Part shown: in pieces, positions 1 through 64,000 of the stretch
Layout of the letters: each line of letters opens with the position of its first letter
Position numbering within the stretch: position 1 is the first letter of the stretch
Assembly (NCBI RefSeq): GCF_024497955.1
Contig: NZ_JANHKP010000007.1
Location: 1-64,000 of the forward strand
Source of the DNA: Streptomyces sp. C10-9-1
GTDB lineage: Bacteria; Actinomycetota; Actinomycetes; Streptomycetales; Streptomycetaceae
DNA: 64,000 nt
Reading direction: 5' to 3'
Position numbers and translations under genes: made by a program
The notes under the pieces: generated by a model
The model's input: the letters and a program-made list of their open reading frames with translations, nothing else
What the model was told of the DNA's origin: nothing
The model's database searches: none

Positions 1-47
1 CCGGCCGAAGCGCCATTGGCTGCTGCTGAACCACAAAGCTCATCGCG

Positions 48-2189
48 TCAGCCGCTGACACTCGCACTGCAGAGACGAACCACGCTCCTGCTCGTCAGTG
101 ACTCAGCCAGCTCTGACAGGTCTGAAAGAGTCAGTCCTTGACCGAGCGTGTAAGTCGCGAGCACATGCCCACGGATTACCGATTTTACGTCTCCGACGCC
201 AACGTCAATACCTGCCTCCTGCAATTCACGCAGCAGCCTCTCTCCTCGTGCCGCTGCAGCCTCGGGCAAGTTGGAACCAGGAGGAATTTCTTTCCTTTTC
301 CTGCATACGATGATCGAATCAAGGTTCGAGGGTTCATTTCCACCCTTCGTGACACTCGTGCTCATCTCACCCTTGATGGGTTGAATAGCCGTAACCCCAA
401 GCCCGGCGTTAGTCAGTGCCTCCACAAGGCTTACCCACCCTGTCAACCGAGCCTGGTGAAAGGTGAAAGCCAACAAGCCTCCCGGCTTCAAGATGCGCTC
501 GCATTCCTTCCAAACACGCGAGATCGCATCACCGAACTGCCTCGGATCAGCGCTCTGCACCTCTTCCATTCTTCTTGTTGTCTGGGCAACTGATGGGTAT
601 CCCGAAAAGGGCTCCATCCCCATGAGCCAAGCGTGGAAGAAATCGGCAAGTTCCGAGTAGTGGACGTTATCCATATAGGGTGGATCAGTCACGATGAGGT
701 CCACGGACCCTGAAGGCAGATCGGTGCGGGACGAATCACCGTTCCGGAGGTAAATCTGCCTCGTACCAAGCCCCTGCTCCGGCCATGCGTCGAGGGGTTT
801 CCCCTCGAACGGGACAGACAAGCCTGTGGTCCTCTGTACAGCGCCATTAATCAGCACCTGGTCGAAGGGATCCGTCTTGTAGTCGTGTGCGCGAATAATG
901 CGGCTACGGAAAAGCGTAGAAAATGATCCAGACGACGCAGGTGTGCCCCAAGGGTGTGCCTCGAGGGGCATACGCTCAGGTTTGAGGATGTGATGACTGA
1001 ACATGTGTCTGACGGCACCTGTCCCTTCCCCCTTGAAGGAACAGAACATGTTGTTAAATTCGAGCGTTCCTGAGAATAGCGCAACTAGGGCCTCTCGCTC
1101 AGCATCGCCCGCGCTTACATCACGAATCGCAGAACCGAGCAACCCCAGCGAATAAAGTTGCCGCTCATTAAAGAATTGACGCCATTCCGTGAATCCCCAC
1201 CGCATCGCCTGGCGGGTGTTCTCCCCCAGCTCAAGTTGACCGACCGGCAGCACGAGGTCACGTTCATTGGTTTGCAGTAGGTCAACGCACTCTGCATACA
1301 GAGACCTATCAAAGGCGTTGATGGGTTCATACCGCTTCTTCCCGTCAAACCCTAGAACAAGCTTTGCATACATTTCACGCTTCGGGGCTTTCCCCTTCAA
1401 AGCATCAAGCACTTTGGAGGTATGCCCGTTAGCGCACGTAACTTGGGTGCGATTCACTGCGCCGGCGCGCTCAAACTTATGGCCGTTGCGGCATTCCGCT
1501 GATGCAAAGTCGTATCGTCCAGCCTGTACGTCCAAGCATACCGGGCAAACGATTTGCGCCTCAGGAACCCTTTTAGGATAAGCGTGCTGCGAGAAAACAT
1601 GGGTCGAGAAAAGCCGGGTGCTTGCCTCGCAATGGGGGCAGTGGGCTACTGCGACCCAGAAGTAGTAGAGAACCGGCTCGCCGTTTTCAGTACGATGAAC
1701 TCGATCAATCTCTTCACGGCATTGTGACTCGACAATCTTGAAGGCTCGGCGCAATTCAGAAACATCCCATTGCTGCACAGCCTGACGTTGAACCAGAGTA
1801 GCAACCGGATTAATATCCGAACCGATGACGCTTGCGCCCATTTTTACTGCTTCGACAACAGTCGTACCGGAACCCGCGAACGGATCAAGTACAACCAAGC
1901 CATCAAGATTCGTAGCACTGCTGTAAGTCTTAAGCGCGTCGCTGTCTGCTTCAGTGACTGCAGCCGCAATGATACCGCGGAACACACTCCCCAAGCGCTT
2001 GGCCCACCATTTATGAGTACTCGTAGCAGGGCGATGAACTTCCTTACGCCATGACTCATTCTCTGCGATCTTGCTGAGTTCGACCGCAGGGAACGCCGCT
2101 TCTAGCGCGGACGAGCTTGGGATGCCCCGATGACATTGCACGTCAGCGTCGAAGAGAGCCAAGTGATCAGAATGGTTCATCGTTCTCAT
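48..2189 (-). CDS. DNA methyltransferase, DUF1156-like, with zinc-ribbon inserts
   Basis: A 713-residue protein that probably methylates adenine N6 or cytosine N4 in DNA. The AdoMet motif LDPFAGSGTT lies at 101-110 and the catalytic DPPY motif at 502-505. This order, with about 400 residues between, resembles alpha-class enzymes with a large target-recognition insert. The N-terminal stretch HKWWAKR (59-65) resembles the start of DUF1156-type methyltransferases. Cysteine pairs CPHC (184-187) and CPVC (215-218), plus single cysteines near 233 and 252, suggest zinc ribbons in the insert. The gene starts 27 bp after the nuclease gene at 2217-2972 on the same strand, so the two probably form one operon. 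A second in-frame ATG lies at 2180. Codon use and base composition are less GC-biased than in the rest of the window, which points to recent acquisition. Confidence 0.85.
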   Translation of the reverse strand: MRTMNHSDHLALFDADVQCHRGIPSSSALEAAFPAVELSKIAENESWRKEVHRPATSTHKWWAKRLGSVFRGIIAAAVTEADSDALKTYSSATNLDGLVVLDPFAGSGTTVVEAVKMGASVIGSDINPVATLVQRQAVQQWDVSELRRAFKIVESQCREEIDRVHRTENGEPVLYYFWVAVAHCPHCEASTRLFSTHVFSQHAYPKRVPEAQIVCPVCLDVQAGRYDFASAECRNGHKFERAGAVNRTQVTCANGHTSKVLDALKGKAPKREMYAKLVLGFDGKKRYEPINAFDRSLYAECVDLLQTNERDLVLPVGQLELGENTRQAMRWGFTEWRQFFNERQLYSLGLLGSAIRDVSAGDAEREALVALFSGTLEFNNMFCSFKGEGTGAVRHMFSHHILKPERMPLEAHPWGTPASSGSFSTLFRSRIIRAHDYKTDPFDQVLINGAVQRTTGLSVPFEGKPLDAWPEQGLGTRQIYLRNGDSSRTDLPSGSVDLIVTDPPYMDNVHYSELADFFHAWLMGMEPFSGYPSVAQTTRRMEEVQSADPRQFGDAISRVWKECERILKPGGLLAFTFHQARLTGWVSLVEALTNAGLGVTAIQPIKGEMSTSVTKGGNEPSNLDSIIVCRKRKEIPPGSNLPEAAAARGERLLRELQEAGIDVGVGDVKSVIRGHVLATYTLGQGLTLSDLSELAESLTSRSVVRLCSASVSG

Positions 2190-2216
2190 CCAGTAGGGGC
2201 TGTCGTGGGATGCGCC

Positions 2217-2972
2217 TCACGGCTTCATGCCAACTTCACCAGCCGGATCACTCTTTGCCCTAAAGGCAGTGAAGGCGCGAGTGAATCCGGCTGTCGGATT
2301 ATCTGCCAACTCCGTGCGCAATGAGTTATCGCGGAAGTCGAAGGTGTACTTAGCTGCAATCTTATCAGCATCGGCCCGAATCAGGGAGCCGACCTCCCTT
2401 AGACTATCAGCCCCGTCAAGCACCTCGCCCTTACGTGCGATCAATGTGCAATTCGAGGTCAGGCCATCTGCCAACGCATAAGGCGTAGGAGCGACATACA
2501 TTTTCCGATCACGCACCAAGATATCGCCATAGGATCCAAAATCGCGGAAGCTGTCATTCTTATGCACATAGTCATGGTGAGCGTTCAAGAAATCGCCATG
2601 ACAGATTACTAGGTCAAGGACCGGGAACTGATCTCCCTCGAATTTTTTCGGGTAGCGTCCGAAGATGTAGTAAACTGATTTCCCTTCGTGCATGCCCGTC
2701 GCGAGCTGACTATTGCAGTCGAAATCTGCCTGCCTCCCGGGAGTCTCCAAGCCCTTCACCTCGAATCCTTCGGGGTAGTCAGTCATGACGTAGTCAGGAT
2801 ATTTGTTCCGCTTGGTTACTTCCCATGAAAATCCTGTTTCGGCGATTCGGTCACCGACCCAATCCTGAAAGTGGAACTCTTTATCCCGCCTGGTCCTGCG
2901 GCGAATCAATTCTCCACGCTGCATGGCGTCGTAGCAGGAAATGAAAACTGAGGCAAGTGTCATAATTGTCAC
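2217..2972 (-). CDS. Probable restriction endonuclease, PD-(D/E)XK fold
   Basis: A protein of about 251 residues. The sequence NKYPD (56-60), then ten residues, then the EVK triad (71-73) form a PD-(D/E)XK nuclease signature. The family as a whole is not one I can name. It stands directly upstream of the DPPY methyltransferase gene on the same strand with a 27-bp gap, the usual layout of a type II-like restriction-modification pair. I chose the GTG at 2972 because AAAGGG lies 7 bp in front of it. An ATG at 2963 and a longer reading frame from 3035 are also open. The base composition matches the methyltransferase and is unlike the chromosome. The role is inferred from the motif and the neighbour, so another nuclease-type defence function is possible. 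Confidence 0.7.
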   Translation of the reverse strand: MTIMTLASVFISCYDAMQRGELIRRRTRRDKEFHFQDWVGDRIAETGFSWEVTKRNKYPDYVMTDYPEGFEVKGLETPGRQADFDCNSQLATGMHEGKSVYYIFGRYPKKFEGDQFPVLDLVICHGDFLNAHHDYVHKNDSFRDFGSYGDILVRDRKMYVAPTPYALADGLTSNCTLIARKGEVLDGADSLREVGSLIRADADKIAAKYTFDFRDNSLRTELADNPTAGFTRAFTAFRAKSDPAGEVGMKP

Positions 2973-3137
2973 GATTTCGCCCTTTATGCGCTGTCCCGTA
3001 GCCACCCTCGACTTGCCGGGCAACACTAATGGCACCGTGGACCATGCCTGGACGGATCACGTCCTTCAGAGAACGCGCAGGGCTGCGACCAGCTACTTCT
3101 CCTAGGAACGCAGCGCCCGCCGGAGCCGTGGGCGAGT

Positions 3138-3167
3138 GAAGCCCCCAGCAGAGACGCTGGGGGCTTC
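3138..3167. terminator. Perfect hairpin terminator
   Basis: A perfect 12-bp stem (3138-3149 pairing with 3156-3167) with a 6-base loop. It lies just past the stop of the minus-strand GntR gene at 3193, which ends the small-gene operon running from 5057. It can fold on either strand. Confidence 0.75.
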
Positions 3168-3192
3168 TTCGTGGCGTGGGTGAGGATCCCGC

Positions 3193-4182
3193 CTACGGAA
3201 GGCGCCGGCCGCGGCTCTCTGCGACGCGCAGGACTTGGCCCAAGGCTTCCGTGAGGTCTGCGGAAGTTGCATGGAGAGCCACCGGGTCGGGCTTCGGGAG
3301 GCTGAGCAACTCGATGGCGCGGTCCAGTACCTCGGCCGCCTGGTCGAGGTAGGTCCTTTCGAGGGTGTCGGCCAGGCGAGACATGCGGCTGCTGTCGCCG
3401 TCGGTGCTCAGGAAGCACGGTTTGCCGTCAGGGCCGGACCACGGGAGGAGCCGCAGTTCGTCGCGGGAGGTCATCTGCCTGTCTCCCCTTTCCTTGAGTG
3501 TCGGGTGGGTGGTGAAGACCGCGTCTGCGGCATCGCTGGGAAAGGCCAAGAGCGCGGCTTCGATCACGCGGCCAGCGGAGTTGAGGGCGATGCTCGTGAT
3601 AGTGAGAACCGTCCGTGTGGTGCTGATGCGGAGGGCACTTGCCTCTTCCCGGGTGGGGAGGCGGGCTGTGACCGTCTCCCTGGTTTCTGTACGGGCCGCG
3701 TCCCAACTGCCGGGCCAGGAGGACGAGGCGAGTTGTGCGGCTGGTGCGAGGTCGCGGGGGATGTAGATGCGGGCCACGCTTCGGGGGGTCTCGCCCTCGT
3801 AGGTGGTGCAGTCGAACTCGGTCAGCGGAGTGTTTGGCGGGACCTTCAGGAGGGTTCTGATGTGGCCGCGGGCCCTGAGGTTGGTCGTGCGGATGGTGGT
3901 CTGGATGTCGGGGGCGAACGGCATACCGGCACCTCCCGTGTAGGTGATGCGGCGGAGCGGGGCGCGGACGAAGTTGCCCTTGCCGTGGGTCTTCTCGATG
4001 AGTCCTTCGGCCTGGAGGAGGGCGAGGGCCTGGCGGACGGTCGGAGTGCTGACCTTGTAGTGGGTGGCCAGCTTGGGTTCCGAGGGGAGGCGGTCTCCGG
4101 GCTTGAGGTGGCCGGCGGTGATCTGGGTGCGGAGGTCTTCGGCGATGGTGTCGCGGAGGGTCGGCACGGTCGGGGTCACCAC
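3193..4182 (-). CDS. GntR-family transcription regulator with UTRA-like domain
   Basis: A 329-residue DNA-binding regulator. Residues about 8-75 form a winged helix of the GntR type, with GDRLPSE after the first helix, VSTPTVRQAL as the recognition helix and GKGNFV as the wing. Residues 90-230 resemble a UTRA ligand-binding domain. The C-terminal 100 residues are extra and contain a helical stretch. The start overlaps the stop of the 74-residue gene at 4176-4400 (GTG at 4182, with another GTG at 4179), so it is the last gene of a tightly coupled five-gene unit. GntR regulators of the KorSA type are common in integrative elements, and the island context fits that. The ligand and targets cannot be told. 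Confidence 0.85.
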   Translation of the reverse strand: MVTPTVPTLRDTIAEDLRTQITAGHLKPGDRLPSEPKLATHYKVSTPTVRQALALLQAEGLIEKTHGKGNFVRAPLRRITYTGGAGMPFAPDIQTTIRTTNLRARGHIRTLLKVPPNTPLTEFDCTTYEGETPRSVARIYIPRDLAPAAQLASSSWPGSWDAARTETRETVTARLPTREEASALRISTTRTVLTITSIALNSAGRVIEAALLAFPSDAADAVFTTHPTLKERGDRQMTSRDELRLLPWSGPDGKPCFLSTDGDSSRMSRLADTLERTYLDQAAEVLDRAIELLSLPKPDPVALHATSADLTEALGQVLRVAESRGRRLP

Positions 4183-4400
4183 CTTTTCTGGACTCGGAGG
4201 GCGACCAGGCGGGTGCGGGGGTGCATGGTCAGTTGCTCGCCTGTTTCGAAGAGGAGGCGTTTGGCGCCGAGGGGGAGTTGGCGGAGGTCGGCCACTCGGC
4301 AGGGCTGGCCGCCGATCTGGATGACGTCGCCTCGCTGGACGTTGATCGAGGTGATCTCGATGGGGGCGACCACGGCGCCGGTCGGGGTCCAGGGCTTCAT
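4176..4400 (-). CDS. Small conserved protein, function unknown
   Basis: 74 residues, starting at ATG 4400 behind a strong ribosome site, GGAGGT, 5 bp upstream. The sequence is beta-rich with a central ITSINVQRGDVIQIGG stretch and a later LPLGAKRLLFETGE stretch, suggesting a small SH3-like or beta-barrel fold. Small proteins of this look often stand directly before GntR regulators in Streptomyces elements. Its start overlaps the stop of the 59-residue gene upstream (ATGA), and its own stop overlaps the GntR start, so translation is probably coupled. I cannot assign a function. Confidence 0.7.
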   Translation of the reverse strand: MKPWTPTGAVVAPIEITSINVQRGDVIQIGGQPCRVADLRQLPLGAKRLLFETGEQLTMHPRTRLVALRVQKRW

Positions 4401-4576
4401 CCCGTTACCTCCTGGCGGGGCGGGGTGGTCGCCGGCGTGTGGCAGGGGCAGGCGCATGTCTCGTAGATCACCGGGATGTCGACCGGGGCCGTTACTGGGG
4501 AGGAGTGAGCGCACTCGTTGTGGGTGCCGATCTGGCACCGGGACGAGCGGTACGGGGTGAGCTTCGTTTGGGACAT
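4397..4576 (-). CDS. Small cysteine-rich protein, function unknown
   Basis: 59 residues from ATG 4576. Cysteines lie at 14 and 21 and in a C-terminal CACPCH cluster (43-48), which could bind a metal such as zinc. The start shares a base with the stop of the preceding gene (TGATG) and the stop overlaps the next start (ATGA), so the frame is fixed by its neighbours on both sides. No named family is recognised. Confidence 0.6.
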   Translation of the reverse strand: MSQTKLTPYRSSRCQIGTHNECAHSSPVTAPVDIPVIYETCACPCHTPATTPPRQEVTG

Positions 4577-4767
4577 CAGGCCGTCTCCGCCTGGGTGAGG
4601 TGGGGGCGCTCGGCGGTGGGGGCGTACCGACTGATGCGGGGCGTGCTGGCGCCGTGGGAGATGGTCCGTCCCGGTGGAGTGGTGCGGTGTAAGGGCCTGT
4701 GGGGATGGGCGGTTCGGGCCTGCCGCGGTCTGGTCGAGTGGAGTGCGCGGCGGATACGGTTGAGCAC
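4576..4767 (-). CDS. Small basic protein, function unknown
   Basis: 63 residues from GTG 4767, with GGGAGC about 8 bp upstream as a ribosome site. It begins with the basic stretch LNRIRRALHS and is rich in arginine, proline and histidine, without hydrophobic segments. It sits 5 bp after the stop of the 94-residue gene and overlaps the next gene by one base. The start choice rests on the ribosome site and the close spacing. The composition is close to that of random high-GC sequence, so its reality depends on the operon layout. Confidence 0.5.
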   Translation of the reverse strand: MLNRIRRALHSTRPRQARTAHPHRPLHRTTPPGRTISHGASTPRISRYAPTAERPHLTQAETA

Positions 4768-4772
4768 GCTGA

Positions 4773-5057
4773 TCAGCTCCCATCGCTGATGGCCGGGTCC
4801 CCGGACGTCGCGTGTCGCGGGGACCGCTTGTTCACTGCGGCCCAGAGGGTTCGGCCGCCGAGGCTGGTGGCGAGGAGACCGAAGCGGTCTGCCTGTGCCA
4901 GGACTTCCAGGACCTCCCGCCATGTCTCTGCGGGGAGGGTTTCCGGTACCTCTGCTTCGATCGACGTGTGTCTGGTGTGGGCCACCACGCGTGTGGTGAG
5001 TCCGAGGGCGGACAACCGGGCGGCGAGGGCCTCCGCGCTTACTTCGGGAGCAGGCAC
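4773..5057 (-). CDS. Small protein at the head of the element operon
   Basis: 94 residues from GTG 5057. I chose this start because GGAGG stands 7 bp before it. The longer frame from 5084 has no ribosome site and would run into the operator region. The product looks folded and soluble: a helical VSAEALAARLSALGL segment, then beta-strand-like TTRVVAHTRH and TWREVLEVLAQADRFG. It has no clear family. It is the first gene of the minus-strand unit that ends with the GntR gene, and it diverges from the second GntR gene across a 78-bp promoter region with doubled palindromes. Confidence 0.65.
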   Translation of the reverse strand: MPAPEVSAEALAARLSALGLTTRVVAHTRHTSIEAEVPETLPAETWREVLEVLAQADRFGLLATSLGGRTLWAAVNKRSPRHATSGDPAISDGS

Positions 5058-5093
5058 AAGGCAGCCTCCGTTACCGGTGATCACTTTAAGTGA

Positions 5094-5129
5094 AGCTAGT
5101 TAACTAGATTAGAGCTAGTGGACTAGATT
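5094..5129. promoter_or_regulatory. Doubled palindromic operator between divergent GntR units
   Basis: Two copies of the 17-base sequence AGCTAGTnnACTAGATT stand at 5094-5110 and 5113-5129, a 19-bp period. Each holds the inverted repeat CTAGT-2-ACTAG (5096-5107 and 5115-5126). A separate 13-bp palindrome, TCACTTTAAGTGA, lies at 5081-5093. The region is AT-rich in a GC-rich setting and separates the start of the regulator gene at 5136 from the minus-strand operon. Inverted repeats of this kind are the usual binding sites of GntR dimers, so autoregulation and control of the divergent operon is the likely reading. Confidence 0.7.
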
Positions 5130-5135
5130 TTCCAT

Positions 5136-5888
5136 ATGCCTGAGCAGCCGCCATACCTCCGTATCGCCGACGAACTGCGGCGGCGGATCGCGGAGCACGA
5201 GTGGACCCCTGGAGACCGGCTGCCCTCACGGGCCCAGATCGGCCAGGAGTGCGGGGTGGGCGAGAACGTCGTTCGCCGGGCCCAAGAGCTGTTGATCTCC
5301 CAGGGCGTGTTGGAGGGGCGGGCCGGGTCCGGGACCTATGTGGCCGAGCCCCGGCTGCGGGTGCGGATGGTGCGGTCCGCGGCGCGCGAGCAGCCCGACG
5401 GGTCGCCATTCCGGGCCGACATGAAGGCCGTCGGGCGGAACGGTGGCTGGGAAAGCCGGACTGATGCGAAGGTGCCCGCGTCGGCCGAGATCGCTGCGCG
5501 GCTCGGGATCGGCGAGGGCGAGCTGTGCGTCCGGACCGTATACGAGTTCCTCGCCGACGGGCGGCCCGTGCAGCTGTCGACGAGCTGGGAGCCGTACGAC
5601 CTCACCGGCGGTACCCTCGTCGTTCTGCCCGAGGGCGGGCCGCATGCCGGGGCCGGCGTCGTGAACCGGATGGCCGAGATCGGCGTCACCGTCAGCCACG
5701 CCGTCGAGCAGCCCGAGCCGCGGCAGGCCACCGCTGAGGAAGCCTCACTCCTCGGAATCCAGAAGGCCGCGCTCGTCACCCACATCCGGCGCACCTACTA
5801 CAGCGACCAGGGTCCGCCCGTGGAGACGGCCGACATCGTCGTGCCCGTAGCACTCTGCGAGATCGTCTACGAGATCCCCATCAAGTGA
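5136..5888 (+). CDS. GntR-family transcription regulator (HutC/UTRA type)
   Basis: 250 residues. The N-terminal winged helix (about 5-70) has GDRLPSRAQIG and GVGENVVRRAQELL as its helix-turn-helix and GRAGSGTYV as the wing. The rest (about 80-245) is a UTRA-type effector domain with the FLADGRPVQLSTSWEP stretch typical of the family. No ribosome site is visible before the ATG, which directly follows the operator, so the transcript may be leaderless. The close operator makes self-repression likely. It differs from the GntR protein at 3193 in length and C-terminus. Confidence 0.88.
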   Translation: MPEQPPYLRIADELRRRIAEHEWTPGDRLPSRAQIGQECGVGENVVRRAQELLISQGVLEGRAGSGTYVAEPRLRVRMVRSAAREQPDGSPFRADMKAVGRNGGWESRTDAKVPASAEIAARLGIGEGELCVRTVYEFLADGRPVQLSTSWEPYDLTGGTLVVLPEGGPHAGAGVVNRMAEIGVTVSHAVEQPEPRQATAEEASLLGIQKAALVTHIRRTYYSDQGPPVETADIVVPVALCEIVYEIPIK

Positions 5889-5975
5889 CAGCGTGCGCGA
5901 CAGCTCTGGCTGAACGTGTCTCTACATGCCGCGAGGGCCCGTAGAGTGCGGGCGTCATCGCATGCGGGAGGGGTC

Positions 5976-6419
5976 ATGTTTGGCTTTCCGGGACGGAGAC
6001 TGCAACAGGGCTTCGCCGAGTTGGGGGATCTCACCGGTCGCACAGCGGACGAGATCATCGCTTCCGTGGGTGCGCCCATCAGTCAGAGCATGATGGGACC
6101 GGGACAGGTGTTGCTCCAGTGGCAAGGGGACGCGTACCACATCGGAATCCTCTTCGAGCAAGGCCAGTTCGCAGGCATTACGAGTGAGGACTCCGGACGG
6201 CTGCCGGGCGGGCGAGCGCTGGCACGGGGGTTCGCTGGCCTTGGCAACCTGACGGGGCGCACGAAGGACGAAATTATCGCCGTCGTCGGTCCATATTCCA
6301 GCTTCAGCGTTGCCGGCCCCCACCAGGTACTCCTTCAGTGGCAGAGCGACGTCTACCACATCGCTCTTCTGTTCGAGGGTGACGAGTGCGTGGGGATTGC
6401 ACACGAGTTCGCGATCTAG
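5976..6419 (+). CDS. Protein of two tandem copies of a ~60-residue domain
   Basis: 147 residues from ATG 5976, behind GGGAGG. An earlier in-frame ATG at 5916 lacks a ribosome site. The protein is two copies of one unit. The first, about 13-70, contains GDLTGRTADEIIASVG and QVLLQWQGDAYHIGILFE. The second, about 85-140, contains GNLTGRTKDEIIAVVG and QVLLQWQSDVYHIALLFE. The GRTxDEIIxxVG motif recalls small outer-membrane-type SmpA/BamE folds, but no signal peptide is present, so this is only a shape comparison. The gene is the last one before the tRNA fragment and is probably cargo of the element. Function unknown. Confidence 0.75.
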   Translation: MFGFPGRRLQQGFAELGDLTGRTADEIIASVGAPISQSMMGPGQVLLQWQGDAYHIGILFEQGQFAGITSEDSGRLPGGRALARGFAGLGNLTGRTKDEIIAVVGPYSSFSVAGPHQVLLQWQSDVYHIALLFEGDECVGIAHEFAI

Positions 6420-6568
6420 GTGCGCCTCTACGGAAGGAGCCTCCCGGGCTCCACACAAGCTGACATCCACGGCTGACATCAACGCCGGTGGACGACAGCG
6501 GTCGTACCCGGTCAGTCGCACCAGCCGTCAGCAGCGCCCCTCCCCCGCCAAGGACCGCCCGATCGAAC

Positions 6569-6612
6569 TCCTAAAGCGGGTGTCGCAGGTTCGAATCCTG
6601 CCGGGGGCACCA
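6569..6612 (+). other. tRNA-Arg(CCU) 3' fragment, attachment site of the element
   Basis: The segment runs from the anticodon-loop sequence CTCCTAAA through a complete T-arm (GCAGGTTCGAATCCTGC) and a 3' acceptor strand to an encoded CCA end. The bases to its left do not pair with the anticodon stem and there is no D-arm or 5' acceptor, so it cannot be a working tRNA. The anticodon reading is CCU (arginine). Starting exactly at the anticodon loop is typical of tyrosine-recombinase crossover sites. The intact gene is expected left of the window. Confidence 0.8.
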
Positions 6613-6619
6613 GCCGAAA

Positions 6620-6647
6620 GGCCCCGGACCGATCACGGTCCGGGGCC
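6620..6647 (+). terminator. Terminator of the original tRNA locus
   Basis: A perfect 11-bp GC-rich stem (6620-6630 with 6637-6647) and a 6-base loop, 7 bp after the CCA of the tRNA fragment. It was probably the terminator of the tRNA gene before integration and belongs to the chromosomal side of the junction. Confidence 0.75.
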
Positions 6648-7291
6648 TTCCCGATTTCGCTGACCGGCGAACCGGCGCCGATCTCTCGCCCCATGGCAGC
6701 TCCGGCCCAAGGCCGCTACACCGCCCTCCGCAGAATGTGCGCGCGTCCCTCTGTACTGGCGTCCACACTGAGGCCATGACCTTCATGAACGTCCTGTGAT
6801 CCGTCCGTGCCATGCGCTGGGCCCCGCGGCCCAACCGGGCTCCCGCACGGTTCGTGCGACGGCTGTGACTCTCGGGGGAACCGCCCCGCGAGACCTGTGG
6901 GCGTCTTCCGCGGCTTCGGACCGGAGGCGGGGCCTGTGCTCTTCTTCTCCGAAGGAGTGGCTACGCCCCGAGGGGGCGGAGCAGCACGGCCGGCTCCCGG
7001 CACAGGTGGGGGATACGGGGGTCGAGGCTCGCTCGGCCCGTCGGCGCCGGTCACGACACCGGCGGCTCCGCCACCGCATCGTCGGCAGCGAGACCGCCGG
7101 TCGGCTGCCGCTCTCCCGTTTTCCGCTCCCTGGGGCGCGGCGGCGGGCTGCGCACACAAGCGCCCGGGAAGGGGCCGCGTGGGCGCCTTCCCGGGCGAAG
7201 TCGAGGGCAAGGAGAGCGGAGGGACTTGATTTCATGGAAAGTGAATGAGAAGGAAGCCCCTTCATGGCCTTGCCGCGGTCAACGCTAGCAC
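6648..7291. other. 644-bp stretch without a supported gene
   Basis: It lies between the tRNA terminator and the stop of the minus-strand gene at 7292. Open frames exist on both strands, but they are low-complexity Arg/Pro/Gly/Ala sequence with no ribosome site or recognisable motif. An 8-codon frame with two methionines at 6776-6799 is seen, but nothing supports its use. Confidence 0.6.
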
Positions 7292-9463
7292 TCAGGCGGG
7301 GATCAGGTCGCGCAGGTTTTCGAGGGTGATGACCCGGGAGTCCGGGTGCAGCCCCTCGGGGCGTTCGAGACCGACGTACGTCACGGGCTCGTCCGGGGCG
7401 GGCCCGCCGTCCCACGTCTCCACGGTCGTGGTGCCGCGCGACATCAGCCCGACCAGGTGCCCCACCGTCAACTGCTCGCGCTCCACCAGTGCGCGCACCA
7501 CCTTGGAGACCGACACCTGGTTCTCCTCGACCCGGTTGGCCTCGGAGATGCCCTTCAGATACAGGTGCAGCCACTTCGCACGCCACCGGCCGTCGTCCCC
7601 GCGCCGGAAGACCAGCGGCAGCGCCACACGCCCCACTCCGCGCAGCTCCGACGTCATCCGCACCGTGCGGGGCTCGAACGGTCGGCCCTTCTGCTCGCCG
7701 TCGCGGAGCATGAAGCCGAAGAACGACTCCTCGACCTCCTCGAAGCCCTCGCCTGCGTAGATGTTGACCTGCGGGACGATGAAGGTGCCCCGCACCAGGT
7801 CCAGGGACAGGTCGATGAACTCCGAGGCTCCCTCGGGTGCCTCGGTGACGTCACCGGAGTGCACGCCCCCGACCGCGGTGAGGGCCGTGTACGAGAGCCA
7901 GGAGTCGGTGCTGTAGTCGCTGCGCAGGAGCAGGGCCGACAGGTCGTAGTCGGTCCGGTTCCGGGTCTCCTTCCAGTACGTGAAGAACCGCAGCAGCTCG
8001 CCGTCGACCGCCGAGACCGAGCCCCGCGGAAGTACGCGGAACCCGGGTGCGGTCGCCCTGCCGCTGAGCGGGAGCGCGACGTCGAGAACGTCGGGGTCGA
8101 GCAGCAGCCGGTGCGGTGCCGGGAGCCGGCGGCGCATCTCGGCGTCGAGGGCGGCGGCCAGGCGGTCGCGGTCCGCGGCCGGAACGGGGGCCCGGTGGTC
8201 GGGGGCCGCCCAGGCCCGGCCCCGGCGGTTGACGAAGATGCGGGGCTCGCCGCTCTCCCGCTCCCGGTTGTGGAGATGCTCCCGCACCGACAGGACGACC
8301 CGGCCGGAGACCTCGGGAGCGAGTTCCACGGCGGCGGCGACCACCGCGTCCCGCTCCGTCTGGTCCGCGGCGCTGCGCAGCAGGAGGTCCAGGGTGCGGA
8401 ACAGCTTGCCGGGAGCGGACCTGAGCAGCCTCACCGCACCGGTGACGTCCGCGTCGCCGAGCAGCCTCTCGACGCGGCCGTCGAAGGACCGCGCCTCCTT
8501 CTCGCCCCGCGCGACGGCGAACACGTCGGCGGCGTGCGGCCAGCGGGGGTACTCGTGGGGGTGGAGGCGTTCACCGAGCCGCTTGAAGGGCTCCCGGTGC
8601 GCGTGCACGTCGGCGAGCTTGGCCGGGTTGGCCGCGACCACCGCGTCGAGGCCCGCCAGCAGCCGCCGGCGCACCGGGCGCGGCAGGGACCGGAACCGGC
8701 TCGGCTCCTGAAGTGTCACGTCGCCGCCCGACAGTGCGCACGCCAGCCGCAGCACGTCGGTCACCGTGTCGAGCAGGAGGTCGGCACCGACGCCGAGGCG
8801 CGCCTCGTTGACGACCGCCCGGTTCTCGCGGACGGGGATCGACTCGGGCTGGGGGCCGGCCGCGCAGCGCCCGGCGAGGACCTTGAGGTCGGCCAGGTGG
8901 TCATCGCCCAGCGGGGTCGTGCTGCCGGCCAGGGCCAGGTAGAGGGCGGTGAGTTCGTCGTCCAGGCCGCGCCCGAGGTGCAGGACGGTCACCCGGTCGC
9001 CCGCCGATGCGATCAGCTCGTCCTGCGCCGCCAGCATCTCCTCGTAGCTGTGCTGGTAGCGGCCGTACGCGGGGAGGCTGAGCAGGTCCAGCCCCCCGTC
9101 GGCCAGCTGCCTGAGGACGTTCTCGCGCGAGGAGTCGTCGTCGAGCGCCATCGCCACGCACCGCGTCCAGAACTCCTCGGTGCCCGGGACGTTGGCCGGG
9201 AACTCGACGAAGTACGTGTTGTGCCGGACGTGGTCGCCCACCAGCTCGCGCACGGTGCGCAGCGTGCGCGTGGCGGTGTGCAGGACGGCGGCCCCGGACA
9301 GCCCGGACAGCCGCTGAAGCAGCTCCGCCGAGAGTTTGAAGCCCACGGACATCAGCGCCGCGTCGAACTGCCGTGCGGCGGTGGCGCCTTCTCCGGCAGA
9401 GCCCACGGGGGAGGGGAGGCGGAGGGTGTGGCGGACGAGGATGGACTCGGGACTCTGCTCCAT
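7292..9463 (-). CDS. Large TerD-related protein (MXAN_6230/SCO0854-like)
   Basis: 723 residues from ATG 9463. The C-terminal third contains the stretch FFTYWKE, then VHSGDVTEAPEGASEFIDL, then FIVPQVNIYAGEGFEEVEE, which resembles TerD-type calcium-binding beta-sandwich proteins of tellurium-resistance loci. The N-terminal two thirds are alpha-helical with many charged residues and have no motif I can name. There is no signal peptide or membrane segment, so it is cytosolic. A clear ribosome site is missing before the ATG, so a start further upstream or a leaderless message is possible. It stands alone, divergent from the gene at 9788. Family placement is from memory of similar long Streptomyces proteins and is moderate. 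Confidence 0.7.
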   Translation of the reverse strand: MEQSPESILVRHTLRLPSPVGSAGEGATAARQFDAALMSVGFKLSAELLQRLSGLSGAAVLHTATRTLRTVRELVGDHVRHNTYFVEFPANVPGTEEFWTRCVAMALDDDSSRENVLRQLADGGLDLLSLPAYGRYQHSYEEMLAAQDELIASAGDRVTVLHLGRGLDDELTALYLALAGSTTPLGDDHLADLKVLAGRCAAGPQPESIPVRENRAVVNEARLGVGADLLLDTVTDVLRLACALSGGDVTLQEPSRFRSLPRPVRRRLLAGLDAVVAANPAKLADVHAHREPFKRLGERLHPHEYPRWPHAADVFAVARGEKEARSFDGRVERLLGDADVTGAVRLLRSAPGKLFRTLDLLLRSAADQTERDAVVAAAVELAPEVSGRVVLSVREHLHNRERESGEPRIFVNRRGRAWAAPDHRAPVPAADRDRLAAALDAEMRRRLPAPHRLLLDPDVLDVALPLSGRATAPGFRVLPRGSVSAVDGELLRFFTYWKETRNRTDYDLSALLLRSDYSTDSWLSYTALTAVGGVHSGDVTEAPEGASEFIDLSLDLVRGTFIVPQVNIYAGEGFEEVEESFFGFMLRDGEQKGRPFEPRTVRMTSELRGVGRVALPLVFRRGDDGRWRAKWLHLYLKGISEANRVEENQVSVSKVVRALVEREQLTVGHLVGLMSRGTTTVETWDGGPAPDEPVTYVGLERPEGLHPDSRVITLENLRDLIPA

Positions 9464-9787
9464 TCGGGGATGATCGCAGAGCCGAACGGGCGTGCGCACA
9501 GGGGTTTTCCGCCGGTGCTCCGGTGCCGGGTCCGCCGCCGCGGTACCTCCGCCCCCCACCACGCCGCCCTTCGGGCGTGGCCGGTCGCGGTGGGGGGCAC
9601 CACTGGTGGGGCGGCTCCGGACGGCCCGGGACCGGTGCCGCCGCGCCCCGGGCGGTCTCCCGCCGGGGCGCGCTCCGTCGGCCGCCTGCGGGCAGGGGCA
9701 GCTGCGCAGCGGCACGGGCGCGGACCCTGGGGGCGGGCCCGGCGAAAACAGGTCGAGAAGGCGCCCGCCCTCTCCGATCATGCCCGT
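9464..9787. other. 324-bp divergent intergenic region
   Basis: It lies between the starts of the minus-strand TerD-like gene and the plus-strand gene at 9788 and must hold both promoters. It is uniformly GC-rich. I see no convincing -10 or -35 pair and no long perfect inverted repeat. Confidence 0.5.
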
Positions 9788-10300
9788 ATGCCCCTGGACG
9801 AGACCCTCGCACGAGTCGACGCGGACCTGGCCGCAGGCCGCGTCCCCCTCGCGCGGCAGCGCCTGCGCGGACTGGTTTCCTCCTTCCCCGGCGACCTGGC
9901 GCTCCGCCGCCGCCTGGCGGAGGTGTACCGGCTGTACGGGGAGCCCGCGGAGGCCGGGCGCTGGATGTACCTGGAGGCGGACCGGGACGCCGACGAGACC
10001 GCCGCGTTCGAGGCCCGGTACCCGACCCCTCGGGAGCGCATGAGGGCTCTGGCCTGGCGCGGGCCCGAGCCCCAGGGGCACGCGGACTTCGCCGGCCGGC
10101 AGCTGGCTGCGGTGCGCACCGCCTGCTCCGAGGCCACGGGCGGACCGGTCGGCTGGGACACGGCCAACCGGGCCCGGGCCGGCGGGCCGGACACGGGGCG
10201 GCGGGGGTTCACAGGCTTCCTCGCCGGGGCCGGGTGCCTGGTGGCGGCGCTCGCGATGCTGGGGATCTGGGTGAACGGGCTCGTCGCGCTCTTCGGCTGA
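9788..10300 (+). CDS. DUF6584-like protein with C-terminal membrane anchor
   Basis: 170 residues from ATG 9788. The first 70 residues are helical with a TPR-like look: TLARVDADLAAGRVPLARQR, then LALRRRLAEVYRLYGEPAEA. The end, about 145-170, is a single hydrophobic segment (LAGAGCLVAALAMLGIWVNG), giving a tail-anchored arrangement. The N-terminal pattern matches a family of Streptomyces proteins of unknown function that I recall as DUF6584. It faces the lipoprotein gene at 10736 tail to tail. Confidence 0.75.
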   Translation: MPLDETLARVDADLAAGRVPLARQRLRGLVSSFPGDLALRRRLAEVYRLYGEPAEAGRWMYLEADRDADETAAFEARYPTPRERMRALAWRGPEPQGHADFAGRQLAAVRTACSEATGGPVGWDTANRARAGGPDTGRRGFTGFLAGAGCLVAALAMLGIWVNGLVALFG

Positions 10301-10735
10301 GGGCTGTCCCGCGAGCGTGGGTGGATCGGCGCACGGCGTCGGACGCGGTGCGCTGCCAGGGCGGAGGCCGCCCTCGTACCGGGCGGGCGGGCGGGGGGAC
10401 GCGACACCGCGGCGAGGCGCCGTGGCCGCCGTCGCGCCTGCCGGAGGGTGCGGGGCGCGCTCGTGCGCCCCTGGCGGGTTCCGCCCGGTGGGCGCGCCGT
10501 CGGTCCGGTGCGGTGCGGAGGCTCGTGCCGGGGCGCACGGGCCGGGGTCCGGGTCCTGGGGCGGCAACGGGCCGGACGGCCCCGCCCTCCTGCGCGCCTG
10601 GACCGCCGGTGGGCGGCGGCGCCTGCGTGCCGCCCGGCCTTCCCCGCGACGGAGGCCCGCGCGGGAGCGGGCCGCCGGTGGGTGCGCCTCCCGGGCGTGG
10701 GGCCGTCCGCTGGATGCCGACGGCCCCGCGTCCGG
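10301..10735. other. 435-bp convergent intergenic region
   Basis: It lies between the stops of the genes at 9788-10300 (+) and 10736-11764 (-). A 7-bp GC stem with a 6-base loop at 10452-10471 may serve as a terminator. The rest is very GC-rich with no supported gene. Confidence 0.5.
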
Positions 10736-11764
10736 TCAGTACGCGTCGGTGGCGACGCGCAGTTGGCGCAGCAGGCCGCCGTAGTCCTCGTCGTCGTCGC
10801 TGATGAAGATCGGGAAGGCGCCGTCGACCAGGGCGACGCCCTCGACCTTGAGGCCGGAGCTGCGGGCGAGCTGCTGCGGCGGCTCGACCGGGCGGAGGCT
10901 CGCTCCCACGGGTCCGCCCGGGACGGCGGTGGCCGCGTGGTACACGGCGCTGTCGAAGGGGCCGAGGTCACCCGGGTCGTATGCGGACGAGACGTAGAGG
11001 TTGCCCTGGTCGTCGATGTCGAGCCCGGAGGCGGGGCGTGCGCCCGGGGGCTCGGCCGCCGTGAAGGGAAGCGAGGTCCACTTCTTCCCGAACCGGAGCG
11101 TGCCGTCCCTGCCGACCTTCAGGCGGGTCATGTGGATGCGGGTGGTGTCGCTGCCCTCGGCACGCTCGGCGTACACGAAGTAGTCACGGCCGCGGAGCGT
11201 CACCACGGCCGTCGCCTCGACGTTCACCAGCGGCTCGGGGGTCTCGGGCCACGGCGCCGAGCCGGCGATCTCGACGTGGAGGTCCTCGTCCCAGCGGGCG
11301 AGGTAGATGGTGGGGTCGGGGTCGTCGCCGTCGGCGTTGCTCTCCGCGAGCAGGGCCGCGTTGCGGCCCGGGAGCCGGGCGATGCTCTCCAGGTCGTTCG
11401 GGACGCTCGGGAAGGCGACGTCGAGTTCCCGGACGATGATCCCGTCGGTGTCGACGGGAGTCCGCACGATCGACAGGCGCGGCAGGTCGCGCTCGGCGTC
11501 GTTGTCCCGGGCGTCGTGGCAGACGAGGAAGACCTGCTGGGCCTCCTCGCCGCCGCCCTCCCCGGCGGGTGCCTGCTCGGTGGTGAGCCACGCGATGCCG
11601 CTGAACTCGCGCGGCGCCCTGACCTGCCGTTCGGCCGCCGGTGGCGCCCCGGGCGAGCCGACGGTCCCGGAAGGGGCCTCGACGCCGCACGCGGCCAGCG
11701 CGAGCGCGCCCAGCGCCGCGGCGACCGGCAGCAGTCGCCGCCCGGTGAACTGACGTTGCCTCAT
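10736..11764 (-). CDS. Secreted lipoprotein, beta-propeller-like
   Basis: 342 residues from ATG 11764 with AAGGAGGG 3 bp upstream, a strong ribosome site. A basic start (MRQRQFTGRR), a hydrophobic stretch and the lipobox LAAC (about 22-25) mark it as a lipoprotein anchored outside the membrane. The mature part has repeated beta-strand units ending in D-rich loops (GLDIDDQGNLYVSSA, VEGVALVDGAFPIFISDD). This resembles a beta-propeller of the SdiA-regulated or esterase-like phytase type, but no catalytic motif is clear. It is divergent from the DNA leading to staR and has no evident link to that cluster. Confidence 0.75.
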   Translation of the reverse strand: MRQRQFTGRRLLPVAAALGALALAACGVEAPSGTVGSPGAPPAAERQVRAPREFSGIAWLTTEQAPAGEGGGEEAQQVFLVCHDARDNDAERDLPRLSIVRTPVDTDGIIVRELDVAFPSVPNDLESIARLPGRNAALLAESNADGDDPDPTIYLARWDEDLHVEIAGSAPWPETPEPLVNVEATAVVTLRGRDYFVYAERAEGSDTTRIHMTRLKVGRDGTLRFGKKWTSLPFTAAEPPGARPASGLDIDDQGNLYVSSAYDPGDLGPFDSAVYHAATAVPGGPVGASLRPVEPPQQLARSSGLKVEGVALVDGAFPIFISDDDEDYGGLLRQLRVATDAY

Positions 11765-13122
11765 GTGCCCTCCTTCCGGACGGAGTCCGCCGACCGGACC
11801 CGCCCCGGGAAACCTAGGGCTCGCGGCCGTCCGGAACCTGCCGACACCACCGGGATGCCCCTGGAGGAACGGAAGGCCATCCTTTCGGAGGGTGTCCGGT
11901 GGGGTGGGGGCAGGCGGGCGCTCCTCGGCCGCCCCCCGGGCCGGAGCGCTCCTTCCACTCCGGGCGGCCGCGGTGCGGCGGGCCGGACGTCCCGCGGACC
12001 TTGCGGGGCGGGGTTCCGGCCCCGGGAGGTCCCGCCCGAGGGCACAGGGGCGGATTCGCGCCTTCGCCCCCGTCATATTCCAGCCGATTTTCGGTCCGGC
12101 GGACCCGGGGCCGGGGGCAGTCGCCCCCGCCCCGCGCGCAGACTGCCGTCCCCCGGGGCGCGCCCGGTCCCCGGCCAACTGATCCGTCCGTCAGGACGAT
12201 ATCCCCCGGAAAATACGGAGCCCTGGAGGGCGGCCCGACGAACGGTGCACGAAGGAATGGAAGGGCCGGCGCACGATGCAGCACGGCCGAGCGCATTGCA
12301 AGGCGGCGCGCCGACAACGCGAACACACTCGGCCGAATATCCTCCGGAATGCGCGTCAGCGCATATCCCCTTTTCTTTCCCTGCCGGAAGCCAAGAGCCA
12401 ACAGACCAAGGAATGAATGGCCGGATCATTTCTACGGAATACCCGGTTCCCATTCCTGCCACCACCACCTGCCCGCACCGGAAAGATCCGGGCCCGCACC
12501 CTGGGGGCACGCGCGAACACGACGGGAGATCGCCACTCAACAGCAGACCAGAGGCCATGCGCCGCCGCCGGACGGCGCCCGCGCCACTGGGGCCGACGGC
12601 CGCCCGGGCGGAGCGCCGCCCCCTCCGAGCCGGCGTCGGAGCCGGCGATCAGACGAACGAGCACGGGTGGCCGAAACAAGCCCTTCAGGATGCAATACCC
12701 TCACCCCGAACCCACATCATGCCGTACCGATCAAACAGAAAGCGCCTTCCTCCCGCAGCGCTCAACCTGCTGTTCACACGATCGCTTCAGCCTGCACATC
12801 CGGCCAATGCAGAATGCTTGCCGAGTCCCCTGCACCGGTCAGCGACTATCGTGACTCAGGTCACTTCCGTTACGGAACCGCCGACCATATGAGAGCGTTT
12901 TCAAGGATGAGTGCGCAAGGGCATTCCCTTGAGGGAGGGGTGGCGACGTGGTCCGACGAAGACCGAAAGCCCGGTGGGCGCCGCGGTCCGCGTGCCGATG
13001 ACACACCGTCCGCGGCGCCCCTGCCCTCCCGCACCACCCCGCCCGAACGGGCCGCGGGGTGCGGGTCGCCGTCTCGGCGATGCGCCGGTCCCGTCAACTT
13101 CGACATCGTGATACGGAGCGTC
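11765..13122. other. 1.36-kb apparently non-coding region before staR
   Basis: Its right half, about 12180-12900, is less GC-rich than the surroundings. Open frames cross it on both strands but are arginine- or proline-rich without codon bias, ribosome sites or motifs. The reading frame of staR stays open upstream to 12889 and beyond. The region probably holds the lipoprotein promoter, the staR promoter with the inverted repeats at 12851-12877, and another inverted repeat CAAGGG-4-CCCTTG at 12916-12931. Confidence 0.6.
12851..12877. promoter_or_regulatory. Two adjacent palindromes upstream of staR
   Basis: GTGAC-4-GTCAC (12851-12864) is directly followed by TTCCGTTACGGAA (12865-12877), a 13-bp perfect palindrome. 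They lie 246 bp before the chosen staR start and 12 bp before an upstream in-frame ATG at 12889. Perfect palindromes back to back in a promoter region suggest regulator binding sites. Which regulator binds is unknown. Confidence 0.45.
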
Positions 13123-16080
13123 ATGGGTCCTCAGGTACGACCGTTAGCACCGCTGCGCGGCCGGGAGCAGCACCTGGCACAGATCGGCGCGAACCTCCGC
13201 CGGGTGGCGGACTCCCTCCGCAGCAGGGTCGTCGTGGTGGAGGGGCCTCCCGGTGCGGGCAGGACCCGGCTGCTCGCGGAAGCCCTCGAACTCGCCACCC
13301 GGAACGGCTTCGCCGTCGCCGGGGGCCTGCCGCCGGGCGCCGGAGCGCCGTACCCGGGAAGCGGGGCGCCGCACCCCGCGGCCGGGATCTCACCTCCCGG
13401 TGCCGGGGGTCCGGCCCCGGGAGCAGGAGCGGCACCACCAGGCGCCGGGTCACCCGGGCGGGGTGCTCCCCCGATCCGCGGCGGTGTCCGCGCCCGGCCG
13501 CCGGGCGCCCCGGGCGGCACGATCGCCGCACCACCCGGGCAGTCCGCGGTCGAGGCCGTCGCGGTACGCCTGCGCGAGCGGCCTGAGACCGCTCCCGCGC
13601 AGGTCGTGGCGCTCGACGACCTGCATCTGGCCGACCACGCCGCCCTGACAACGTTGTGCGAGCTCATCGCGGATCCCGGGGCCCGGCCGGTCCTGTGGCT
13701 GCTCTCCTTCGCCTCCGCCGGAGACGCGGTCGCGCCGCACCCGGTCCCGGCCTGCCTCGGCAGGCTCCGCCGGGGACTGGGGGCGGACCGGCTGCCGGAG
13801 CTCGGCCCGCTGTCCGGGGACCCGCTGGTCCAACTGGTGGCCGACTGGGCCGGGGCCCCTCCCGATACGGCGCTCCTCGCCCTGGTGGAGAGCGTCGAGG
13901 CCACCCCGCGTGCGGTGATCGACCTGGTGCGCGGGCTCGTCGAGGACGGCGAGGTGTGCGTCCTCGACGGTGCCGCGCGGCTGGGGCCGCCGGACCAGGG
14001 GGCACGTGGGCCCGGGGGCGGCGTGCACCTGCCCGCGCCGGTGCCCCGGCGCCTCTCCGCGCTGGTCCAGCGGGAGCTGCGCTCGCTCTCCGAACCCACC
14101 ATGAAGGCGCTGCGGCTGGCGGCGGTGCTCGGCTCCCCGTTCGCGCCCGAGGACCTCTCCGCCATGCTGGGCGAGGCCCCGGTCGGGCTGCTGGCGGCGG
14201 TGGACGAGGCCGTGGGCCGGGGGCTCCTGGTCTGCGGCGAGCACGACCTGGCGTTCCGCACCGAGCCGATCTGGCGGGTGCTGCTGGACTCCGTACCGCC
14301 CCCCGTCTGCGCGCTGCTGCGCCGGCAGGCGGCCGAGCTGCTGCTGCCGCGCCCCGACGGCGTGGAGCGCGCCGCCCTCCAGCTGGTGCACGTCGCCCAG
14401 CCGGGCAGCACGCAGGAGCTGCGGGCCATCGCCGAGGGGTCCCGGCGGCTCCTGGCCTCCGATCCCTCGACCGCGGCCGCGCTGGCGACCCACTGCATGG
14501 AGCTGCTGCCCCCGGGCAGGACGGAGCACCTGCGCTGTGCGCGGACCGCGGTCGAGGCGCTCACCAGGGCGGGCGACCTGGACCGGGCGATCGCGCTGGC
14601 GCAGGAGACGATCGACGAGGCGGTGCGCTTCGCCGCGCCCTCGCCGGACGCGCTCGCCGAGGACCTCGCCGCCCTGCGGGCGTCGATGTCCACGGCACTG
14701 CTGCTCCTGGGGAACGCGCAGTCGGCCCGCCGCGCCGCGGGCGACGCCCTCGCGGTGCGGGAGGGGGGCCCGCCGCACCGCGAGGCGGTCGTCACCCACC
14801 TCGCGGCCTCCTATCTGACGGGCGACGGCTCGGCCGTGGAGCAGTCCCGCAGGATCCTTTCGGCACCCGACGACCACCCCCGGGCCGTACGGGTCGGGGC
14901 GATGGCCTTCCAGGCCTTCGGCCAGTGGCAGGACGGCCGGGTGGGCGACGCGGTGGGAACGCTGCGCAGGGCGGTGGCGCTCGACCGGGCGGGGGAGGAG
15001 GCGCACGCGGTGGACCCGCGCTGGTTCCTGGCCTTCGCGCTCACCCGGATCGACGAGTACGAGGAGGCCGCGGCGGTCGTCCGCAGCGCCACGCGGTCGG
15101 CGCCCGCCGGGGCGGGGACCCTGGCCGCCACCGTGCCGGCCGTGCTCCGGGCGCCGCTCCACCTCGCCCAGGGGCATCTGGACGAGGCCGAGGAGGCCGC
15201 CCGGGCCGGGGTGGGCGGTGCGGGACCCTGTGTGCCGATGCTGGCGCCGCAGGCGTGGCTGGTGCTGGCCTTCGCGGCACTGCGCCGGGGTGCGCTGGCG
15301 CAGGCCGAGGAGCACGTCAGGACCCTGGAGAAGGACTTCACCCAGCACACCTCCAGCCCCTGGTGGGCCGCACGGGTGCTGCTCAGCGCGCAGCTGGCCG
15401 AGGCGCAGGCGGAGCCCGCGGCGGCGGCCGAGGTCCTGGCGGAGGTGGCGTGCCGCGAGGGTGCGCTGCGCGAACTCGTGCTGGAGGACCCGGCCGCCGC
15501 GGCCTGGTCGGTGCGCTGCGCGCTCGCGGCCGGACGGCCGGAGCTGGCGCGGCAGGTGGTCGAGGCGGCCGAGCTGCTGCGCGCGCGGAACCCGCAGGTG
15601 CGCTCGGTGCTCGCCGCGGCGCTGCACGCGCGGGCGCTGGCCGCCGGGGACGCGCGGGCGCTGGCCCGGGCGGGCGGGCTGCACCGCAACCCGTGGGCGC
15701 GGGCCGCGGCCGCGGAGGACCATGCGGGGCTGCTGCTGGAGAGCGGCGAGGCCGAGCACGCGATCGGTGAACTGGACCGGGCGATGGAGGCCTTCGGGGC
15801 ACTCGGCGGCGACCGGGACGCGGCCCGGGTGCGGGCCCGGCTGCGGGAGCTCGGGGTGCGCCGCCGGCACTGGACGCACGCCAAGCGCCCGGTCTCCGGG
15901 TGGGAGAGCCTGACCAAGACGGAACGGAAGGTGGCCGAGCTGGTGGCCGGCGGCCTCACCAACCGCCAGACCGCGCGCCACCTGTTCATCTCCCCGCACA
16001 CGGTGGGGTTCCACCTGCGGCAGATCTACCGCAAGCTCGGGATACGCTCCCGCACCGCTCTGGTGCGCTTCCGGACCTGA
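13123..16080 (+). CDS. staR: StaR, LuxR-family pathway activator (LAL type)
   Basis: 985 residues. It is a large ATP-binding regulator with a C-terminal LuxR helix-turn-helix (930-985, LTKTERKVAELVAGGLTNRQ then a SPHTV turn). At the N-terminus LRGREQHLAQI (11-21) opens the ATPase domain, with Walker A GPPGAGRT at 41-48 and Walker B VVALDDLH at 161-168. Walker A has Arg where Lys is normal. Between the two motifs lies an insert of about 70 residues rich in Gly, Pro and Ala (69-140). The middle is helical repeats. Start ATG 13123 has GGAG 4 bp upstream, and upstream in-frame starts from 12889 would add only low-complexity sequence. Codon 8 is TTA (13144-13146), so translation probably needs bldA tRNA. 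It is the only regulator in the cluster and by analogy with the known staurosporine cluster activates it. Confidence 0.9.
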   Translation: MGPQVRPLAPLRGREQHLAQIGANLRRVADSLRSRVVVVEGPPGAGRTRLLAEALELATRNGFAVAGGLPPGAGAPYPGSGAPHPAAGISPPGAGGPAPGAGAAPPGAGSPGRGAPPIRGGVRARPPGAPGGTIAAPPGQSAVEAVAVRLRERPETAPAQVVALDDLHLADHAALTTLCELIADPGARPVLWLLSFASAGDAVAPHPVPACLGRLRRGLGADRLPELGPLSGDPLVQLVADWAGAPPDTALLALVESVEATPRAVIDLVRGLVEDGEVCVLDGAARLGPPDQGARGPGGGVHLPAPVPRRLSALVQRELRSLSEPTMKALRLAAVLGSPFAPEDLSAMLGEAPVGLLAAVDEAVGRGLLVCGEHDLAFRTEPIWRVLLDSVPPPVCALLRRQAAELLLPRPDGVERAALQLVHVAQPGSTQELRAIAEGSRRLLASDPSTAAALATHCMELLPPGRTEHLRCARTAVEALTRAGDLDRAIALAQETIDEAVRFAAPSPDALAEDLAALRASMSTALLLLGNAQSARRAAGDALAVREGGPPHREAVVTHLAASYLTGDGSAVEQSRRILSAPDDHPRAVRVGAMAFQAFGQWQDGRVGDAVGTLRRAVALDRAGEEAHAVDPRWFLAFALTRIDEYEEAAAVVRSATRSAPAGAGTLAATVPAVLRAPLHLAQGHLDEAEEAARAGVGGAGPCVPMLAPQAWLVLAFAALRRGALAQAEEHVRTLEKDFTQHTSSPWWAARVLLSAQLAEAQAEPAAAAEVLAEVACREGALRELVLEDPAAAAWSVRCALAAGRPELARQVVEAAELLRARNPQVRSVLAAALHARALAAGDARALARAGGLHRNPWARAAAAEDHAGLLLESGEAEHAIGELDRAMEAFGALGGDRDAARVRARLRELGVRRRHWTHAKRPVSGWESLTKTERKVAELVAGGLTNRQTARHLFISPHTVGFHLRQIYRKLGIRSRTALVRFRT

Positions 16081-16109
16081 GGCCGCCCCGGGCGGGGGCC
16101 GGGGCGGCC
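16081..16109. terminator. Bidirectional terminator between staR and staB
   Basis: A perfect 11-bp GC stem (16081-16091 with 16099-16109) and a 7-base loop, starting right after the staR stop. staB ends at 16155 on the other strand, so it can serve both convergent transcripts. Confidence 0.7.
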
Positions 16110-16154
16110 CGGGCGCACCCGCCCGGGGCGCCTCGCCCCGCCGGTCCCCGCCGC

Positions 16155-17210
16155 TCACCGTGCGGCCGCGGCGCGTTCCGCGGCGCGGCCGTCCTCCGGG
16201 GGCCGGTCAGGGCCCCTGCCACCGGCCGTGCCGTCCGCGGTGCCGCGGCTCCCGCCGAGGCCCTCGCCGTCGCGCCGGAGCGGTTCCCACCACGCCCGGT
16301 GGGCTGCGTACCAGGCGACGGTCTCGGCGAGCCCGCGCTCGAAGGGCACCCGGGGCGTGTACCCGAGTGCCCGCAGCCGGGCGTCGTCCAGCGAGTAGCG
16401 CCGGTCGTGGCCCTTGCGGTCGGGCACCCGCCGGACCCGCCCCCGGTCCGCGCCCAGCGCGTCCAGCAGCCGGCCGGTGAGTTCCAGGTTGGTCAGCTCG
16501 GCCGTCCCGGCCACGTGGTAGACCTCGCCCGGCTCCCCGCGCTCGGCGACCAGGTGGACGGCCCGGCAGTGGTCGTCGACGTGGATCCAGTCGCGCACGT
16601 TGCCGCCGTCGCCGTACAGCGGCACGTCCAGGCCGTCGAGCAGACGGGTGACGAACAGCGGGACGACCTTCTCCGGGAACTGGTACGGCCCGTAGTTGTT
16701 GCCGCAGCGGGTGACGCTGACGGGCAGCCCGTGGGTGCGTGCGTAGGCGAGCGCGATCAGGTCCCCGCCCGCCTTGGAGGCGGCGTAGGGCGAGTTCGGG
16801 CTGAGCGGGGCGCTCTCGTCCCAGGAGCCGTCCGCGATGCTGCCGTACACCTCGTCCGTGGAGACGTGGACGATCCTGGGCGTGGCGGCGTCCAGGCAGG
16901 CCTGCATGAGGGTCCCCACACCGAGGACGTTGGTGCGGACGAACGCGTCCGCCTCGGCGATCGAGCGGTCGACGTGCGACTCCGCGGCGAAGTTGACGAC
17001 GAGGTCGTGGCCGGGCACCACCTCCGCCAGCAGCCCGGCGTCGCAGACGTCGCCGTGGACGAACGTGAACCGCCCCTCGACGGGGGCGAGGTTGGCCGGG
17101 TTCCCGGCGTAGGTCAGCTTGTCGAGGACGGTCACCGCGGCCCGGTGGGCGAGGGTGCGCACGAAGTGCGAGCCGATGAAGCCGGCACCGCCGGTCACGA
17201 GGATCCTCAC
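16155..17210 (-). CDS. staB: StaB, dTDP-glucose 4,6-dehydratase
   Basis: 351 residues. It converts dTDP-glucose to dTDP-4-keto-6-deoxyglucose, the second step to the staurosporine sugar. The NAD-binding GGAGFIG lies at 7-13, the catalytic Thr-Asp-Glu triad at 118-120 (VSTDEVYG) and the YxxxK pair at Tyr142 and Lys146. Start GTG 17210 overlaps the staA stop (GTGA), so the two are translationally coupled. The last 30 residues are a Gly/Arg/Asp-rich tail beyond the usual end of the RmlB fold. It is the last gene of the minus-strand set. Confidence 0.95.
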   Translation of the reverse strand: MRILVTGGAGFIGSHFVRTLAHRAAVTVLDKLTYAGNPANLAPVEGRFTFVHGDVCDAGLLAEVVPGHDLVVNFAAESHVDRSIAEADAFVRTNVLGVGTLMQACLDAATPRIVHVSTDEVYGSIADGSWDESAPLSPNSPYAASKAGGDLIALAYARTHGLPVSVTRCGNNYGPYQFPEKVVPLFVTRLLDGLDVPLYGDGGNVRDWIHVDDHCRAVHLVAERGEPGEVYHVAGTAELTNLELTGRLLDALGADRGRVRRVPDRKGHDRRYSLDDARLRALGYTPRVPFERGLAETVAWYAAHRAWWEPLRRDGEGLGGSRGTADGTAGGRGPDRPPEDGRAAERAAAAR

Positions 17211-18271
17211 GAGGTCACCTGCACCTTGCTGTGGTCGCCCAGGACGAGTCGGTGCGCGCGCAGCACACCGGGTGTCGAACTCACCTCGACGTCGCGTCCG
17301 ATGAGGGAGCGCTCGACCCTGCGCACGCCGGTCAGGGACGCCCCGCGCAGCACGATGGAGTACTCGACCTCGCTGTCGACCACCGTGCAGTCGCGGTCGA
17401 CGGAGGTGAACGGGCCGATGTAGGAGTCCCGGACCAGCGTGCCCGCCGCGACGACGACCGGGCCGACGATCCGCGAGCCGGTGACGACCGCCCCCTTCTC
17501 GACGACGACGCGGCCGACGAGTTCGCTCTCCCGGACCTCGCCGGCGCAGTCGGCCTCGACCCCGTCCAGCACCAGGCGGTTGACCTCCAGCATGTCGGCG
17601 ACGTTCCCGGTGTCCTTCCAGTAGCCGGAGACGAGGGTGGAGTCCACCCGGCACCCGGCGTCGACGAGTTCCTGGATCGCGTCGGTGATCTCCAGTTCGC
17701 CGCGCCGGGACGGGCGAAGGCGGCGCACCGCCTCGTGCACCCGGGAGGTGAAGAGGTACACCCCGACCAGCGCGAGGTCGCTCCTGGGCCGGCGCGGCTT
17801 CTCCTCCAGGCCGACCACCCGGCCCCGGGCGTCCAGTTCGACGACGCCGAAGGCGCGCGGGTCGCCGACGCGGGTCAGCATGATCTGGGCGTCCGGGCGC
17901 CTGGCCCGGAAGCGTTCCACGAGACCGGTGATACCGCCGACGATGAAGTTGTCGCCGAGGTACATCACGAAGTCGTCCTCACCGAGGTAGTCCCGGGCGA
18001 CCCCGACCGCGTGGGCCAGGCCCAGCGGGGCCTCCTGCGGGACGTAGGTGACGTCGAGGCCGAAGCGGGAGCCGTCGCCGACCGCGTTCTCGATCTCGGC
18101 GGCCCGGTCGCCGACGACGATGCCCACCTCGCGGATGCCCGCCTCGGCGATCGACTCCAGTCCGTAGAAGAGGACCGGCTTGTTGGCGACGGGCACCAGC
18201 TGCTTCGCCGAGGTGTGCGTGATCGGCCGCAGTCGCGAGCCGGACCCTCCGGCCAGTACCAGCGCCTTCAC
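17207..18271 (-). CDS. staA: StaA, glucose-1-phosphate thymidylyltransferase
   Basis: 354 residues. It makes dTDP-glucose from glucose-1-phosphate and dTTP, the entry to the sugar branch. The nucleotide-binding loop LAGGSGSRLRPIT is at 6-18, with PVANKPVLFYGL, MYLGDN and FGVVELD further on. The C-terminal 110 residues have hexapeptide-type repeats (VVEKGAVVTGSRIVGPVVV). This long form of about 355 residues is typical of secondary-metabolite enzymes, while the housekeeping RmlA is about 290. It overlaps staB by 4 bp. The 313-bp gap to staN upstream holds a strong hairpin, so staA-staB may have its own promoter. Confidence 0.95.
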   Translation of the reverse strand: MKALVLAGGSGSRLRPITHTSAKQLVPVANKPVLFYGLESIAEAGIREVGIVVGDRAAEIENAVGDGSRFGLDVTYVPQEAPLGLAHAVGVARDYLGEDDFVMYLGDNFIVGGITGLVERFRARRPDAQIMLTRVGDPRAFGVVELDARGRVVGLEEKPRRPRSDLALVGVYLFTSRVHEAVRRLRPSRRGELEITDAIQELVDAGCRVDSTLVSGYWKDTGNVADMLEVNRLVLDGVEADCAGEVRESELVGRVVVEKGAVVTGSRIVGPVVVAAGTLVRDSYIGPFTSVDRDCTVVDSEVEYSIVLRGASLTGVRRVERSLIGRDVEVSSTPGVLRAHRLVLGDHSKVQVTS

Positions 18272-18584
18272 CGGATCCCCCCGCCCCGGACGGACCGCGG
18301 GAGGGGTGCCGGGGCGGCCACCGCACCGGACCGCGCCGCCCCGTGGGCGCCGCCGGGGGTACGGGAGCGGGGCGCGCGGGGCGCCGTCCGCCCCGGCGGG
18401 CCGCCACGGGCCGCCGGGATGCGGCCGGCGCCCGCACCGCGGGTCGCCGGCCGGTCGGTCACAGAGCTTCGAGCCATCGTCTCCCCGATCCCTGGAAGGA
18501 ACGTCCGTGGTCGGGACGGCCGCGGCGGGGACGCCCGGTGGCCGGGCGTCCCCGCCGCATCCGCCGCCCGCGTGGACACCGTGC
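18272..18584. other. 313-bp gap between staN and staA
   Basis: The gap lies within the minus-strand gene set. It holds the strong hairpin at 18522-18558 and, between that and the staA start at 18271, about 250 bp of GC-rich DNA with no supported gene. A promoter for staA-staB is expected here but no clear consensus is visible. Confidence 0.5.
18522..18558 (-). terminator. 17-bp perfect hairpin after staN
   Basis: Arms 18522-18538 and 18542-18558 pair perfectly over 17 bp with a 3-base loop, 27 bp past the staN stop. It separates the coupled staG-staN pair from staA-staB on the same strand. Confidence 0.8.
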
Positions 18585-19829
18585 TCAGCCCACCTCGGCG
18601 GGCAGCACGATCATCCGGCGGATCATCCACTCCGACTCCCACTCCACACCGCCGCCCGCCTGGGTCTCCGTCGCCGGGCTCAGCCTCGCCTCGGGGAAAC
18701 GCCGCAGGAACCCGCGCAGCGCGATCTGCGCCTCCAGCCGGGCGAGCGAGGCCCCGATGCAGTAGTGCATGCCGAGGCCGAAGGAGAGGTGGCCCCTGCC
18801 CTGGCGCTCGGGCGAGAAGCAGTCCGGGCCCTCCTCCGGGCCCCGGTTCGCCGCGGCCAGGTTGACCTGCACCGGGGCGCCCTCGGGGATGAGGTAGCCG
18901 CCGAGGTCGATGTCCTCGGTGGCGAACCGCCAGGTCGGGTGCGGGAACGGAGGATGCACCCGCAGGGCCTCCTCCACCCACCCCTTGATCTCCTCGTCGG
19001 TCCGCGGCCGCTCCTCCGGCGGGCGCCGCAGGGCCTCGTAGAGCGAGGCGGAGATCAGGCTGCCGGTGGTCTCGTACCCGGTGATGATCATCGCGAAGGT
19101 CCAGACGATGGCCTCGCCCTCGGTGACCTGGTCCTCCGGGGAGTCGGCCGGGGCGAGCAGGTCCGTGATCACTCCCTCGCGCAGCGGCGCGGGGTCGCGC
19201 ACCCAGCTCTCCACGGCCCCGTACAGCGCGCCGACCGCCGCCCCGCGCGCGGGGTAGTCGTCCGAGTAGAGGATGACGTCGGTGATGCTGCGCAGCCGGC
19301 GCTCCGCCTCCAGCGGCAGGCCCAGCATCTCCGAGATGAAGGCCAGCGGGATCCGGTGGGTGTACGCGGTGACGACGTTGACCTCGGCGGACTCCGTGGA
19401 GCGGGACGCCTCCAGTTCGTCGAGGAAGCCGCCCACCTTGGCCTCGACCCGCTCGCCCCACCGCTCGGTGTTCCGCGGGCTCAGGATCGAGGCGTGCAGC
19501 CGCCGGATGCGGGCGTGGTGCGCGCCGTCGCTCATGATCATGGTGCGGGCGAACTCCGGGTCCGGCTGGGAACCCAGCATCAGGCCCGGCTTGCGCATCC
19601 AGTCGGGGACCAGGGTCACGTCCTTGGCCAGCAGGGGGTGGGTGAGCGCGGTCCGCACCAGCTCCGGGTCGCACACCACCCAGGCGTGCCGGCCGAGGTA
19701 GGGGATCCGGACGACGGGGGCGACCCGTGCGGCGGCGAGCAGTTCGGGCATGCAGTCGAAGGGCCCCGGGTCGGTCGGCATATGCGCCTCGGGGGCCTCC
19801 GCCAGGCCGGTCTTGGTCGTGACGTTCAC
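18585..19829 (-). CDS. staN: StaN, cytochrome P450 for the second C-N bond
   Basis: 414 residues. In the known pathway StaN forms the bond between C-5' of the sugar and the second indole nitrogen of the N-glycoside, giving the bridged staurosporine scaffold. The I-helix motif ITGYETT, a K-helix ExxR (EEALR) and the haem loop FGLGMHYCIG with Cys357 are all present. Start GTG 19829 overlaps the staG stop (GTGA), with GGAGG 9 bp before it. Coupling to the glycosyltransferase gene fits consecutive steps. Confidence 0.93.
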   Translation of the reverse strand: MNVTTKTGLAEAPEAHMPTDPGPFDCMPELLAAARVAPVVRIPYLGRHAWVVCDPELVRTALTHPLLAKDVTLVPDWMRKPGLMLGSQPDPEFARTMIMSDGAHHARIRRLHASILSPRNTERWGERVEAKVGGFLDELEASRSTESAEVNVVTAYTHRIPLAFISEMLGLPLEAERRLRSITDVILYSDDYPARGAAVGALYGAVESWVRDPAPLREGVITDLLAPADSPEDQVTEGEAIVWTFAMIITGYETTGSLISASLYEALRRPPEERPRTDEEIKGWVEEALRVHPPFPHPTWRFATEDIDLGGYLIPEGAPVQVNLAAANRGPEEGPDCFSPERQGRGHLSFGLGMHYCIGASLARLEAQIALRGFLRRFPEARLSPATETQAGGGVEWESEWMIRRMIVLPAEVG

Positions 19830-21136
19830 CGTGTGACACCTCCGGTGGGGATCTGGCCCTGGGAATCGGCCATGGACTCGATGAGTTCGGCGGCGCGCCG
19901 CGGTGCGTCGCTGTCGCGGTACTCGCGGGCCAGCTCCTGGGCCCGGCGCCGGTAGCGCCCGTCGTGGAGCACGCTGGACACCGCCTGGCGCAGCCGGGTC
20001 TCGGACACGGCGCGCCGCTGGACGACGACGCCGGCCCCGGACCACTTCACCCGCGCCGCGACGTCGGGCTTCTCCTCCGAGCCCGGCACGACGACGAGCG
20101 GGACGCCGTGCGCCAGCGCGGCGTTGGCCCCGTTGTAGCCGCCGTTGGTGACCATCACGTCCACGTGGGGCAGCAGGTGGTGGTAGGGGACGTAGCGCTC
20201 CACCCGCACGTTGGCGGGCAGCGGCCCGAGGCGTTCGGCGGGCACCTCGCTCCCGGTGGTGACGACGACGAGGGCGTCCTGGCCGGCCAGGGACCGCAGG
20301 GCGGGGACGAGCAGCCAGTCGACGTCGTTGGCGGTGGTGCCCTGGGTGAGCAGCACCACCGGGCGGTCGTCCGTCAGCTCGTCCCACCAGGTGGGCGGCT
20401 CGAAGTGCTCCGGGGGGAGCCCGAGGAGGCCGCCGACGAAGTGGGTGCCGGGCAGCAGGTCGCTGCGCGGGTACTCGAAGGAGGGCACGGTGCCCACCAG
20501 GTACAGCGCGGGCGGGCGGGTGATGTTCTCCATCGCGCCCGCGCGCAGCCGGGGCAGGCCCACCTCGGCGCGCACCCGGTCCGCCTCCCGGCGGATGCCC
20601 CGCATGGCGACGTTGTCGCCGAGGAACCGGAGCACCGCGTTGCGCGCGCGGCCCAGCGGCGTGGCGCTCGGCGGCAGGCCCCAGCCGATGGGGGCGGTGT
20701 CCCTGCTGCCCAGGATGTAGACGGAGTTGGCGAGCCAGGCGAGCGGGAGGCCGGTGCGCTCGGCGGCGAAGCAGGCGCCGTAGCACATGTCGTCGGCGAG
20801 GATGCAGTCCGCCGGGAAGCGCCGGAGCACCTCCAGCAGGTCCTCCATCTGGCGTGGCGCGGTCCGGTAGAAGATGTCCCGGACGCCGACGGTGAAGCTG
20901 GTCAGCCCGGCCAGCCCGGCGTGGGCGGGGAAGGCCTCCTCGCGGCTCTTGCCGCCGAAGTCGAGTTCGGGGCTCATGGGCTCGAAGCGGGCTCCGGCCT
21001 GCTCCACCTGTCCCTGGAACGACCGGCCCGTGTACCAGCGCACCTCGTGCCCGCGCAGGGTGAGTTCGCGGGCGACGTCCAGGATGCCGACGACATGCCC
21101 GGGTGCCGGTGTGGTTGCGATCAACACGCGTGCCAA
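19826..21136 (-). CDS. staG: StaG, N-glycosyltransferase
   Basis: 436 residues of the GT1 family. It joins the dTDP-sugar to an indole nitrogen of the aglycone K252c. The N-terminal half has the acceptor-domain start ARVLIATTPAPGHV. The C-terminal half has the donor-binding region TNGGYNGANAALAHGVPL from about 330. I chose TTG 21136 because GGAGG stands 5 bp before it. A GTG three codons later would leave a 14-bp gap. It is the first gene of the minus-strand set and diverges from staO over 464 bp. Confidence 0.93.
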   Translation of the reverse strand: MARVLIATTPAPGHVVGILDVARELTLRGHEVRWYTGRSFQGQVEQAGARFEPMSPELDFGGKSREEAFPAHAGLAGLTSFTVGVRDIFYRTAPRQMEDLLEVLRRFPADCILADDMCYGACFAAERTGLPLAWLANSVYILGSRDTAPIGWGLPPSATPLGRARNAVLRFLGDNVAMRGIRREADRVRAEVGLPRLRAGAMENITRPPALYLVGTVPSFEYPRSDLLPGTHFVGGLLGLPPEHFEPPTWWDELTDDRPVVLLTQGTTANDVDWLLVPALRSLAGQDALVVVTTGSEVPAERLGPLPANVRVERYVPYHHLLPHVDVMVTNGGYNGANAALAHGVPLVVVPGSEEKPDVAARVKWSGAGVVVQRRAVSETRLRQAVSSVLHDGRYRRRAQELAREYRDSDAPRRAAELIESMADSQGQIPTGGVTR

Positions 21137-21600
21137 CGTCGCCTCCGTGGGGTCTGGTGCGCGGGTGGGCCGGTCCGGCCGGGTCCCGCCGGGTGGGCCG
21201 GGGTGCCCGCGGGTCGGACCGGGTGCGGTCCGCGGCGGGCCCTGCTCCGGGCGGGAGCCGTGCACGGGCGCGCCGGCCGGTGCGGGGCACGGCCGGGCGC
21301 TCCGGTCACGCAGGCCAGCATCGCCCCGTCCGGGGCGCCGGACCGCGGGGCGGGTGAAACCCTGCGCACTCGCGCAGGGTGGCCCGGCGGCGGGGGTGCG
21401 ATCCGGGCGCCGCGGGGGCGGCCAACCCGTCCGCCCGGGGGCCCGCCGGGGGATACGGGTGCGCCGCCGTCCGGCAAAGAATGGCCGCTGGGCACTTCCC
21501 GGCACGCCCCCTCCCGGCCCCTCGCGGCGGCGGGCGGCACGGCCGGGTGCATCCGGACACATGCTCCCGGCCATGGACATCGCGCAGTTGGAGGACACCT
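21137..21600. promoter_or_regulatory. Divergent promoter region staG / staO
   Basis: 464 bp with no supported gene between the two starts. It must carry the promoters of both structural operons. A perfect inverted repeat, CCTGCGC-ACTC-GCGCAGG, lies at 21361-21378 near the middle and is a candidate StaR operator. No clear -10 or -35 boxes are seen. Confidence 0.5.
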
Positions 21601-23112
21601 GTGGCGGCACCCTTGCAGGAGATGGACGGGCAGGACGGCGCCGTCGGTGAGCCGAAGAAGGTGACCGTCATCGGCGCCGGCATCGCCGGCCTGGTGGCGG
21701 CGTACGAACTGGAGCGCCTCGGGCACGACGTGGAGGTCGTGGAGGCGAGCCAGGAGATCGGCGGCCGCATCCGCACCCACCGCTTCGGTCCCGGCGGCGC
21801 CGGGCCCTTCGCCGAGCTCGGCGCGATGCGGATTCCCGCGGGGCACCGGCTGACCATGCACTACATCGCCGAACTCGGCCTGCAGAACCGGGTGCACGAG
21901 TTCCGGACGCTGTTCTCCGACGACGCCGCCTACCTGCCGAGCTCCTCCGGCTACCTGCGGGTGCGCGACGCGCACAAGACGCTCGTCGAGGAGTTCTCCG
22001 CCGGGCTGCCCGAACGGCGCTACCGGGAGAACACCCTGCTGTTCGGCGCGTGGCTGGACGCCAGCATCAGGGCCATCGCCCCGCGGCGGTTCTACGAGGC
22101 GCTGCACGACGAGATAGACGTGGAGCTGCTCAACCTGGTCGACCACATCGACCTGTCGGCCTACCGGTCCGGCACGGCGGCGAACCGCTTCGACCTGCAC
22201 GCCTTCTTCGCCGACCACCCCCGGGTGCGGTCCTTCTGCCCGCCCCGCCTGGAGCGCTTCCTGGACGACGTGCTGGACGAGACCAGCTCCACCATCGTGC
22301 GCCTGCGCGGCGGCATGGACGCGCTCCCGCGGCGGCTCGCCTCCCGTGTCCGGGGCCCGGTGCTGACCGGCCGGGAGGTGGTGGGCATCGACGTCCGGGA
22401 CGACGCGGTGCGCCTGCGCATCCGGCAGGGGGCCGGGACCGTCGTCCGCTCCTGCGACTACGTCGTGTGCACGGTGCCGTTCACCGTGCTGCGGGGGATG
22501 CGGCTGACCGGCTTCGACCGGGACAAGCTGGACATCGTGCACGGGACCAAGTACTGGCCCGCCACGAAGATCGCCCTCCACTGCCGGGAGCCCTTCTGGG
22601 AGAAGGACGGCATCAGCGGCGGCGCCTCCTTTACCGGCGGGCACGTCCGGCAGACCTACTACCCGCCCGCGGAGGGCGATCCGGCGCTCGGCGCGGCCCT
22701 GCTCGCGAGCTACACCATCGGCCCGGACGCCGACGAGCTGAGCAGGCTGGGCGAACGGGAGCGCAACGAGGTCGTGCTGCGTGAACTGTCCGTGATGCAC
22801 CCCGAGTTGCGGCAGGACGGGATGATCCTGGGCGTGGCGGGCCTCGCCTGGGGCGAGCGCCGCTGGGCCCTTGGCGCGGCCACGGTGCGCTGGGGCCAGG
22901 AGGCGGCACTGCGCGAGGCGGAGCGCCGGGAGGCGGCCCGGCCGCAGCGGGGGCTGTTCTTCGCCGGCGAGCACTGCTCGGCGAAACCCGCGTGGATCGA
23001 GGGGGCGATCGAGTCCGCGATCGACGCGGCCCACGAGATCGAGTGGTACGAGCCGCGTGCGAGCCGTGTGTTCGCCAGTGCCCGGCCGAGCCGCGCGGGC
23101 GGCGCGGCATGA
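21601..23112 (+). CDS. staO: StaO, L-tryptophan oxidase (flavin)
   Basis: 503 residues. It oxidises L-tryptophan to the indole-3-pyruvate imine, the first step of the aglycone. The FAD-binding loop VIGAGIAGLVAAYELERLG starts near residue 23 and is followed by EIGGRIRTH, the amine-oxidase signature. The C-terminal GLFFAGEHCS binds FAD. Start GTG 21601 has GGAGGA 5 bp upstream, while an ATG at 21622 is poorly placed. The stop overlaps staD (ATGA), matching the tight coupling of oxidase and chromopyrrolic acid synthase in this pathway, where the imine intermediate is unstable. Confidence 0.95.
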   Translation: MAAPLQEMDGQDGAVGEPKKVTVIGAGIAGLVAAYELERLGHDVEVVEASQEIGGRIRTHRFGPGGAGPFAELGAMRIPAGHRLTMHYIAELGLQNRVHEFRTLFSDDAAYLPSSSGYLRVRDAHKTLVEEFSAGLPERRYRENTLLFGAWLDASIRAIAPRRFYEALHDEIDVELLNLVDHIDLSAYRSGTAANRFDLHAFFADHPRVRSFCPPRLERFLDDVLDETSSTIVRLRGGMDALPRRLASRVRGPVLTGREVVGIDVRDDAVRLRIRQGAGTVVRSCDYVVCTVPFTVLRGMRLTGFDRDKLDIVHGTKYWPATKIALHCREPFWEKDGISGGASFTGGHVRQTYYPPAEGDPALGAALLASYTIGPDADELSRLGERERNEVVLRELSVMHPELRQDGMILGVAGLAWGERRWALGAATVRWGQEAALREAERREAARPQRGLFFAGEHCSAKPAWIEGAIESAIDAAHEIEWYEPRASRVFASARPSRAGGAA

Positions 23113-26100
23113 GCGTCTTCGACCTGCCCCGGCTGCACTTCGCGGGGACGGCGCTGACCAGGCTGCCCACCGGACCGCGCGGCGGTCTCCTCGACCTGGC
23201 GACCAACACGGCGCTGACCGCCGACGGGGAGCCCTTCCCCGCGCACCGGCCGCCCGGCGAGTACCACGCCCATCTCGACCGTCTCGGGCGGGAGTCCGCC
23301 GCGCGGCAGGACGCCGGGGCCGCGGGCTCCCCGGCCGCGGAAGGCACCGGGGCCGACGGCGCGCAGGCGCGCGGCGGGTGCCCGGGCAAGGGCAGCCACT
23401 TCTCGGGCAACGGCCACTTCTCCGTCGACGCGCGGATCGTCGGCGTCGAGTGGAACACGGAGGGGGTCGACACCGGCGACCCCGTCGTCGGGCGCGCGGT
23501 GGACCTGTGGGGCCACTACAACGAGTACCTGGCCACCACGGTCAACCGGGCCCGTGTCTTCGACCTGGACCCGGCGTCGGCCTGGACCACGACGCTGATG
23601 GTCGGGCAGTTCGGCTTCGGCCGGGAGGGCCGCTCGCACGACGTCGGCTACATGGCCACCGGGGCCGTCAGCGGGTTCCACCCGCCGCGCTGGCACGACT
23701 TCGCGGCACCCGGCGACGAGTCGGCGGGCGCGGCGCACGGAGGGGACGGGGCCGCCGGGCGCGGGGCGGGACGCCCGCCGCGCTCCGTGGTCCACCAGTT
23801 CGCCGTACCCGCGAGCGAGCGGCTGAGCTGGTCGGCGGAGGCGGACGCCTCCCCGGCCGCGCGCCTGCTCCGGACCGCCGCGACCGCCCCGGACGCGGAC
23901 GGCCTGGTGGTGCAGTTCGCCCTGCTGCCGCCCGCCGACGGCGGACCCGCCGACGGACCCGCCCGGTGGCGGCTGCGCGGGACGATCGCCCCCTGGCGGC
24001 CCGACGAGCCGCGCACCTACCCGGCGGGCCGGCTGCTCGTCCCGGACCCCCGCACGCCCGGCCGGGCCCGGGGCCCGCTGCGCCCCCTCACCGTCGCCGT
24101 GGCCGGGGGCCGCGTCACCCTCAACATGGTCACCGCCGTGCCCGAGGCCGACCGGGCGGCCTCGGCGGACCCCGCCCCGGGCGGCCTCGGCGACCTGGAG
24201 CTGCGGACCGCGGACAGCGACCGGCTGGTCGCCCGGGTGCCCCGGCGGGCGTACCTCGGGCCGGACACCGACCTGACGGGCGGTCTGGTGACGGTCCCCG
24301 CCGAGCTGCCCGCCGAGGCGGTGGCCGGGGAGGGGCTGCTGCTGGTGGGGACCGGGCCGGACGGTCCGGTGGTGCAGCTGCGCGAGCGCGAGGTGAACGT
24401 GCAGGTGGACGACGCCGCCCTCGTCCTGGAGCATCCGCGCGGCCCCGAGGACGACGCGTACGACACCGAGGTGCCGGTGCGGTCCTTCGTGCGGGGCCGT
24501 CCGGCCGCGGTCGAGGGGATCGGGGTGCGGCAGTTCTTCAACCCCCGTGCGCTGCCCCGCGATCCGGCCGCGCGCGCCGCCGGGGCCCGCTGCCGCGACG
24601 TCGAGACCGTCCGGCTGCGGCCCGGCCGGAGGGACGCCCCCGGCACCTGGGCGGGCTCCTGCTCCCTGGACACGGACGCCGCCGGACGGGGCTGGTTCAC
24701 GCTGCGCGGAGCGGCCGCCGGCACCGCGCGCGTCCTGCTCTCCACCGGCCCCGACGACCTGCCCTGCCCGGTGGACCGGCCCGGCTCGGCGGCCCTCGGC
24801 TACGACCACGAGGACGCGCTCGGCTTCTGGCCCGGCGCAGGCCACCTGTCGGTGCGGGTGCTCCCGGACGACTGGCACCTCGCGGGCACCGGCCCGCAGG
24901 AGGCGACCTTCGACCTGGTCTACCGGGAGGTCTTCGCCCCCTACGAGCACCTGTACTCCTTCATGAAGGAGGAGGTCTTCAGCCTGGCGGACCGCTGCAA
25001 GGTGGAGACCTACGCGAAGCTCATCTGGCAGATGTGCGACCCGCGCAACAAGGCGAAGACGTACTACATGCCGCCCACGCGGGACCTGTCCGAGCCCAAG
25101 GCCCGGCTGCTGCTGAGCTACCTGCGGGCCCGCCAGGCACCGGAGGCGGTCCTGCTGCCGGGCCCCGCGGCGAAGCGCACCGGCGGGCGGATCTCCACCC
25201 GCGGGGAGCTGGTGCGGCTGCTGCGCGAGGCGGCCGCGATCGAGCTGGCCGTCATGGTCCAGTACCTGTACGCGGCGTACTCGGTGCCCACCCACGGCGC
25301 CGGGCTGGAGTACGTGCGGCGGGGCCTGTGGACGCCCGGTCAGCTGCGGCTCGCCTGCGGCGACGGCGGGGAGACCCGCGACGAGGGCATCCGCGGGATG
25401 CTCATGGGCATCGCCCGCGAGGAGATGATCCACTTCCTCCTCGTCAACAACATCCTCGTCGCGGTGGGCGAGCCCTTCCATGTGCCGCGGATCGACTTCG
25501 GGACCCTCAACCACGAGCTGCCCGTACCGCTGGACTTCTGCCTGGAGCGGCTGGGCCCCGGCAGTGTCGAGCGGTTCACCGCGATCGAGCGGCCCGGGGA
25601 GCTGACCGGCGAGGTGCTCCTGGAGGGCGGCCCCGGAGCGGCCTTCCCGGCATCCGGCGGGGGGCGGCACCCCTATGCCTCGCTCAGCGAGCTGTACGCG
25701 GAGATCCGGGAGGGCCTCCAGCGCGTCCCGGACCTGTTCCTGGTCGACAGGGGCCGGGGAGGCGGCGAGCACCACCTCTTCCTGCGGGAGTCGGTGGACC
25801 GGCGCCACCCCGACTACCAGCTGGAGGTCGACGACCTGGCCAGCGCGCTGTTCGCCGTCGACGTCATCACGGAGCAGGGCGAGGGCGGGGTGCTCGGACC
25901 GCAGGACGGCGGCGCCGAGGAGTCGCACCACGCCTCGTTCCTGCGCATCGGCGAGCTGCTGCGCGGGGCGCCCGCGGGGGACCCTCCCGGTTCCGGGCCG
26001 TGGAACCCGGCGTACCCCGTGCTGCGCAACCCCACCCTCGGGCACGGGAGCCTCGCCATGGAGGCGATCACCGACCCCGAGGCGCGGACGGTCGCGGGGC

Positions 26101-26459
26101 TGTTCAACCGCGCCTACGCGATGGCGCTCCGGCTGATGGTCCAGCACTTCGGCGAGCGCCCGGACGGCAGCCTGCGCCGGTCGGACCTGATGAACGCGGC
26201 GATCGACATGATGACGGGCCTGATGCGGCCGCTTGCGGAGCTGCTGGTGACCCTGCCCTCCGGGCGCCGGGGCGCGACCGCGGGGCCGACCTTCGAACTG
26301 GACGCGCCCCCCGCCCCCGTGCCCCGCCCGGACGTCGCCAGGCGCGGCATCGCGCTGCACCTCGACCGGCTGGCGGCGGAGTGCGCGAAGTGCCCCTCGG
26401 TGCCGTCCCGGGTGGGGGAGATGAGCTCCTTCTGGGCCGACCACTTCCGTCCGCGGTGA
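23109..26459 (+). CDS. staD: StaD, chromopyrrolic acid synthase
   Basis: 1116 residues, a haem protein of the VioB/RebD/StaD family. It couples two indole-pyruvate imines to chromopyrrolic acid. The start SVFDLPRLHFAGTALTRLP is the typical family opening. In the C-terminal third, AAAIELAVMVQYLYAAYSVP and REEMIHFLLVNNIL form a ferritin-like imine-dimer synthase domain. The length is near that expected for StaD and longer than RebD (about 1010). Gly/Ala-rich insertions near 60-90 and 210-230 may account for part of the difference. ATGA overlap with staO. Confidence 0.96.
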   Translation: MSVFDLPRLHFAGTALTRLPTGPRGGLLDLATNTALTADGEPFPAHRPPGEYHAHLDRLGRESAARQDAGAAGSPAAEGTGADGAQARGGCPGKGSHFSGNGHFSVDARIVGVEWNTEGVDTGDPVVGRAVDLWGHYNEYLATTVNRARVFDLDPASAWTTTLMVGQFGFGREGRSHDVGYMATGAVSGFHPPRWHDFAAPGDESAGAAHGGDGAAGRGAGRPPRSVVHQFAVPASERLSWSAEADASPAARLLRTAATAPDADGLVVQFALLPPADGGPADGPARWRLRGTIAPWRPDEPRTYPAGRLLVPDPRTPGRARGPLRPLTVAVAGGRVTLNMVTAVPEADRAASADPAPGGLGDLELRTADSDRLVARVPRRAYLGPDTDLTGGLVTVPAELPAEAVAGEGLLLVGTGPDGPVVQLREREVNVQVDDAALVLEHPRGPEDDAYDTEVPVRSFVRGRPAAVEGIGVRQFFNPRALPRDPAARAAGARCRDVETVRLRPGRRDAPGTWAGSCSLDTDAAGRGWFTLRGAAAGTARVLLSTGPDDLPCPVDRPGSAALGYDHEDALGFWPGAGHLSVRVLPDDWHLAGTGPQEATFDLVYREVFAPYEHLYSFMKEEVFSLADRCKVETYAKLIWQMCDPRNKAKTYYMPPTRDLSEPKARLLLSYLRARQAPEAVLLPGPAAKRTGGRISTRGELVRLLREAAAIELAVMVQYLYAAYSVPTHGAGLEYVRRGLWTPGQLRLACGDGGETRDEGIRGMLMGIAREEMIHFLLVNNILVAVGEPFHVPRIDFGTLNHELPVPLDFCLERLGPGSVERFTAIERPGELTGEVLLEGGPGAAFPASGGGRHPYASLSELYAEIREGLQRVPDLFLVDRGRGGGEHHLFLRESVDRRHPDYQLEVDDLASALFAVDVITEQGEGGVLGPQDGGAEESHHASFLRIGELLRGAPAGDPPGSGPWNPAYPVLRNPTLGHGSLAMEAITDPEARTVAGLFNRAYAMALRLMVQHFGERPDGSLRRSDLMNAAIDMMTGLMRPLAELLVTLPSGRRGATAGPTFELDAPPAPVPRPDVARRGIALHLDRLAAECAKCPSVPSRVGEMSSFWADHFRPR

Positions 26460-26561
26460 GGCCGGTCCGGGGCGCCCAGGCGCCCCGGAGCGCCGCCCCG
26501 CCCCACCGCCGGCCCCGCACGGCCGCACCCGCCGCACCGCCGACCGAAGGAGACCCACCGC

Positions 26562-27914
26562 ATGCCATCCGCGACGCTGCCGCGGTTCGACCTGAAGGGC
26601 TGGGACGCCAGGGACATCGCGGACCCCTACCCGGTGTACCGGCGCTACCGGGAGGTCTCCCCGGTGCACCGCACCCCGGCGGCCGAGGACGGGCCCGACA
26701 CGTACTACGCCTTCTCGTACGAGGCGGTCGTCCGGGTGCTGTCGAGCCGGGACTACGGCCGGGACCCGGGGACGGCGCCGCCGGGCGCCGCCGCCGCGGC
26801 ACCCGTCCCCGTCCCCGCGGCCTACCGCACCCTGCGGACGGTGGTCGAGAACTGGCTGGTGTTCATGGACCCTCCGCGCCACACCGAGCTGCGCTCCCTG
26901 CTGGGCGCGGAGTTCTCCCCGGGCGTCGTCACCGGTCTGCGGCCGCGCATCGCGGCGATCGCCCGGGACCTGCTGGCACGGCTCGACGGGCGGCGGGAGG
27001 CCGACCTGGTCGAGGACTTCGCGGCCCCGTTCCCCCTCCTCGTCGTCTCCGAACTGCTCGGCGTCCCGGCCGGGGACCAGGGCTGGCTGCGCGAGCAGGC
27101 GCTGGCCCTCCAGGAGGCGGGCAGCACCCGTTCCCGGCGGGGCGGGGGCGGCTACCCGCGGGCCGAGGCCGCCGCCGCCGAGCTGGACCGCTACTTCCGC
27201 CGCGAGGCGCGGCAGCGGCTGGAGGACGACCGCGGCGACCTGCTGACCCTCCTCGTCCGCGCCCGGGACGCCGGCGGGCCGCTGAGCACGGACGCCCTGG
27301 TGGGCAGCTGCGTCCACCTGCTGACCGCCGGGCACGAGACCACCACCAACCTGCTGGCGAAGGCCGTGCTGGCACTGCGCGCGCATCCGGAGGCCCTGGC
27401 CGAGCTCCGCTCCTCCCCCGGGCTGCTCCCGGGGGCCGTCGAGGAGTTCCTCCGCCTCGACGCGCCGGTGCAGGCGGTCACCCGCTGGGCCTGCCGGGAC
27501 ACCCGCCTGGGCCCGTACGAGGTCCCGCGCGGCAGCAGGGTGGTCGCCCTGCTGGGCTCGGCCAACCGGGACCCGGAGCGCTTCGCGCGGCCCGACGTCC
27601 TGGACGTGCACCGCCCCGCCGACCGCCACCTGGGCTTCGGGGTGGGCATCCACTACTGCCTCGGCGCGACGCTGGCCCGCGCCGAGGCGGAGATCGGGCT
27701 CGGGGCGCTGCTCGACGCGCTCCCCGGCCTGGACCGCGGCCGCCACCGGGTCGAGTACGCCGACGACATGGTCTTCCACGGCCCGGCGCGCCTGCTGCTC
27801 GACCTGTCCGCCCCGCCCGGCCTGACCGGGCCGACCGCCCCCGAGCGACCCGCCCGCGCCGCCCCGAGCGGCGTCGGCCCTCCCCCGCAGCGCACACGAG
27901 GAAGGCACCGATGA
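26562..27914 (+). CDS. staP: StaP, cytochrome P450 for aryl-aryl coupling
   Basis: 450 residues. StaP couples the two indoles of chromopyrrolic acid to give the indolocarbazole core. The I-helix [10 protein letters not shown] has a histidine at 258, which by position probably matches the substrate-contacting His of the characterised StaP. The haem loop [10 protein letters not shown] has Cys366. The C-terminus carries a Pro/Ala-rich tail of about 30 residues past the fold. AAGGAGA lies 10 bp before the ATG. The stop overlaps staMA (ATGA). It works with StaC, which decides the oxidation level of the product. Confidence 0.95.
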
Positions 27915-28744
27915 CACAGCAGCCCCAGACCGCCCCCGGGGACGTCGGCCGCACGTACGACGCCTTCGCCGAGGCCGGGACCACGAACGCCCTCGGCGGC
28001 AACATCCACGTCGGGTACTGGGCGGACGGCTCCGGCTCCGGCATCCCGGTCGACGAGGCCACCGACCGGCTGACCGACCTGGTCGCCGACCGCCTCGCCC
28101 CGGAGCGCGGCACGCACCTGCTGGACGTGGGCTGCGGCAACGGCGTCCCGGCGCTGCGCATCGCCGCCTCCCGCGGGGTGCGCGTGACGGGCGTGACCGT
28201 GAGCGCGCAGCAGGTCGGCGAGGCGTCCGCCCGGGCCCGGGACCACCGGGCCGGCGGCCGGACCGCCTTCCTGCTCGCAGACGCCGTGGACCTCCCCTTC
28301 GAGGACGCGTCCTTCGACGGCGTCCTGGCGATCGAGTCGCTGCTCCACATCGGCGACCGGACCGCCGCCCTGGCGGAGCTGCACCGCGTGGTCCGCCCGG
28401 GCGGCCGCCTGGCCGTCGCCGACCTGTGCCTGCGCAGGCCGTTCACCGGCGGCGACCGGGAACTGCTCGACGGGATGCTCGGCATGTACGAGATCGCCTC
28501 GATCAGCACCCCCGAGGAGCACCGCGCCCATCTGGCCGGGTCCGGCTGGCGGCTCGGGGAGCTGGCGGACATCGGCGAGCAGGTGCGCCCCAGCTACGGG
28601 CACGCGGCGGCCGCCTTCCGGGAGATCGCCGCCTCGCTGGACGCCCCGGCGGCGGAGCGGGTCACCGCCGCGGCCGAGCTGATGACCGCGTTCGGGGAGC
28701 ACCCGGACACCGGCTACGTGCTGATCACCGCCCAGCGGACCTGA
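27911..28744 (+). CDS. staMA: StaMA, AdoMet-dependent N-methyltransferase
   Basis: 277 residues, class I methyltransferase. The AdoMet motif [15 protein letters not shown] spans about 70-84, followed by [13 protein letters not shown] and [14 protein letters not shown]. In the known pathway StaMA methylates the 3'-amino group of the bridged sugar. It shares the opening pattern N-I-HVGYW with StaMB (staMB has NVHIGYW), so the two are probably paralogues. The N versus O role is taken from the gene's position and order and is not visible in the sequence. Confidence 0.9.
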
Positions 28745-28813
28745 CCGGGCGGGCGCTGCCGGCAGCGCCCCCCTCCGCCGAGACACCCGCAGACGCAGAC
28801 AGGGAGTTCCACG

Positions 28814-30247
28814 ATGCCGTCACGCCTCGGTCCACCGCCCCCTGCCCCGGCCGCGCTGCGCCCCCGCGAGAGCCGCGAGCAGGCCGAGCGCCTCGCCCTG
28901 TCGGCCGCGACGGCCCGCGGGGCGCACCTCGCGACCGCGGAGGTGCCCGGCTGGCTGGCCGAGCGCCGCCGGGCGCACGTCTTCCGGGTGGAGCGGATAC
29001 CGCTCGCGGAGCTGGACGCGTGGTCGGCCGAACCGGGCACCGGCAACCTGGTGCACCGCAGCGGCCGCTTCTTCACCGTCGAGGGCATGCACGTGGTGGA
29101 GCACGACGGCCCCGCGGGCGACGGCCCCCGCCGCGACTGGCAGCAACCCGTCATCCGCCAGCCCGAGGTGGGCATCCTGGGCATCCTGGCCAAGGAGATC
29201 GGCGGGGTGCTGCACTTCCTGATGCAGGCCAAGATGGAGCCGGGCAACCCCAACCTGCTCCAGCTCTCCCCGACGGTGCAGGCCACCCGCAGCAACTACA
29301 CCCGGGCCCACGGGGGTACGGACGTCCGCCTCGTCGACCACTTCGTCCGGCCCGACCCCGACCGGGTGATCGTCGACGTCCTCCAGTCCGAGCAGGGCTC
29401 CTGGTTCTTCCGCAAGTCCAACCGGAACATGATCGTCGAGACGGCGGACGCCGTTCCCGAACTGCCGGACTTCTGCTGGCTGACCCTGGGCCAGATCGCC
29501 GAACTCCTGCACCTGGACCTGCTGGTGAACATGAACGCGCGCACCGTGCTGTCCTGCGCGCCCTACCCGGACACCTCCCCCGGTGCGCTGCTCTCCGACG
29601 CCCAGCTGCTCTCCTGGTTCACCGGCGAACGCTCCCGCCGCGACGTACGCGCCCGCCGCGTGCCGCTCGCCTCGGTGCGCGGCTGGAAGCGGGGACCCGA
29701 GGCGATCGAGCACGAGGACGGCCGCTACTTCCGGGTGGCCGGGGTCGCGGTCCGGGGCACCAACCGCGAAGTCGCCGGGTGGACCCAGCCGTTGATCGAA
29801 CCGGTGGGCACGGGGGTGACTGCCTTCCTGGTCCGCGAGGTCGGCGGCGTCGAGCACGTGCTGGTCCAGGCCCGTGCCGAGGGGGGCTTCCTGGACACGG
29901 TGGAGCTGGCACCGACGGTCCAGTGCACCCCCGGCAACCACGCCCACCTGTCCCCGGCGGAGCAGCCGCCCTTCCTCGACGCCGTCCTGGCCGCCCCGCC
30001 CCCGCGCATCCGCTACCAGGCCCTCCACTCCGAGGAGGGCGGGCGCTTCCTCGGGGCCACCAGCCGCTACCTGGTGGTCGACGCCGAGGGGACGGCGGCC
30101 GCGCTCGACCCGCCCCCGGGCTACATGTGGGCCACACCGGCGCAGCTCAGGGCGCTCACCCGGCACGGCCACTACCTCAACGTGGAGGCCCGCACGCTCC
30201 TGGCCTGCCTCAACGCCGTCGCGGCACGCACCCGGGGAGGGATGTGA
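28814..30247 (+). CDS. staJ: StaJ, dTDP-4-keto-6-deoxyglucose 2,3-dehydratase
   Basis: 477 residues of the NDP-hexose 2,3-dehydratase family. It removes the 2-hydroxyl, leading to a 3,4-diketo sugar that is then aminated. The protein is two copies of one fold. Copy one has QPVIRQPEVGILGILAKEIG and LQLSPTVQATRSNYTRAH. Copy two has QPLIEPVGTGVTAFLVREVG and VELAPTVQCTPGNH. Internal duplication is a feature of the family. GGGAGTT precedes the ATG. It is followed one base later by staK. Confidence 0.93.
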   Translation: MPSRLGPPPPAPAALRPRESREQAERLALSAATARGAHLATAEVPGWLAERRRAHVFRVERIPLAELDAWSAEPGTGNLVHRSGRFFTVEGMHVVEHDGPAGDGPRRDWQQPVIRQPEVGILGILAKEIGGVLHFLMQAKMEPGNPNLLQLSPTVQATRSNYTRAHGGTDVRLVDHFVRPDPDRVIVDVLQSEQGSWFFRKSNRNMIVETADAVPELPDFCWLTLGQIAELLHLDLLVNMNARTVLSCAPYPDTSPGALLSDAQLLSWFTGERSRRDVRARRVPLASVRGWKRGPEAIEHEDGRYFRVAGVAVRGTNREVAGWTQPLIEPVGTGVTAFLVREVGGVEHVLVQARAEGGFLDTVELAPTVQCTPGNHAHLSPAEQPPFLDAVLAAPPPRIRYQALHSEEGGRFLGATSRYLVVDAEGTAAALDPPPGYMWATPAQLRALTRHGHYLNVEARTLLACLNAVAARTRGGM

Positions 30248-30248
30248 C

Positions 30249-31244
30249 ATGCAGGACACCCCCACGACCGGCCCACTGGTCACCGTGCTCGGCGCCTCGG
30301 GCTTCGTCGGCTCCGCCGTCGTCCGGGCGCTGGCCGACCGCCCGGTCCGCCTGCGGCTGGTGGCACGCCGGCCCACCGCGCCGCCGCCCGGGCGGACCGC
30401 GGCGGAGGTCGTCACCGCCGACCTCACCGACCGGGCCGCGCTCGCCGAGGCCGTCGCGGGCTCCGACGCGGTGGTGCACCTGCTGCTCGGGGACGGCGGC
30501 TGGCGGGCGGCCGAGACCGACCCGGGGGCCGAGCGCGTGAACGTGGGCGTGATGCGGGACCTCGTCGAGGTACTGCGCCCGCGGGCCGGTGCGGCGCCCC
30601 CGCTGGTCGTCTACGGCGGGGCCGCCTCGCAGGTCGGCGTCCCGCCGCGGGAACCGCTCGACGGCACCGAGCCCGACCGCCCCCGGACCGCCTACGACCG
30701 GCAGAAGCTGGCCGCGGAGCGGACCCTGCTCCGGGCCACGGCGGAGGGCCGGGTCCGCGGCATCGGCCTGCGGCTGCCCACGGTGTTCGGGGAGAGCGCG
30801 GTCGCGGGCGCCGCCGACCGGGGGGTCGTCTCCGCGATGGTGCGGCGCGCGCTCTCCGGCCAGGCGCTCACCATGTGGCACGACGGCACCGTGCGGCGCG
30901 ACCTGGTCCACGTCGCCGACGTCGCCGAGGCGTTCGCGGCGGCGCTCGACCACCCGGAGCCGCTGGTGGGCGGCCGCTGGCTGATCGGCGCCGGCCGGGG
31001 CGACGCCCTCGGCGAGGTCTTCCGGCTGGTCTCGCGGACCGTGGCCGACACCACCGGGAGCACGCCCGTCGCCGTGGAAGCCGTGGCGCCGCCGCCGCAC
31101 GCCCCCACCACCGACTTCGAGAGCGTCACCATCGACTCCTCCCCGTTCCGGGCGGCCACCGGCTGGCAGCCCCGGACATCCCTCGCGGAGGGGCTGCGGC
31201 GCACCGTCGCCGGTCTGGCCCGGCAGGACGGCGGGCAGCGGTGA
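30249..31244 (+). CDS. staK: StaK, dTDP-hexose 4-ketoreductase
   Basis: 331 residues, an extended short-chain dehydrogenase. The NAD(P) loop [13 protein letters not shown] is at 13-25, and Tyr149 and Lys153 form the YxxxK pair. It reduces the 4-keto group late in the sugar branch. The start ATG 30249 lies one base after the staJ stop with GGAGGG about 9 bp before it, so the two are expressed together. Confidence 0.92.
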
Positions 31245-31326
31245 GGGCCGCGCCGTCGAGACACCACCCATCCCGGGCGCCCGGCCGCACCACGGCCCGC
31301 GCCGCAGCACTTCGAGAGGCATACGC

Positions 31327-32436
31327 ATGACCACGCGAGTATGGGACTACCTGGCGGAGTACGAGGCCGAGCGCCGGGACATCCTCGACGCCGTCGAGAC
31401 GGTCTTCGATTCGGGGCAGCTCGTGCTCGGCGCGAGCGTGCGCGGCTTCGAGGAGGAGTTCGCGGCCTACCACGGGGCGGACCACTGCGTCGGCGTCGAC
31501 AACGGGACCAACGCCATCACCCTCGGGCTCCAGGCCCTCGGCATCGGGCCGGGCGACGAGGTGATCACCGTGTCGAACACCGCGGCCCCCACCGTGGTCG
31601 CCATCGACGCCGCGGGCGCCACCCCCGTCTTCGTGGACGTCCGCGCCGAGGACTTCCTCATGGACACCGACCAGGTGGCCGCGGCGGTCACGGACCGGAC
31701 CCGCTGCCTGCTGCCGGTGCACCTGTACGGGCAGTGCGTGGACATGGCCCCGCTGAAGGAGCTGGCGGAGCGGCACGGGCTCGCCGTACTGGAGGACTGC
31801 GCCCAGGCGCACGGCGCCCGCCAGGGCGGCACCCCGGCCGGGACGACGGGCGACGCGGCCGCCTTCTCCTTCTACCCGACCAAGGTCCTGGGGGCCTACG
31901 GCGACGGCGGCGCCGTGCTCACCTCCGACGCCTCGGTGGACCGGCGGCTGCGGCAGCTGCGCTACTACGGCATGGAGGAGCGCTACTACACGCTCCGGAC
32001 ACCCGCCCACAACAGCCGCCTGGACGAGGTCCAGGCGGAGATCCTCCGCCGCAAGCTGCGGCGCCTGGACCGCTACGTCGAGGGCCGCCGCGCCGTCGCC
32101 CGCCGCTACGCCGAGGGCCTCGCCGGCACCTCGCTGGAGCTGCCGCGCACCGCCCCCGGCAACGAGCACGTGTACTACGTGTACGTGGTGCGCCACCCCC
32201 GGCGGGACGACATCATCGAGCGGCTGCGCGCCTACGACATCCACCTCAACATCAGCTACCCCTGGCCGGTGCACACCATGAGCGGCTTCGCCCACCTCGG
32301 ATACGCCGAGGGCTCGCTCCCCGTCACCGAGCGGCTGGCGGGCGAGATCTTCTCGCTGCCGATGTACCCCTCGCTCCCCCGCGACCTCCAGGACAAGGTC
32401 GTCCACGCGCTGCGCGAGGTGCTGGAGACGCTGTGA
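31327..32436 (+). CDS. staI: StaI, dTDP-sugar 3-aminotransferase (PLP)
   Basis: 369 residues of the DegT/DnrJ/EryC1/StrS family. It transfers an amino group to C-3 of the keto sugar. The PLP lysine is Lys186 in [30 protein letters not shown] (59-73) and [10 protein letters not shown] (155-164) are the phosphate- and ring-binding segments. The 82-bp gap to staK has a GAGAGG ribosome site and no clear promoter, so it is probably read with the rest of the operon. Confidence 0.94.
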
Positions 32437-32515
32437 GGCCGCTGGTTCCGCCCACCCCGGCGCCCCGCCGCCGGACCGCCCGCCGAGACACCACCACCGA
32501 ACCCCGGGAGCAGTC

Positions 32516-33142
32516 ATGAAGGCACGCGAACTCGCCGTCGAGGGCGCGCTGGAGTTCACCCCCCGCGTCTTCCCCGACCAAAGGGGACGGTTCCTCTCGC
32601 CGTTCCAGCGGGAGGCCTTCGAGGAGGCCCACGGCGCCCCGCTGTTCCCCGTCGCGCAGACCAACCACAGCGTGTCGCGGCGCGGCGTGGTGCGCGGCAT
32701 CCACTACACCTCGACGCCTCCCGGGACCGCCAAGTACGTGTACTGCGCGCGCGGGAGGGCCCTGGACATCGTGGTCGACATCCGGGTGGGCTCGCCGACC
32801 TTCGGCCGCTGGGACGCGGTCCTGATGGACCAGGAGGACCACCGGGCCAGCTACTTCCCCGTGGGCGTGGGCCACGCCTTCGTGGCCCTGGAGGACGACA
32901 CCGTGATGGCGTACATGCTCTCCGGGACCTACGTGCCCGAGAACGAACTGGCCCTGTCCGTGCTCGACCCGGCGCTCGGGCTGCCCGTCACCGGGGACTT
33001 CGAGCCCGTGTTCTCCGACCGCGACCGGGCGGCGCCCACGCTCGCCCGGGCCCGGGAGGAGGGCCTGCTGCCGGACTACGCACGCTGCCGGGAGATCGAG
33101 CGGGGGCTCGTGCCCGGTGCCGGGGTGGCCTCCGACGCCTGA
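32516..33142 (+). CDS. staE: StaE, dTDP-4-keto-hexose 3,5- or 5-epimerase
   Basis: 208 residues of the RmlC family. It inverts C-5 (and possibly C-3) of the 4-keto sugar so the final sugar has the L configuration. GVVRGIHYT holds the catalytic histidine at 63, and YFPVGVGHAFVALED is the conserved cupin strand. The N-terminus has the usual FTPRVFPDQRGRF. It is the last gene before a 322-bp gap. Confidence 0.94.
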   Translation: MKARELAVEGALEFTPRVFPDQRGRFLSPFQREAFEEAHGAPLFPVAQTNHSVSRRGVVRGIHYTSTPPGTAKYVYCARGRALDIVVDIRVGSPTFGRWDAVLMDQEDHRASYFPVGVGHAFVALEDDTVMAYMLSGTYVPENELALSVLDPALGLPVTGDFEPVFSDRDRAAPTLARAREEGLLPDYARCREIERGLVPGAGVASDA

Positions 33143-33464
33143 GCACCCCCGCCGCCCGCCCGCGCATCCCCTGCGGCGCCCTGCCGCGGGCGGGTGCACG
33201 CGGCCCGGGCCGCCCCGCCGCCACGCGGCGGGCGCCCGGCACCCGCGTGAACGCGTGGGTTCTGCCGCACCCCGCCGCACGGCCGCCCCCGCGGCGCGAT
33301 GCTGTGGACGCGGCGGTGGCCCCCCGACGGCGCCCCGGCCGCCACCGGACCGGGGCCCGGGCCGCCCCGGCGCCCACCGGGCCCGGCACCCGCGCGCCAC
33401 CGGCGCCGCGGCACCGACCCGCACCCCACGAACCCCGCACCCCACGAACCGAAAGGCCGCTGCC
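33143..33464. other. 322-bp gap between staE and staMB
   Basis: No supported gene. A perfect 8-bp stem with a 3-base loop at 33214-33232 could end the staO-staE transcript. The remaining sequence up to staMB may hold a promoter for staMB, but no consensus is clear. It is the largest gap in the plus-strand operon. Confidence 0.5.
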
Positions 33465-34310
33465 ATGACCGATCCCGCTGTGAACACGCCCGTCCCGGAG
33501 GCCGTCGGCGAGCTGTACGACCGGCTCACGCTGAACGCCATGCGGGAGGGCACCTTCAACCCCAATGTGCACATCGGCTACTGGGACACCCCGGACTCCG
33601 AGGCGTCGATCGAGGACGCGATGGACCGCCTCACCGACGTGTTCATCGAGCGGATGGGCGTGGACGGCTCCTCGCACGTCCTGGACCTGGGCTGCGGCGT
33701 GGGCGGCCCCGGCCTGCGAGTGGTGGACCGCACCGGCGCACGGGTCACCGGCATCAGCATCAGCGAGGAGCAGATCAGGACGGCGAACCGCCTGGCGGCC
33801 GAGGCGGGGGTCGCCGACCGGGCCGTCTTCCAGCACGGCGACGCGATGAAGCTGCCCTTCGCGGACGGTTCCTTCGACGCGGTGATGGCGCTGGAGTCGC
33901 TCTGCCACATGCCGGACCGGGAGCAGGTGCTGGCCGAGATATCCCGGGTGCTCGTCCCCGGCGGCCGGCTCGTCCTCACCGACGTCTTCGAGCGCGCGCC
34001 GCGCAAGGAGGTGCGCCACCCGGGCATCGACAGCTTCTGCCGCGGGCTGATGGCGACGATGGCGGACGTGGACGACTACGTCCCCATGCTCCACCGCACC
34101 GGTCTGCGGGTGCGCGAGCTGCTCGACGTCACCGAGCAGACCACCCTGCGCACCGGCCGGGAGCTGACCGACCCGGCCGGTGCGTCCGGGGAGCGCCCCG
34201 CGGCCCTGGACGAGGGCAACTTCGGCTTCGGGGAGGCCGCGTTCCACCCCGCGGACCTGGCGGGCGTGGACGACTTCGGCTGCCTGCTGGTCACGGCCGA
34301 GCGCCCCTGA
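33465..34310 (+). CDS. staMB: StaMB, AdoMet-dependent O-methyltransferase
   Basis: 281 residues, class I methyltransferase, AdoMet motif VLDLGCGVGGPGLRVVD from about 72. The acidic residue after strand two lies in ISISEEQI. In the known pathway it methylates the 4'-hydroxyl as the last step to staurosporine. It is related to StaMA over its full length. Start ATG 33465 follows AAAGG. The role rests on gene order and on the family. The sequence alone does not show O-specificity. Confidence 0.9.
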   Translation: MTDPAVNTPVPEAVGELYDRLTLNAMREGTFNPNVHIGYWDTPDSEASIEDAMDRLTDVFIERMGVDGSSHVLDLGCGVGGPGLRVVDRTGARVTGISISEEQIRTANRLAAEAGVADRAVFQHGDAMKLPFADGSFDAVMALESLCHMPDREQVLAEISRVLVPGGRLVLTDVFERAPRKEVRHPGIDSFCRGLMATMADVDDYVPMLHRTGLRVRELLDVTEQTTLRTGRELTDPAGASGERPAALDEGNFGFGEAAFHPADLAGVDDFGCLLVTAERP

Positions 34311-34318
34311 GCCCCGGC

Positions 34319-34393
34319 GGGCTCCGGGAGGGTCCGTCCCGCCCTCCCGGAGCCCCCGGCCCGGCCCGCACCGCGGCCGGGCCGCGGTGCGGG
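34319..34393. terminator. Two successive strong hairpins between staMB and staC
   Basis: Hairpin one has 14-bp perfect arms (34319-34332 and 34342-34355) with a 9-base loop, 9 bp after the staMB stop. Hairpin two has 13-bp perfect arms (34365-34377 and 34381-34393) with a 3-base loop. Together they look like a terminator or attenuator in front of staC. No T-run follows, as is common in Streptomyces. Confidence 0.7.
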
Positions 34394-34469
34394 CGCCCCG
34401 CGCCCCGGTGACCACCCCACGAGCGACCGGGACGCCCCGGACGGACCCATGAGGAAGGGCAGGAACGCT

Positions 34470-36077
34470 ATGAGGCATTCCGGTGCACGGACCGACGTGC
34501 TGATCGCGGGAGGCGGCCCCGTCGGGATGGCGCTGGCCCTGGACCTGGCCTACCGCGGGATCGACTGCATGGTCGCCGACGCGGGGGACGGCACGGTCCG
34601 GCACCCCAAGGTGAGCACGATCGGCCCGAGGTCGATGGAGCTGTTCCGCCGCTGGGGACTCGCCGGGGCCATCCGGGACGCCGGCTGGCCGGCCGACCAC
34701 CCGCTGGACATCGCCTGGGTGACCCGGGTCGGCGGCCACGAGGTGTACCGCTACCGGCGCGGCACCGCGGGCGACCGCCCGGCCTTCGCGCACACGCCGG
34801 AGCCCGACCAGATCTGCCCCGCGCACTGGCTGAACCCGGTCCTGACCCGGGCCGTGGGCGTCCGCCCCCACGGTCCGCTGCGGCTGAACACCACCGTCGA
34901 GCGGGTGGAGCAGAGCGGTGAGCACGTCGACGCCGTGCTCACCGACCACGCCGCCGGCACGAGCGGCACGGTCCGGGCGCGGTACCTCGTCGCCTGCGAC
35001 GGGGCGGCCTCGCCGATCCGCCGGGCCTGCGGCATCGAGGCACCGCCGCGCCACCGGCCGCAGGTCTTCCGCAACATCCTCTTCCGGGCCCCCGGGCTGC
35101 GGGAGCGCCTGGGCGAACGGGCCGCGCTCGTCTACTTCCTGATGCTCTCCCCGACCCTGCGCTTCCCGCTCCGTTCGCTGGACGGCAGCGACCTGTACAA
35201 CCTGGTGGTGGGCGCCGACGAGGTGGCCCGCGTCGGCGCCGAGGAGCTGATCCGGCAGGCCGTCGCCCTCGACGTCCCCGTGGAACTGCTCGGCGACGGC
35301 GAGTGGCACCTGACCCACCGGGTCGCCGACCGCTACCGCGCCGGGCGCGTCCTCCTCGCGGGCGACGCGGCGCACACCCTGTCGCCGTCCGGCGGCTTCG
35401 GACTCAACACCGGAATCGCCGACGCCGCCGACCTCGGCTGGAAACTCGCCGCGACCCTCGACGGCTGGGCCGGTCCCCGACTGCTCGACACCTACGAGGC
35501 GGAGCGCAGGCCGATCGCCGTCGAGAGCCTCGACGAGGCCAACCGGAACCTCCAGCGCACCCTGGGCCGGGAGCTGCCGTCCGGCATCCTGGCGGACGGG
35601 CCCGAGGGCGACCGGGCCCGGGCCGAGACCGCCGAACGCCTGAAAAGCAGCGGCGCGCGACGCGAGTTCGACGCCCCGGAGATCCACTTCGGGCTGCGCT
35701 ACCGCTCGCCGCTGATCGTCGAGGACCCCGAGGTGCCGGTGCGCCACGGCAGGCCGACGGCCGACTGGCGTCCCGGCAGCGAACCCGGCTACCGCGCCGC
35801 ACACGCCTGGTGGGAGGAGTCGACCTCGACCCTGGACCTGTTCGGGCGCGGCTTCGTGCTGCTGGTCCTCACCGGGCAGGCGGAGACGGACGCGGTGGAG
35901 CGCGCCTTCGCCGGGAGGGGGGTGCCGCTGACCGTCCACCGCGGGGGCGGCGAGGAGGTGGCCAAGCTGTACGAGCGGGCCTTCGTGCTGGTCCGGCCGG
36001 ACGGCCATGTCGCCTGGCGCGGCGACGCCCTGCCCGGGGACCCGGCGGCGCTCGCGGACACGGTGCGGGGAGCCTGA
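34470..36077 (+). CDS. staC: StaC, flavin monooxygenase-like enzyme setting the aglycone
   Basis: 535 residues of the RebC/StaC flavoprotein family. With StaP it turns chromopyrrolic acid into K252c, the staurosporine aglycone. FAD-binding GGGPVGM is at 14-20 and the second FAD motif RVLLAGDAAHTLSPSGGFG is in the middle. Val221 and Asn244, in ALVYFLML and DLYNLVVG, are 23 residues apart, the same spacing as RebC Phe216 and Arg239, and match the StaC residues recalled from published RebC/StaC comparisons. I start at ATG 34470 because the ATG at 34449 has no good ribosome site. It is separated from staMB by two hairpins, so it may have its own promoter or be expressed at a lower level. Confidence 0.93.
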   Translation: MRHSGARTDVLIAGGGPVGMALALDLAYRGIDCMVADAGDGTVRHPKVSTIGPRSMELFRRWGLAGAIRDAGWPADHPLDIAWVTRVGGHEVYRYRRGTAGDRPAFAHTPEPDQICPAHWLNPVLTRAVGVRPHGPLRLNTTVERVEQSGEHVDAVLTDHAAGTSGTVRARYLVACDGAASPIRRACGIEAPPRHRPQVFRNILFRAPGLRERLGERAALVYFLMLSPTLRFPLRSLDGSDLYNLVVGADEVARVGAEELIRQAVALDVPVELLGDGEWHLTHRVADRYRAGRVLLAGDAAHTLSPSGGFGLNTGIADAADLGWKLAATLDGWAGPRLLDTYEAERRPIAVESLDEANRNLQRTLGRELPSGILADGPEGDRARAETAERLKSSGARREFDAPEIHFGLRYRSPLIVEDPEVPVRHGRPTADWRPGSEPGYRAAHAWWEESTSTLDLFGRGFVLLVLTGQAETDAVERAFAGRGVPLTVHRGGGEEVAKLYERAFVLVRPDGHVAWRGDALPGDPAALADTVRGA

Positions 36078-36109
36078 CCGTATCCGGCGGGGCGTCAGGT
36101 CCCGTGCGG

Positions 36110-36135
36110 CCGCGGCCCGCGAGGGCGGGCCGCGG
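36110..36135 (+). terminator. Terminator after staC
   Basis: A perfect 11-bp GC stem (36110-36120 with 36125-36135) and a 4-base loop, 32 bp after the staC stop. It marks the right edge of the staurosporine gene set. Confidence 0.7.
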
Positions 36136-36206
36136 TCGGCCACCGGGCCCGTCCGCGGCGGGCCGCGCCGGACCGCGCCGAAGGCGGTATCGGCTACCGT
36201 GCACGG

Positions 36207-36932
36207 ATGTCCCGGACACATGCATACGGCAGGTACCGGACCGGCGGGCTGTGGGCGGGGGCGGGGGTCTCCCTCACCGTCGTGCTGGTGGGCTCCCTGG
36301 TCGCGCTCTTCGGCATGCTGGAGTTCGACGAGCGGTGCATGCAGGGGCAGGTGCAGGGGCCCGGCGGGCTCCGGCGGGTGCGCTACCGGGCGTATCCCCC
36401 GGCCACCGTCTGCGAGTTCCAGGGCGGGGAGGTGTCGTCCGTCGGGAGCGGCACGGTGCTGGCCGTGCTGCTCTGGGCGGCGATGGGCGTGCTGGTGGTC
36501 TGCCTGCTGGGGGCGCTCCTCGCGGAGTGCTTCGCCCCGCGCCCCGGCGGCCCGCTGGTGGTGCCGACGACTCCGGCCGCGGGCCTGCGCCGTACGGGGG
36601 CGATGCTGCTGTCGATGGGCTCCGCCTTCCTGCTCCTCTACGTGCCCGTCGGGTGGCCGCTGCTCACGGGGCCGTCCTCGGCCTGTGCGGCGGGCGGGGG
36701 GTGGGGTGCGCATCCCCCGGCCACCCTGGAGTACGGGTTCTTCCCTCCTCAGGCCACGTGCCGGTACGCCAGCGGCAGGACCGGGCACCTGAACGCGGAC
36801 TGGCTGGCGAACCTGGCGGTCCTGCCCGCGGTGCCGACGCTGATCGCCGCGGCGGCCTTCGGACTGGCCCTGCGCCGCTGGTCCGAAGAGCGGCGGACAT
36901 CGGCGGGCGGGGCCCGCGTGCCCGGCGGGTGA
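36207..36932 (+). CDS. Integral membrane protein, unknown function
   Basis: 241 residues with about four membrane segments, near 13-37, 83-105, 130-152 and 200-222. Two outer loops look related: each has a PPAT motif followed by an aromatic-rich part and a cysteine (RAYPPATVCEF and HPPATLEYGFFPPQATCRY), so the protein may be an internal duplication with disulphide-forming loops. Start ATG 36207. No motif links it to transport of the cluster product. It lies outside the terminator after staC and is probably backbone. Confidence 0.7.
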   Translation: MSRTHAYGRYRTGGLWAGAGVSLTVVLVGSLVALFGMLEFDERCMQGQVQGPGGLRRVRYRAYPPATVCEFQGGEVSSVGSGTVLAVLLWAAMGVLVVCLLGALLAECFAPRPGGPLVVPTTPAAGLRRTGAMLLSMGSAFLLLYVPVGWPLLTGPSSACAAGGGWGAHPPATLEYGFFPPQATCRYASGRTGHLNADWLANLAVLPAVPTLIAAAAFGLALRRWSEERRTSAGGARVPGG

Positions 36933-36966
36933 CCGCGCGTGCGGCAGCCCGGGACCCGGGCGGGCC

Positions 36967-37018
36967 GGGGGGCCGGGCGGGCCGGGCGGGGCGGGGGGCC
37001 GGGCGGGCCGGGCGGGGC
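36967..37018. repeat. Two perfect copies of a 26-bp all-GC unit
   Basis: 36967-36992 is repeated exactly at 36993-37018. The unit contains only G and C. It lies between the convergent genes ending at 36932 and 37029 and may fold into terminator-like structures. The perfect repetition suggests slippage. Confidence 0.8.
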
Positions 37019-37028
37019 GGTTACGGGG

Positions 37029-37847
37029 TCACGGCCGGCACTCGGCGCGGATCTGCGCCGCCCCGTGGTGGGCGAGGCCCCGGCCGCGGCCCCGGTCCGG
37101 GAGCCGCAGGGTCAGCCGCCGGTCGTGCACCGGGACCCGCTCGACGACGACGCCCTGCCCGCGCAGTGCCACCTGGTCGATGGCGAACGAGCGCTCCACA
37201 CTGGCGGGATCGTCCGGGTCGGAGAGGACGTGGTAGACGGAGGGGCTGCCCGCGGCGTCCCGGGCGCGCTCGCCCACCGGGACGAGGACGGCGACGGTGC
37301 AGGTGCGGTACCCGCTGCCGACGTACCAGCTCCAGGTGGCGCTCCCGCCGCCGTCCAGGCCGGTCTCGCCGGACATCGGCATGGCGGTGAAGCTGCCGTC
37401 GCAGCCGTCCCCCCGGTGTCCGCCGGTCCGGACGGTGTACCAGCCCTCGGCGCCGCTGACGTAGCGCCCGTCCTCCCTGTAGCCGCCCCCGCCGGAGCAG
37501 CCCGGCCCGGCCCAGGCGACGTACACCGGGCCGGTCGGCGCGGCGGAGTCGGGGGCACCGGGTGCGGGCGGGACCTTGGGCCGGGGCGTGGCGGGCGGGG
37601 CCGCTCCGGTCTCCTCCGGCGGGCGCGGCGGCGGGCTGATCCGCTGCGGGACGCCGCCGATCTCGATCCCGCCCGGTGAGGCCGTCCCGCCCGACGGGCC
37701 CGGCACGGCGCCTCGTTCGCCACCGGGCCGGGCGCAGGCGGACGCCAGGGGCAGCAGGGTGAGGAGCGCCAGGAGGACCGCGCCCGGGCCGTGGCGGAGG
37801 CGGCGGCCTCGCCGAGGGCGGACGCCGCTGTTCCGTTCGCACGTCAT
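37029..37847 (-). CDS. Secreted lipoprotein, unknown function
   Basis: 272 residues from ATG 37847. A basic start (RPRRGRRLRH), a hydrophobic stretch AVLLALLTLLPL and the lipobox ASAC near 38 mark it as a lipoprotein. A Pro/Gly-rich linker follows to about 100, then a globular part with cysteine-bearing loops (AWAGPGCSGGG, GDGCDGSF, GYRTCTVAVLVPVG). Neither the start at 37847 nor one at 37928 has a good ribosome site. The longer form would read through a DNA repeat, so I chose the shorter. Confidence 0.7.
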   Translation of the reverse strand: MTCERNSGVRPRRGRRLRHGPGAVLLALLTLLPLASACARPGGERGAVPGPSGGTASPGGIEIGGVPQRISPPPRPPEETGAAPPATPRPKVPPAPGAPDSAAPTGPVYVAWAGPGCSGGGGYREDGRYVSGAEGWYTVRTGGHRGDGCDGSFTAMPMSGETGLDGGGSATWSWYVGSGYRTCTVAVLVPVGERARDAAGSPSVYHVLSDPDDPASVERSFAIDQVALRGQGVVVERVPVHDRRLTLRLPDRGRGRGLAHHGAAQIRAECRP

Positions 37848-37864
37848 ATCGCACCGGACCCTGT

Positions 37865-37903
37865 TGACCGACTGATCGTCGTTGCTGACCGACTGATCGT
37901 CGT
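37865..37903. repeat. Two 18-bp direct repeats 21 bp apart
   Basis: TGACCGACTGATCGTCGT stands at 37865-37882 and again at 37886-37903. The 21-bp period is two helical turns, as for tandem regulator binding on one face of the DNA. They lie 18 bp upstream of the lipoprotein start at 37847, in its likely promoter. Confidence 0.7.
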
Positions 37904-38003
37904 ACCGTCGGAGCGGACCACTATGCACGAGCCCGCGGGCGGGCGTAAGTGTGAACGCCGGTAAGTGCCGCGTCCGCCGCCGCCCGTGGGCGGGACGCCG
38001 TGG

Positions 38004-39896
38004 TCAGCGGAGCTCGTCCGGGCAGGGGGTGCCGCGCGGCAGCTGGTAGGGCGCGGCCAGCCGGTAGACGCCCGCGCGGGGTGCCAGCAGCTCGGTCCAC
38101 TCGTCGCCCTCCTCGTCCTCCTCGGACTTCAGCAGGCAGCCGTGGGGGTTGTCGAAGGTCTTCGGACCGCCCTCGCGAGCCTTGGATGCCTCGGTCTCCC
38201 GGGGGCCCTCGACGCTCGTGCCGTCGTCCGCCACCAGGCCGAGCCACGGCGAGTAGGGGACCCGGATGAGCACCCGGCCGGGAGAGGTCACCTGGATGGT
38301 GAGCTCCCCGGCCCCCGCGTGGCGCACGGTCGCCGGGGGGTCGGCGAGCGGGACCGGGTCCTTCACCGCGAACAGCTGCCAGTTCTCGTCGCCCCACACC
38401 CGGGTCAGATAGGGCAGCCCGTCCGCGACGAGTTCGGCCTCCTGCTCCGCGCTGTGGTCGGGGCGGCCTTCGGGCAGCACCACGAAGTGGACGGCCCAGC
38501 GGTCCAGCCACGCGCGGTAGCCGGCCGAAGTGAGGAGCCTGTCCTTGTCGTAGAAGAGCGGGTTGCGCTCCATGTCCGCCTGCCGGTTCCAGCCGCGCGC
38601 CAGGTTGACGTAGGGGGCGAGGGCGGACGACTCGCGGTGGCTGCTCGCCGGGACGACCTCGACCCGGCCGCGTTCCGCGCCGACCCGCTGGAGCCGGTCG
38701 ACGAGGGGCGCGAGTTCACGGTTCCAGGACGCGGTGGGGGCGGTGCGGACGATGTCGTCCACGCTCTTGTAGCCGATCCAGACGTTGAGCCCGGCGAAGG
38801 CCACCACCACGGCGTACCAGCGGCGCGAGCGCGGCACGGTGAACGGCAGGGCGGCCAGCAGCGCCACACCGGCGAACAGCATGGGCAGCCGGGACACGTT
38901 CGAGCCGATCTGGGAGTCGATCAACCAGGTCAGCAGCGTGCCCACGGCGTAGACGGCGGAGGCCACCCGTACGGTGTGCCAGTCCTCGGGCACGAGGAGG
39001 AGGACCAGGACCCCGAAGACGAACGGCAGGGAGGTCGAGCCCAGTGACATGGGCTGGGTCCCGGAGAAGGGGAACAGCCAGGCGGAGAGCCCGACGACGG
39101 CGACGGGGGCGAGCCCCAGCGCGTAGGCGCCGGGGCGGCGGCCGCACAGGAACAGCGCCGCGGCGACGACGCCGAGGAAGAGGCCCGCGACCGGGCTCGC
39201 CGCCGTGGCGAGCCCCGCGAACAGGGCGGCGACGGCCCCCTTGGCCCACCGCCTCCGGCGCAGGCGGTGCGGCCAGCAGAAGAAGGCGCCCACCGCGGCG
39301 AGCGCGAACATCATGCCCAGGCCGAAGGTGACCCGGCCGGAGAGCGCATTGCACAGGAAGGCGAACACCCCGGCGAAGCCGCAGGCCAGCGGGTTGCGCA
39401 CGGAGGGCAGCCGGAGCAGGATCAGCGCGGTCAGGGCGGAGGAGACCGTGCCCGCGACGATCATCGTGGTCCGGACGCCGAGCACGGACATCACATAGGG
39501 GGACACCACGCTGTAGGAGACGGGGTGCATCCCCCCGTACCAGGCGAGGTTGTACGCGGAGTCGGGGTGGCGGCCGACGAACTCGGCCCAGGCGTCCTGC
39601 GCGGCGAGGTCGCCCCCGGTGTTGGCCAGGAACAGGATCCACACCACGTGCAGCAGTGCGGCGGTCGCCGTGACCAGGGTGACCGGATGGCGTGCGACCC
39701 GGCGCAGGGCGCCGACCCGCGGGGCGGGGTCCGTTGCGGGGGGCCTGTCCCCGCCGGGGCCTCGGTCCTCTTCCCTGTCCGGAGCCGGGGTCCGGCCGGA
39801 GGGGGCGCCGGGGCTTCGCGGGGGCCGGACGGAGGAGGGCCGCCCGGGCGCGGCGGTGGTGCGGTCGTCCGCGCGTACGGGCTCGGCGGTGGTCAC
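38004..39896 (-). CDS. Multi-pass membrane protein, GT-C glycosyltransferase-like
   Basis: 630 residues from GTG 39896, with GGGGAGAG about 5 bp upstream. About 70 disordered residues rich in Pro, Arg and Asp come first. Then follow 10-12 membrane segments between about 75 and 400, and an extracellular domain of about 230 residues. The first loop, with DLAAQDAWAEFV and AWYGGMHPVSYSVVSPYVM, resembles GT-C sugar transferases and arabinofuranosyl- or mannosyltransferase-like proteins. The acceptor is unknown. It lies downstream of the carboxypeptidase gene on the same strand, separated by 189 bp including a terminator, so it is probably a separate unit concerned with the cell envelope. Confidence 0.7.
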   Translation of the reverse strand: MTTAEPVRADDRTTAAPGRPSSVRPPRSPGAPSGRTPAPDREEDRGPGGDRPPATDPAPRVGALRRVARHPVTLVTATAALLHVVWILFLANTGGDLAAQDAWAEFVGRHPDSAYNLAWYGGMHPVSYSVVSPYVMSVLGVRTTMIVAGTVSSALTALILLRLPSVRNPLACGFAGVFAFLCNALSGRVTFGLGMMFALAAVGAFFCWPHRLRRRRWAKGAVAALFAGLATAASPVAGLFLGVVAAALFLCGRRPGAYALGLAPVAVVGLSAWLFPFSGTQPMSLGSTSLPFVFGVLVLLLVPEDWHTVRVASAVYAVGTLLTWLIDSQIGSNVSRLPMLFAGVALLAALPFTVPRSRRWYAVVVAFAGLNVWIGYKSVDDIVRTAPTASWNRELAPLVDRLQRVGAERGRVEVVPASSHRESSALAPYVNLARGWNRQADMERNPLFYDKDRLLTSAGYRAWLDRWAVHFVVLPEGRPDHSAEQEAELVADGLPYLTRVWGDENWQLFAVKDPVPLADPPATVRHAGAGELTIQVTSPGRVLIRVPYSPWLGLVADDGTSVEGPRETEASKAREGGPKTFDNPHGCLLKSEEDEEGDEWTELLAPRAGVYRLAAPYQLPRGTPCPDELR

Positions 39897-40033
39897 TGCG
39901 GCTCTCCCCGTGGTCCTGTGTCCTGTTCCGTCTGCCCCGTGTCGAGCGCGTCCCGCCGTCCTCGCCTCCGGCGCTCCCCGCCTCACCCGGAGGACGCACC
40001 GCAGGCCCCCGGGGTTGCCCGGCGACGCTAGCA

Positions 40034-40066
40034 CGCGGGCGCCCCGTCACCGACGGGACGCCCGCG
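40034..40066 (-). terminator. Terminator after the D,D-carboxypeptidase gene
   Basis: A stem of about 15 pairs with one C/A mismatch and a 3-base loop (ACC, 40049-40051), starting 20 bp past the stop at 40086 on the minus strand. Confidence 0.65.
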
Positions 40067-40085
40067 CGGGTGGAGGGCCGGCGGA

Positions 40086-42932
40086 TCAGCCGATACGGGT
40101 CAGCCTCGCCCCGAAGCCCGGCTCGACGAGGTCCCGTTGGAGGGCGACCGGAACGCTGATGGTCCCGGCCCCGGACCCTGCGGTGAGGCTGCCGACGACC
40201 GTGCCCGCCTCGGCCGTGCCGGGCACCTTCCTGCCGCCGTCGGTGATGCCGGAGCGGACCGTCAGACCGGACCAGCCGACGACCGTCAGGTCCTTGGTCG
40301 CCACCACGGGCGTCAGCCCGCCGAGCCCGTCGTCGACGTGCCCGACGACGTCGCCCTTCCTGACGACGGTCCTGGCCTGCAACGTCTCCCGCGTGGCGAC
40401 CAGCACCTCCTCGCTCACGGCGTTGACGGTCTCCAGGATGGAGGGCTTGTGCTGGCCGAGGACCGCGCCGACGATCGTCTGCGTGGAGCCGCCGATGTCC
40501 TTGTAGGCGGCGAAGAGCAGGTTGCCGCCCGCCTTGGTGGTGGAACCGGTCTTGATGCCGATGGCGCCGTTCCTGGGCATCAGGGTGTTGTAGTTGCTGT
40601 GGCGCTTCCCGGACGGGTCGTACCACTCCTGCTGGCGGGTGATGTCGACCATGGCCTTGTTCTTGACCAGTGCCTGCCCCAGCTTCACCTGGTCCGCCGC
40701 CGTGGAGACGGTCGCGGCGTCCAGGCCGGAGGGGTCGGTGTACGTGGTGTTGGTCATGCCGAGCTCCTCGGCGGTGTCGTTCATCTTCTTGACGAACGCC
40801 TCCTCGGAGCCCGCGTCCCAGCGGGCCACCAGCCGGGCCACGTTGTTCGCGGACGGAATCATGATCGCGCTGAGCGCGTCCTTGACGGAGAGCGTGTCGC
40901 CCTCCTTGACGGTGTTCAGCGTGGACTCGTCGTTGGTCGCGTCATAGCCGCCCTCCTTCTCGGCGAGGGCGTCGACGGGGATCTTCTCCCCCTCCTCGCC
41001 CCGCTTGAAGGGGTGGTCGCGCATGATGATGTACGCCGTCATCGTCTTGGTCACACTGGCGATGGGGACGGGCTTCTCCTCCCCGAACTGCCCGACGACC
41101 CCGAGGCCCGACACCGCGATCTGCCCCTGCCCCTCACCGGGCCACGGAAGGGTCGGCTTCCCGCCCTCGAAGGAGTACTCCGCGTCGGCGGAGAGGGCCA
41201 GGGAAGGCGTCGGAAGCGGACGCACCGCCTGTGCGATCGCGAAGGCGATCAGGAGCAGGGCGACCAGCGGCGTCCAGATCTTGACCCGGCGCACCACGGT
41301 CCGGACCGGGGTCTCCGGCGGAGGCGGGGTGTTGGTCAGCTCGGCCAGCAGGTCCAGCGCGCCGAGCGGCGGCATGGGCTGCTGCCTGGTCCGCTCGGCC
41401 TCGCCGAGGGCCGCGGGGGCGGCGTCGCCGCCGTCGGGGCGCTCGGCCGGGGAGGCAGCGGGGGCAGGCGACGCCGACGCGGTGCCCGGGGCGTCGGCCT
41501 CCGGGGCGTCGGAGGAGGTGGGGGCGGTCCGGCGGGGCGCCGGGGCGGCCCTGTCGTCGCGGAGGAGCGGCACGAAGGTACTGCCCGCCGGTGCCCCTGG
41601 GGCGCCCTTCGCCCGGAGGCCGCCGGAGTCCCGTGCGCCCCTGGCGTCCTGTGCACCCCCGGCGCCCCCGTCGCCGGACCCGGCCTCGGCGGACCCCGTC
41701 CCGGCGGACTCGGCAGGCTCGGCCCCGGCCTCGGCGGACTCGGCGGACTCGGCCCCGGCCCCGGCGGACCCGGCAGGCTCGGCCTCGGAGTCCCCGGGGC
41801 CCTGGGAGTCGCCGACGGCGACGGCGTCCCGGGGGGTGCCCTCGGCGTCCTTCGGGCTGTCCTTCGCGGCGGGGCGCCCGGCCTCCCCGGAACCCTCGGA
41901 GCCCGTCACGCCGGGTCCGCGGCCCTCGGTGTCCCCGCCGCGCGGTACGGCGAGCGCCGTGGTCGGCTGGTCCACGGTGGGGCGCGGCCGGGTCGTGAAC
42001 ACCGCGGTCGGCTGGTCCACCGGGCCACGGGAGGACACGTCGCCCTCCCCGCCCCGGGACGCCCGGTCGCCGACGGGCTCGTCCGCCTCGGCATCCGCGC
42101 CTGCATCGGCTTCCGCCTCCGCGCCGGCACCCGCCTCCGCATCGGCTTCCGCATCCGCGCCGGCACCCGCCTCCGCATCGGCTTCCGCATCCGCGCCGGC
42201 ACCCGCCTCCGCATCGGCTTCCGCATCCGCGCCGGCACCCGCCTCCGCATCGGCATCGGCATCGGCATCGGCATCGGCAGGGTCCGCCGTGGCCGCGGTA
42301 CCGGAACGGCCCGCGGGAGCGCCGTCCCCGCCGTCCGGCCCGTCCGGCCCGTCCTCCCCGCGCCGCCCACGAGGTCCGAAGGCACCGGAGCCCTCGTCGT
42401 CGGCCTCCTCCTCCGGGGAGTCCGCGCGGGCGGGCCCGTCGCCGCCGGAGGGACCCGCCGCGCCGCGACCGCCCCCGGCAGGAGTGTCCTCGCCGCGGAA
42501 GGAAGCATTCTGCTCGGTGGTGCCCGCGGCCTGCGCCTTCGCGCCCGCCGGACGGCCCGCCCCGTCACCCTCGCCACCCCGGTCGGGGCCGTCGGACTCC
42601 CGGTCCCCGTCACCCTCGGTCGCGACCCACTCGGCCACCGCGTCCCGCAGGCGCGCATCGCCGTCGCGCCCCGTCGCCTCGGCGGCCGTGCCGTCCTCGC
42701 CGGACGGCCCGTCGCGGTCGTCGCGCGCCGGGCCGGAACCGGTCTCGCGGTCGTCCCCCTCGCCCGCCGGGGCGGGGAGACGGAAGACTGCCGTGCGCTG
42801 GTCCGTGGCCGCGGGGGCCGCGGATGCCGGGGGGCCCTCACGGAACATCGCGAGACGCGGGTCGCCCTCGCGCCCCGCCGTCTCCCCCGACGACTCCCGC
42901 TGCTCCGACCTGTCGGGGGACTCGCCCGCCAC
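40086..42932 (-). CDS. D-alanyl-D-alanine carboxypeptidase with long disordered tail
   Basis: 948 residues. The C-terminal 340 residues are a penicillin-binding carboxypeptidase that trims D-Ala from peptidoglycan: SVTK with Ser626, SAN at 694-696 and KTG at 794-796. A membrane segment (PLVALLLIAFAIAQAV) precedes it, so the enzyme faces outward and the first 540 residues are cytoplasmic. That part is low-complexity, acidic and Ala/Asp/Glu-rich. It has a 12-residue repeat encoded by 36-bp DNA repeats and three DQxTAxF-like motifs (DQRTAVF, DQPTAVF, DQPTTAL). I start at GTG 42932 because GGAGGAGG lies just before it, although an ATG at 42953 is open. Similar tails occur in Streptomyces carboxypeptidases. 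A role as a scaffold or in phospho-regulation is a guess. Confidence 0.9.
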   Translation of the reverse strand: MAGESPDRSEQRESSGETAGREGDPRLAMFREGPPASAAPAATDQRTAVFRLPAPAGEGDDRETGSGPARDDRDGPSGEDGTAAEATGRDGDARLRDAVAEWVATEGDGDRESDGPDRGGEGDGAGRPAGAKAQAAGTTEQNASFRGEDTPAGGGRGAAGPSGGDGPARADSPEEEADDEGSGAFGPRGRRGEDGPDGPDGGDGAPAGRSGTAATADPADADADADADAEAGAGADAEADAEAGAGADAEADAEAGAGADAEADAEAGAGAEAEADAGADAEADEPVGDRASRGGEGDVSSRGPVDQPTAVFTTRPRPTVDQPTTALAVPRGGDTEGRGPGVTGSEGSGEAGRPAAKDSPKDAEGTPRDAVAVGDSQGPGDSEAEPAGSAGAGAESAESAEAGAEPAESAGTGSAEAGSGDGGAGGAQDARGARDSGGLRAKGAPGAPAGSTFVPLLRDDRAAPAPRRTAPTSSDAPEADAPGTASASPAPAASPAERPDGGDAAPAALGEAERTRQQPMPPLGALDLLAELTNTPPPPETPVRTVVRRVKIWTPLVALLLIAFAIAQAVRPLPTPSLALSADAEYSFEGGKPTLPWPGEGQGQIAVSGLGVVGQFGEEKPVPIASVTKTMTAYIIMRDHPFKRGEEGEKIPVDALAEKEGGYDATNDESTLNTVKEGDTLSVKDALSAIMIPSANNVARLVARWDAGSEEAFVKKMNDTAEELGMTNTTYTDPSGLDAATVSTAADQVKLGQALVKNKAMVDITRQQEWYDPSGKRHSNYNTLMPRNGAIGIKTGSTTKAGGNLLFAAYKDIGGSTQTIVGAVLGQHKPSILETVNAVSEEVLVATRETLQARTVVRKGDVVGHVDDGLGGLTPVVATKDLTVVGWSGLTVRSGITDGGRKVPGTAEAGTVVGSLTAGSGAGTISVPVALQRDLVEPGFGARLTRIG
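42121..42264. repeat. 36-bp tandem repeat, about four copies, inside the carboxypeptidase gene
   Basis: Units begin at 42121, 42157, 42193 and 42229. From about 42245 the sequence turns into a 6-bp GCATCG-type repeat. The units encode the Ala/Glu/Asp/Gly-rich 12-residue repeat in the cytoplasmic tail. Both periods are multiples of three, so copy changes keep the frame. Confidence 0.9.
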
Positions 42933-43199
42933 CGTGCCTCCTCCATGAGTCATGTGCCACGCGCCATGGCGCCATGCCTATGCCATGACGCATGATGCGT
43001 GCCGTACTCGTACCACCGCCGGCCTCGGCGCCGAGGCCGGCGGTGTCCGAACCATCTACCAGTGTCCTGTGTGAGCGCTTGGCTCCGGTGCTAGACGAGA
43101 ACGACATACCTATCGGTTCCCTAACAAAGCTCCCAGGCCCCCTCGACAGACCAATGTGAGAGGGGTCACCCTGTCACTCATCCACGCGGGGAGGCATGG

Positions 43200-43928
43200 A
43201 TGGGCAGGAGCCGCAGAACACTTCCGGAAGAGCTTCTGCTGCTCGCTCTGGACCCGGCCACGGGTACCACGGCGCAGCCGCAGTCGCTCGACCTCGGCCT
43301 GGCAGGAGCTCAGCTAGTGGAGCTGGCTCTGGCAGGACGGATAGCCCCTGACGGGGATCGTATCGCCGTGGTGATGCCACGGCCGACCGGAGATCCGACG
43401 CTGGACTCCGCACTGGAGCTGCTGCGCAGGCGCGGCAGCCCGGTCCGGGCGGTCCACTGGATCGGCGGGCCCCGGCTGGGGCTGCGCCAGATCTACCTCT
43501 CGCACCTGGAACGCTGCGGCATGGTGCATGCCGTCGAGGGCCAGATGTGCGGGGTGCTGCCGACGACGCGCTACCAGGCGACGGACACGGCGATCAGCCG
43601 TGACATCCGGGCCCGGCTGGACAGCGCGATCCGTACCGGCGTACCACCGGACCCGCGGACCGCGGCGCTCGCCGCCCTGGCCCACGCGGTCGGTCTCGGC
43701 AAGCACCTGTACCCCGGCAACGAGGGGCGTTCCTCTCGGTCCCGGCTGCGGGACCTGATCAGGCACGACCCGATGGGCGGCCTGGTGGCGCACGCCGTGA
43801 TGGACGTCCAGAACGGCGCGGCCGCGCAGCCGCGCCGCGGGCAGTCGGCGGCGGGCGGGGCCCGCCAGACCGGGCCCGTGCCGATGCAGCCGCGCCGGAC
43901 CGGCATGGCCCGCGTCGCCGCGCACTGA
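43200..43928 (+). CDS. GPP34 (GOLPH3-like) family protein
   Basis: 242 residues. The start MGRSRRTLPEELLLLALDP, followed by GLAGAQLVELALAGRI, is the characteristic opening of the GPP34 fold, a helical protein that binds phosphoinositides in eukaryotes. The actinobacterial members are numerous and their role is not settled. The C-terminal 35 residues are a Gln/Arg/Gly-rich tail. GGGGAGG precedes the ATG at 43200. It is divergent from the carboxypeptidase gene across 267 bp that includes an AT-richer stretch near 43090-43160. Confidence 0.88.
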   Translation: MGRSRRTLPEELLLLALDPATGTTAQPQSLDLGLAGAQLVELALAGRIAPDGDRIAVVMPRPTGDPTLDSALELLRRRGSPVRAVHWIGGPRLGLRQIYLSHLERCGMVHAVEGQMCGVLPTTRYQATDTAISRDIRARLDSAIRTGVPPDPRTAALAALAHAVGLGKHLYPGNEGRSSRSRLRDLIRHDPMGGLVAHAVMDVQNGAAAQPRRGQSAAGGARQTGPVPMQPRRTGMARVAAH

Positions 43929-44236
43929 GCCGCGCCCCCGAGGCGCGGACGGCCGGCGCACCCGCGCCGGCGGCCGGGCAGCCACGGCACCGCCCGCACC
44001 GGGCACCGCTCGTGCCGTACGGCGCCCGGACACGCACCGCACCGCCGCGATACCGCCGCACCGACGTCCCCATGACCCGGTCCGGGAGCCGCAGAACGCG
44101 CGGAACAGCGTCTTCGCTGTTCCGCGCGTTCGCGTTTGTGGCCGTTTCGCAGCGGCGGCCCGCCCTTTGGTGGCAGTCTGCTGAACGGTAGATACGCACA
44201 GCAACACGAGGCAACGCAGCCGGAGGTGCAGTTTCC
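43929..44236. other. 308-bp gap before the XRE regulator
   Basis: No supported gene. It holds the strong terminator at 44094-44131 and, after it, a promoter-like AT-richer stretch around 44130-44200 in front of the regulator gene. Confidence 0.6.
44094..44131. terminator. 17-bp perfect hairpin terminator
   Basis: Arms 44094-44110 and 44115-44131 pair perfectly with a TCTT loop. It insulates the regulator gene at 44237 from the GPP34 gene. Confidence 0.85.
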
Positions 44237-45118
44237 GTGGCGTCCAACGTCAATCCCACCGTCAGGAGGCGCCGTTTGGGCCAGGAGCTGCGCCGGCTCC
44301 GCGAACTGAAGGGCATGACGGCGGAGGAGGTCGCCGAGCGGCTCCTCGTCTCCCAGTCCAAGATCAGCCGCCTGGAGAACGGACGCCGCTCGATCAGCCA
44401 GCGCGACGTCCGCGACCTGTGCGGGGTGTACGAGGTCGAGGACCACCGCATCGTGGACTCCCTGATGCAGATGGCCAAGGACTCCCGCCAGCAGGGCTGG
44501 TGGCACGCCTTCGGCGACATCCCCTACAGCGTCTACATCGGCCTGGAGACCGACGCGGCCAGCCTGCGCGTGTACGAGCCGCAGGTGGTGCCCGGGCTCC
44601 TCCAGACCCGGGGCTACGCGGAGGCGCTCATCGCGGGCGCACTCCCGGAGAGCGGTCTGCCCGACGTCGAGAAGCGTGTCAGCGTGCGGCTGCGCCGACA
44701 GGAGCGCGTCCACGACGCGGAGCAGCCGCTGCGGCTGTGGGCCGTGATCGACGAGGCGGCCCTGCGTCGCCGCGTCGGCGGACGGCAGCTGATGCGGGAG
44801 CAGTTGGAGCACCTGGTCGAGATGTCCCACCAGCCGCACGTCACGGTGCAGGTGCTGCCGTTCGACATGGGCGCCCACCCCGGGATCAACGGGCAGTACG
44901 CGATCCTGGAGTTCCCGGACACCTCGGACTCGAGCGTCGTCTACATCGAGGGCGTGACGAGCGACCTGTACCTGGAGAAGGCCAACGACGTGCAGAAGTA
45001 CAGCGTGATGTACGAGCACCTGCGCGCCCAGGCCCTGAACGCGGACCAGACGCGCCAGTTCATCTCGAAGATCGCCAAGGAGTACGCGCAGGACGCTCCG
45101 GAGGAGTTCACGGACTGA
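44237..45118 (+). CDS. XRE-family regulator with DUF5753 domain
   Basis: 293 residues from GTG 44237. The helix-turn-helix (about 14-70) has LRELKGMTAEEVAERLLVSQ, then SKISRLENGRR. The rest is a DUF5753 domain with YEPQVVPGLLQTRGYAEALI (about 113-132) and VQVLPFDMGAHPG. These regulators occur by the dozen in Streptomyces, paired with a DUF397 gene, and act in development and antibiotic control (the whiJ type is the best-known example). Here the DUF397 partner follows 166 bp downstream. Confidence 0.92.
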   Translation: MASNVNPTVRRRRLGQELRRLRELKGMTAEEVAERLLVSQSKISRLENGRRSISQRDVRDLCGVYEVEDHRIVDSLMQMAKDSRQQGWWHAFGDIPYSVYIGLETDAASLRVYEPQVVPGLLQTRGYAEALIAGALPESGLPDVEKRVSVRLRRQERVHDAEQPLRLWAVIDEAALRRRVGGRQLMREQLEHLVEMSHQPHVTVQVLPFDMGAHPGINGQYAILEFPDTSDSSVVYIEGVTSDLYLEKANDVQKYSVMYEHLRAQALNADQTRQFISKIAKEYAQDAPEEFTD

Positions 45119-45284
45119 AGCGCGGAAAGGTACACCACGGGACGGGCGTCACGGAAGAGGCGCCTGATGTATACCATCCGGTCGAGTGAACGCCCGTCTC
45201 ACCCGACCGGCCCGGCGAGTAGCGTCGATCACGCCAGCGAGAACGTTGGCGCACATCACCCCCACTCGCCGAAGCGGAGCAATC

Positions 45285-45494
45285 ATGGCCATCATTCAGG
45301 GTGCCACGGAGACCTGGACGAAGTCCTCGTACTCCACGGGCAACGGTGCCTGTGTCGAAGTCAAGTCCCCTGTCCTGCAGGCGATTTCCGTGCGGGACTC
45401 CAAGGTCGCCGAGGGCCCCGAGCTCTCCTTCCGGCCCGGTTCCTGGACCTCGTTCGTCAGCGACGTGGCACGGGCCGCGGTCGACCTCGCCTGA
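45285..45494 (+). CDS. DUF397 protein, partner of the upstream regulator
   Basis: 69 residues from ATG 45285, with GCGGAG before it. TWTKSSYSTGNGACVEV and VRDSKVAEGPELSFRPGSW are the family hallmarks. DUF397 proteins are thought to modulate the neighbouring XRE-DUF5753 regulator, as in whiJ-type loci. The pair is conserved in layout. Its target genes are not known. Confidence 0.9.
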   Translation: MAIIQGATETWTKSSYSTGNGACVEVKSPVLQAISVRDSKVAEGPELSFRPGSWTSFVSDVARAAVDLA

Positions 45495-45718
45495 GGCACC
45501 GCCCGACGCGAACCGGCCAGGCGCAGGAGGGTGCGGCCGCCACCAACGCGGGCACCCTGCCGGTCAGAGCCGTCCGGCGTGCGAACCCCGTGCGCACCGC
45601 GCCACGTTTCAGTGAGCCCTCTCGACTGGCATCGCCGTCCCGGCCGAGGGGGCTCGGCCCTGTCCGCCGCGGGGCCGGCCGCCGGGTCGCGTGGTGGCGG
45701 TGGTGGAGGGGGCCGCGC

Positions 45719-46849
45719 TCAGGTCAGTTCGGCGGTCACGCGCGGGTAGCGGGCGAGCCAGCCCGGGGCCGCCGCCCCCGGGCCGTGCAGGGCGGGGCCC
45801 TGGGTCATCTCCATGGCGAAGTCGTCCGCGATCTCCAGGAGGGTGCCCCGCCCCTCCAGTTCGCACAGCCAGGCCGGGGGCAGCGCGGTCTCCCCGTGCA
45901 GGGCCCCGAGCAGCGCCCCGCACACGGTGCCCGTCGCGTCGGAGGGGCCGTCGTGGTTGACGGCCAGTCGCAGTCCGTGGCCCATGTCCTCGCCGACCAG
46001 TGCGCAGTAGACCGCCACGGAGAGCACCTCCTCCGCGTACCCGCTGCCCGCGAGGTCCGCCACCCGGCCCGGGCCCGGTATGCCCTGGCGCACCGCTCCG
46101 AGCGCCTCCCGCAGGCCGTCCGTCACGGGCTGGTGGCCCGGCCGGGCCGCCAGCAGGGCGAGAGCCCGCTGCACCGAGCCGTCGAGCGTCTCCCCGCGGG
46201 CCAGACCGTGGACGACCACGGCGAAGGCCCCCGCCGACAGGTACGCCGTGGGGTGCCCGTGCGTCTGCGCCGCGCACTCGACCGCGAGCTGGCACACCAG
46301 CTCGGGCTCCCAGCCCACGAGCAGCCCGAACGGGGCCGACCGCACCAGGGCGCCCGCGCCTCGCGCGGTGGGGTTCCTGGGTGCCTGGAGGGTGCCCATG
46401 GTGGTGTCGCCGAGCCCGGTCAGACAGGTGCGGGAGGGGTTGCGGCGGCTGTAGAGCCACTCCTGCGCGGCCAGCCAGCCGTTGTCCTTGCGGCGCTCGT
46501 CCGGGCCCCAGTCCCGCTGGGTGGCGGCCCAGCGCAGATACGCCCGGTGGAGGTCGGTCGGCGGGTGCCAGGCCCCGGTGTCGCGACGGACCTGGGCGCG
46601 GATGAGCCCGTCCACGGTGAACAGGGTCATCTGGGTGGCCGCGGTGACCGCGCCCCGGCGCCCGTCCACGGGAACGAGGCCGACCAGGCCCTCGGGCCCG
46701 TGGGCCGTGCGCAGCTCCTCCAGGGACCGCCCCGCCGCCCCGGCGCCCAGCGCGTCCCCGATCGCGCCGCCGAGGAGGGCCCCGCGTACCCGGGCCCGGA
46801 AGTCCTGCTGCTCGGCCCGGCCCCACACGGCTGCGGCGGCTGCGCTCAC
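45719..46849 (-). CDS. ADP-ribosylglycohydrolase family protein
   Basis: 376 residues from GTG 46849, with GGGGGAGGGG upstream. It has the family's metal-binding segments: GALLGGAIGDALGAG (near 20-35) at the start and AVNHDGPSDATG near 310. The expected activity is removal of ADP-ribose from proteins or small molecules (DraG/ARH type). A TQMTLFT segment replaces the common TD-type metal ligand, so one ligand position should be checked. Downstream it faces the DUF397 gene. Confidence 0.9.
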   Translation of the reverse strand: MSAAAAAVWGRAEQQDFRARVRGALLGGAIGDALGAGAAGRSLEELRTAHGPEGLVGLVPVDGRRGAVTAATQMTLFTVDGLIRAQVRRDTGAWHPPTDLHRAYLRWAATQRDWGPDERRKDNGWLAAQEWLYSRRNPSRTCLTGLGDTTMGTLQAPRNPTARGAGALVRSAPFGLLVGWEPELVCQLAVECAAQTHGHPTAYLSAGAFAVVVHGLARGETLDGSVQRALALLAARPGHQPVTDGLREALGAVRQGIPGPGRVADLAGSGYAEEVLSVAVYCALVGEDMGHGLRLAVNHDGPSDATGTVCGALLGALHGETALPPAWLCELEGRGTLLEIADDFAMEMTQGPALHGPGAAAPGWLARYPRVTAELT

Positions 46850-46991
46850 CGTGCCCCTCCCCCGACGTCGAACGGACACTCTGCCCGGGCCAGCACTGTA
46901 ATCGAACGGGGCGGGGCGCCCCAGGGCCACGGTCCCCGGCGCGACCCCGGCGGAGCGGCCCCGGGGCCGGGGCCTCCGGCGCCCCTCGCAC

Positions 46992-49634
46992 TCACTCCGG
47001 CAGCAGGGGCAGCAACTCCGGAAGGTGCCCGTCGGAGGCCGCGGCCGCGCGGCGCCGCTCCTCGGGCACCTCGCCGTAGAGGGTGGTGCGCGGGCGCGCC
47101 GGACGGCCCGCGGCCTCGGCGATCGCCGTCAGCTCGCGCACGGAGCGGTACGAGCCGTACCCCGAGCCGGCCATCCGGGAGATCGTCTCCTCCATGAGGG
47201 TGCCCCCGAGGTCGTTGGCACCGGAGCGGAGCATCTCGGCGGCGCCCTCCGCGCCCAGCTTCACCCAGCTGGTCTGGATGTTCGGGATGTGGGGGTGCAG
47301 CAGCAGCCGGGCCATGGCGGTCACCGCGCGGTTGTCCCGGACGGTCGGTCCCGGCCGCGCGATGCCCGCCAGGTACACGGGCGCGTTGGTGTGGATGAAG
47401 GGCAGGGTGACGAACTCGGTGAAGCCGCCGGTGCGTTCCTGGATCCCCGCGAGGGTGCGCAGGTGGCCGAGCCAGTGGCGTGGCTGGTCGACGTGCCCGT
47501 ACATCATCGTGGAGCTGGAGCGGATGCCCAGCTCGTGGGCGGTGGTGACGACCTCGATCCAGGTCGCGGCGGGCAGTTTGCCCTTGGTCAGCACCCAGCG
47601 GACCTCGTCGTCCAGGATCTCCGCCGCGGTGCCGGGGAGGGAGTCGAGGCCGGCCTCCTTCGCGGCGGTGAGCCACTCGCGGATGGACAGCCCCGTGCGG
47701 GTGGCGCCGTTGACGACCTCCATGGGGGAGAAGGCGTGGACGTGCATCCCGGGGACCCGCTCCTTGACGGCGCGTGCCAGGTCGAAGTAGGCGGTGCCGG
47801 GCAGGTCGGGGTGGATGCCGCCCTGCATGCAGACCTCGACGGCGCCGACGTCCCACGCCTGCGCCGCCCGGTCGGCCACCTGGCGCAGGGAGAGGGTGTA
47901 GGCGTCGGCGTCGGTGCGGCGCTGGGCGAAGGCGCAGAACCGGCAGCCGGTGTAGCAGACGTTGGTGAAGTTGATGTTCCTGGTGACGATGTAGGTGACC
48001 TCGTCGCCGACGGTGTCGCGGCGCAGGTCGTCGGCGATCCGGGTCAGCGCGTCCAGTGCGGGGCCGTCGGCGTGCAGCAGGGCGAGCGCCTCGTCGTCGG
48101 CGAGGCGGGTGGGGTCGTCGGCCGCCGTGGCGAGGGCCCGTCGGACGTCCGCGTCGATGCGCTCGGGCGCCATGCCGGGGGCGGCGGCCTCGCGCAGCGC
48201 CTCCCAGTCCCCGTAGACGTGGTCGAAGTCGGCGCGCCGGTCGCCGGTACGGCCCTCCGTGTCGATGGTGCGGTGCAGGTCGGTGCGCCCGGCGGCCGTG
48301 AACGCCTCGTCGGGCTCCTGCCAGGGGAGGCCGGCGGGACGGGCGTCCTCCCGGGCCAGCCCGGTGTCCGGGTCGGCGAGCGCGGCCACGTGGGGCCTGA
48401 GGCGCGGGTCGAGCCAGGGCTCGCCCCGGTGCACGAACTCGGGGTACACGCAGAGGCGTTCGCGCAGCTCGAAGCCCAGGGCGGCGGACTGCGCGGCGAG
48501 TTCCTCGATCTGCGGCCAGGGGCGCTCGGGGTTGACGTGGTCGACGGTGAGCGGGGAGACGCCGCCCCAGTCGTCGATCCCGGCGCCCAGCAGCCGCGCG
48601 TACTCGCCGTCGACCAGGTTGGGCGGTGCCTGGAGGCAGGCGGAGGGCCCCATGATGTGCCGGGCGACGGCCACGGTGGCCACCAGCTCGTCGAGTTCCG
48701 CGTCCGGCATGCCGCGCATCGGGGTGTCCGGCTTGGCGCGGAAGTTCTGCAGGATCAGTTCCTGGATGCCGTGGTAGGCGCGGGAGACGCGGCGCAGGGC
48801 GAACAGCGACTCGGCCCGCTCCTCGTAGGTCTCGCCGATGCCGATGAGCAGGCCGGTGGTGAAGGGGACGGAGGAGCGTCCCGCGTCCTCCAGCACCCGC
48901 AGCCGTACGGCGGGCTCCTTGTCGGGCGAGCCGTGGTGGGGGCCGCCGGGCTCGGACCACAGGCGGGTGGCGGTGGTCTCCAGCATCATGCCCATGGAGG
49001 GTGCGACGGGCTTGAGGCGCTGGAAGTCGGTCCAGCCGAGCACCCCGGGGTTGAGGTGGGGCAGCAGCCCGGTCTCCTCCAGGATGCGCACCGACATGGC
49101 CCGGACGTAGGCGAGGGTGTCGTCGTAGCCGTGGGCGTCGAGCCACTCGCGCGCCTCGGGCCAGCGGTCCTCCGGCTTGTCGCCGAGGGTGATCAGGGCT
49201 TCCTTGCACCCGAGTTCGGCTCCGCGCCGGGCGATCTCCAGGACCTCGTCGGGGGACATGAACATCCCGTGGCCGTCCCGGCGCAGCTTCCCGGGGACGG
49301 TGGCGAAGGTGCAGTAGTGGCAGCGGTCCCTGCACAGCCGGGTCAGGGGGAGGAAGACGCTCCTGGAGTAGGTGATCACGCCCGGACGCCCGGCGGCCGC
49401 CAGCCCGGCGTCCCGCACCCGGGCCGCCGAGGCGGCCAGGTCGTCGAGGTCGGCGCCGCGGACCTGGAGCAGCACGGCGGCCTCGGAGACGTCGAGTGCG
49501 ACGCCGTCCCGGGCCCGCTTCAGCGCGCGGCGCACGGCGTTCTCGGTGGGTCGCGACGCCGGTCGGGCGCCCCCGCGCCCGGCCTGCGGTCCGTTCTGCC
49601 GTCCACCCCGGTGGTCGCCCTGGTGATCGCTCAT
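46992..49634 (-). CDS. fbiC: FO synthase, fused CofG-CofH (coenzyme F420 biosynthesis)
   Basis: 880 residues. It makes the F420 precursor FO from tyrosine and a diaminouracil using two radical-AdoMet domains in one chain. The CofG half has Cys101, Cys105 and Cys108 (CRDRCHYC). The CofH half has Cys560, Cys564 and Cys567 (CYTGCRFC). The fused form is typical of Actinobacteria. The start ATG 49634 is followed by a Gly/Arg/Gln-rich leader of about 30 residues. A putative F420-dependent enzyme gene lies upstream on the same strand, 134 bp away. Confidence 0.95.
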
Positions 49635-49768
49635 GCGTCGAGCATACGAGCGGCCCCGGCCGTGGCCCATGCCCACCGGCCGGATCCGGTACCCGCCGCG
49701 GTCCGCGCGACGGGTGCGCGTCCGCCGCGCCGCGGGACGGGAGCGCCCGCGGGCCCGGGGCCGAGCCC

Positions 49769-50596
49769 CTAGAGGTACCGCGCGTACGAGTCGAGGGCGC
49801 GCAGCACCTCCAGCTCGTTCCCCGGGGGGAGTTGAAGGACGACCTCCTCGATGCCCTGGTCCGCGTAGTGGGCGAGCTTGCCGGGTTCCGGGCGGACGGC
49901 GTACGGGACGACCTGGAGCGCCTTCGGATCCCGCCCGGCCCGCTCCCACGCCTCGCGCAGGGCGGGGACCGCGGTGCGGAGGCCCCGGCCGCCGATGGGG
50001 AGCCAGCCGTCGGCGTACTCGGTGATGTGGGCGAAGAGCGAGGGGCCGGCCGCACCGCCGACCAGCACGCGCGGGGCCCCTCCGGCGGGCTTGGGATAGG
50101 CCAGCGAGGCGCTGACGGAGGCGAGCCGGCCCTCGTAGGCCGTGGGTTCGGGCGCCCACAGGGCCCGCATCAGCGCCATCCGCTCGCGGACCAGTTCCCG
50201 GCGCTCGGACCACGTCACGCCGTGGTCGGCCGCCTCCTCCACGTTCCAGCCGAAGCCGACGCCGAGGGTGAAGCGCCCGCCCGAGAGGTGGTCGAGGGTG
50301 GCGACCTGCTTGGCCAGCGCGATCGGGTCGTGCTGGGCGACGAGGGTGATGCCGGTGCCGAGGGCGAGCCGGTCGGTGACCGCGGCCGCCTGGCCCAGGG
50401 CCACGAAGGCGTCGAGGGTGCGGGTGTACTCGGGGGGCAGTTCGCCGCCGGCGGCGTAGGGGGTGGTGCGTGCGGCGGGGATGTGGGTGTGCTCGGGGAG
50501 GAAGAGTCCGGCGAAGCCGCGCTGTTCGAGTTCGCGGGCCAGGCGGACGGGGGTGATCGTCTCGTCGGTGAGGAAGACCGTGGTCGCGATCCGCAT
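49769..50596 (-). CDS. LLM-class F420-dependent oxidoreductase
   Basis: 275 residues from ATG 50596, a luciferase-like TIM barrel. [20 protein letters not shown] near the start and [26 protein letters not shown] (split at about 103-127) are the family segments. TIGR03619-type members use F420 in place of FMN. The link with F420 is supported by the FO synthase gene next to it, and the substrate is unknown. No strong ribosome site is visible, so a leaderless message is possible. Confidence 0.88.
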
Positions 50597-50865
50597 GGGG
50601 ACACGGTAGGCGAGATCGGGCGGCGCGTCGCCGGTCGCGACCGCGCCGTCCGGTTCTCGTCCCCGTCGAGGGGTCCGGGCCGCGGTGGCCGGGGGCCGGG
50701 AGCGCGCTTCCCGGTCGGGCCGGGCGGCCCGTGCGGACGGCCGGGCGACGGGCGGGAGGCCGCCCCGGGCCGGGCGGTGGCCGGGGGCCCTCCCCGGCGC
50801 GGGCCCGGGCGGGCCCGCCCGGCGCCCGGCGCGGACCCCGCCCTCCCCGGCCGTCCGCGCCCCCG

Positions 50866-51396
50866 TCAGGCCCGGACGAGTTCGTCCGCGAGCAGCCCCA
50901 TGGCGATCATGTCGTGCCAGACGCCGTCGCGGCGGAAGGACTGGCGGCGGCGGCCCTCCTCGACGAAGCCGACCTTCCGGTACACCGCGAGCGCCGCGCG
51001 GTTCTCGGGGACCACCGTCAGCTCGATCTTGTGCAGGCGCATCTCCTGGAAGCCGTAGCGGCAGGCGGTCCGCATCGCGTCGGTGGCCAGCCCCCTGCCC
51101 CAGCAGTCCTTCTCGCCGAGGTAGACGTCCAGTTCGGCTATCCCCTTCTCGGGCTCGGCGCCGTGGAGCGCGACCAGGCCCACCAACCGCCCCTCCGCCA
51201 GGGTCTCGATGCCGAGGAGGACGTCGGCGTAGGTGTTGCGGGGGCGGTCGGCCAGCCAGCGCCCGACCTGCGCCCGGGTCGCCGGGTAGGTGTCGTCCAT
51301 CCAGCGCATGACCTCGGGGTCGTGGTTCCAGCGCCACAGTGCGTCGGCGTCCTCCGGCCCCATCGCCCTCAGACGCACCAGCTTCCCCTCGGCCAT
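50866..51396 (-). CDS. GNAT-family N-acetyltransferase (RimJ/RimL-like)
   Basis: 176 residues from ATG 51396. [20 protein letters not shown] opens the fold. The acetyl-CoA binding segment is near [15 protein letters not shown] (about 97-111), and [18 protein letters not shown] is the C-terminal signature. It probably acetylates a protein N-terminus or a small amine. It is divergent from afsR. Confidence 0.88.
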
Positions 51397-51674
51397 CGTG
51401 GCCACCCCCTGTTTCGACGGTTCCGGTCGGTCATGGCTAGCACGCGGGAGCACGGCGGCTCAAAGCCTTTGGCGGGAGGACCGCGCGGGGCCCGGGCCTG
51501 CGTCCTCCGCCCGGCCGGAGCCCGCGGCCGTCCGTCGCCCCTGACCAGTGCCGGGATGGGACAGGTGTCACACCGCCCCGAGGGCAGCCGGGCGCGCCCC
51601 GCTGCTGACGCGGCCGCCGCCGACAGGGCAGACTGTCGAGGGCGATTCCGGCAGTACGGGCAGGGGGCAGCCAC

Positions 51675-54617
51675 ATGGGCCGTGACAGCGGGCCACGCGT
51701 ACCGGACCAGCGCGCTCCGCACGGCGGGGACGCCGCCGGTCTGCACTTCTCCGTGCTCGGCCCCGTCCGGGTCCGGCGCGGCGGGGAGACCCTGCCGCCC
51801 GGCTCCCCGCAGCAGCGCGCGCTGCTCGCGGCCCTGCTGCTGCGCGGGGGGCGGACCGCCACGGCACCGGAGCTGATCGACGCCATCTGGGGGCAGGAGC
51901 CGCCTCCGCAGGCCCTCGCGGCCGTCCGCACCTACGCCTCCCGGCTGCGCAAGGCGCTCGACACGCAGGCCCTGGTGAGCGAGTCGGGCGGCTACGCCCT
52001 GCGCATCGCGCGGGACGCCCTGGACCTGACCGTCGCCGAGGACCTCGCGGACGAGGCGCACAAGGCGCTGGCGGCGGGCGACCGCGGCCAGGCCCGTGCC
52101 CTGCTCGCCGGGGCGCTGGAGCTCTGGGACGGCGAGGCCCTGGCCACCGTGCCGGGACCGTACGCGGAGAACCACCGCGCCCGGCTGGCGGAGTGGAACA
52201 TCCAGCTGCTGGAGACCCGCCTGGACCTGGACCTGGAGACCGGCCGCCATGCGGAGGCGGTCTCCGAGCTGACCGCGCTCACCGCCGCCCACCCGCTGCG
52301 CGAGCGGCTGCGGGAGCTGCTGATGCTCGCGCTCTACCGCAGCGGGCGCCAGGCCGAGGCGCTGGCCGTCTACGCGGACACCCGGCGGCTGCTCGCCGAG
52401 GAACTGGGGGTCGACCCGCGGCCCGAGCTGTCCGGCCTCCAGGAGCGCATCCTGCGGGCCGACGCGGAGCTCGCCCGGCCCAGCGAGCAGCCCGCCGCCG
52501 CGGCCCGTCCGGCCCGGCCCGCGCAACTCCCCGCCACGGTGCCCGACTTCACCGGCCGGGACGCCTTCGTCCGCGAACTCGGCGACCGGCTGGCCACCGC
52601 CGAGGGCTCGGTGATGGCCGTGTCCGCCCTCGCCGGGATCGGCGGCGTCGGCAAGACCACCCTGGCCGTCCACGTCGCCCACCAGGCCCGCGGCCGCTTC
52701 CCGGACGGCCAGCTGTACGTGGACCTCCAGGGCGCGACCAGCCGGGCGGCCGAGCCGGAGACGGTGCTCGGCTCCTTCCTGCGGGCGCTGGGCACGGCCG
52801 ACTCGGCCATCCCCGACACCCTCGACGAGCGGGCGGCGCTGTACCGCTCGGCGCTGGACGGCCGCCGGGTGCTCGTCCTGCTGGACAACGCGCGCGACGC
52901 CGCCCAGGTCCGCCCCCTGCTGCCCGGCACGGCGGGCTGCGCCGCCCTGGTCACCAGCCGGGTCCGCATGGTCGACCTGGCGGGGGCGCACCTGGTCGAC
53001 CTGGACGTGATGTCGCCGGACGAGGCGCTGCGGCTGTTCACCCGGATCGTGGGCGAGGAGCGGGTGTCGGCCGAGCGCGAGGCCGCCCTCGACGTGGTGG
53101 CCGCCTGCGGGTTCCTGCCCCTGGCCATCCGCATCGCCGCCTCCCGGCTGGCCGCCCGGCGCACCTGGACGGTGTCGGTGCTGGCGGCGAAGCTGGCGGA
53201 CGAGCGGCGGCGGCTGGACGAGCTCCAGGCGGGCGACCTCGCGGTGAAGGCCACCTTCGAGCTGGGGTACGGGCAGTTGGAGCCCTCCCAGGGGCGCGCC
53301 TTCCGGCTGCTGGGGCTGGCGGACGGTCCGGACGTCTCCCTGGCTGCGGCCTCGGCGGTGCTGGACCTGCCCGCGCACGACACGGAGGACCTGCTGGAGG
53401 CCCTGGTGGACACCTCCCTGCTGGAGTCCGCCGCACCGGGCCGCTACCGCTTCCACGACCTGGTGCGGCTCTACGCGCGTGCCTGCGCCGAGCGGGACGA
53501 GCGGGCGGACGACCGCGAGGCGGCGCTCTCCCGGCTGCTCGACTTCTACCTGGCCACGGCCGCCCGCGTGTACGGGATCGAGCGGCCCGGCGACCGCCTG
53601 CCGGACCATCTGGAGCCCACCGGCGGGGCGGGCCTCTCCTTCGCCGACCGGCGCGGGGCTCAGGACTGGCTCTACGCGGAGGCCCACTGCCTGCTCGCCT
53701 GCGCCCGCCAGGCGGCGGCGGGACCGCGGCTGCGGCGGGCCGTGGACCTGCTGTGGGCCGCCAAGGACCTGGGCGAGTCGGGTGCCAACTCCCGTCTGTA
53801 CGAGACGGTCACGGGCGCCGTGCTCCACGCCGCCCGGGCGGCCGGCGACCGCAGGGCCGAGGCGCGGGCGCGGACCTCGCTGACCAACGTGCACCTGGTG
53901 GCGGGCCGCTACGACCTGGCGGACGAGGAGGCGGCACAGGCCCGGGTGCTGGCGGCCGCGGCCGGGGACCCGGTCCCCGTCTACTGGTCGGACAACGACC
54001 GCGGCATCATCGCCTTCAACCAGGGCCGCTACCCGGAGGCGGAGGAGCACCTGAGCCATGCCATAGAGGGGTCCCGGGCGGACGGCAACCGCCCCGGCGA
54101 GGCCAGTGCCCTGTGCAACCTCTCGCGCATCCAGTTGTCGCTGGGGCGGACGGAGGAGGCCATCGCGCTCGCCGGGAAGGGCGTGGAGCTCTACCACCGG
54201 ACCGGTCACACGCTGCGGCTGGCCAACGCCCGCTACGCCCTGGGGGTCGCGCTCACCCGGGCCGGGCGGTGCACGGACGCGCTCGACCGCCTGCACGAGG
54301 CCCTGGAGGGCTTCGGGACCCACCGGCAGCGGCTGTGGGAGGGGACGACCCTCTTCCGGATCGCCGAGGCCCAACTGGCCTCCGGCGGCGCGGCCCAGGC
54401 CGCCCGGTCGGCAGAGCAGGCGCTGGCGACGGGCTGCATCGGCGGGGACCGCATCCGCGCCGGGGTGCTGACGGTCCTCGGCCGGGCCCTCGACGGCCTC
54501 GGGCAGCGCGACCGTGCACGGGCCTGCTGGCAGGAGGCCCTGGCACTGCACGAGCAGAGCGGCTCCGCCGAGGCCGAGCAGGTGCGCGGCCTGCTGAGCC
54601 CCCTGGGCGCCGCCTGA
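51675..54617 (+). CDS. afsR: AfsR, SARP-type global antibiotic regulator
   Basis: 980 residues. The N-terminal SARP part has an OmpR-like winged helix (about 25-112) and a BTAD helical domain (115-260, HAEAVSELTALTAAHPLRER). Then comes an NB-ARC ATPase with Walker A GIGGVGKTT (321-329) and VLVLLDNA as Walker B near 395, and C-terminal TPR-like helices. Length and domain order match Streptomyces AfsR (about 990), and afsS follows in the usual place. AfsR is activated by Ser/Thr kinases including AfsK and turns on afsS. afsK lies about 7 kb further right. Confidence 0.94.
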   Translation: MGRDSGPRVPDQRAPHGGDAAGLHFSVLGPVRVRRGGETLPPGSPQQRALLAALLLRGGRTATAPELIDAIWGQEPPPQALAAVRTYASRLRKALDTQALVSESGGYALRIARDALDLTVAEDLADEAHKALAAGDRGQARALLAGALELWDGEALATVPGPYAENHRARLAEWNIQLLETRLDLDLETGRHAEAVSELTALTAAHPLRERLRELLMLALYRSGRQAEALAVYADTRRLLAEELGVDPRPELSGLQERILRADAELARPSEQPAAAARPARPAQLPATVPDFTGRDAFVRELGDRLATAEGSVMAVSALAGIGGVGKTTLAVHVAHQARGRFPDGQLYVDLQGATSRAAEPETVLGSFLRALGTADSAIPDTLDERAALYRSALDGRRVLVLLDNARDAAQVRPLLPGTAGCAALVTSRVRMVDLAGAHLVDLDVMSPDEALRLFTRIVGEERVSAEREAALDVVAACGFLPLAIRIAASRLAARRTWTVSVLAAKLADERRRLDELQAGDLAVKATFELGYGQLEPSQGRAFRLLGLADGPDVSLAAASAVLDLPAHDTEDLLEALVDTSLLESAAPGRYRFHDLVRLYARACAERDERADDREAALSRLLDFYLATAARVYGIERPGDRLPDHLEPTGGAGLSFADRRGAQDWLYAEAHCLLACARQAAAGPRLRRAVDLLWAAKDLGESGANSRLYETVTGAVLHAARAAGDRRAEARARTSLTNVHLVAGRYDLADEEAAQARVLAAAAGDPVPVYWSDNDRGIIAFNQGRYPEAEEHLSHAIEGSRADGNRPGEASALCNLSRIQLSLGRTEEAIALAGKGVELYHRTGHTLRLANARYALGVALTRAGRCTDALDRLHEALEGFGTHRQRLWEGTTLFRIAEAQLASGGAAQAARSAEQALATGCIGGDRIRAGVLTVLGRALDGLGQRDRARACWQEALALHEQSGSAEAEQVRGLLSPLGAA

Positions 54618-54755
54618 CGGCGGCGCCGGGCCGGTCCTGCGGCGGGGCACCGGACCTCCGCCGGTGGCGCGGCCGTTGCGCCGAGGGCGTGCGGCGGTGC
54701 ACGGCACACCCCGTCCCGGGCCCGTACCAGGGCCCCGGGGACCGCCCGGGCTGCA

Positions 54756-54777
54756 CGTTCATCGGATGTTTATGCTC
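54756..54777 (+). promoter_or_regulatory. AfsR/PhoP-box-like direct repeat in the afsS promoter
   Basis: Two 11-bp units, CGTTCATCGGA (54756-54766) and TGTTTATGCTC (54767-54777), stand 135 bp upstream of afsS. Repeats of the GTTCAxC type with 11-bp spacing are the known binding pattern of AfsR and PhoP at the afsS promoter of S. coelicolor. CTACAG at 54781-54786 may be the -10 box. Confidence 0.7.
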
Positions 54778-54911
54778 GTCCTACAGACTCGGCGGCAGCC
54801 GGTTCGTCGCATCGGGGGGCAGACGGATCGCCGTCTTCCGTCCGGCGGCCCTCGGGGGAGCTGCCGGGCGGAGGACACCTTTCACCAGCACGTACGAACA
54901 GGGGGACTGGG

Positions 54912-55130
54912 ATGAGCAGGATCGAGCGGGACAAGGACGAACTCGCCCTTCTCGGCGACAACCACACGCCCGCACCGCCCGCCGACGGCGGCACGGGCAC
55001 GGGCACGGGCACGGGCACGGGCACGGTTCCGGTGACCACACTGGGCGACAACCACACCCCGGCACCGCCCGCCGACGGCGGCATCAGGACGCTGGGCGAC
55101 AACCACACGCCCGCGCCCCCGCGGGACTGA
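54912..55130 (+). CDS. afsS: AfsS-like small regulator with three DNH-P repeats
   Basis: 72 residues from ATG 54912. The motif LGDNHTPAPP occurs three times (14-23, 44-53, 61-70). AfsS of S. coelicolor is a 63-residue activator with three TxxxDNHMPxxPA-type repeats, and it lies downstream of afsR as here. Between repeats one and two is a Gly-Thr run encoded by six exact GCACGG units. The molecular action of AfsS is not well understood. It acts downstream of AfsR on antibiotic pathways. Confidence 0.88.
   Translation: MSRIERDKDELALLGDNHTPAPPADGGTGTGTGTGTGTVPVTTLGDNHTPAPPADGGIRTLGDNHTPAPPRD
54991..55026. repeat. Six exact GCACGG units inside afsS
   Basis: A 6-bp microsatellite encoding alternating Gly and Thr between the first and second functional repeats. 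Copy changes would alter spacer length without changing frame. Confidence 0.9.
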
Positions 55131-55503
55131 GTCCGGCACGACGGGGAACGGCCGCGGCGGCGCGGAGGGGGAGCCGCCGCGGCCGACGCGTGTGCGCCGG
55201 TGCGGAGTCCGGGCGGGCGGGGGCAACCCGCCACGGGGAGCGGGCCGGCGGCGGCGGTCCGGCGCCGAGGACGGGCCGACGGCGGAAGCGGGCACTCCAC
55301 CCACGAGGGATTTCACGCCATGTGCGGCCGATTGTGGCCGGTGGCACACTCCGACACTTCGTCAACTTTGACCAGGGTCCGGACAAATCCAAAAGGATCT
55401 TGTGCGGAAACCGAGCACAATCGCACGGTGGCGGTGTGTACTTGGCGGGGTCCGCCCCCATCCGGGCGGACCACACCCCCTGCCTTCCCCGAGGTCCACC
55501 ACA
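55131..55503. other. 373-bp region with afsS terminator and conservon promoter
   Basis: The left part holds the terminator at 55149-55185. The right part, about 55310-55440, is less GC-rich and includes TTGACC-like and AT-rich stretches suited to the promoter of the cvn operon. No supported gene. Confidence 0.6.
55149..55185 (+). terminator. Terminator after afsS
   Basis: A perfect 13-bp stem (55149-55161 with 55173-55185) and an 11-base loop, 19 bp past the afsS stop. Confidence 0.75.
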
Positions 55504-56943
55504 ATGATCGAGATACCGGAGCTGGCCGCAGGCGGCCTGGCCGCCGGGACCCTGTCGGCATTCGCCCTCGGCGGCGGGCTCCTGCGCGCCCGCCGTGCGC
55601 GCGCCCGGCAGCAGGCCGAGATCGAGGCCCTGCGCGCCCGCCTCGACGCCACCGGACAGGAACTCGACCGCGCCGCGGCCGCGTTCACCGCGGAGATCGA
55701 GCACCTGGTCACCAAGCGGATGCCGGCCGAGGCGACCCGGAGCGCCCATACACACGTCCAGGTGCCGGGGCCCCTGGGCCCGGCCGGCACCGGGACCGAC
55801 CGCGTACTCGAAGGGCTGCGCAACGCCATCGCCCACGAACGCAAGCGCGTGGACGCCGCCGCCCGCGCCGGAATGCGCGGCACCACCCGGGAGATCCAGG
55901 CCGGGCTCTACCGCCTCCAGGACGTCCTCCACGGCCTCCAGCAGCGCTACGACGACCCCGAGCTGGCGCAGACCCTCTTCGCCCTCGACCACGAGAACGA
56001 GCAGTCCCTGCGTCGGGCGCAGGTCGCCGCCGTGGTCTGCGGCGCCTGGGTCGGCCTCGCCCGCGAGGAGTCCCACCTGGTCGACGCCGTCACCGGCGGC
56101 CAGGCCCGGCTGGTGGGCTACCACCGCATCCAGGTCCACCACCACCTGGAGCCGGGCACCGCACTGGTCTCGCACGCGGTCGAGCCCGTGGCCATCATCG
56201 TCGCCGAGCTGCTGGACAACGCGCTGCGCCACTCCTCCCCGGACACGGCCGTCGTCGTCAACCTCGAACGGGCCCACCACGGAGTGACGGTGACCGTGGA
56301 CGACGCCGGCGTCGGCATGGCCCCCGACGAACGCGCACGCGCCCAGAGGATGGTGGCGGGCAGCGAGCCGATCCTGCTGTCCGAGCTCGGCGACCCGCCG
56401 CGCATGGGGCTCGCCGCGATCGGCCAGCTCACCCGGCAGTTCGACCTCACCGTCGACCTCTCGACCCCCTCCCCCTACGGCGGCGTGCGCGCGGTCCTGC
56501 TCGTGAAGAACCACCTGCTCTCCTACATCGACCCGGTGCTCCACCCGGCGTCCGCGAGCGCCGCCCCGACGACCCGTCAGCAGGAGGAGCACGAGCCGCA
56601 GCCCGACCAGGTGCACCTCGTCCCCGGCGGCGCCGACGGCACGCGCCGGCGGCCCGCCTCCCCCGAGCCGGCTCCCGGCACGCGGTCCCCCTTCGAGCCG
56701 GCGCCGACGCCCGCACCGGCACCCGCCCGGCCCGCCCCCGCGGACCCCGTCCCGGAGCCCGTGGGCGAGGACGGCCTCCCCCGGCGGCGCCGGCGCGCCC
56801 CTGCCGCCGCCCCCGCGGACCCGCGCCGCCCCGCCTCCCCCTCACGCACCCCCGAGGAGTCCGCCGCGGCACTCGGGGCACTCCAGTCCGCCACCAACGC
56901 GGCCCGCAGGGCCGCCGCCTCCGAAGGGAGCGACCCCCGATGA
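55504..56943 (+). CDS. cvnA: CvnA, conservon sensor kinase-like protein
   Basis: 479 residues. One membrane segment lies at the start (about 7-27), followed by a coiled-coil-like region. A phosphoacceptor-type helix has FALDHENEQSLRRAQ, and an ATPase domain has N-box VAELLDNALRHSS (233-245) and G-box DDAGVGM (266-272). The C-terminal 130 residues are a Pro/Arg-rich tail. In conservons CvnA is a membrane sensor that assembles with CvnB, C and D in a G-protein-like system. The stop overlaps cvnB (ATGA). Confidence 0.93.
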   Translation: MIEIPELAAGGLAAGTLSAFALGGGLLRARRARARQQAEIEALRARLDATGQELDRAAAAFTAEIEHLVTKRMPAEATRSAHTHVQVPGPLGPAGTGTDRVLEGLRNAIAHERKRVDAAARAGMRGTTREIQAGLYRLQDVLHGLQQRYDDPELAQTLFALDHENEQSLRRAQVAAVVCGAWVGLAREESHLVDAVTGGQARLVGYHRIQVHHHLEPGTALVSHAVEPVAIIVAELLDNALRHSSPDTAVVVNLERAHHGVTVTVDDAGVGMAPDERARAQRMVAGSEPILLSELGDPPRMGLAAIGQLTRQFDLTVDLSTPSPYGGVRAVLLVKNHLLSYIDPVLHPASASAAPTTRQQEEHEPQPDQVHLVPGGADGTRRRPASPEPAPGTRSPFEPAPTPAPAPARPAPADPVPEPVGEDGLPRRRRRAPAAAPADPRRPASPSRTPEESAAALGALQSATNAARRAAASEGSDPR

Positions 56944-57362
56944 ACAGCCGCGAGACCGGTGACACGGCCTGGGTGCTCGATCCGATCCTGGAGATCCCTC
57001 ATGTGCGCGCCGCGGTACTGCTGACCAGGGACGGGCTCGTCTCCGGCTTCTCCGCCGCCCTGTCGCAGGACTCCGCCGACCGCGTGGCCGCGATCGTCTC
57101 CACCGTGCAGGGCGCCTGCCGCACCGCCGCCGCCGCGTTCGCCGACGCGCCCGCGGCCCAGCTCCGGCAGGTCGTCGTCGAGTCCGACCACGGCTACATC
57201 CTGGTCGCACCGACCGACCACGGGACCTGCGTGGCGGCCTACGGAGGCCCCGAGGTCCGGCTCGACCTGCTGGGCCACCGTGTCCACTCCCAGGTCGCGC
57301 GGCTGGGCGAGAAGGCCATGGCCGCCGCACCACGCGGCGCCGAGGGCGGCTACCCCGTATGA
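56940..57362 (+). CDS. cvnB: CvnB, roadblock/LC7 protein
   Basis: 140 residues of the roadblock/LC7 fold, a small dimeric regulator of GTPases. DPILEIPHVRAAVLLTRDGL and VVVESDHGYILVAPTD are the family segments. It is the second gene of the conservon, with 4-bp overlaps to cvnA and cvnC. By analogy with known conservons it binds CvnA and influences the GTPase CvnD. Confidence 0.93.
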   Translation: MNSRETGDTAWVLDPILEIPHVRAAVLLTRDGLVSGFSAALSQDSADRVAAIVSTVQGACRTAAAAFADAPAAQLRQVVVESDHGYILVAPTDHGTCVAAYGGPEVRLDLLGHRVHSQVARLGEKAMAAAPRGAEGGYPV

Positions 57363-57718
57363 CGGGCCGCCGGAGCGGCCGGCCGCTCGTCCCCGCCTAT
57401 CTGTCCACGGGCGGGGTGGCGCGGCCGAGCCGCAACAGTCTGGAGCGGCTGTCCGTGCTGACCGGCGCGGGCGGGCCGCCGCCCGCCGGGCTCCCCTCGG
57501 CCCAGGCGGCCCTGCTGGGCCTCCTCGACGGCGGCTCGCTCACGGTGATGGAGAGCGCGGCGCTGCTGCGGCTGCCGGTCTCCGCCGTACGCGTCCTGGC
57601 CGCCGCCCTGATCGACCAGGGGCTGGTGAGCGCGCGCCCACCGGTCCCGCCCGCCGCCCTGCCCGACCGCGACCTGCTGAAGAGAGTGGCCGATGGCCTC
57701 CGCGCCCTCAAGCTCTGA
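57359..57718 (+). CDS. cvnC: CvnC, DUF742 protein
   Basis: 119 residues of DUF742. PLVPAYLSTGG (8-18) opens the fold, LLDGGSLTVMESAALLRLPV and VRVLAAALIDQGLVSARPP form a winged-helix-like part. It is the third member of the conservon and overlaps cvnD by 26 bp. Its biochemical role is not defined. Confidence 0.92.
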   Translation: MTGRRSGRPLVPAYLSTGGVARPSRNSLERLSVLTGAGGPPPAGLPSAQAALLGLLDGGSLTVMESAALLRLPVSAVRVLAAALIDQGLVSARPPVPPAALPDRDLLKRVADGLRALKL

Positions 57719-58358
57719 CCGGATGCACAGCCCCGGGGTACCGCCCTCCGCGACGACGTCCGCCCCCGTGGCGCCGGAGGAGGTGAACCATCTCCCCGAC
57801 TCCGCGCGAGAGTTGGTGAAGATCCTGGTCACCGGCCCGTTCGGGGTCGGCAAGACCACCCTGATCGACTCGGTGTCCGAGATCCGCCCGCTGCACACCG
57901 AGGAGCACCTGACCGAGGTCTCCGCGCGAGTCGACGACCTGGCCGGGGTCCGGGACAAGAGCACGACGACGGTCGCCATCGACTTCGGGCGGGTCTCCCT
58001 CGGGGACTCGGTGGTGCTGTACCTCTTCGGCACACCCGGGCAGGAGCGCTTCCGGCCGCTGTGGGACGACATCGCCTACGGGGCGCTCGGCGCCCTGGTG
58101 CTCGTCGACACCCGCCGGATCGACGCCTCCTTCGACGTCCTGGGCCTGGTCGAGGAGTCCGGCCTGCCGTACGCCGTCGCCCTCAACACCTTCCCGGACG
58201 CGAAGCAGTACACCGAGGAGCAGCTGCGGCGCTCCCTCGACCTGGAGCCGGACACCCCCCTGGTCACCTGCGACGCCAGGGACACCAACTCCTCCGTCGA
58301 CTCCCTGCTCTCGCTCGTCCAGCACCTGATCGACCGCATGGCCCCGGAGGCGCAGTGA
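57693..58358 (+). CDS. cvnD: CvnD, small GTPase
   Basis: 221 residues. The P-loop GPFGVGKTT is at 48-56, TTVAIDFGRV the switch-1 region, and LFGTPGQERF the switch-2 (G3) motif. NTFPDAK stands in place of NKxD, a common change in this MglA-like family. ATG 57693 is used here; ATG 57723 is also possible. The stop overlaps cvnE (GTGA). Confidence 0.92.
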   Translation: MASAPSSSDRMHSPGVPPSATTSAPVAPEEVNHLPDSARELVKILVTGPFGVGKTTLIDSVSEIRPLHTEEHLTEVSARVDDLAGVRDKSTTTVAIDFGRVSLGDSVVLYLFGTPGQERFRPLWDDIAYGALGALVLVDTRRIDASFDVLGLVEESGLPYAVALNTFPDAKQYTEEQLRRSLDLEPDTPLVTCDARDTNSSVDSLLSLVQHLIDRMAPEAQ

Positions 58359-59641
58359 CCGCGTACCCCGCCCGCTCCGACGCCTTCACGCTCACCGCGC
58401 CCGTGCGGCTGTGGGAGGAGGGCTTCGCCACCGACCCGTACGCCTACTACGCCACCCTGCGGGCACAGGGCCCGATCGGCTGGGCCGAACTGGCCCCGGG
58501 GATCTTCGCCTACGTGGTCACCGACCGGCGGGCGGCGCTCGACCTGCTGCACGACACCGAGACCTTCTCCGTGGACCCCCGGCCCTGGGAGCGGACGGTC
58601 TCGGAGGACTCGCCCGTCCTCGGGATGATGCGGTGGCGGGCCAACGCCCTCTTCGCGGACGGCGCCGAGCACGTGCGCTACCGCACCACCATGCTGGACG
58701 CCTTCGACCTGGTGGAGCCGCACGACCTGCGCGAGCGGGTGCACCGCGCGGTGGACATCCTGGTGTCCCGGTTCGGGCCCAGGGGCGAGGCCGATCTGGT
58801 GACCGAGTTCGCCCGCCCGATGATGGCGCTGATCTTCAACAGCCTCTTCGGCCTGCCGGACACCGAGTCCGGACGGCTCGACGCCGCGCTCGGCGCCATG
58901 ATGGAGGGCGGTGAGCGCTCCGCCAAGGGCGAGGCCGAGTACGGCCGGTACGTGATGGAGCTGGTCGCCGCCAAGACCGCCGAGCGGGGCGACGACCTCA
59001 CCAGCCGGCTGCTCGACCACCCCCTGGAGCTCACGCCGGAGGAGGTGGTGTGGCAGGTGTTCCTGATGCTGGGCGCGGGCCACGAACCCTCGGCCAACCT
59101 GATCTCCAACGCGCTCTCGCGGATCCTCGGGAACCCGGCGTACTACTCCACCCTGACCTCCGGGGCGCGGCCGGTGATGGACGCGGTCATGGAGGTGCTG
59201 CGGTACGAGACCCCGCTCTCCAACTACGGGGTGCACTTCGCCCGGGAGTCGACGAGTTTCCACGGGATGTGGCTCCAGGCCGCCGTGCCGATCGTCATCT
59301 CCTTCGGCGCGATGGGGCACTTCGCCGAGAAGGACTTCGCGGGGGCCCACCATCCGCACGACGCCTCGCACATGTCCTGGGGCGCCGGTCCGCACGCCTG
59401 CCCGGTGAAGCAGCCCGCCCTGCTGATCGCGACCGGCGCCATCGAGCGCCTCACCCAGTGGCTGCCCGACCTCGACCCGGTGCTGCCGCGGGAGCGGCTG
59501 GAATGGCGGCCGGGCCCCTTCCACCGGTCCCTGCGGGCGCTGCCCGTCCGCTTCACGCCCCGCACCCCCGACCGCACCCCCGCCCTGACACCCGGGCCTG
59601 CGGCCGGGACCCCGACCGACCAGGCAGGAGATCGCGCATGA
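58355..59641 (+). CDS. cvnE: CvnE, atypical P450 (CYP157-like)
   Basis: 428 residues with a P450 fold. Cys349 in WGAGPHACPVKQ holds the haem, but the residue after it is Pro where Gly is normal. The I-helix has GAGHEPSANL, so the usual acid-Thr pair (ETT) reads E-P-S. The K-helix EVLR is intact. CYP157 proteins of conservons are known for such departures and have no established oxidase activity, so this may serve a binding or signalling role. Start GTG 58355 overlaps cvnD by 4 bp. The last 20 residues are a Pro/Thr/Ala-rich tail. Confidence 0.9.
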   Translation: MTAYPARSDAFTLTAPVRLWEEGFATDPYAYYATLRAQGPIGWAELAPGIFAYVVTDRRAALDLLHDTETFSVDPRPWERTVSEDSPVLGMMRWRANALFADGAEHVRYRTTMLDAFDLVEPHDLRERVHRAVDILVSRFGPRGEADLVTEFARPMMALIFNSLFGLPDTESGRLDAALGAMMEGGERSAKGEAEYGRYVMELVAAKTAERGDDLTSRLLDHPLELTPEEVVWQVFLMLGAGHEPSANLISNALSRILGNPAYYSTLTSGARPVMDAVMEVLRYETPLSNYGVHFARESTSFHGMWLQAAVPIVISFGAMGHFAEKDFAGAHHPHDASHMSWGAGPHACPVKQPALLIATGAIERLTQWLPDLDPVLPRERLEWRPGPFHRSLRALPVRFTPRTPDRTPALTPGPAAGTPTDQAGDRA

Positions 59642-60870
59642 CCGCGTCCACCCGTGTGGCCATCGACCCGTTCGGGGCCGACATCGTCGCCGAGAGCGCC
59701 CGTCTGCGTGCGCTGGGCGCCGTGGTGCCCGTCGAGCTGCCGGGCGGCATCCCGGCCTGGGCGCCCACCGGCTACGACACCCTGAAGGCGCTGATCCTCG
59801 ACCCGAGGGTCAGCAAGGACCCCCGCAGGCACTGGTCGCTCTTCCCCCAGGTGCCGGAGCGGCCCGAGTGGACCTGGATCCTCGGCTGGGTGGGCGTGGT
59901 CAACATGCTCTCCACCTACGGCAGCGACCACCGTCGCCTGCGCAAGCTGGTCGCGCCCAGCTTCACCGCCCGCCGGACGGAGGCGATGCGCGAACAGGTC
60001 GAGGGGATCACCGCCGAGCTGCTGGCGCAGGTGGACGCGGCGGGCGGGGACGGAACGCCGGTCGACCTCAAGGCGGCCTACGCGCACCCGCTGCCGATGC
60101 GGATGATCTGCGAGCTGTTCGGCGTCCCGGACCGGCTGCGGGAGGACACCGGCCGTCTGATCGCGGCCCTGATGGACACCTCGGACCCGAGCCCGGAGCG
60201 CGCCGCCTGGGTGCAGGAGCAGATCGGCTCGGTGCTCGGCGCCCTCATCGCCCACAAGGCGGAGAACGCGGGCGACGACATGACCACCGAGCTGATCCGG
60301 GTCCGCGACGAGGACGGGGACCGGCTCAGCGACGAGGAGCTGCTGTACACGCTGCTGCTGGTGATCGGGGCGGGCTTCGAGACGACGGTCAACCTCATCG
60401 GCAACGCGGTGGTGGCCCTGCTCCGCCACCCCGGGCAGCTGGCGGCCGTGCGTGCCAAGGAGATCTCCTGGGACCAGGTGGTGGACGAGGTGCTGCGGGT
60501 GCATCCCTCGATCGCCTCGCTGCCGCTGCGTTTCGCCGTCGAGGACCTGACGGTCGACGGGGTCACCGTCCCGGCCGGGGACGCGATCCTCACCACGTAC
60601 GCGGCGGCCGGCAACGACCCGGCGCACTACGGGGCGACGGCCGCGGAGTTCGACGCCACGCGCTCGGCGGACGACCACATGGCCTTCGGGATCGGGGTGC
60701 ACCGCTGCATCGGCGCCCCGCTGGCGCGGATGGAGGCGATCACCGCGCTGCCGGCCCTCTTCGACCGGTATCCGGACCTGGCGCTGGCCGTGGATCCGGC
60801 GGAGCTGCGGCAGGTTCCGTCCTTCATCGCCTACGGCTGGCAGGAGATCCCGGTCCGCCTGCACGGCTGA
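59638..60870 (+). CDS. cvnF: CvnF, P450 (CYP154-like)
   Basis: 410 residues. It has a normal set of motifs: I-helix GAGFETT, K-helix EVLR, haem loop FGIGVHRCIG with Cys357. CYP154-type enzymes paired with a CYP157-type gene at the end of conservons are known in S. coelicolor. ATGA overlap with cvnE. The substrate is unknown. Confidence 0.92.
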   Translation: MTASTRVAIDPFGADIVAESARLRALGAVVPVELPGGIPAWAPTGYDTLKALILDPRVSKDPRRHWSLFPQVPERPEWTWILGWVGVVNMLSTYGSDHRRLRKLVAPSFTARRTEAMREQVEGITAELLAQVDAAGGDGTPVDLKAAYAHPLPMRMICELFGVPDRLREDTGRLIAALMDTSDPSPERAAWVQEQIGSVLGALIAHKAENAGDDMTTELIRVRDEDGDRLSDEELLYTLLLVIGAGFETTVNLIGNAVVALLRHPGQLAAVRAKEISWDQVVDEVLRVHPSIASLPLRFAVEDLTVDGVTVPAGDAILTTYAAAGNDPAHYGATAAEFDATRSADDHMAFGIGVHRCIGAPLARMEAITALPALFDRYPDLALAVDPAELRQVPSFIAYGWQEIPVRLHG

Positions 60871-60889
60871 CCGCCCGGCCGCCGGGCGG
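60871..60889 (+). terminator. Short hairpin after the conservon
   Basis: An 8-bp perfect GC stem (60871-60878 with 60882-60889) and a 3-base loop, directly after the cvnF stop. Confidence 0.5.
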
Positions 60890-60946
60890 GTGTCGGGGCT
60901 GCCGGGGCGGAACGCGTGGGGAGGCGCCGTCGGGCAGGCGCCCGGC

Positions 60947-61654
60947 TCACCCCTCGTCGGCCCGGCCGCTCCCCCCGTGCGGGGGAGGACCGCCGGGCTC
61001 CGGGCCCGCCTCGCCGCCGCGCCCCGCATCGCTCCAGCGCTGCGGGCCGGCAGGCGGGGCGCCCTGCGGGGGTGCCGCGTACGGGGGCGGGCGGTAGACC
61101 GGCGGGGCGCCGGGCAGCGTGTCGTCGGGCCGCAGCGCATAGGGGCCGCGGCGGTAGGGCACGGGGCCGGTCGGGTCCGTGCCGTAGGGGCCCCAGTCCT
61201 CCTCCGGCGGCGGCGGAGCCGCCTCCTCCACGGGGACGTGCCGTCGGCGGCCGCTCATCACCAGGGCGCCCAGCAGCAGCAGGACGCCTCCCCCGGCGGC
61301 CAGCGCCACTCCCTCGCCCAGTCCGCCGCCGTCCCCGCCGACGGTGAGGCTGCCCGCGGCCTGCCCCTGGCGGACCATCCACAGCACGGTGAAGCCGAGG
61401 ACCACCAGGCCCGCCAGGGCGACCGGCACCCGCAGGCGCAGGGCCACACCCACGACGGCGAGCAGGGCGGCGAAGACGAAGGGCAGCAGCAGCGAGGTGA
61501 CGAGCGCGCCCTCGGCCGCGGTGATGCCCCCGAACAGGTCCTGGATCCGGTAGTCGCGCCCGAGGCGGCCGTCGTACCAGTCACGGAAGGGGCTCCATAC
61601 GGCGGCCGCCGCTCCTGCGAGAGCGATCAGCGAGCCGATGACGTTGCGGACCAT
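60947..61654 (-). CDS. Integral membrane protein with proline-rich tail
   Basis: 235 residues from ATG 61654 with GAGGAGG upstream. Four membrane segments lie in the first 140 residues (near 5-20, 50-72, 77-93 and 115-132). The last 95 residues are cytoplasmic and rich in Pro, Gly, Tyr and Arg. It is transcribed toward the conservon, 98 bp downstream of afsK on the same strand, and could be part of the afsK unit. No named family is recognised. Confidence 0.75.
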   Translation of the reverse strand: MVRNVIGSLIALAGAAAAVWSPFRDWYDGRLGRDYRIQDLFGGITAAEGALVTSLLLPFVFAALLAVVGVALRLRVPVALAGLVVLGFTVLWMVRQGQAAGSLTVGGDGGGLGEGVALAAGGGVLLLLGALVMSGRRRHVPVEEAAPPPPEEDWGPYGTDPTGPVPYRRGPYALRPDDTLPGAPPVYRPPPYAAPPQGAPPAGPQRWSDAGRGGEAGPEPGGPPPHGGSGRADEG

Positions 61655-61752
61655 CGCCGGCCTCCTCGTGTCAGCCGTCTGCGGCCGATACCGCTCCCGC
61701 TGCCGACGCTACGCCCGCCCCGGGCCCCCCGCCATGCGGACCGGGCGGCCCC

Positions 61753-64000
61753 TCAGCGGCCCCCGCGCCCGGTCGCCGTGCCCTTGCCCGCGTCCAGGGC
61801 GTAGACGCAGCGGTCCTTGCTGCACGCGTACACCACACCGCCCCGGACCACCGGCGAGCCGCTGATCTCGCCGCCGGTGGCGAGCTTCCAGCGCAGCTGG
61901 CCGCCGCTCGCGTCGAGGGTGTAGAGCACATGGTCGGCCGAGCCGAAGTGCACCCGCCCGTCAGCCGCCACGGGCGTGCCGACCACCTCGCCGCCCGCCG
62001 CGAAGCGCCACATCGGCGTGCCGGTGACGGCGTCCAGGGTGTAGAGAGCGCTGCCGCTGCCGACGTGGACGTTCCCGGCGGCGACCAGCACCGGCTCGAC
62101 CGAGGGGCGGGGCTCGGTGGCGATCCGCCAGCGGTCCTTGCCCGTGGCGGCGTCGAGCGCGTACACGGTTCCCAGGTAGTCGGCCAGGTACACCCCTCCG
62201 CCCGTGACGGCGGGGCCCGGGGCGAAGGCGGGCGGGGAGAGGAACACCGCGGGCGCCTCGAAGTGCCAGCGGACCAGGCCGGAGGCGATCTCCACGGCGA
62301 TCACCCGGGTGCCGGCCGAGACGTAGGCGCAGCCGTCGGGGGCCGGCTGGACGCGGACCGGCACATGGCCGCAGGAGGCGGCGTCGCCCACGGGGTAGGA
62401 CCAGCGCTCGGCGCCCGTACGGGCCTCCAGGGCGCGCAGCCGGGCGTCCTTCCACACGAAGACGGTGTCCCCGAAGATCGCCGGTCCCGCCTCGGCGGTC
62501 TCGAACTCGGTCTGCGCGCCGCTGACCTCCCACAGCTTCTCGCCGCCGGCGGCGTCCCAGGCCTGCACACCGCCGCCGCGGGTGCCGGTGAGCACCGTGC
62601 CCCGGTCGGCCTGGAGCGAGTACACCCAGGCGTCGGTCGTCAGGCGCCAGCGCTCGGCCCCGGTGGCCGCGTCCAGCGCGTAGAGCGTGGGGCCGTCGGA
62701 GCCGTGGATGCGGCCGCCGTCGACGGCCATGGACCAGGCGACGTCGCGGGTCTTGAACTGGCGCCGTCCGCTGGCGACGTCGAGGGCGTGGACCTCGAAG
62801 GAGGTCACGTAGAGGAGGTCGCCGTCGACGACCGGGGTCCCCCAGACGTCGTTCGACATGCGGAAGCGCCAGGGGCGCCAGTGCGTGGGGGCGGCGTCCT
62901 GCTGCGGTACCGGTACCGGCGGGGCCGAGGGCCCGGGGACGGCACGGGTGGCGGTGTCGGCGCCGGTCACTCCGGCGGGGGGCCGGATCCAGCCCGTCGC
63001 CGGTCCCGCGTCGGCGGCGGGCGGGCGCCCGGCGGCGGCGACGGCCGGGCCGGGGCCGATGGCCACTCCGGCGCCGGCGAGGCGGACCGGTCCGCCGTCG
63101 GCGGAGGCGGGCGGGGCGCCGACGGGGCCGCGCGGGTCGCCGGACGCGACCCGGGCGGGCTCCCGGTCGGGCGGCGGCGGCACGGGCGCCGGCGCGGGCC
63201 CCGGCGGCGGCCCCGGAGGACGGGCCGGCGCCTGGGTGCGGCCGCCGCCGCGGCGCGTCTCGATCATGGCCGTGGCCCGCCCGGGGAGCCAGGCGGATGC
63301 CGTGCCGCTGTCGTCGTGGCCGGAGGAGAACAGGTGCGGGGCGAGCTGCGCCTGGAGGTCCTCGGGGGTGGGCCGCAGACCGGCGTCCATCTGCATGCAG
63401 TGCTCGATGAGCGGGCGGAGCTCCTCGGGGAGCCCTTCGAGGTCGGGCCCCTCGCGCAGCAGCATGAAGACCGTCTCCACGGGGTTGGCCCCGTGGTAGG
63501 GCGCGTGCCCGGTGGCGGCGAACACCAGGGTGGAGCCGAGCGAGAAGACGTCGCTCGCGCCGGTGACGCTGCGCGAGTCGCGCGCCTGCTCGGGCGACAT
63601 GTAGGCGGGGGTGCCGACCGCGACGTTGGTCATGGTCAGGCGGGTGTTGGAGACCCCGGAGGCGATGCCGAAGTCGATCACCCGGGGGCCGTCCTCGACG
63701 ACCAGCACGTTCGAGGGCTTGAGGTCCCGGTGGACCAGTCCGGCGCCGTGGATGGACTGGAGCGCCTCCGCGATGCCGGCGGCCAGCCAGCGGACGGCCT
63801 GCGCGGGCAGCGGCCCGCACTGGTTGACGATCTCCTCCAGGGAGGGCGCCGGCACGTAGGCGGTGGCCAGCCACGGCACGGCGGCGCGCGGGTCGGCGTC
63901 CACGACGGCCGCGGTGTAGAAGCCGCTGACGGCCCGGGCCGCCTCGACCTCGCGGGTGAACCGGACGCGGAACAGCTGGTCCTCGGCGAGCTCGGTCCTC
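61753..64000 (-). CDS. afsK: AfsK, Ser/Thr kinase with PQQ-like beta-propeller (5' end outside window)
   Basis: 749 codons are visible including the stop. The start lies beyond position 64000. The frame is open to the edge and begins inside the kinase N-lobe ([19 protein letters not shown]), so the glycine loop is missing from view. HRDLKPSN and VIDFGIAS are the catalytic and metal-binding loops. A Pro/Gly/Arg-rich linker follows, then repeated units such as [16 protein letters not shown] and [16 protein letters not shown] forming a PQQ-type beta-propeller. This layout is that of AfsK, the membrane-associated kinase that phosphorylates AfsR. The nearby afsR and afsS support the name. Confidence 0.92.

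Follow-up and report, generated by a model that had tools for sequence, protein, structure and literature searches.

Restriction endonucleases of the EcoRV/HincII branch stand next to a cognate methyltransferase (MTase), and it is these enzymes that the nuclease described here resembles in size, in its PD...(D/E)xK motif on neighbouring strands, in its best fold matches and in its adjacent MTase, although no similarity to solved enzymes could be detected in its sequence. The MTases of EcoRV and HincII are far smaller than the MTase found here. EcoRV and HincII, like BglI and PvuII, are PD-(D/E)XK enzymes of the beta branch (PMC4081073). The MTase of our locus is in turn closest to BrxXI of BREX type 3 and to the DUF1156 MTases found in BREX-related (BR) systems and in those of the Hma type, which it resembles in its amino-MTase motifs, its 'HKWWAKR' start and the order of motif I, a long, partly cysteine-rich insert, and DPPY. 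It differs from them in being shorter (about 700 aa, compared to profiles of 900–1000 aa) and in having a small stand-alone endonuclease as partner, with no linked BREX core. In the NruI and Sbo13I systems, likewise of two genes, a PD-...-EVK endonuclease is paired with an atypical DPPY amino-MTase (PMC2890505). However, the MTase of NruI has 267 aa, the motif spacing is PD-X21-EVK, the genes run in opposite directions and the published NruI N-terminus is unlike ours; MTase size, motif spacing and N-terminus led us to reject an NruI/Sbo13I identity for the pair. Finally, HEPN RNases are known to ride with restriction–modification (R-M) systems, as PrrC does with EcoprrI, and operons that combine MAE_28990 HEPN proteins with DNA methylases and a ParB-like protein have been described (PMC3710099), so that a HEPN association is not in itself new.

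We analysed a stretch of 64,000 nucleotides from Streptomyces sp. C10-9-1 (the window), which starts at base 1 of contig C7 of this genome. A small nuclease and a large MTase encoded at its start very probably constitute a compact Type II R-M system, with the following features:

48 to 2189, minus strand: large DPPY amino-methyltransferase (DUF1156-/BrxXI-like), 713 aa, the predicted cognate modification enzyme
675 to 686, minus strand: catalytic motif IV, DPPY (residues 502–505)
1422 to 1640, minus strand: cysteine-rich stretch (residues ~184–256), within the large insert that separates motif I from DPPY
1860 to 1886, minus strand: AdoMet-binding motif I, DPFAGSGTT (residues 102–110)
2217 to 2972, minus strand: predicted restriction endonuclease gene, PD-(D/E)XK, EcoRV-like, 251 aa
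2220 to 2225, minus strand: site of a 1-bp deletion (CCC to CC) giving an early TGA, from alignment with three Streptomyces relatives (L016, L017, L018)
2754 to 2798, minus strand: catalytic motif P59-D60-X10-E71-V-K73, invariant in 83 homologues

As both ORFs are on the minus strand, the nuclease gene lies upstream of the MTase gene, and 27 bases separate the two. An earlier note on this DNA had described a PD-10-EVK nuclease directly before a 713-residue DPPY MTase with several CxxC pairs and HKWWAKR, in DNA less GC-rich than the host, and all of this is confirmed by the sequence. The GC content is 54% for the pair, 67% for the flank at 3.0–6.5 kb and 75% for the rest of the window; the pair lies in an AT-rich island of a GC-rich host. 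Two GntR-type regulator ORFs (3193–4182 and 5136–5888) occupy the island's intermediate-GC flank, and the first shares the strand of the R-M pair. Portions resembling the 3′ part of tRNA-Arg lie near the island border at window 6575–6611 and, in the closest relative of the window, at L016:9811–9862; ARAGORN called no full tRNA at either place. Their presence near the border in both genomes suggests past integration at tRNA genes.

The nuclease motif reads ...YPD60-X10-E71VK73G..., and P59, D60, E71 and K73 are invariant in 83/83 aligned homologues from many phyla, showing that the active site is intact and that PD-X10-EVK is not a chance motif. D30-K-E32, D85-x-N87-S88 and R154-D-R-K157 are likewise invariant in these homologues. 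The window nuclease had no credible family match in Pfam, NCBIfam, PADLOC or PHROG, and a PDB sequence search gave nothing of note, the matches to gp120/gp160 (E 0.2–0.7) being dismissed as chance. When the 83 homologues were scanned singly, PADLOC returned no match and Pfam two isolated ones, Chp1-like_SPOC and DUF956, each in a single member and dismissed for that reason. The AlphaFold model, built from 79 sequences (pLDDT 89.7), has a restriction-endonuclease-like fold. In a Foldseek search of the PDB the model came closest to EcoRV (probability 0.99) and HincII, with BglI, MvaI, PvuII and Sau3AI lower down; all of these are Type II restriction endonucleases, though the E-values are weak (best 0.008, TM about 0.37).

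The 713-aa MTase (METHYLTRANSFERASE) has motif I, DPFAGSGTT, followed by an insert of nearly 400 residues, part of it cysteine-rich, and then DPPY. This layout fits the arrangement described for the BR DUF1156 MTases, in which an insert for target recognition follows core strand 2 (PMC12839542), and the cysteine-rich stretch is likely part of target recognition. In the structure model (pLDDT 88.9), solved structures match over the Rossmann core only.

A scan of species genomes returned 213 nuclease relatives, from many phyla, of which 80 were kept. One locus was left out of the adjacency count, its contig stopping 154 bases past the nuclease; in all the others (79/79 testable loci) a separate MTase gene is adjacent, encoding the large MTase in 76 and a C5-cytosine MTase in three. 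The gene ends mostly overlap or are at most 30 bases apart. The nuclease comes first in 45 of the 76 large-MTase loci and the MTase in 30, with one divergent pair, and the MTase-first loci form one group in the nuclease tree. This tree mixes phyla, as horizontal transfer would lead one to expect. The pair is patchily distributed: the nuclease is present in 6/394 Streptomyces genomes, and four plasmids of Actinomycetota and Alphaproteobacteria carry it with the MTase directly downstream. Clustering of the neighbouring ORFs revealed no widely shared third gene, so there is no sign that an ATPase or helicase subunit is needed. The earlier note had taken the layout to be non-standard; it is in fact recurrent and conserved across phyla, but it is indeed not captured by the family libraries searched. 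The further suggestion of an uncommon type II-like or defence module is supported, since the nuclease falls into no non-nuclease family, its fold search leads to restriction endonucleases and its homologues have the same kind of neighbour elsewhere.

Among viral contigs only two nuclease relatives were found, one of them in a Tabrizicola-type four-gene set, and there were none in the GenBank phages searched. A distant relative (39% identical, catalytic residues kept) at L097:7911–8696, on a viral contig of 166 kb, has no MTase and adjoins a gene that reads like ThyX; it is possibly a phage-owned nuclease. Five other Streptomyces genomes have an MTase 48–50% (n = 4) or 30% (n = 1) identical to that of the window and lack this nuclease; related MTases therefore have other contexts, which tells somewhat against the Type II reading. 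The four with 48–50% identity (L148–L151), which have no nuclease of the same family nearby, possibly represent a different system using the same MTase type, and in L148 a ResIII-type helicase ORF adjoins the MTase. The same MTase type also occurs on a viral contig (L142:14–4107), where it is immediately preceded by a 606-aa protein whose DndB-like match is borderline (E 8e-7, narrowly below the cut-off).

The large MTase itself can be replaced. In seven loci (L060, L081, L095 and L118–L121, the last four added by another genome search and coming from the class of the L060 genome) a C5-cytosine MTase (PF00145, ~375 aa) takes its place. The C5 MTases compared are about 55–71% identical to each other, with a conserved variable region. 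For the C5-paired nucleases, a quick nuclease tree needs two changes, but a single clade is not rejected (AU p 0.77). The nuclease side varies as well. A search of Streptomyces with the MTase found in one genome (G025) an enzyme 59% identical to that of the window, but its partner is a different protein of ~306 aa, and the large MTase stands beside such a protein in the viral contigs L143 and L144 too. The ~306-aa family has no Pfam, PADLOC or PDB match and carries E-V-K-K, D-x-N-S and G-x-G-T-x-x-D-G blocks; its alignment with the nuclease family by hhalign (probability 97.9%, E 3e-13) identifies it, at the level of sequence profiles, as a distant subfamily of the nuclease standing beside the same large MTase type. 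Taken together, these loci suggest that partners have been exchanged within a Type II R-M lineage. Modular exchange of this kind is expected of restriction and modification enzymes bound by a common target, which we infer for these pairs.

In a minority of loci the R-M pair has further company. A GmrSD_N (DUF262) gene and then a HEPN gene adjoin it in L009, L050, L052, L073, L086 and L016, and L096 carries the same four-gene set as L086. In L009, L052, L073 and L086 all four genes share a strand and overlap or follow each other closely, and in L016 the GmrSD_N–HEPN pair is convergent with the R-M pair. The HEPN RNxxxH and DUF262 DGxQR motifs are kept. PADLOC likens the accessory pair to PD-T4-2 (DUF262 + HEPN) and NsnA, with a clear match to PD-T4-2_A (E 4e-28) and a weak one to PD-T4-2_B (E 1.6e-4 in one member, no match in another). 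It differs from PD-T4-2 in that its HEPN protein is about twice the length of the PD-T4-2_B profile and accompanies an R-M pair. The linkage and the RNxxxH motif would fit the logic of EcoprrI–PrrC, a HEPN RNase carried along with an R-M system, although EcoprrI is Type Ic and PrrC an ABC-ATPase–HEPN fusion, compared to a Type II system with separate DUF262 and HEPN proteins here.

The genome of the window also has GmrSD_N–HEPN genes, at C14:231421–234295, across a contig break from the R-M pair (low-GC gene pair at L128:5650–8069, on contig C14). The closest relative of the window is S. roseolilacinus (L016; 96% and 98% identity), whose low-GC island of ~10.0–16 kb contains all four genes. 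The end of C14 corresponds to L016:12980 and the start of C7 to L016:12973, and by this comparison the contigs abut with a gap of a few bases. The end of C14 thus adjoins window base 1, and the AT-rich island extends beyond the window. An IS630-like transposase ORF (family read from its sequence) lies between the HEPN gene and the end of C14, at L128:8336–9397, and is not in L016; the insertion is possibly tied to the assembly break.

These arrangements raise the possibility, which we hold only tentatively, that the pair is the R-M core of a larger unit, in which nuclease, MTase, GmrSD_N and HEPN RNase would cooperate and the HEPN protein would be kept inactive until restriction fails or is inhibited and would then be set free, like PrrC beside EcoprrI. 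The one-strand four-gene sets, the kept motifs, the shared island in the genome of the window and the earlier HEPN–methylase operons all speak for it. However, more than 70 of about 84 loci are without the HEPN pair, the two pairs in the genome of the window are convergent rather than one operon, and DUF262 and HEPN proteins also make separate systems, such as PD-T4-2 (PMC10952713). We regard the GmrSD_N–HEPN pair as a likely accessory second line of defence and not a required part of the Type II system.

The window copy itself carries a lesion. Compared to S. roseolilacinus and two more Streptomyces (L017, L018), one C is missing from a CCC run beside 2222–2223, and the resulting frameshift stops the nuclease ~17 residues early, past the conserved core, so the window copy could be inactive. 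It is conceivable, if improbable, that this copy is decaying, with a dead nuclease and the MTase alone active, a reading that concerns the copy and not the family and that would suit both the deletion and the transposase ORF near the locus on C14. Against it, the tail removed is variable and poorly conserved, relatives such as L015 and L007 terminate shortly past the same point, and every catalytic and conserved residue is intact; the homopolymer deletion may be real or a sequencing error.

We consider it very unlikely that the MTase is a BREX or BR methyltransferase to which the nuclease is a mere auxiliary effector. The MTase does resemble the corresponding models, matching DUF1156_antiphage (E 1e-34), PglXI (3e-24) and HmaB (4e-21), and BR systems, besides having DUF1156 MTases with such an insert, can carry PD-(D/E)XK nucleases (PMC12839542). 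These matches are significant, but the MTase remains below the curated cut-offs of the DUF1156 models, with 13.9 bits against 24 for Pfam DUF1156 (PF06634) and 119.8 bits against 1000 for the best match, NCBIfam DUF1156_antiphage (NF042963). The likeness noted earlier to DUF1156 MTases is thus correct, while formal membership of the family is not supported. Furthermore, the genome has no PglZ gene above cut-off, and the neighbourhoods lack the widely shared third gene that a BREX core would give; on these two grounds we rejected BREX or BR membership. Equally implausible is a methylation-dependent nuclease (Type IIM/IV-like) beside an MTase that is there by chance or as its target maker, since the almost constant presence of an adjacent MTase, from one or the other of two unrelated classes, fits protection and an enzyme next to an MTase making its own target would be self-damaging.

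For the Type II system that we favour, the small nuclease would most likely be a homodimeric, Mg2+-dependent endonuclease of the EcoRV branch that cleaves entering phage or plasmid DNA at unmodified and probably palindromic sites. In host DNA the large DPPY MTase would methylate the same site, at N6 of adenine or N4 of cytosine, its long cysteine-rich insert presumably reading the sequence. A palindrome-avoidance scan of ~90 loci, with no control set, gave many low palindromes, e.g. CTCGAG, CAGCTG, AGGCCT and CTAG, from which we derive no specificity.

Type II R-M systems as a kind are already known, and REBASE may already list members of this family as putative. In the libraries and papers searched we found neither the endonuclease family nor its coupling to a BrxXI-like MTase, nor an exchange with C5 enzymes, and a literature search with the sequence words of the family found nothing. 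As neither general nor defence-specific libraries recognised the nuclease, surveys relying on them probably miss this half of the system. Our data thus point to a widespread restriction endonuclease family, present in many bacterial phyla, that these libraries do not recognise. That a single nuclease family is naturally found with an amino-MTase in some loci and a C5-MTase in others predicts a common target site; a simple two-gene system could then serve to test the specificity of DUF1156/BrxXI-like MTases, which are poorly understood. With the recurrent GmrSD_N–HEPN neighbour one could ask whether a PrrC-like second line also exists in Type II systems. A bolder picture, to which we give rather low credence, is a large, uncatalogued Type II family that swaps nucleases and MTases of unrelated classes while conserving the target site, and that has a GmrSD_N–HEPN back-up built in to kill the cell or arrest it once restriction is evaded; if true, it would be the Type II counterpart of PrrC/EcoprrI.
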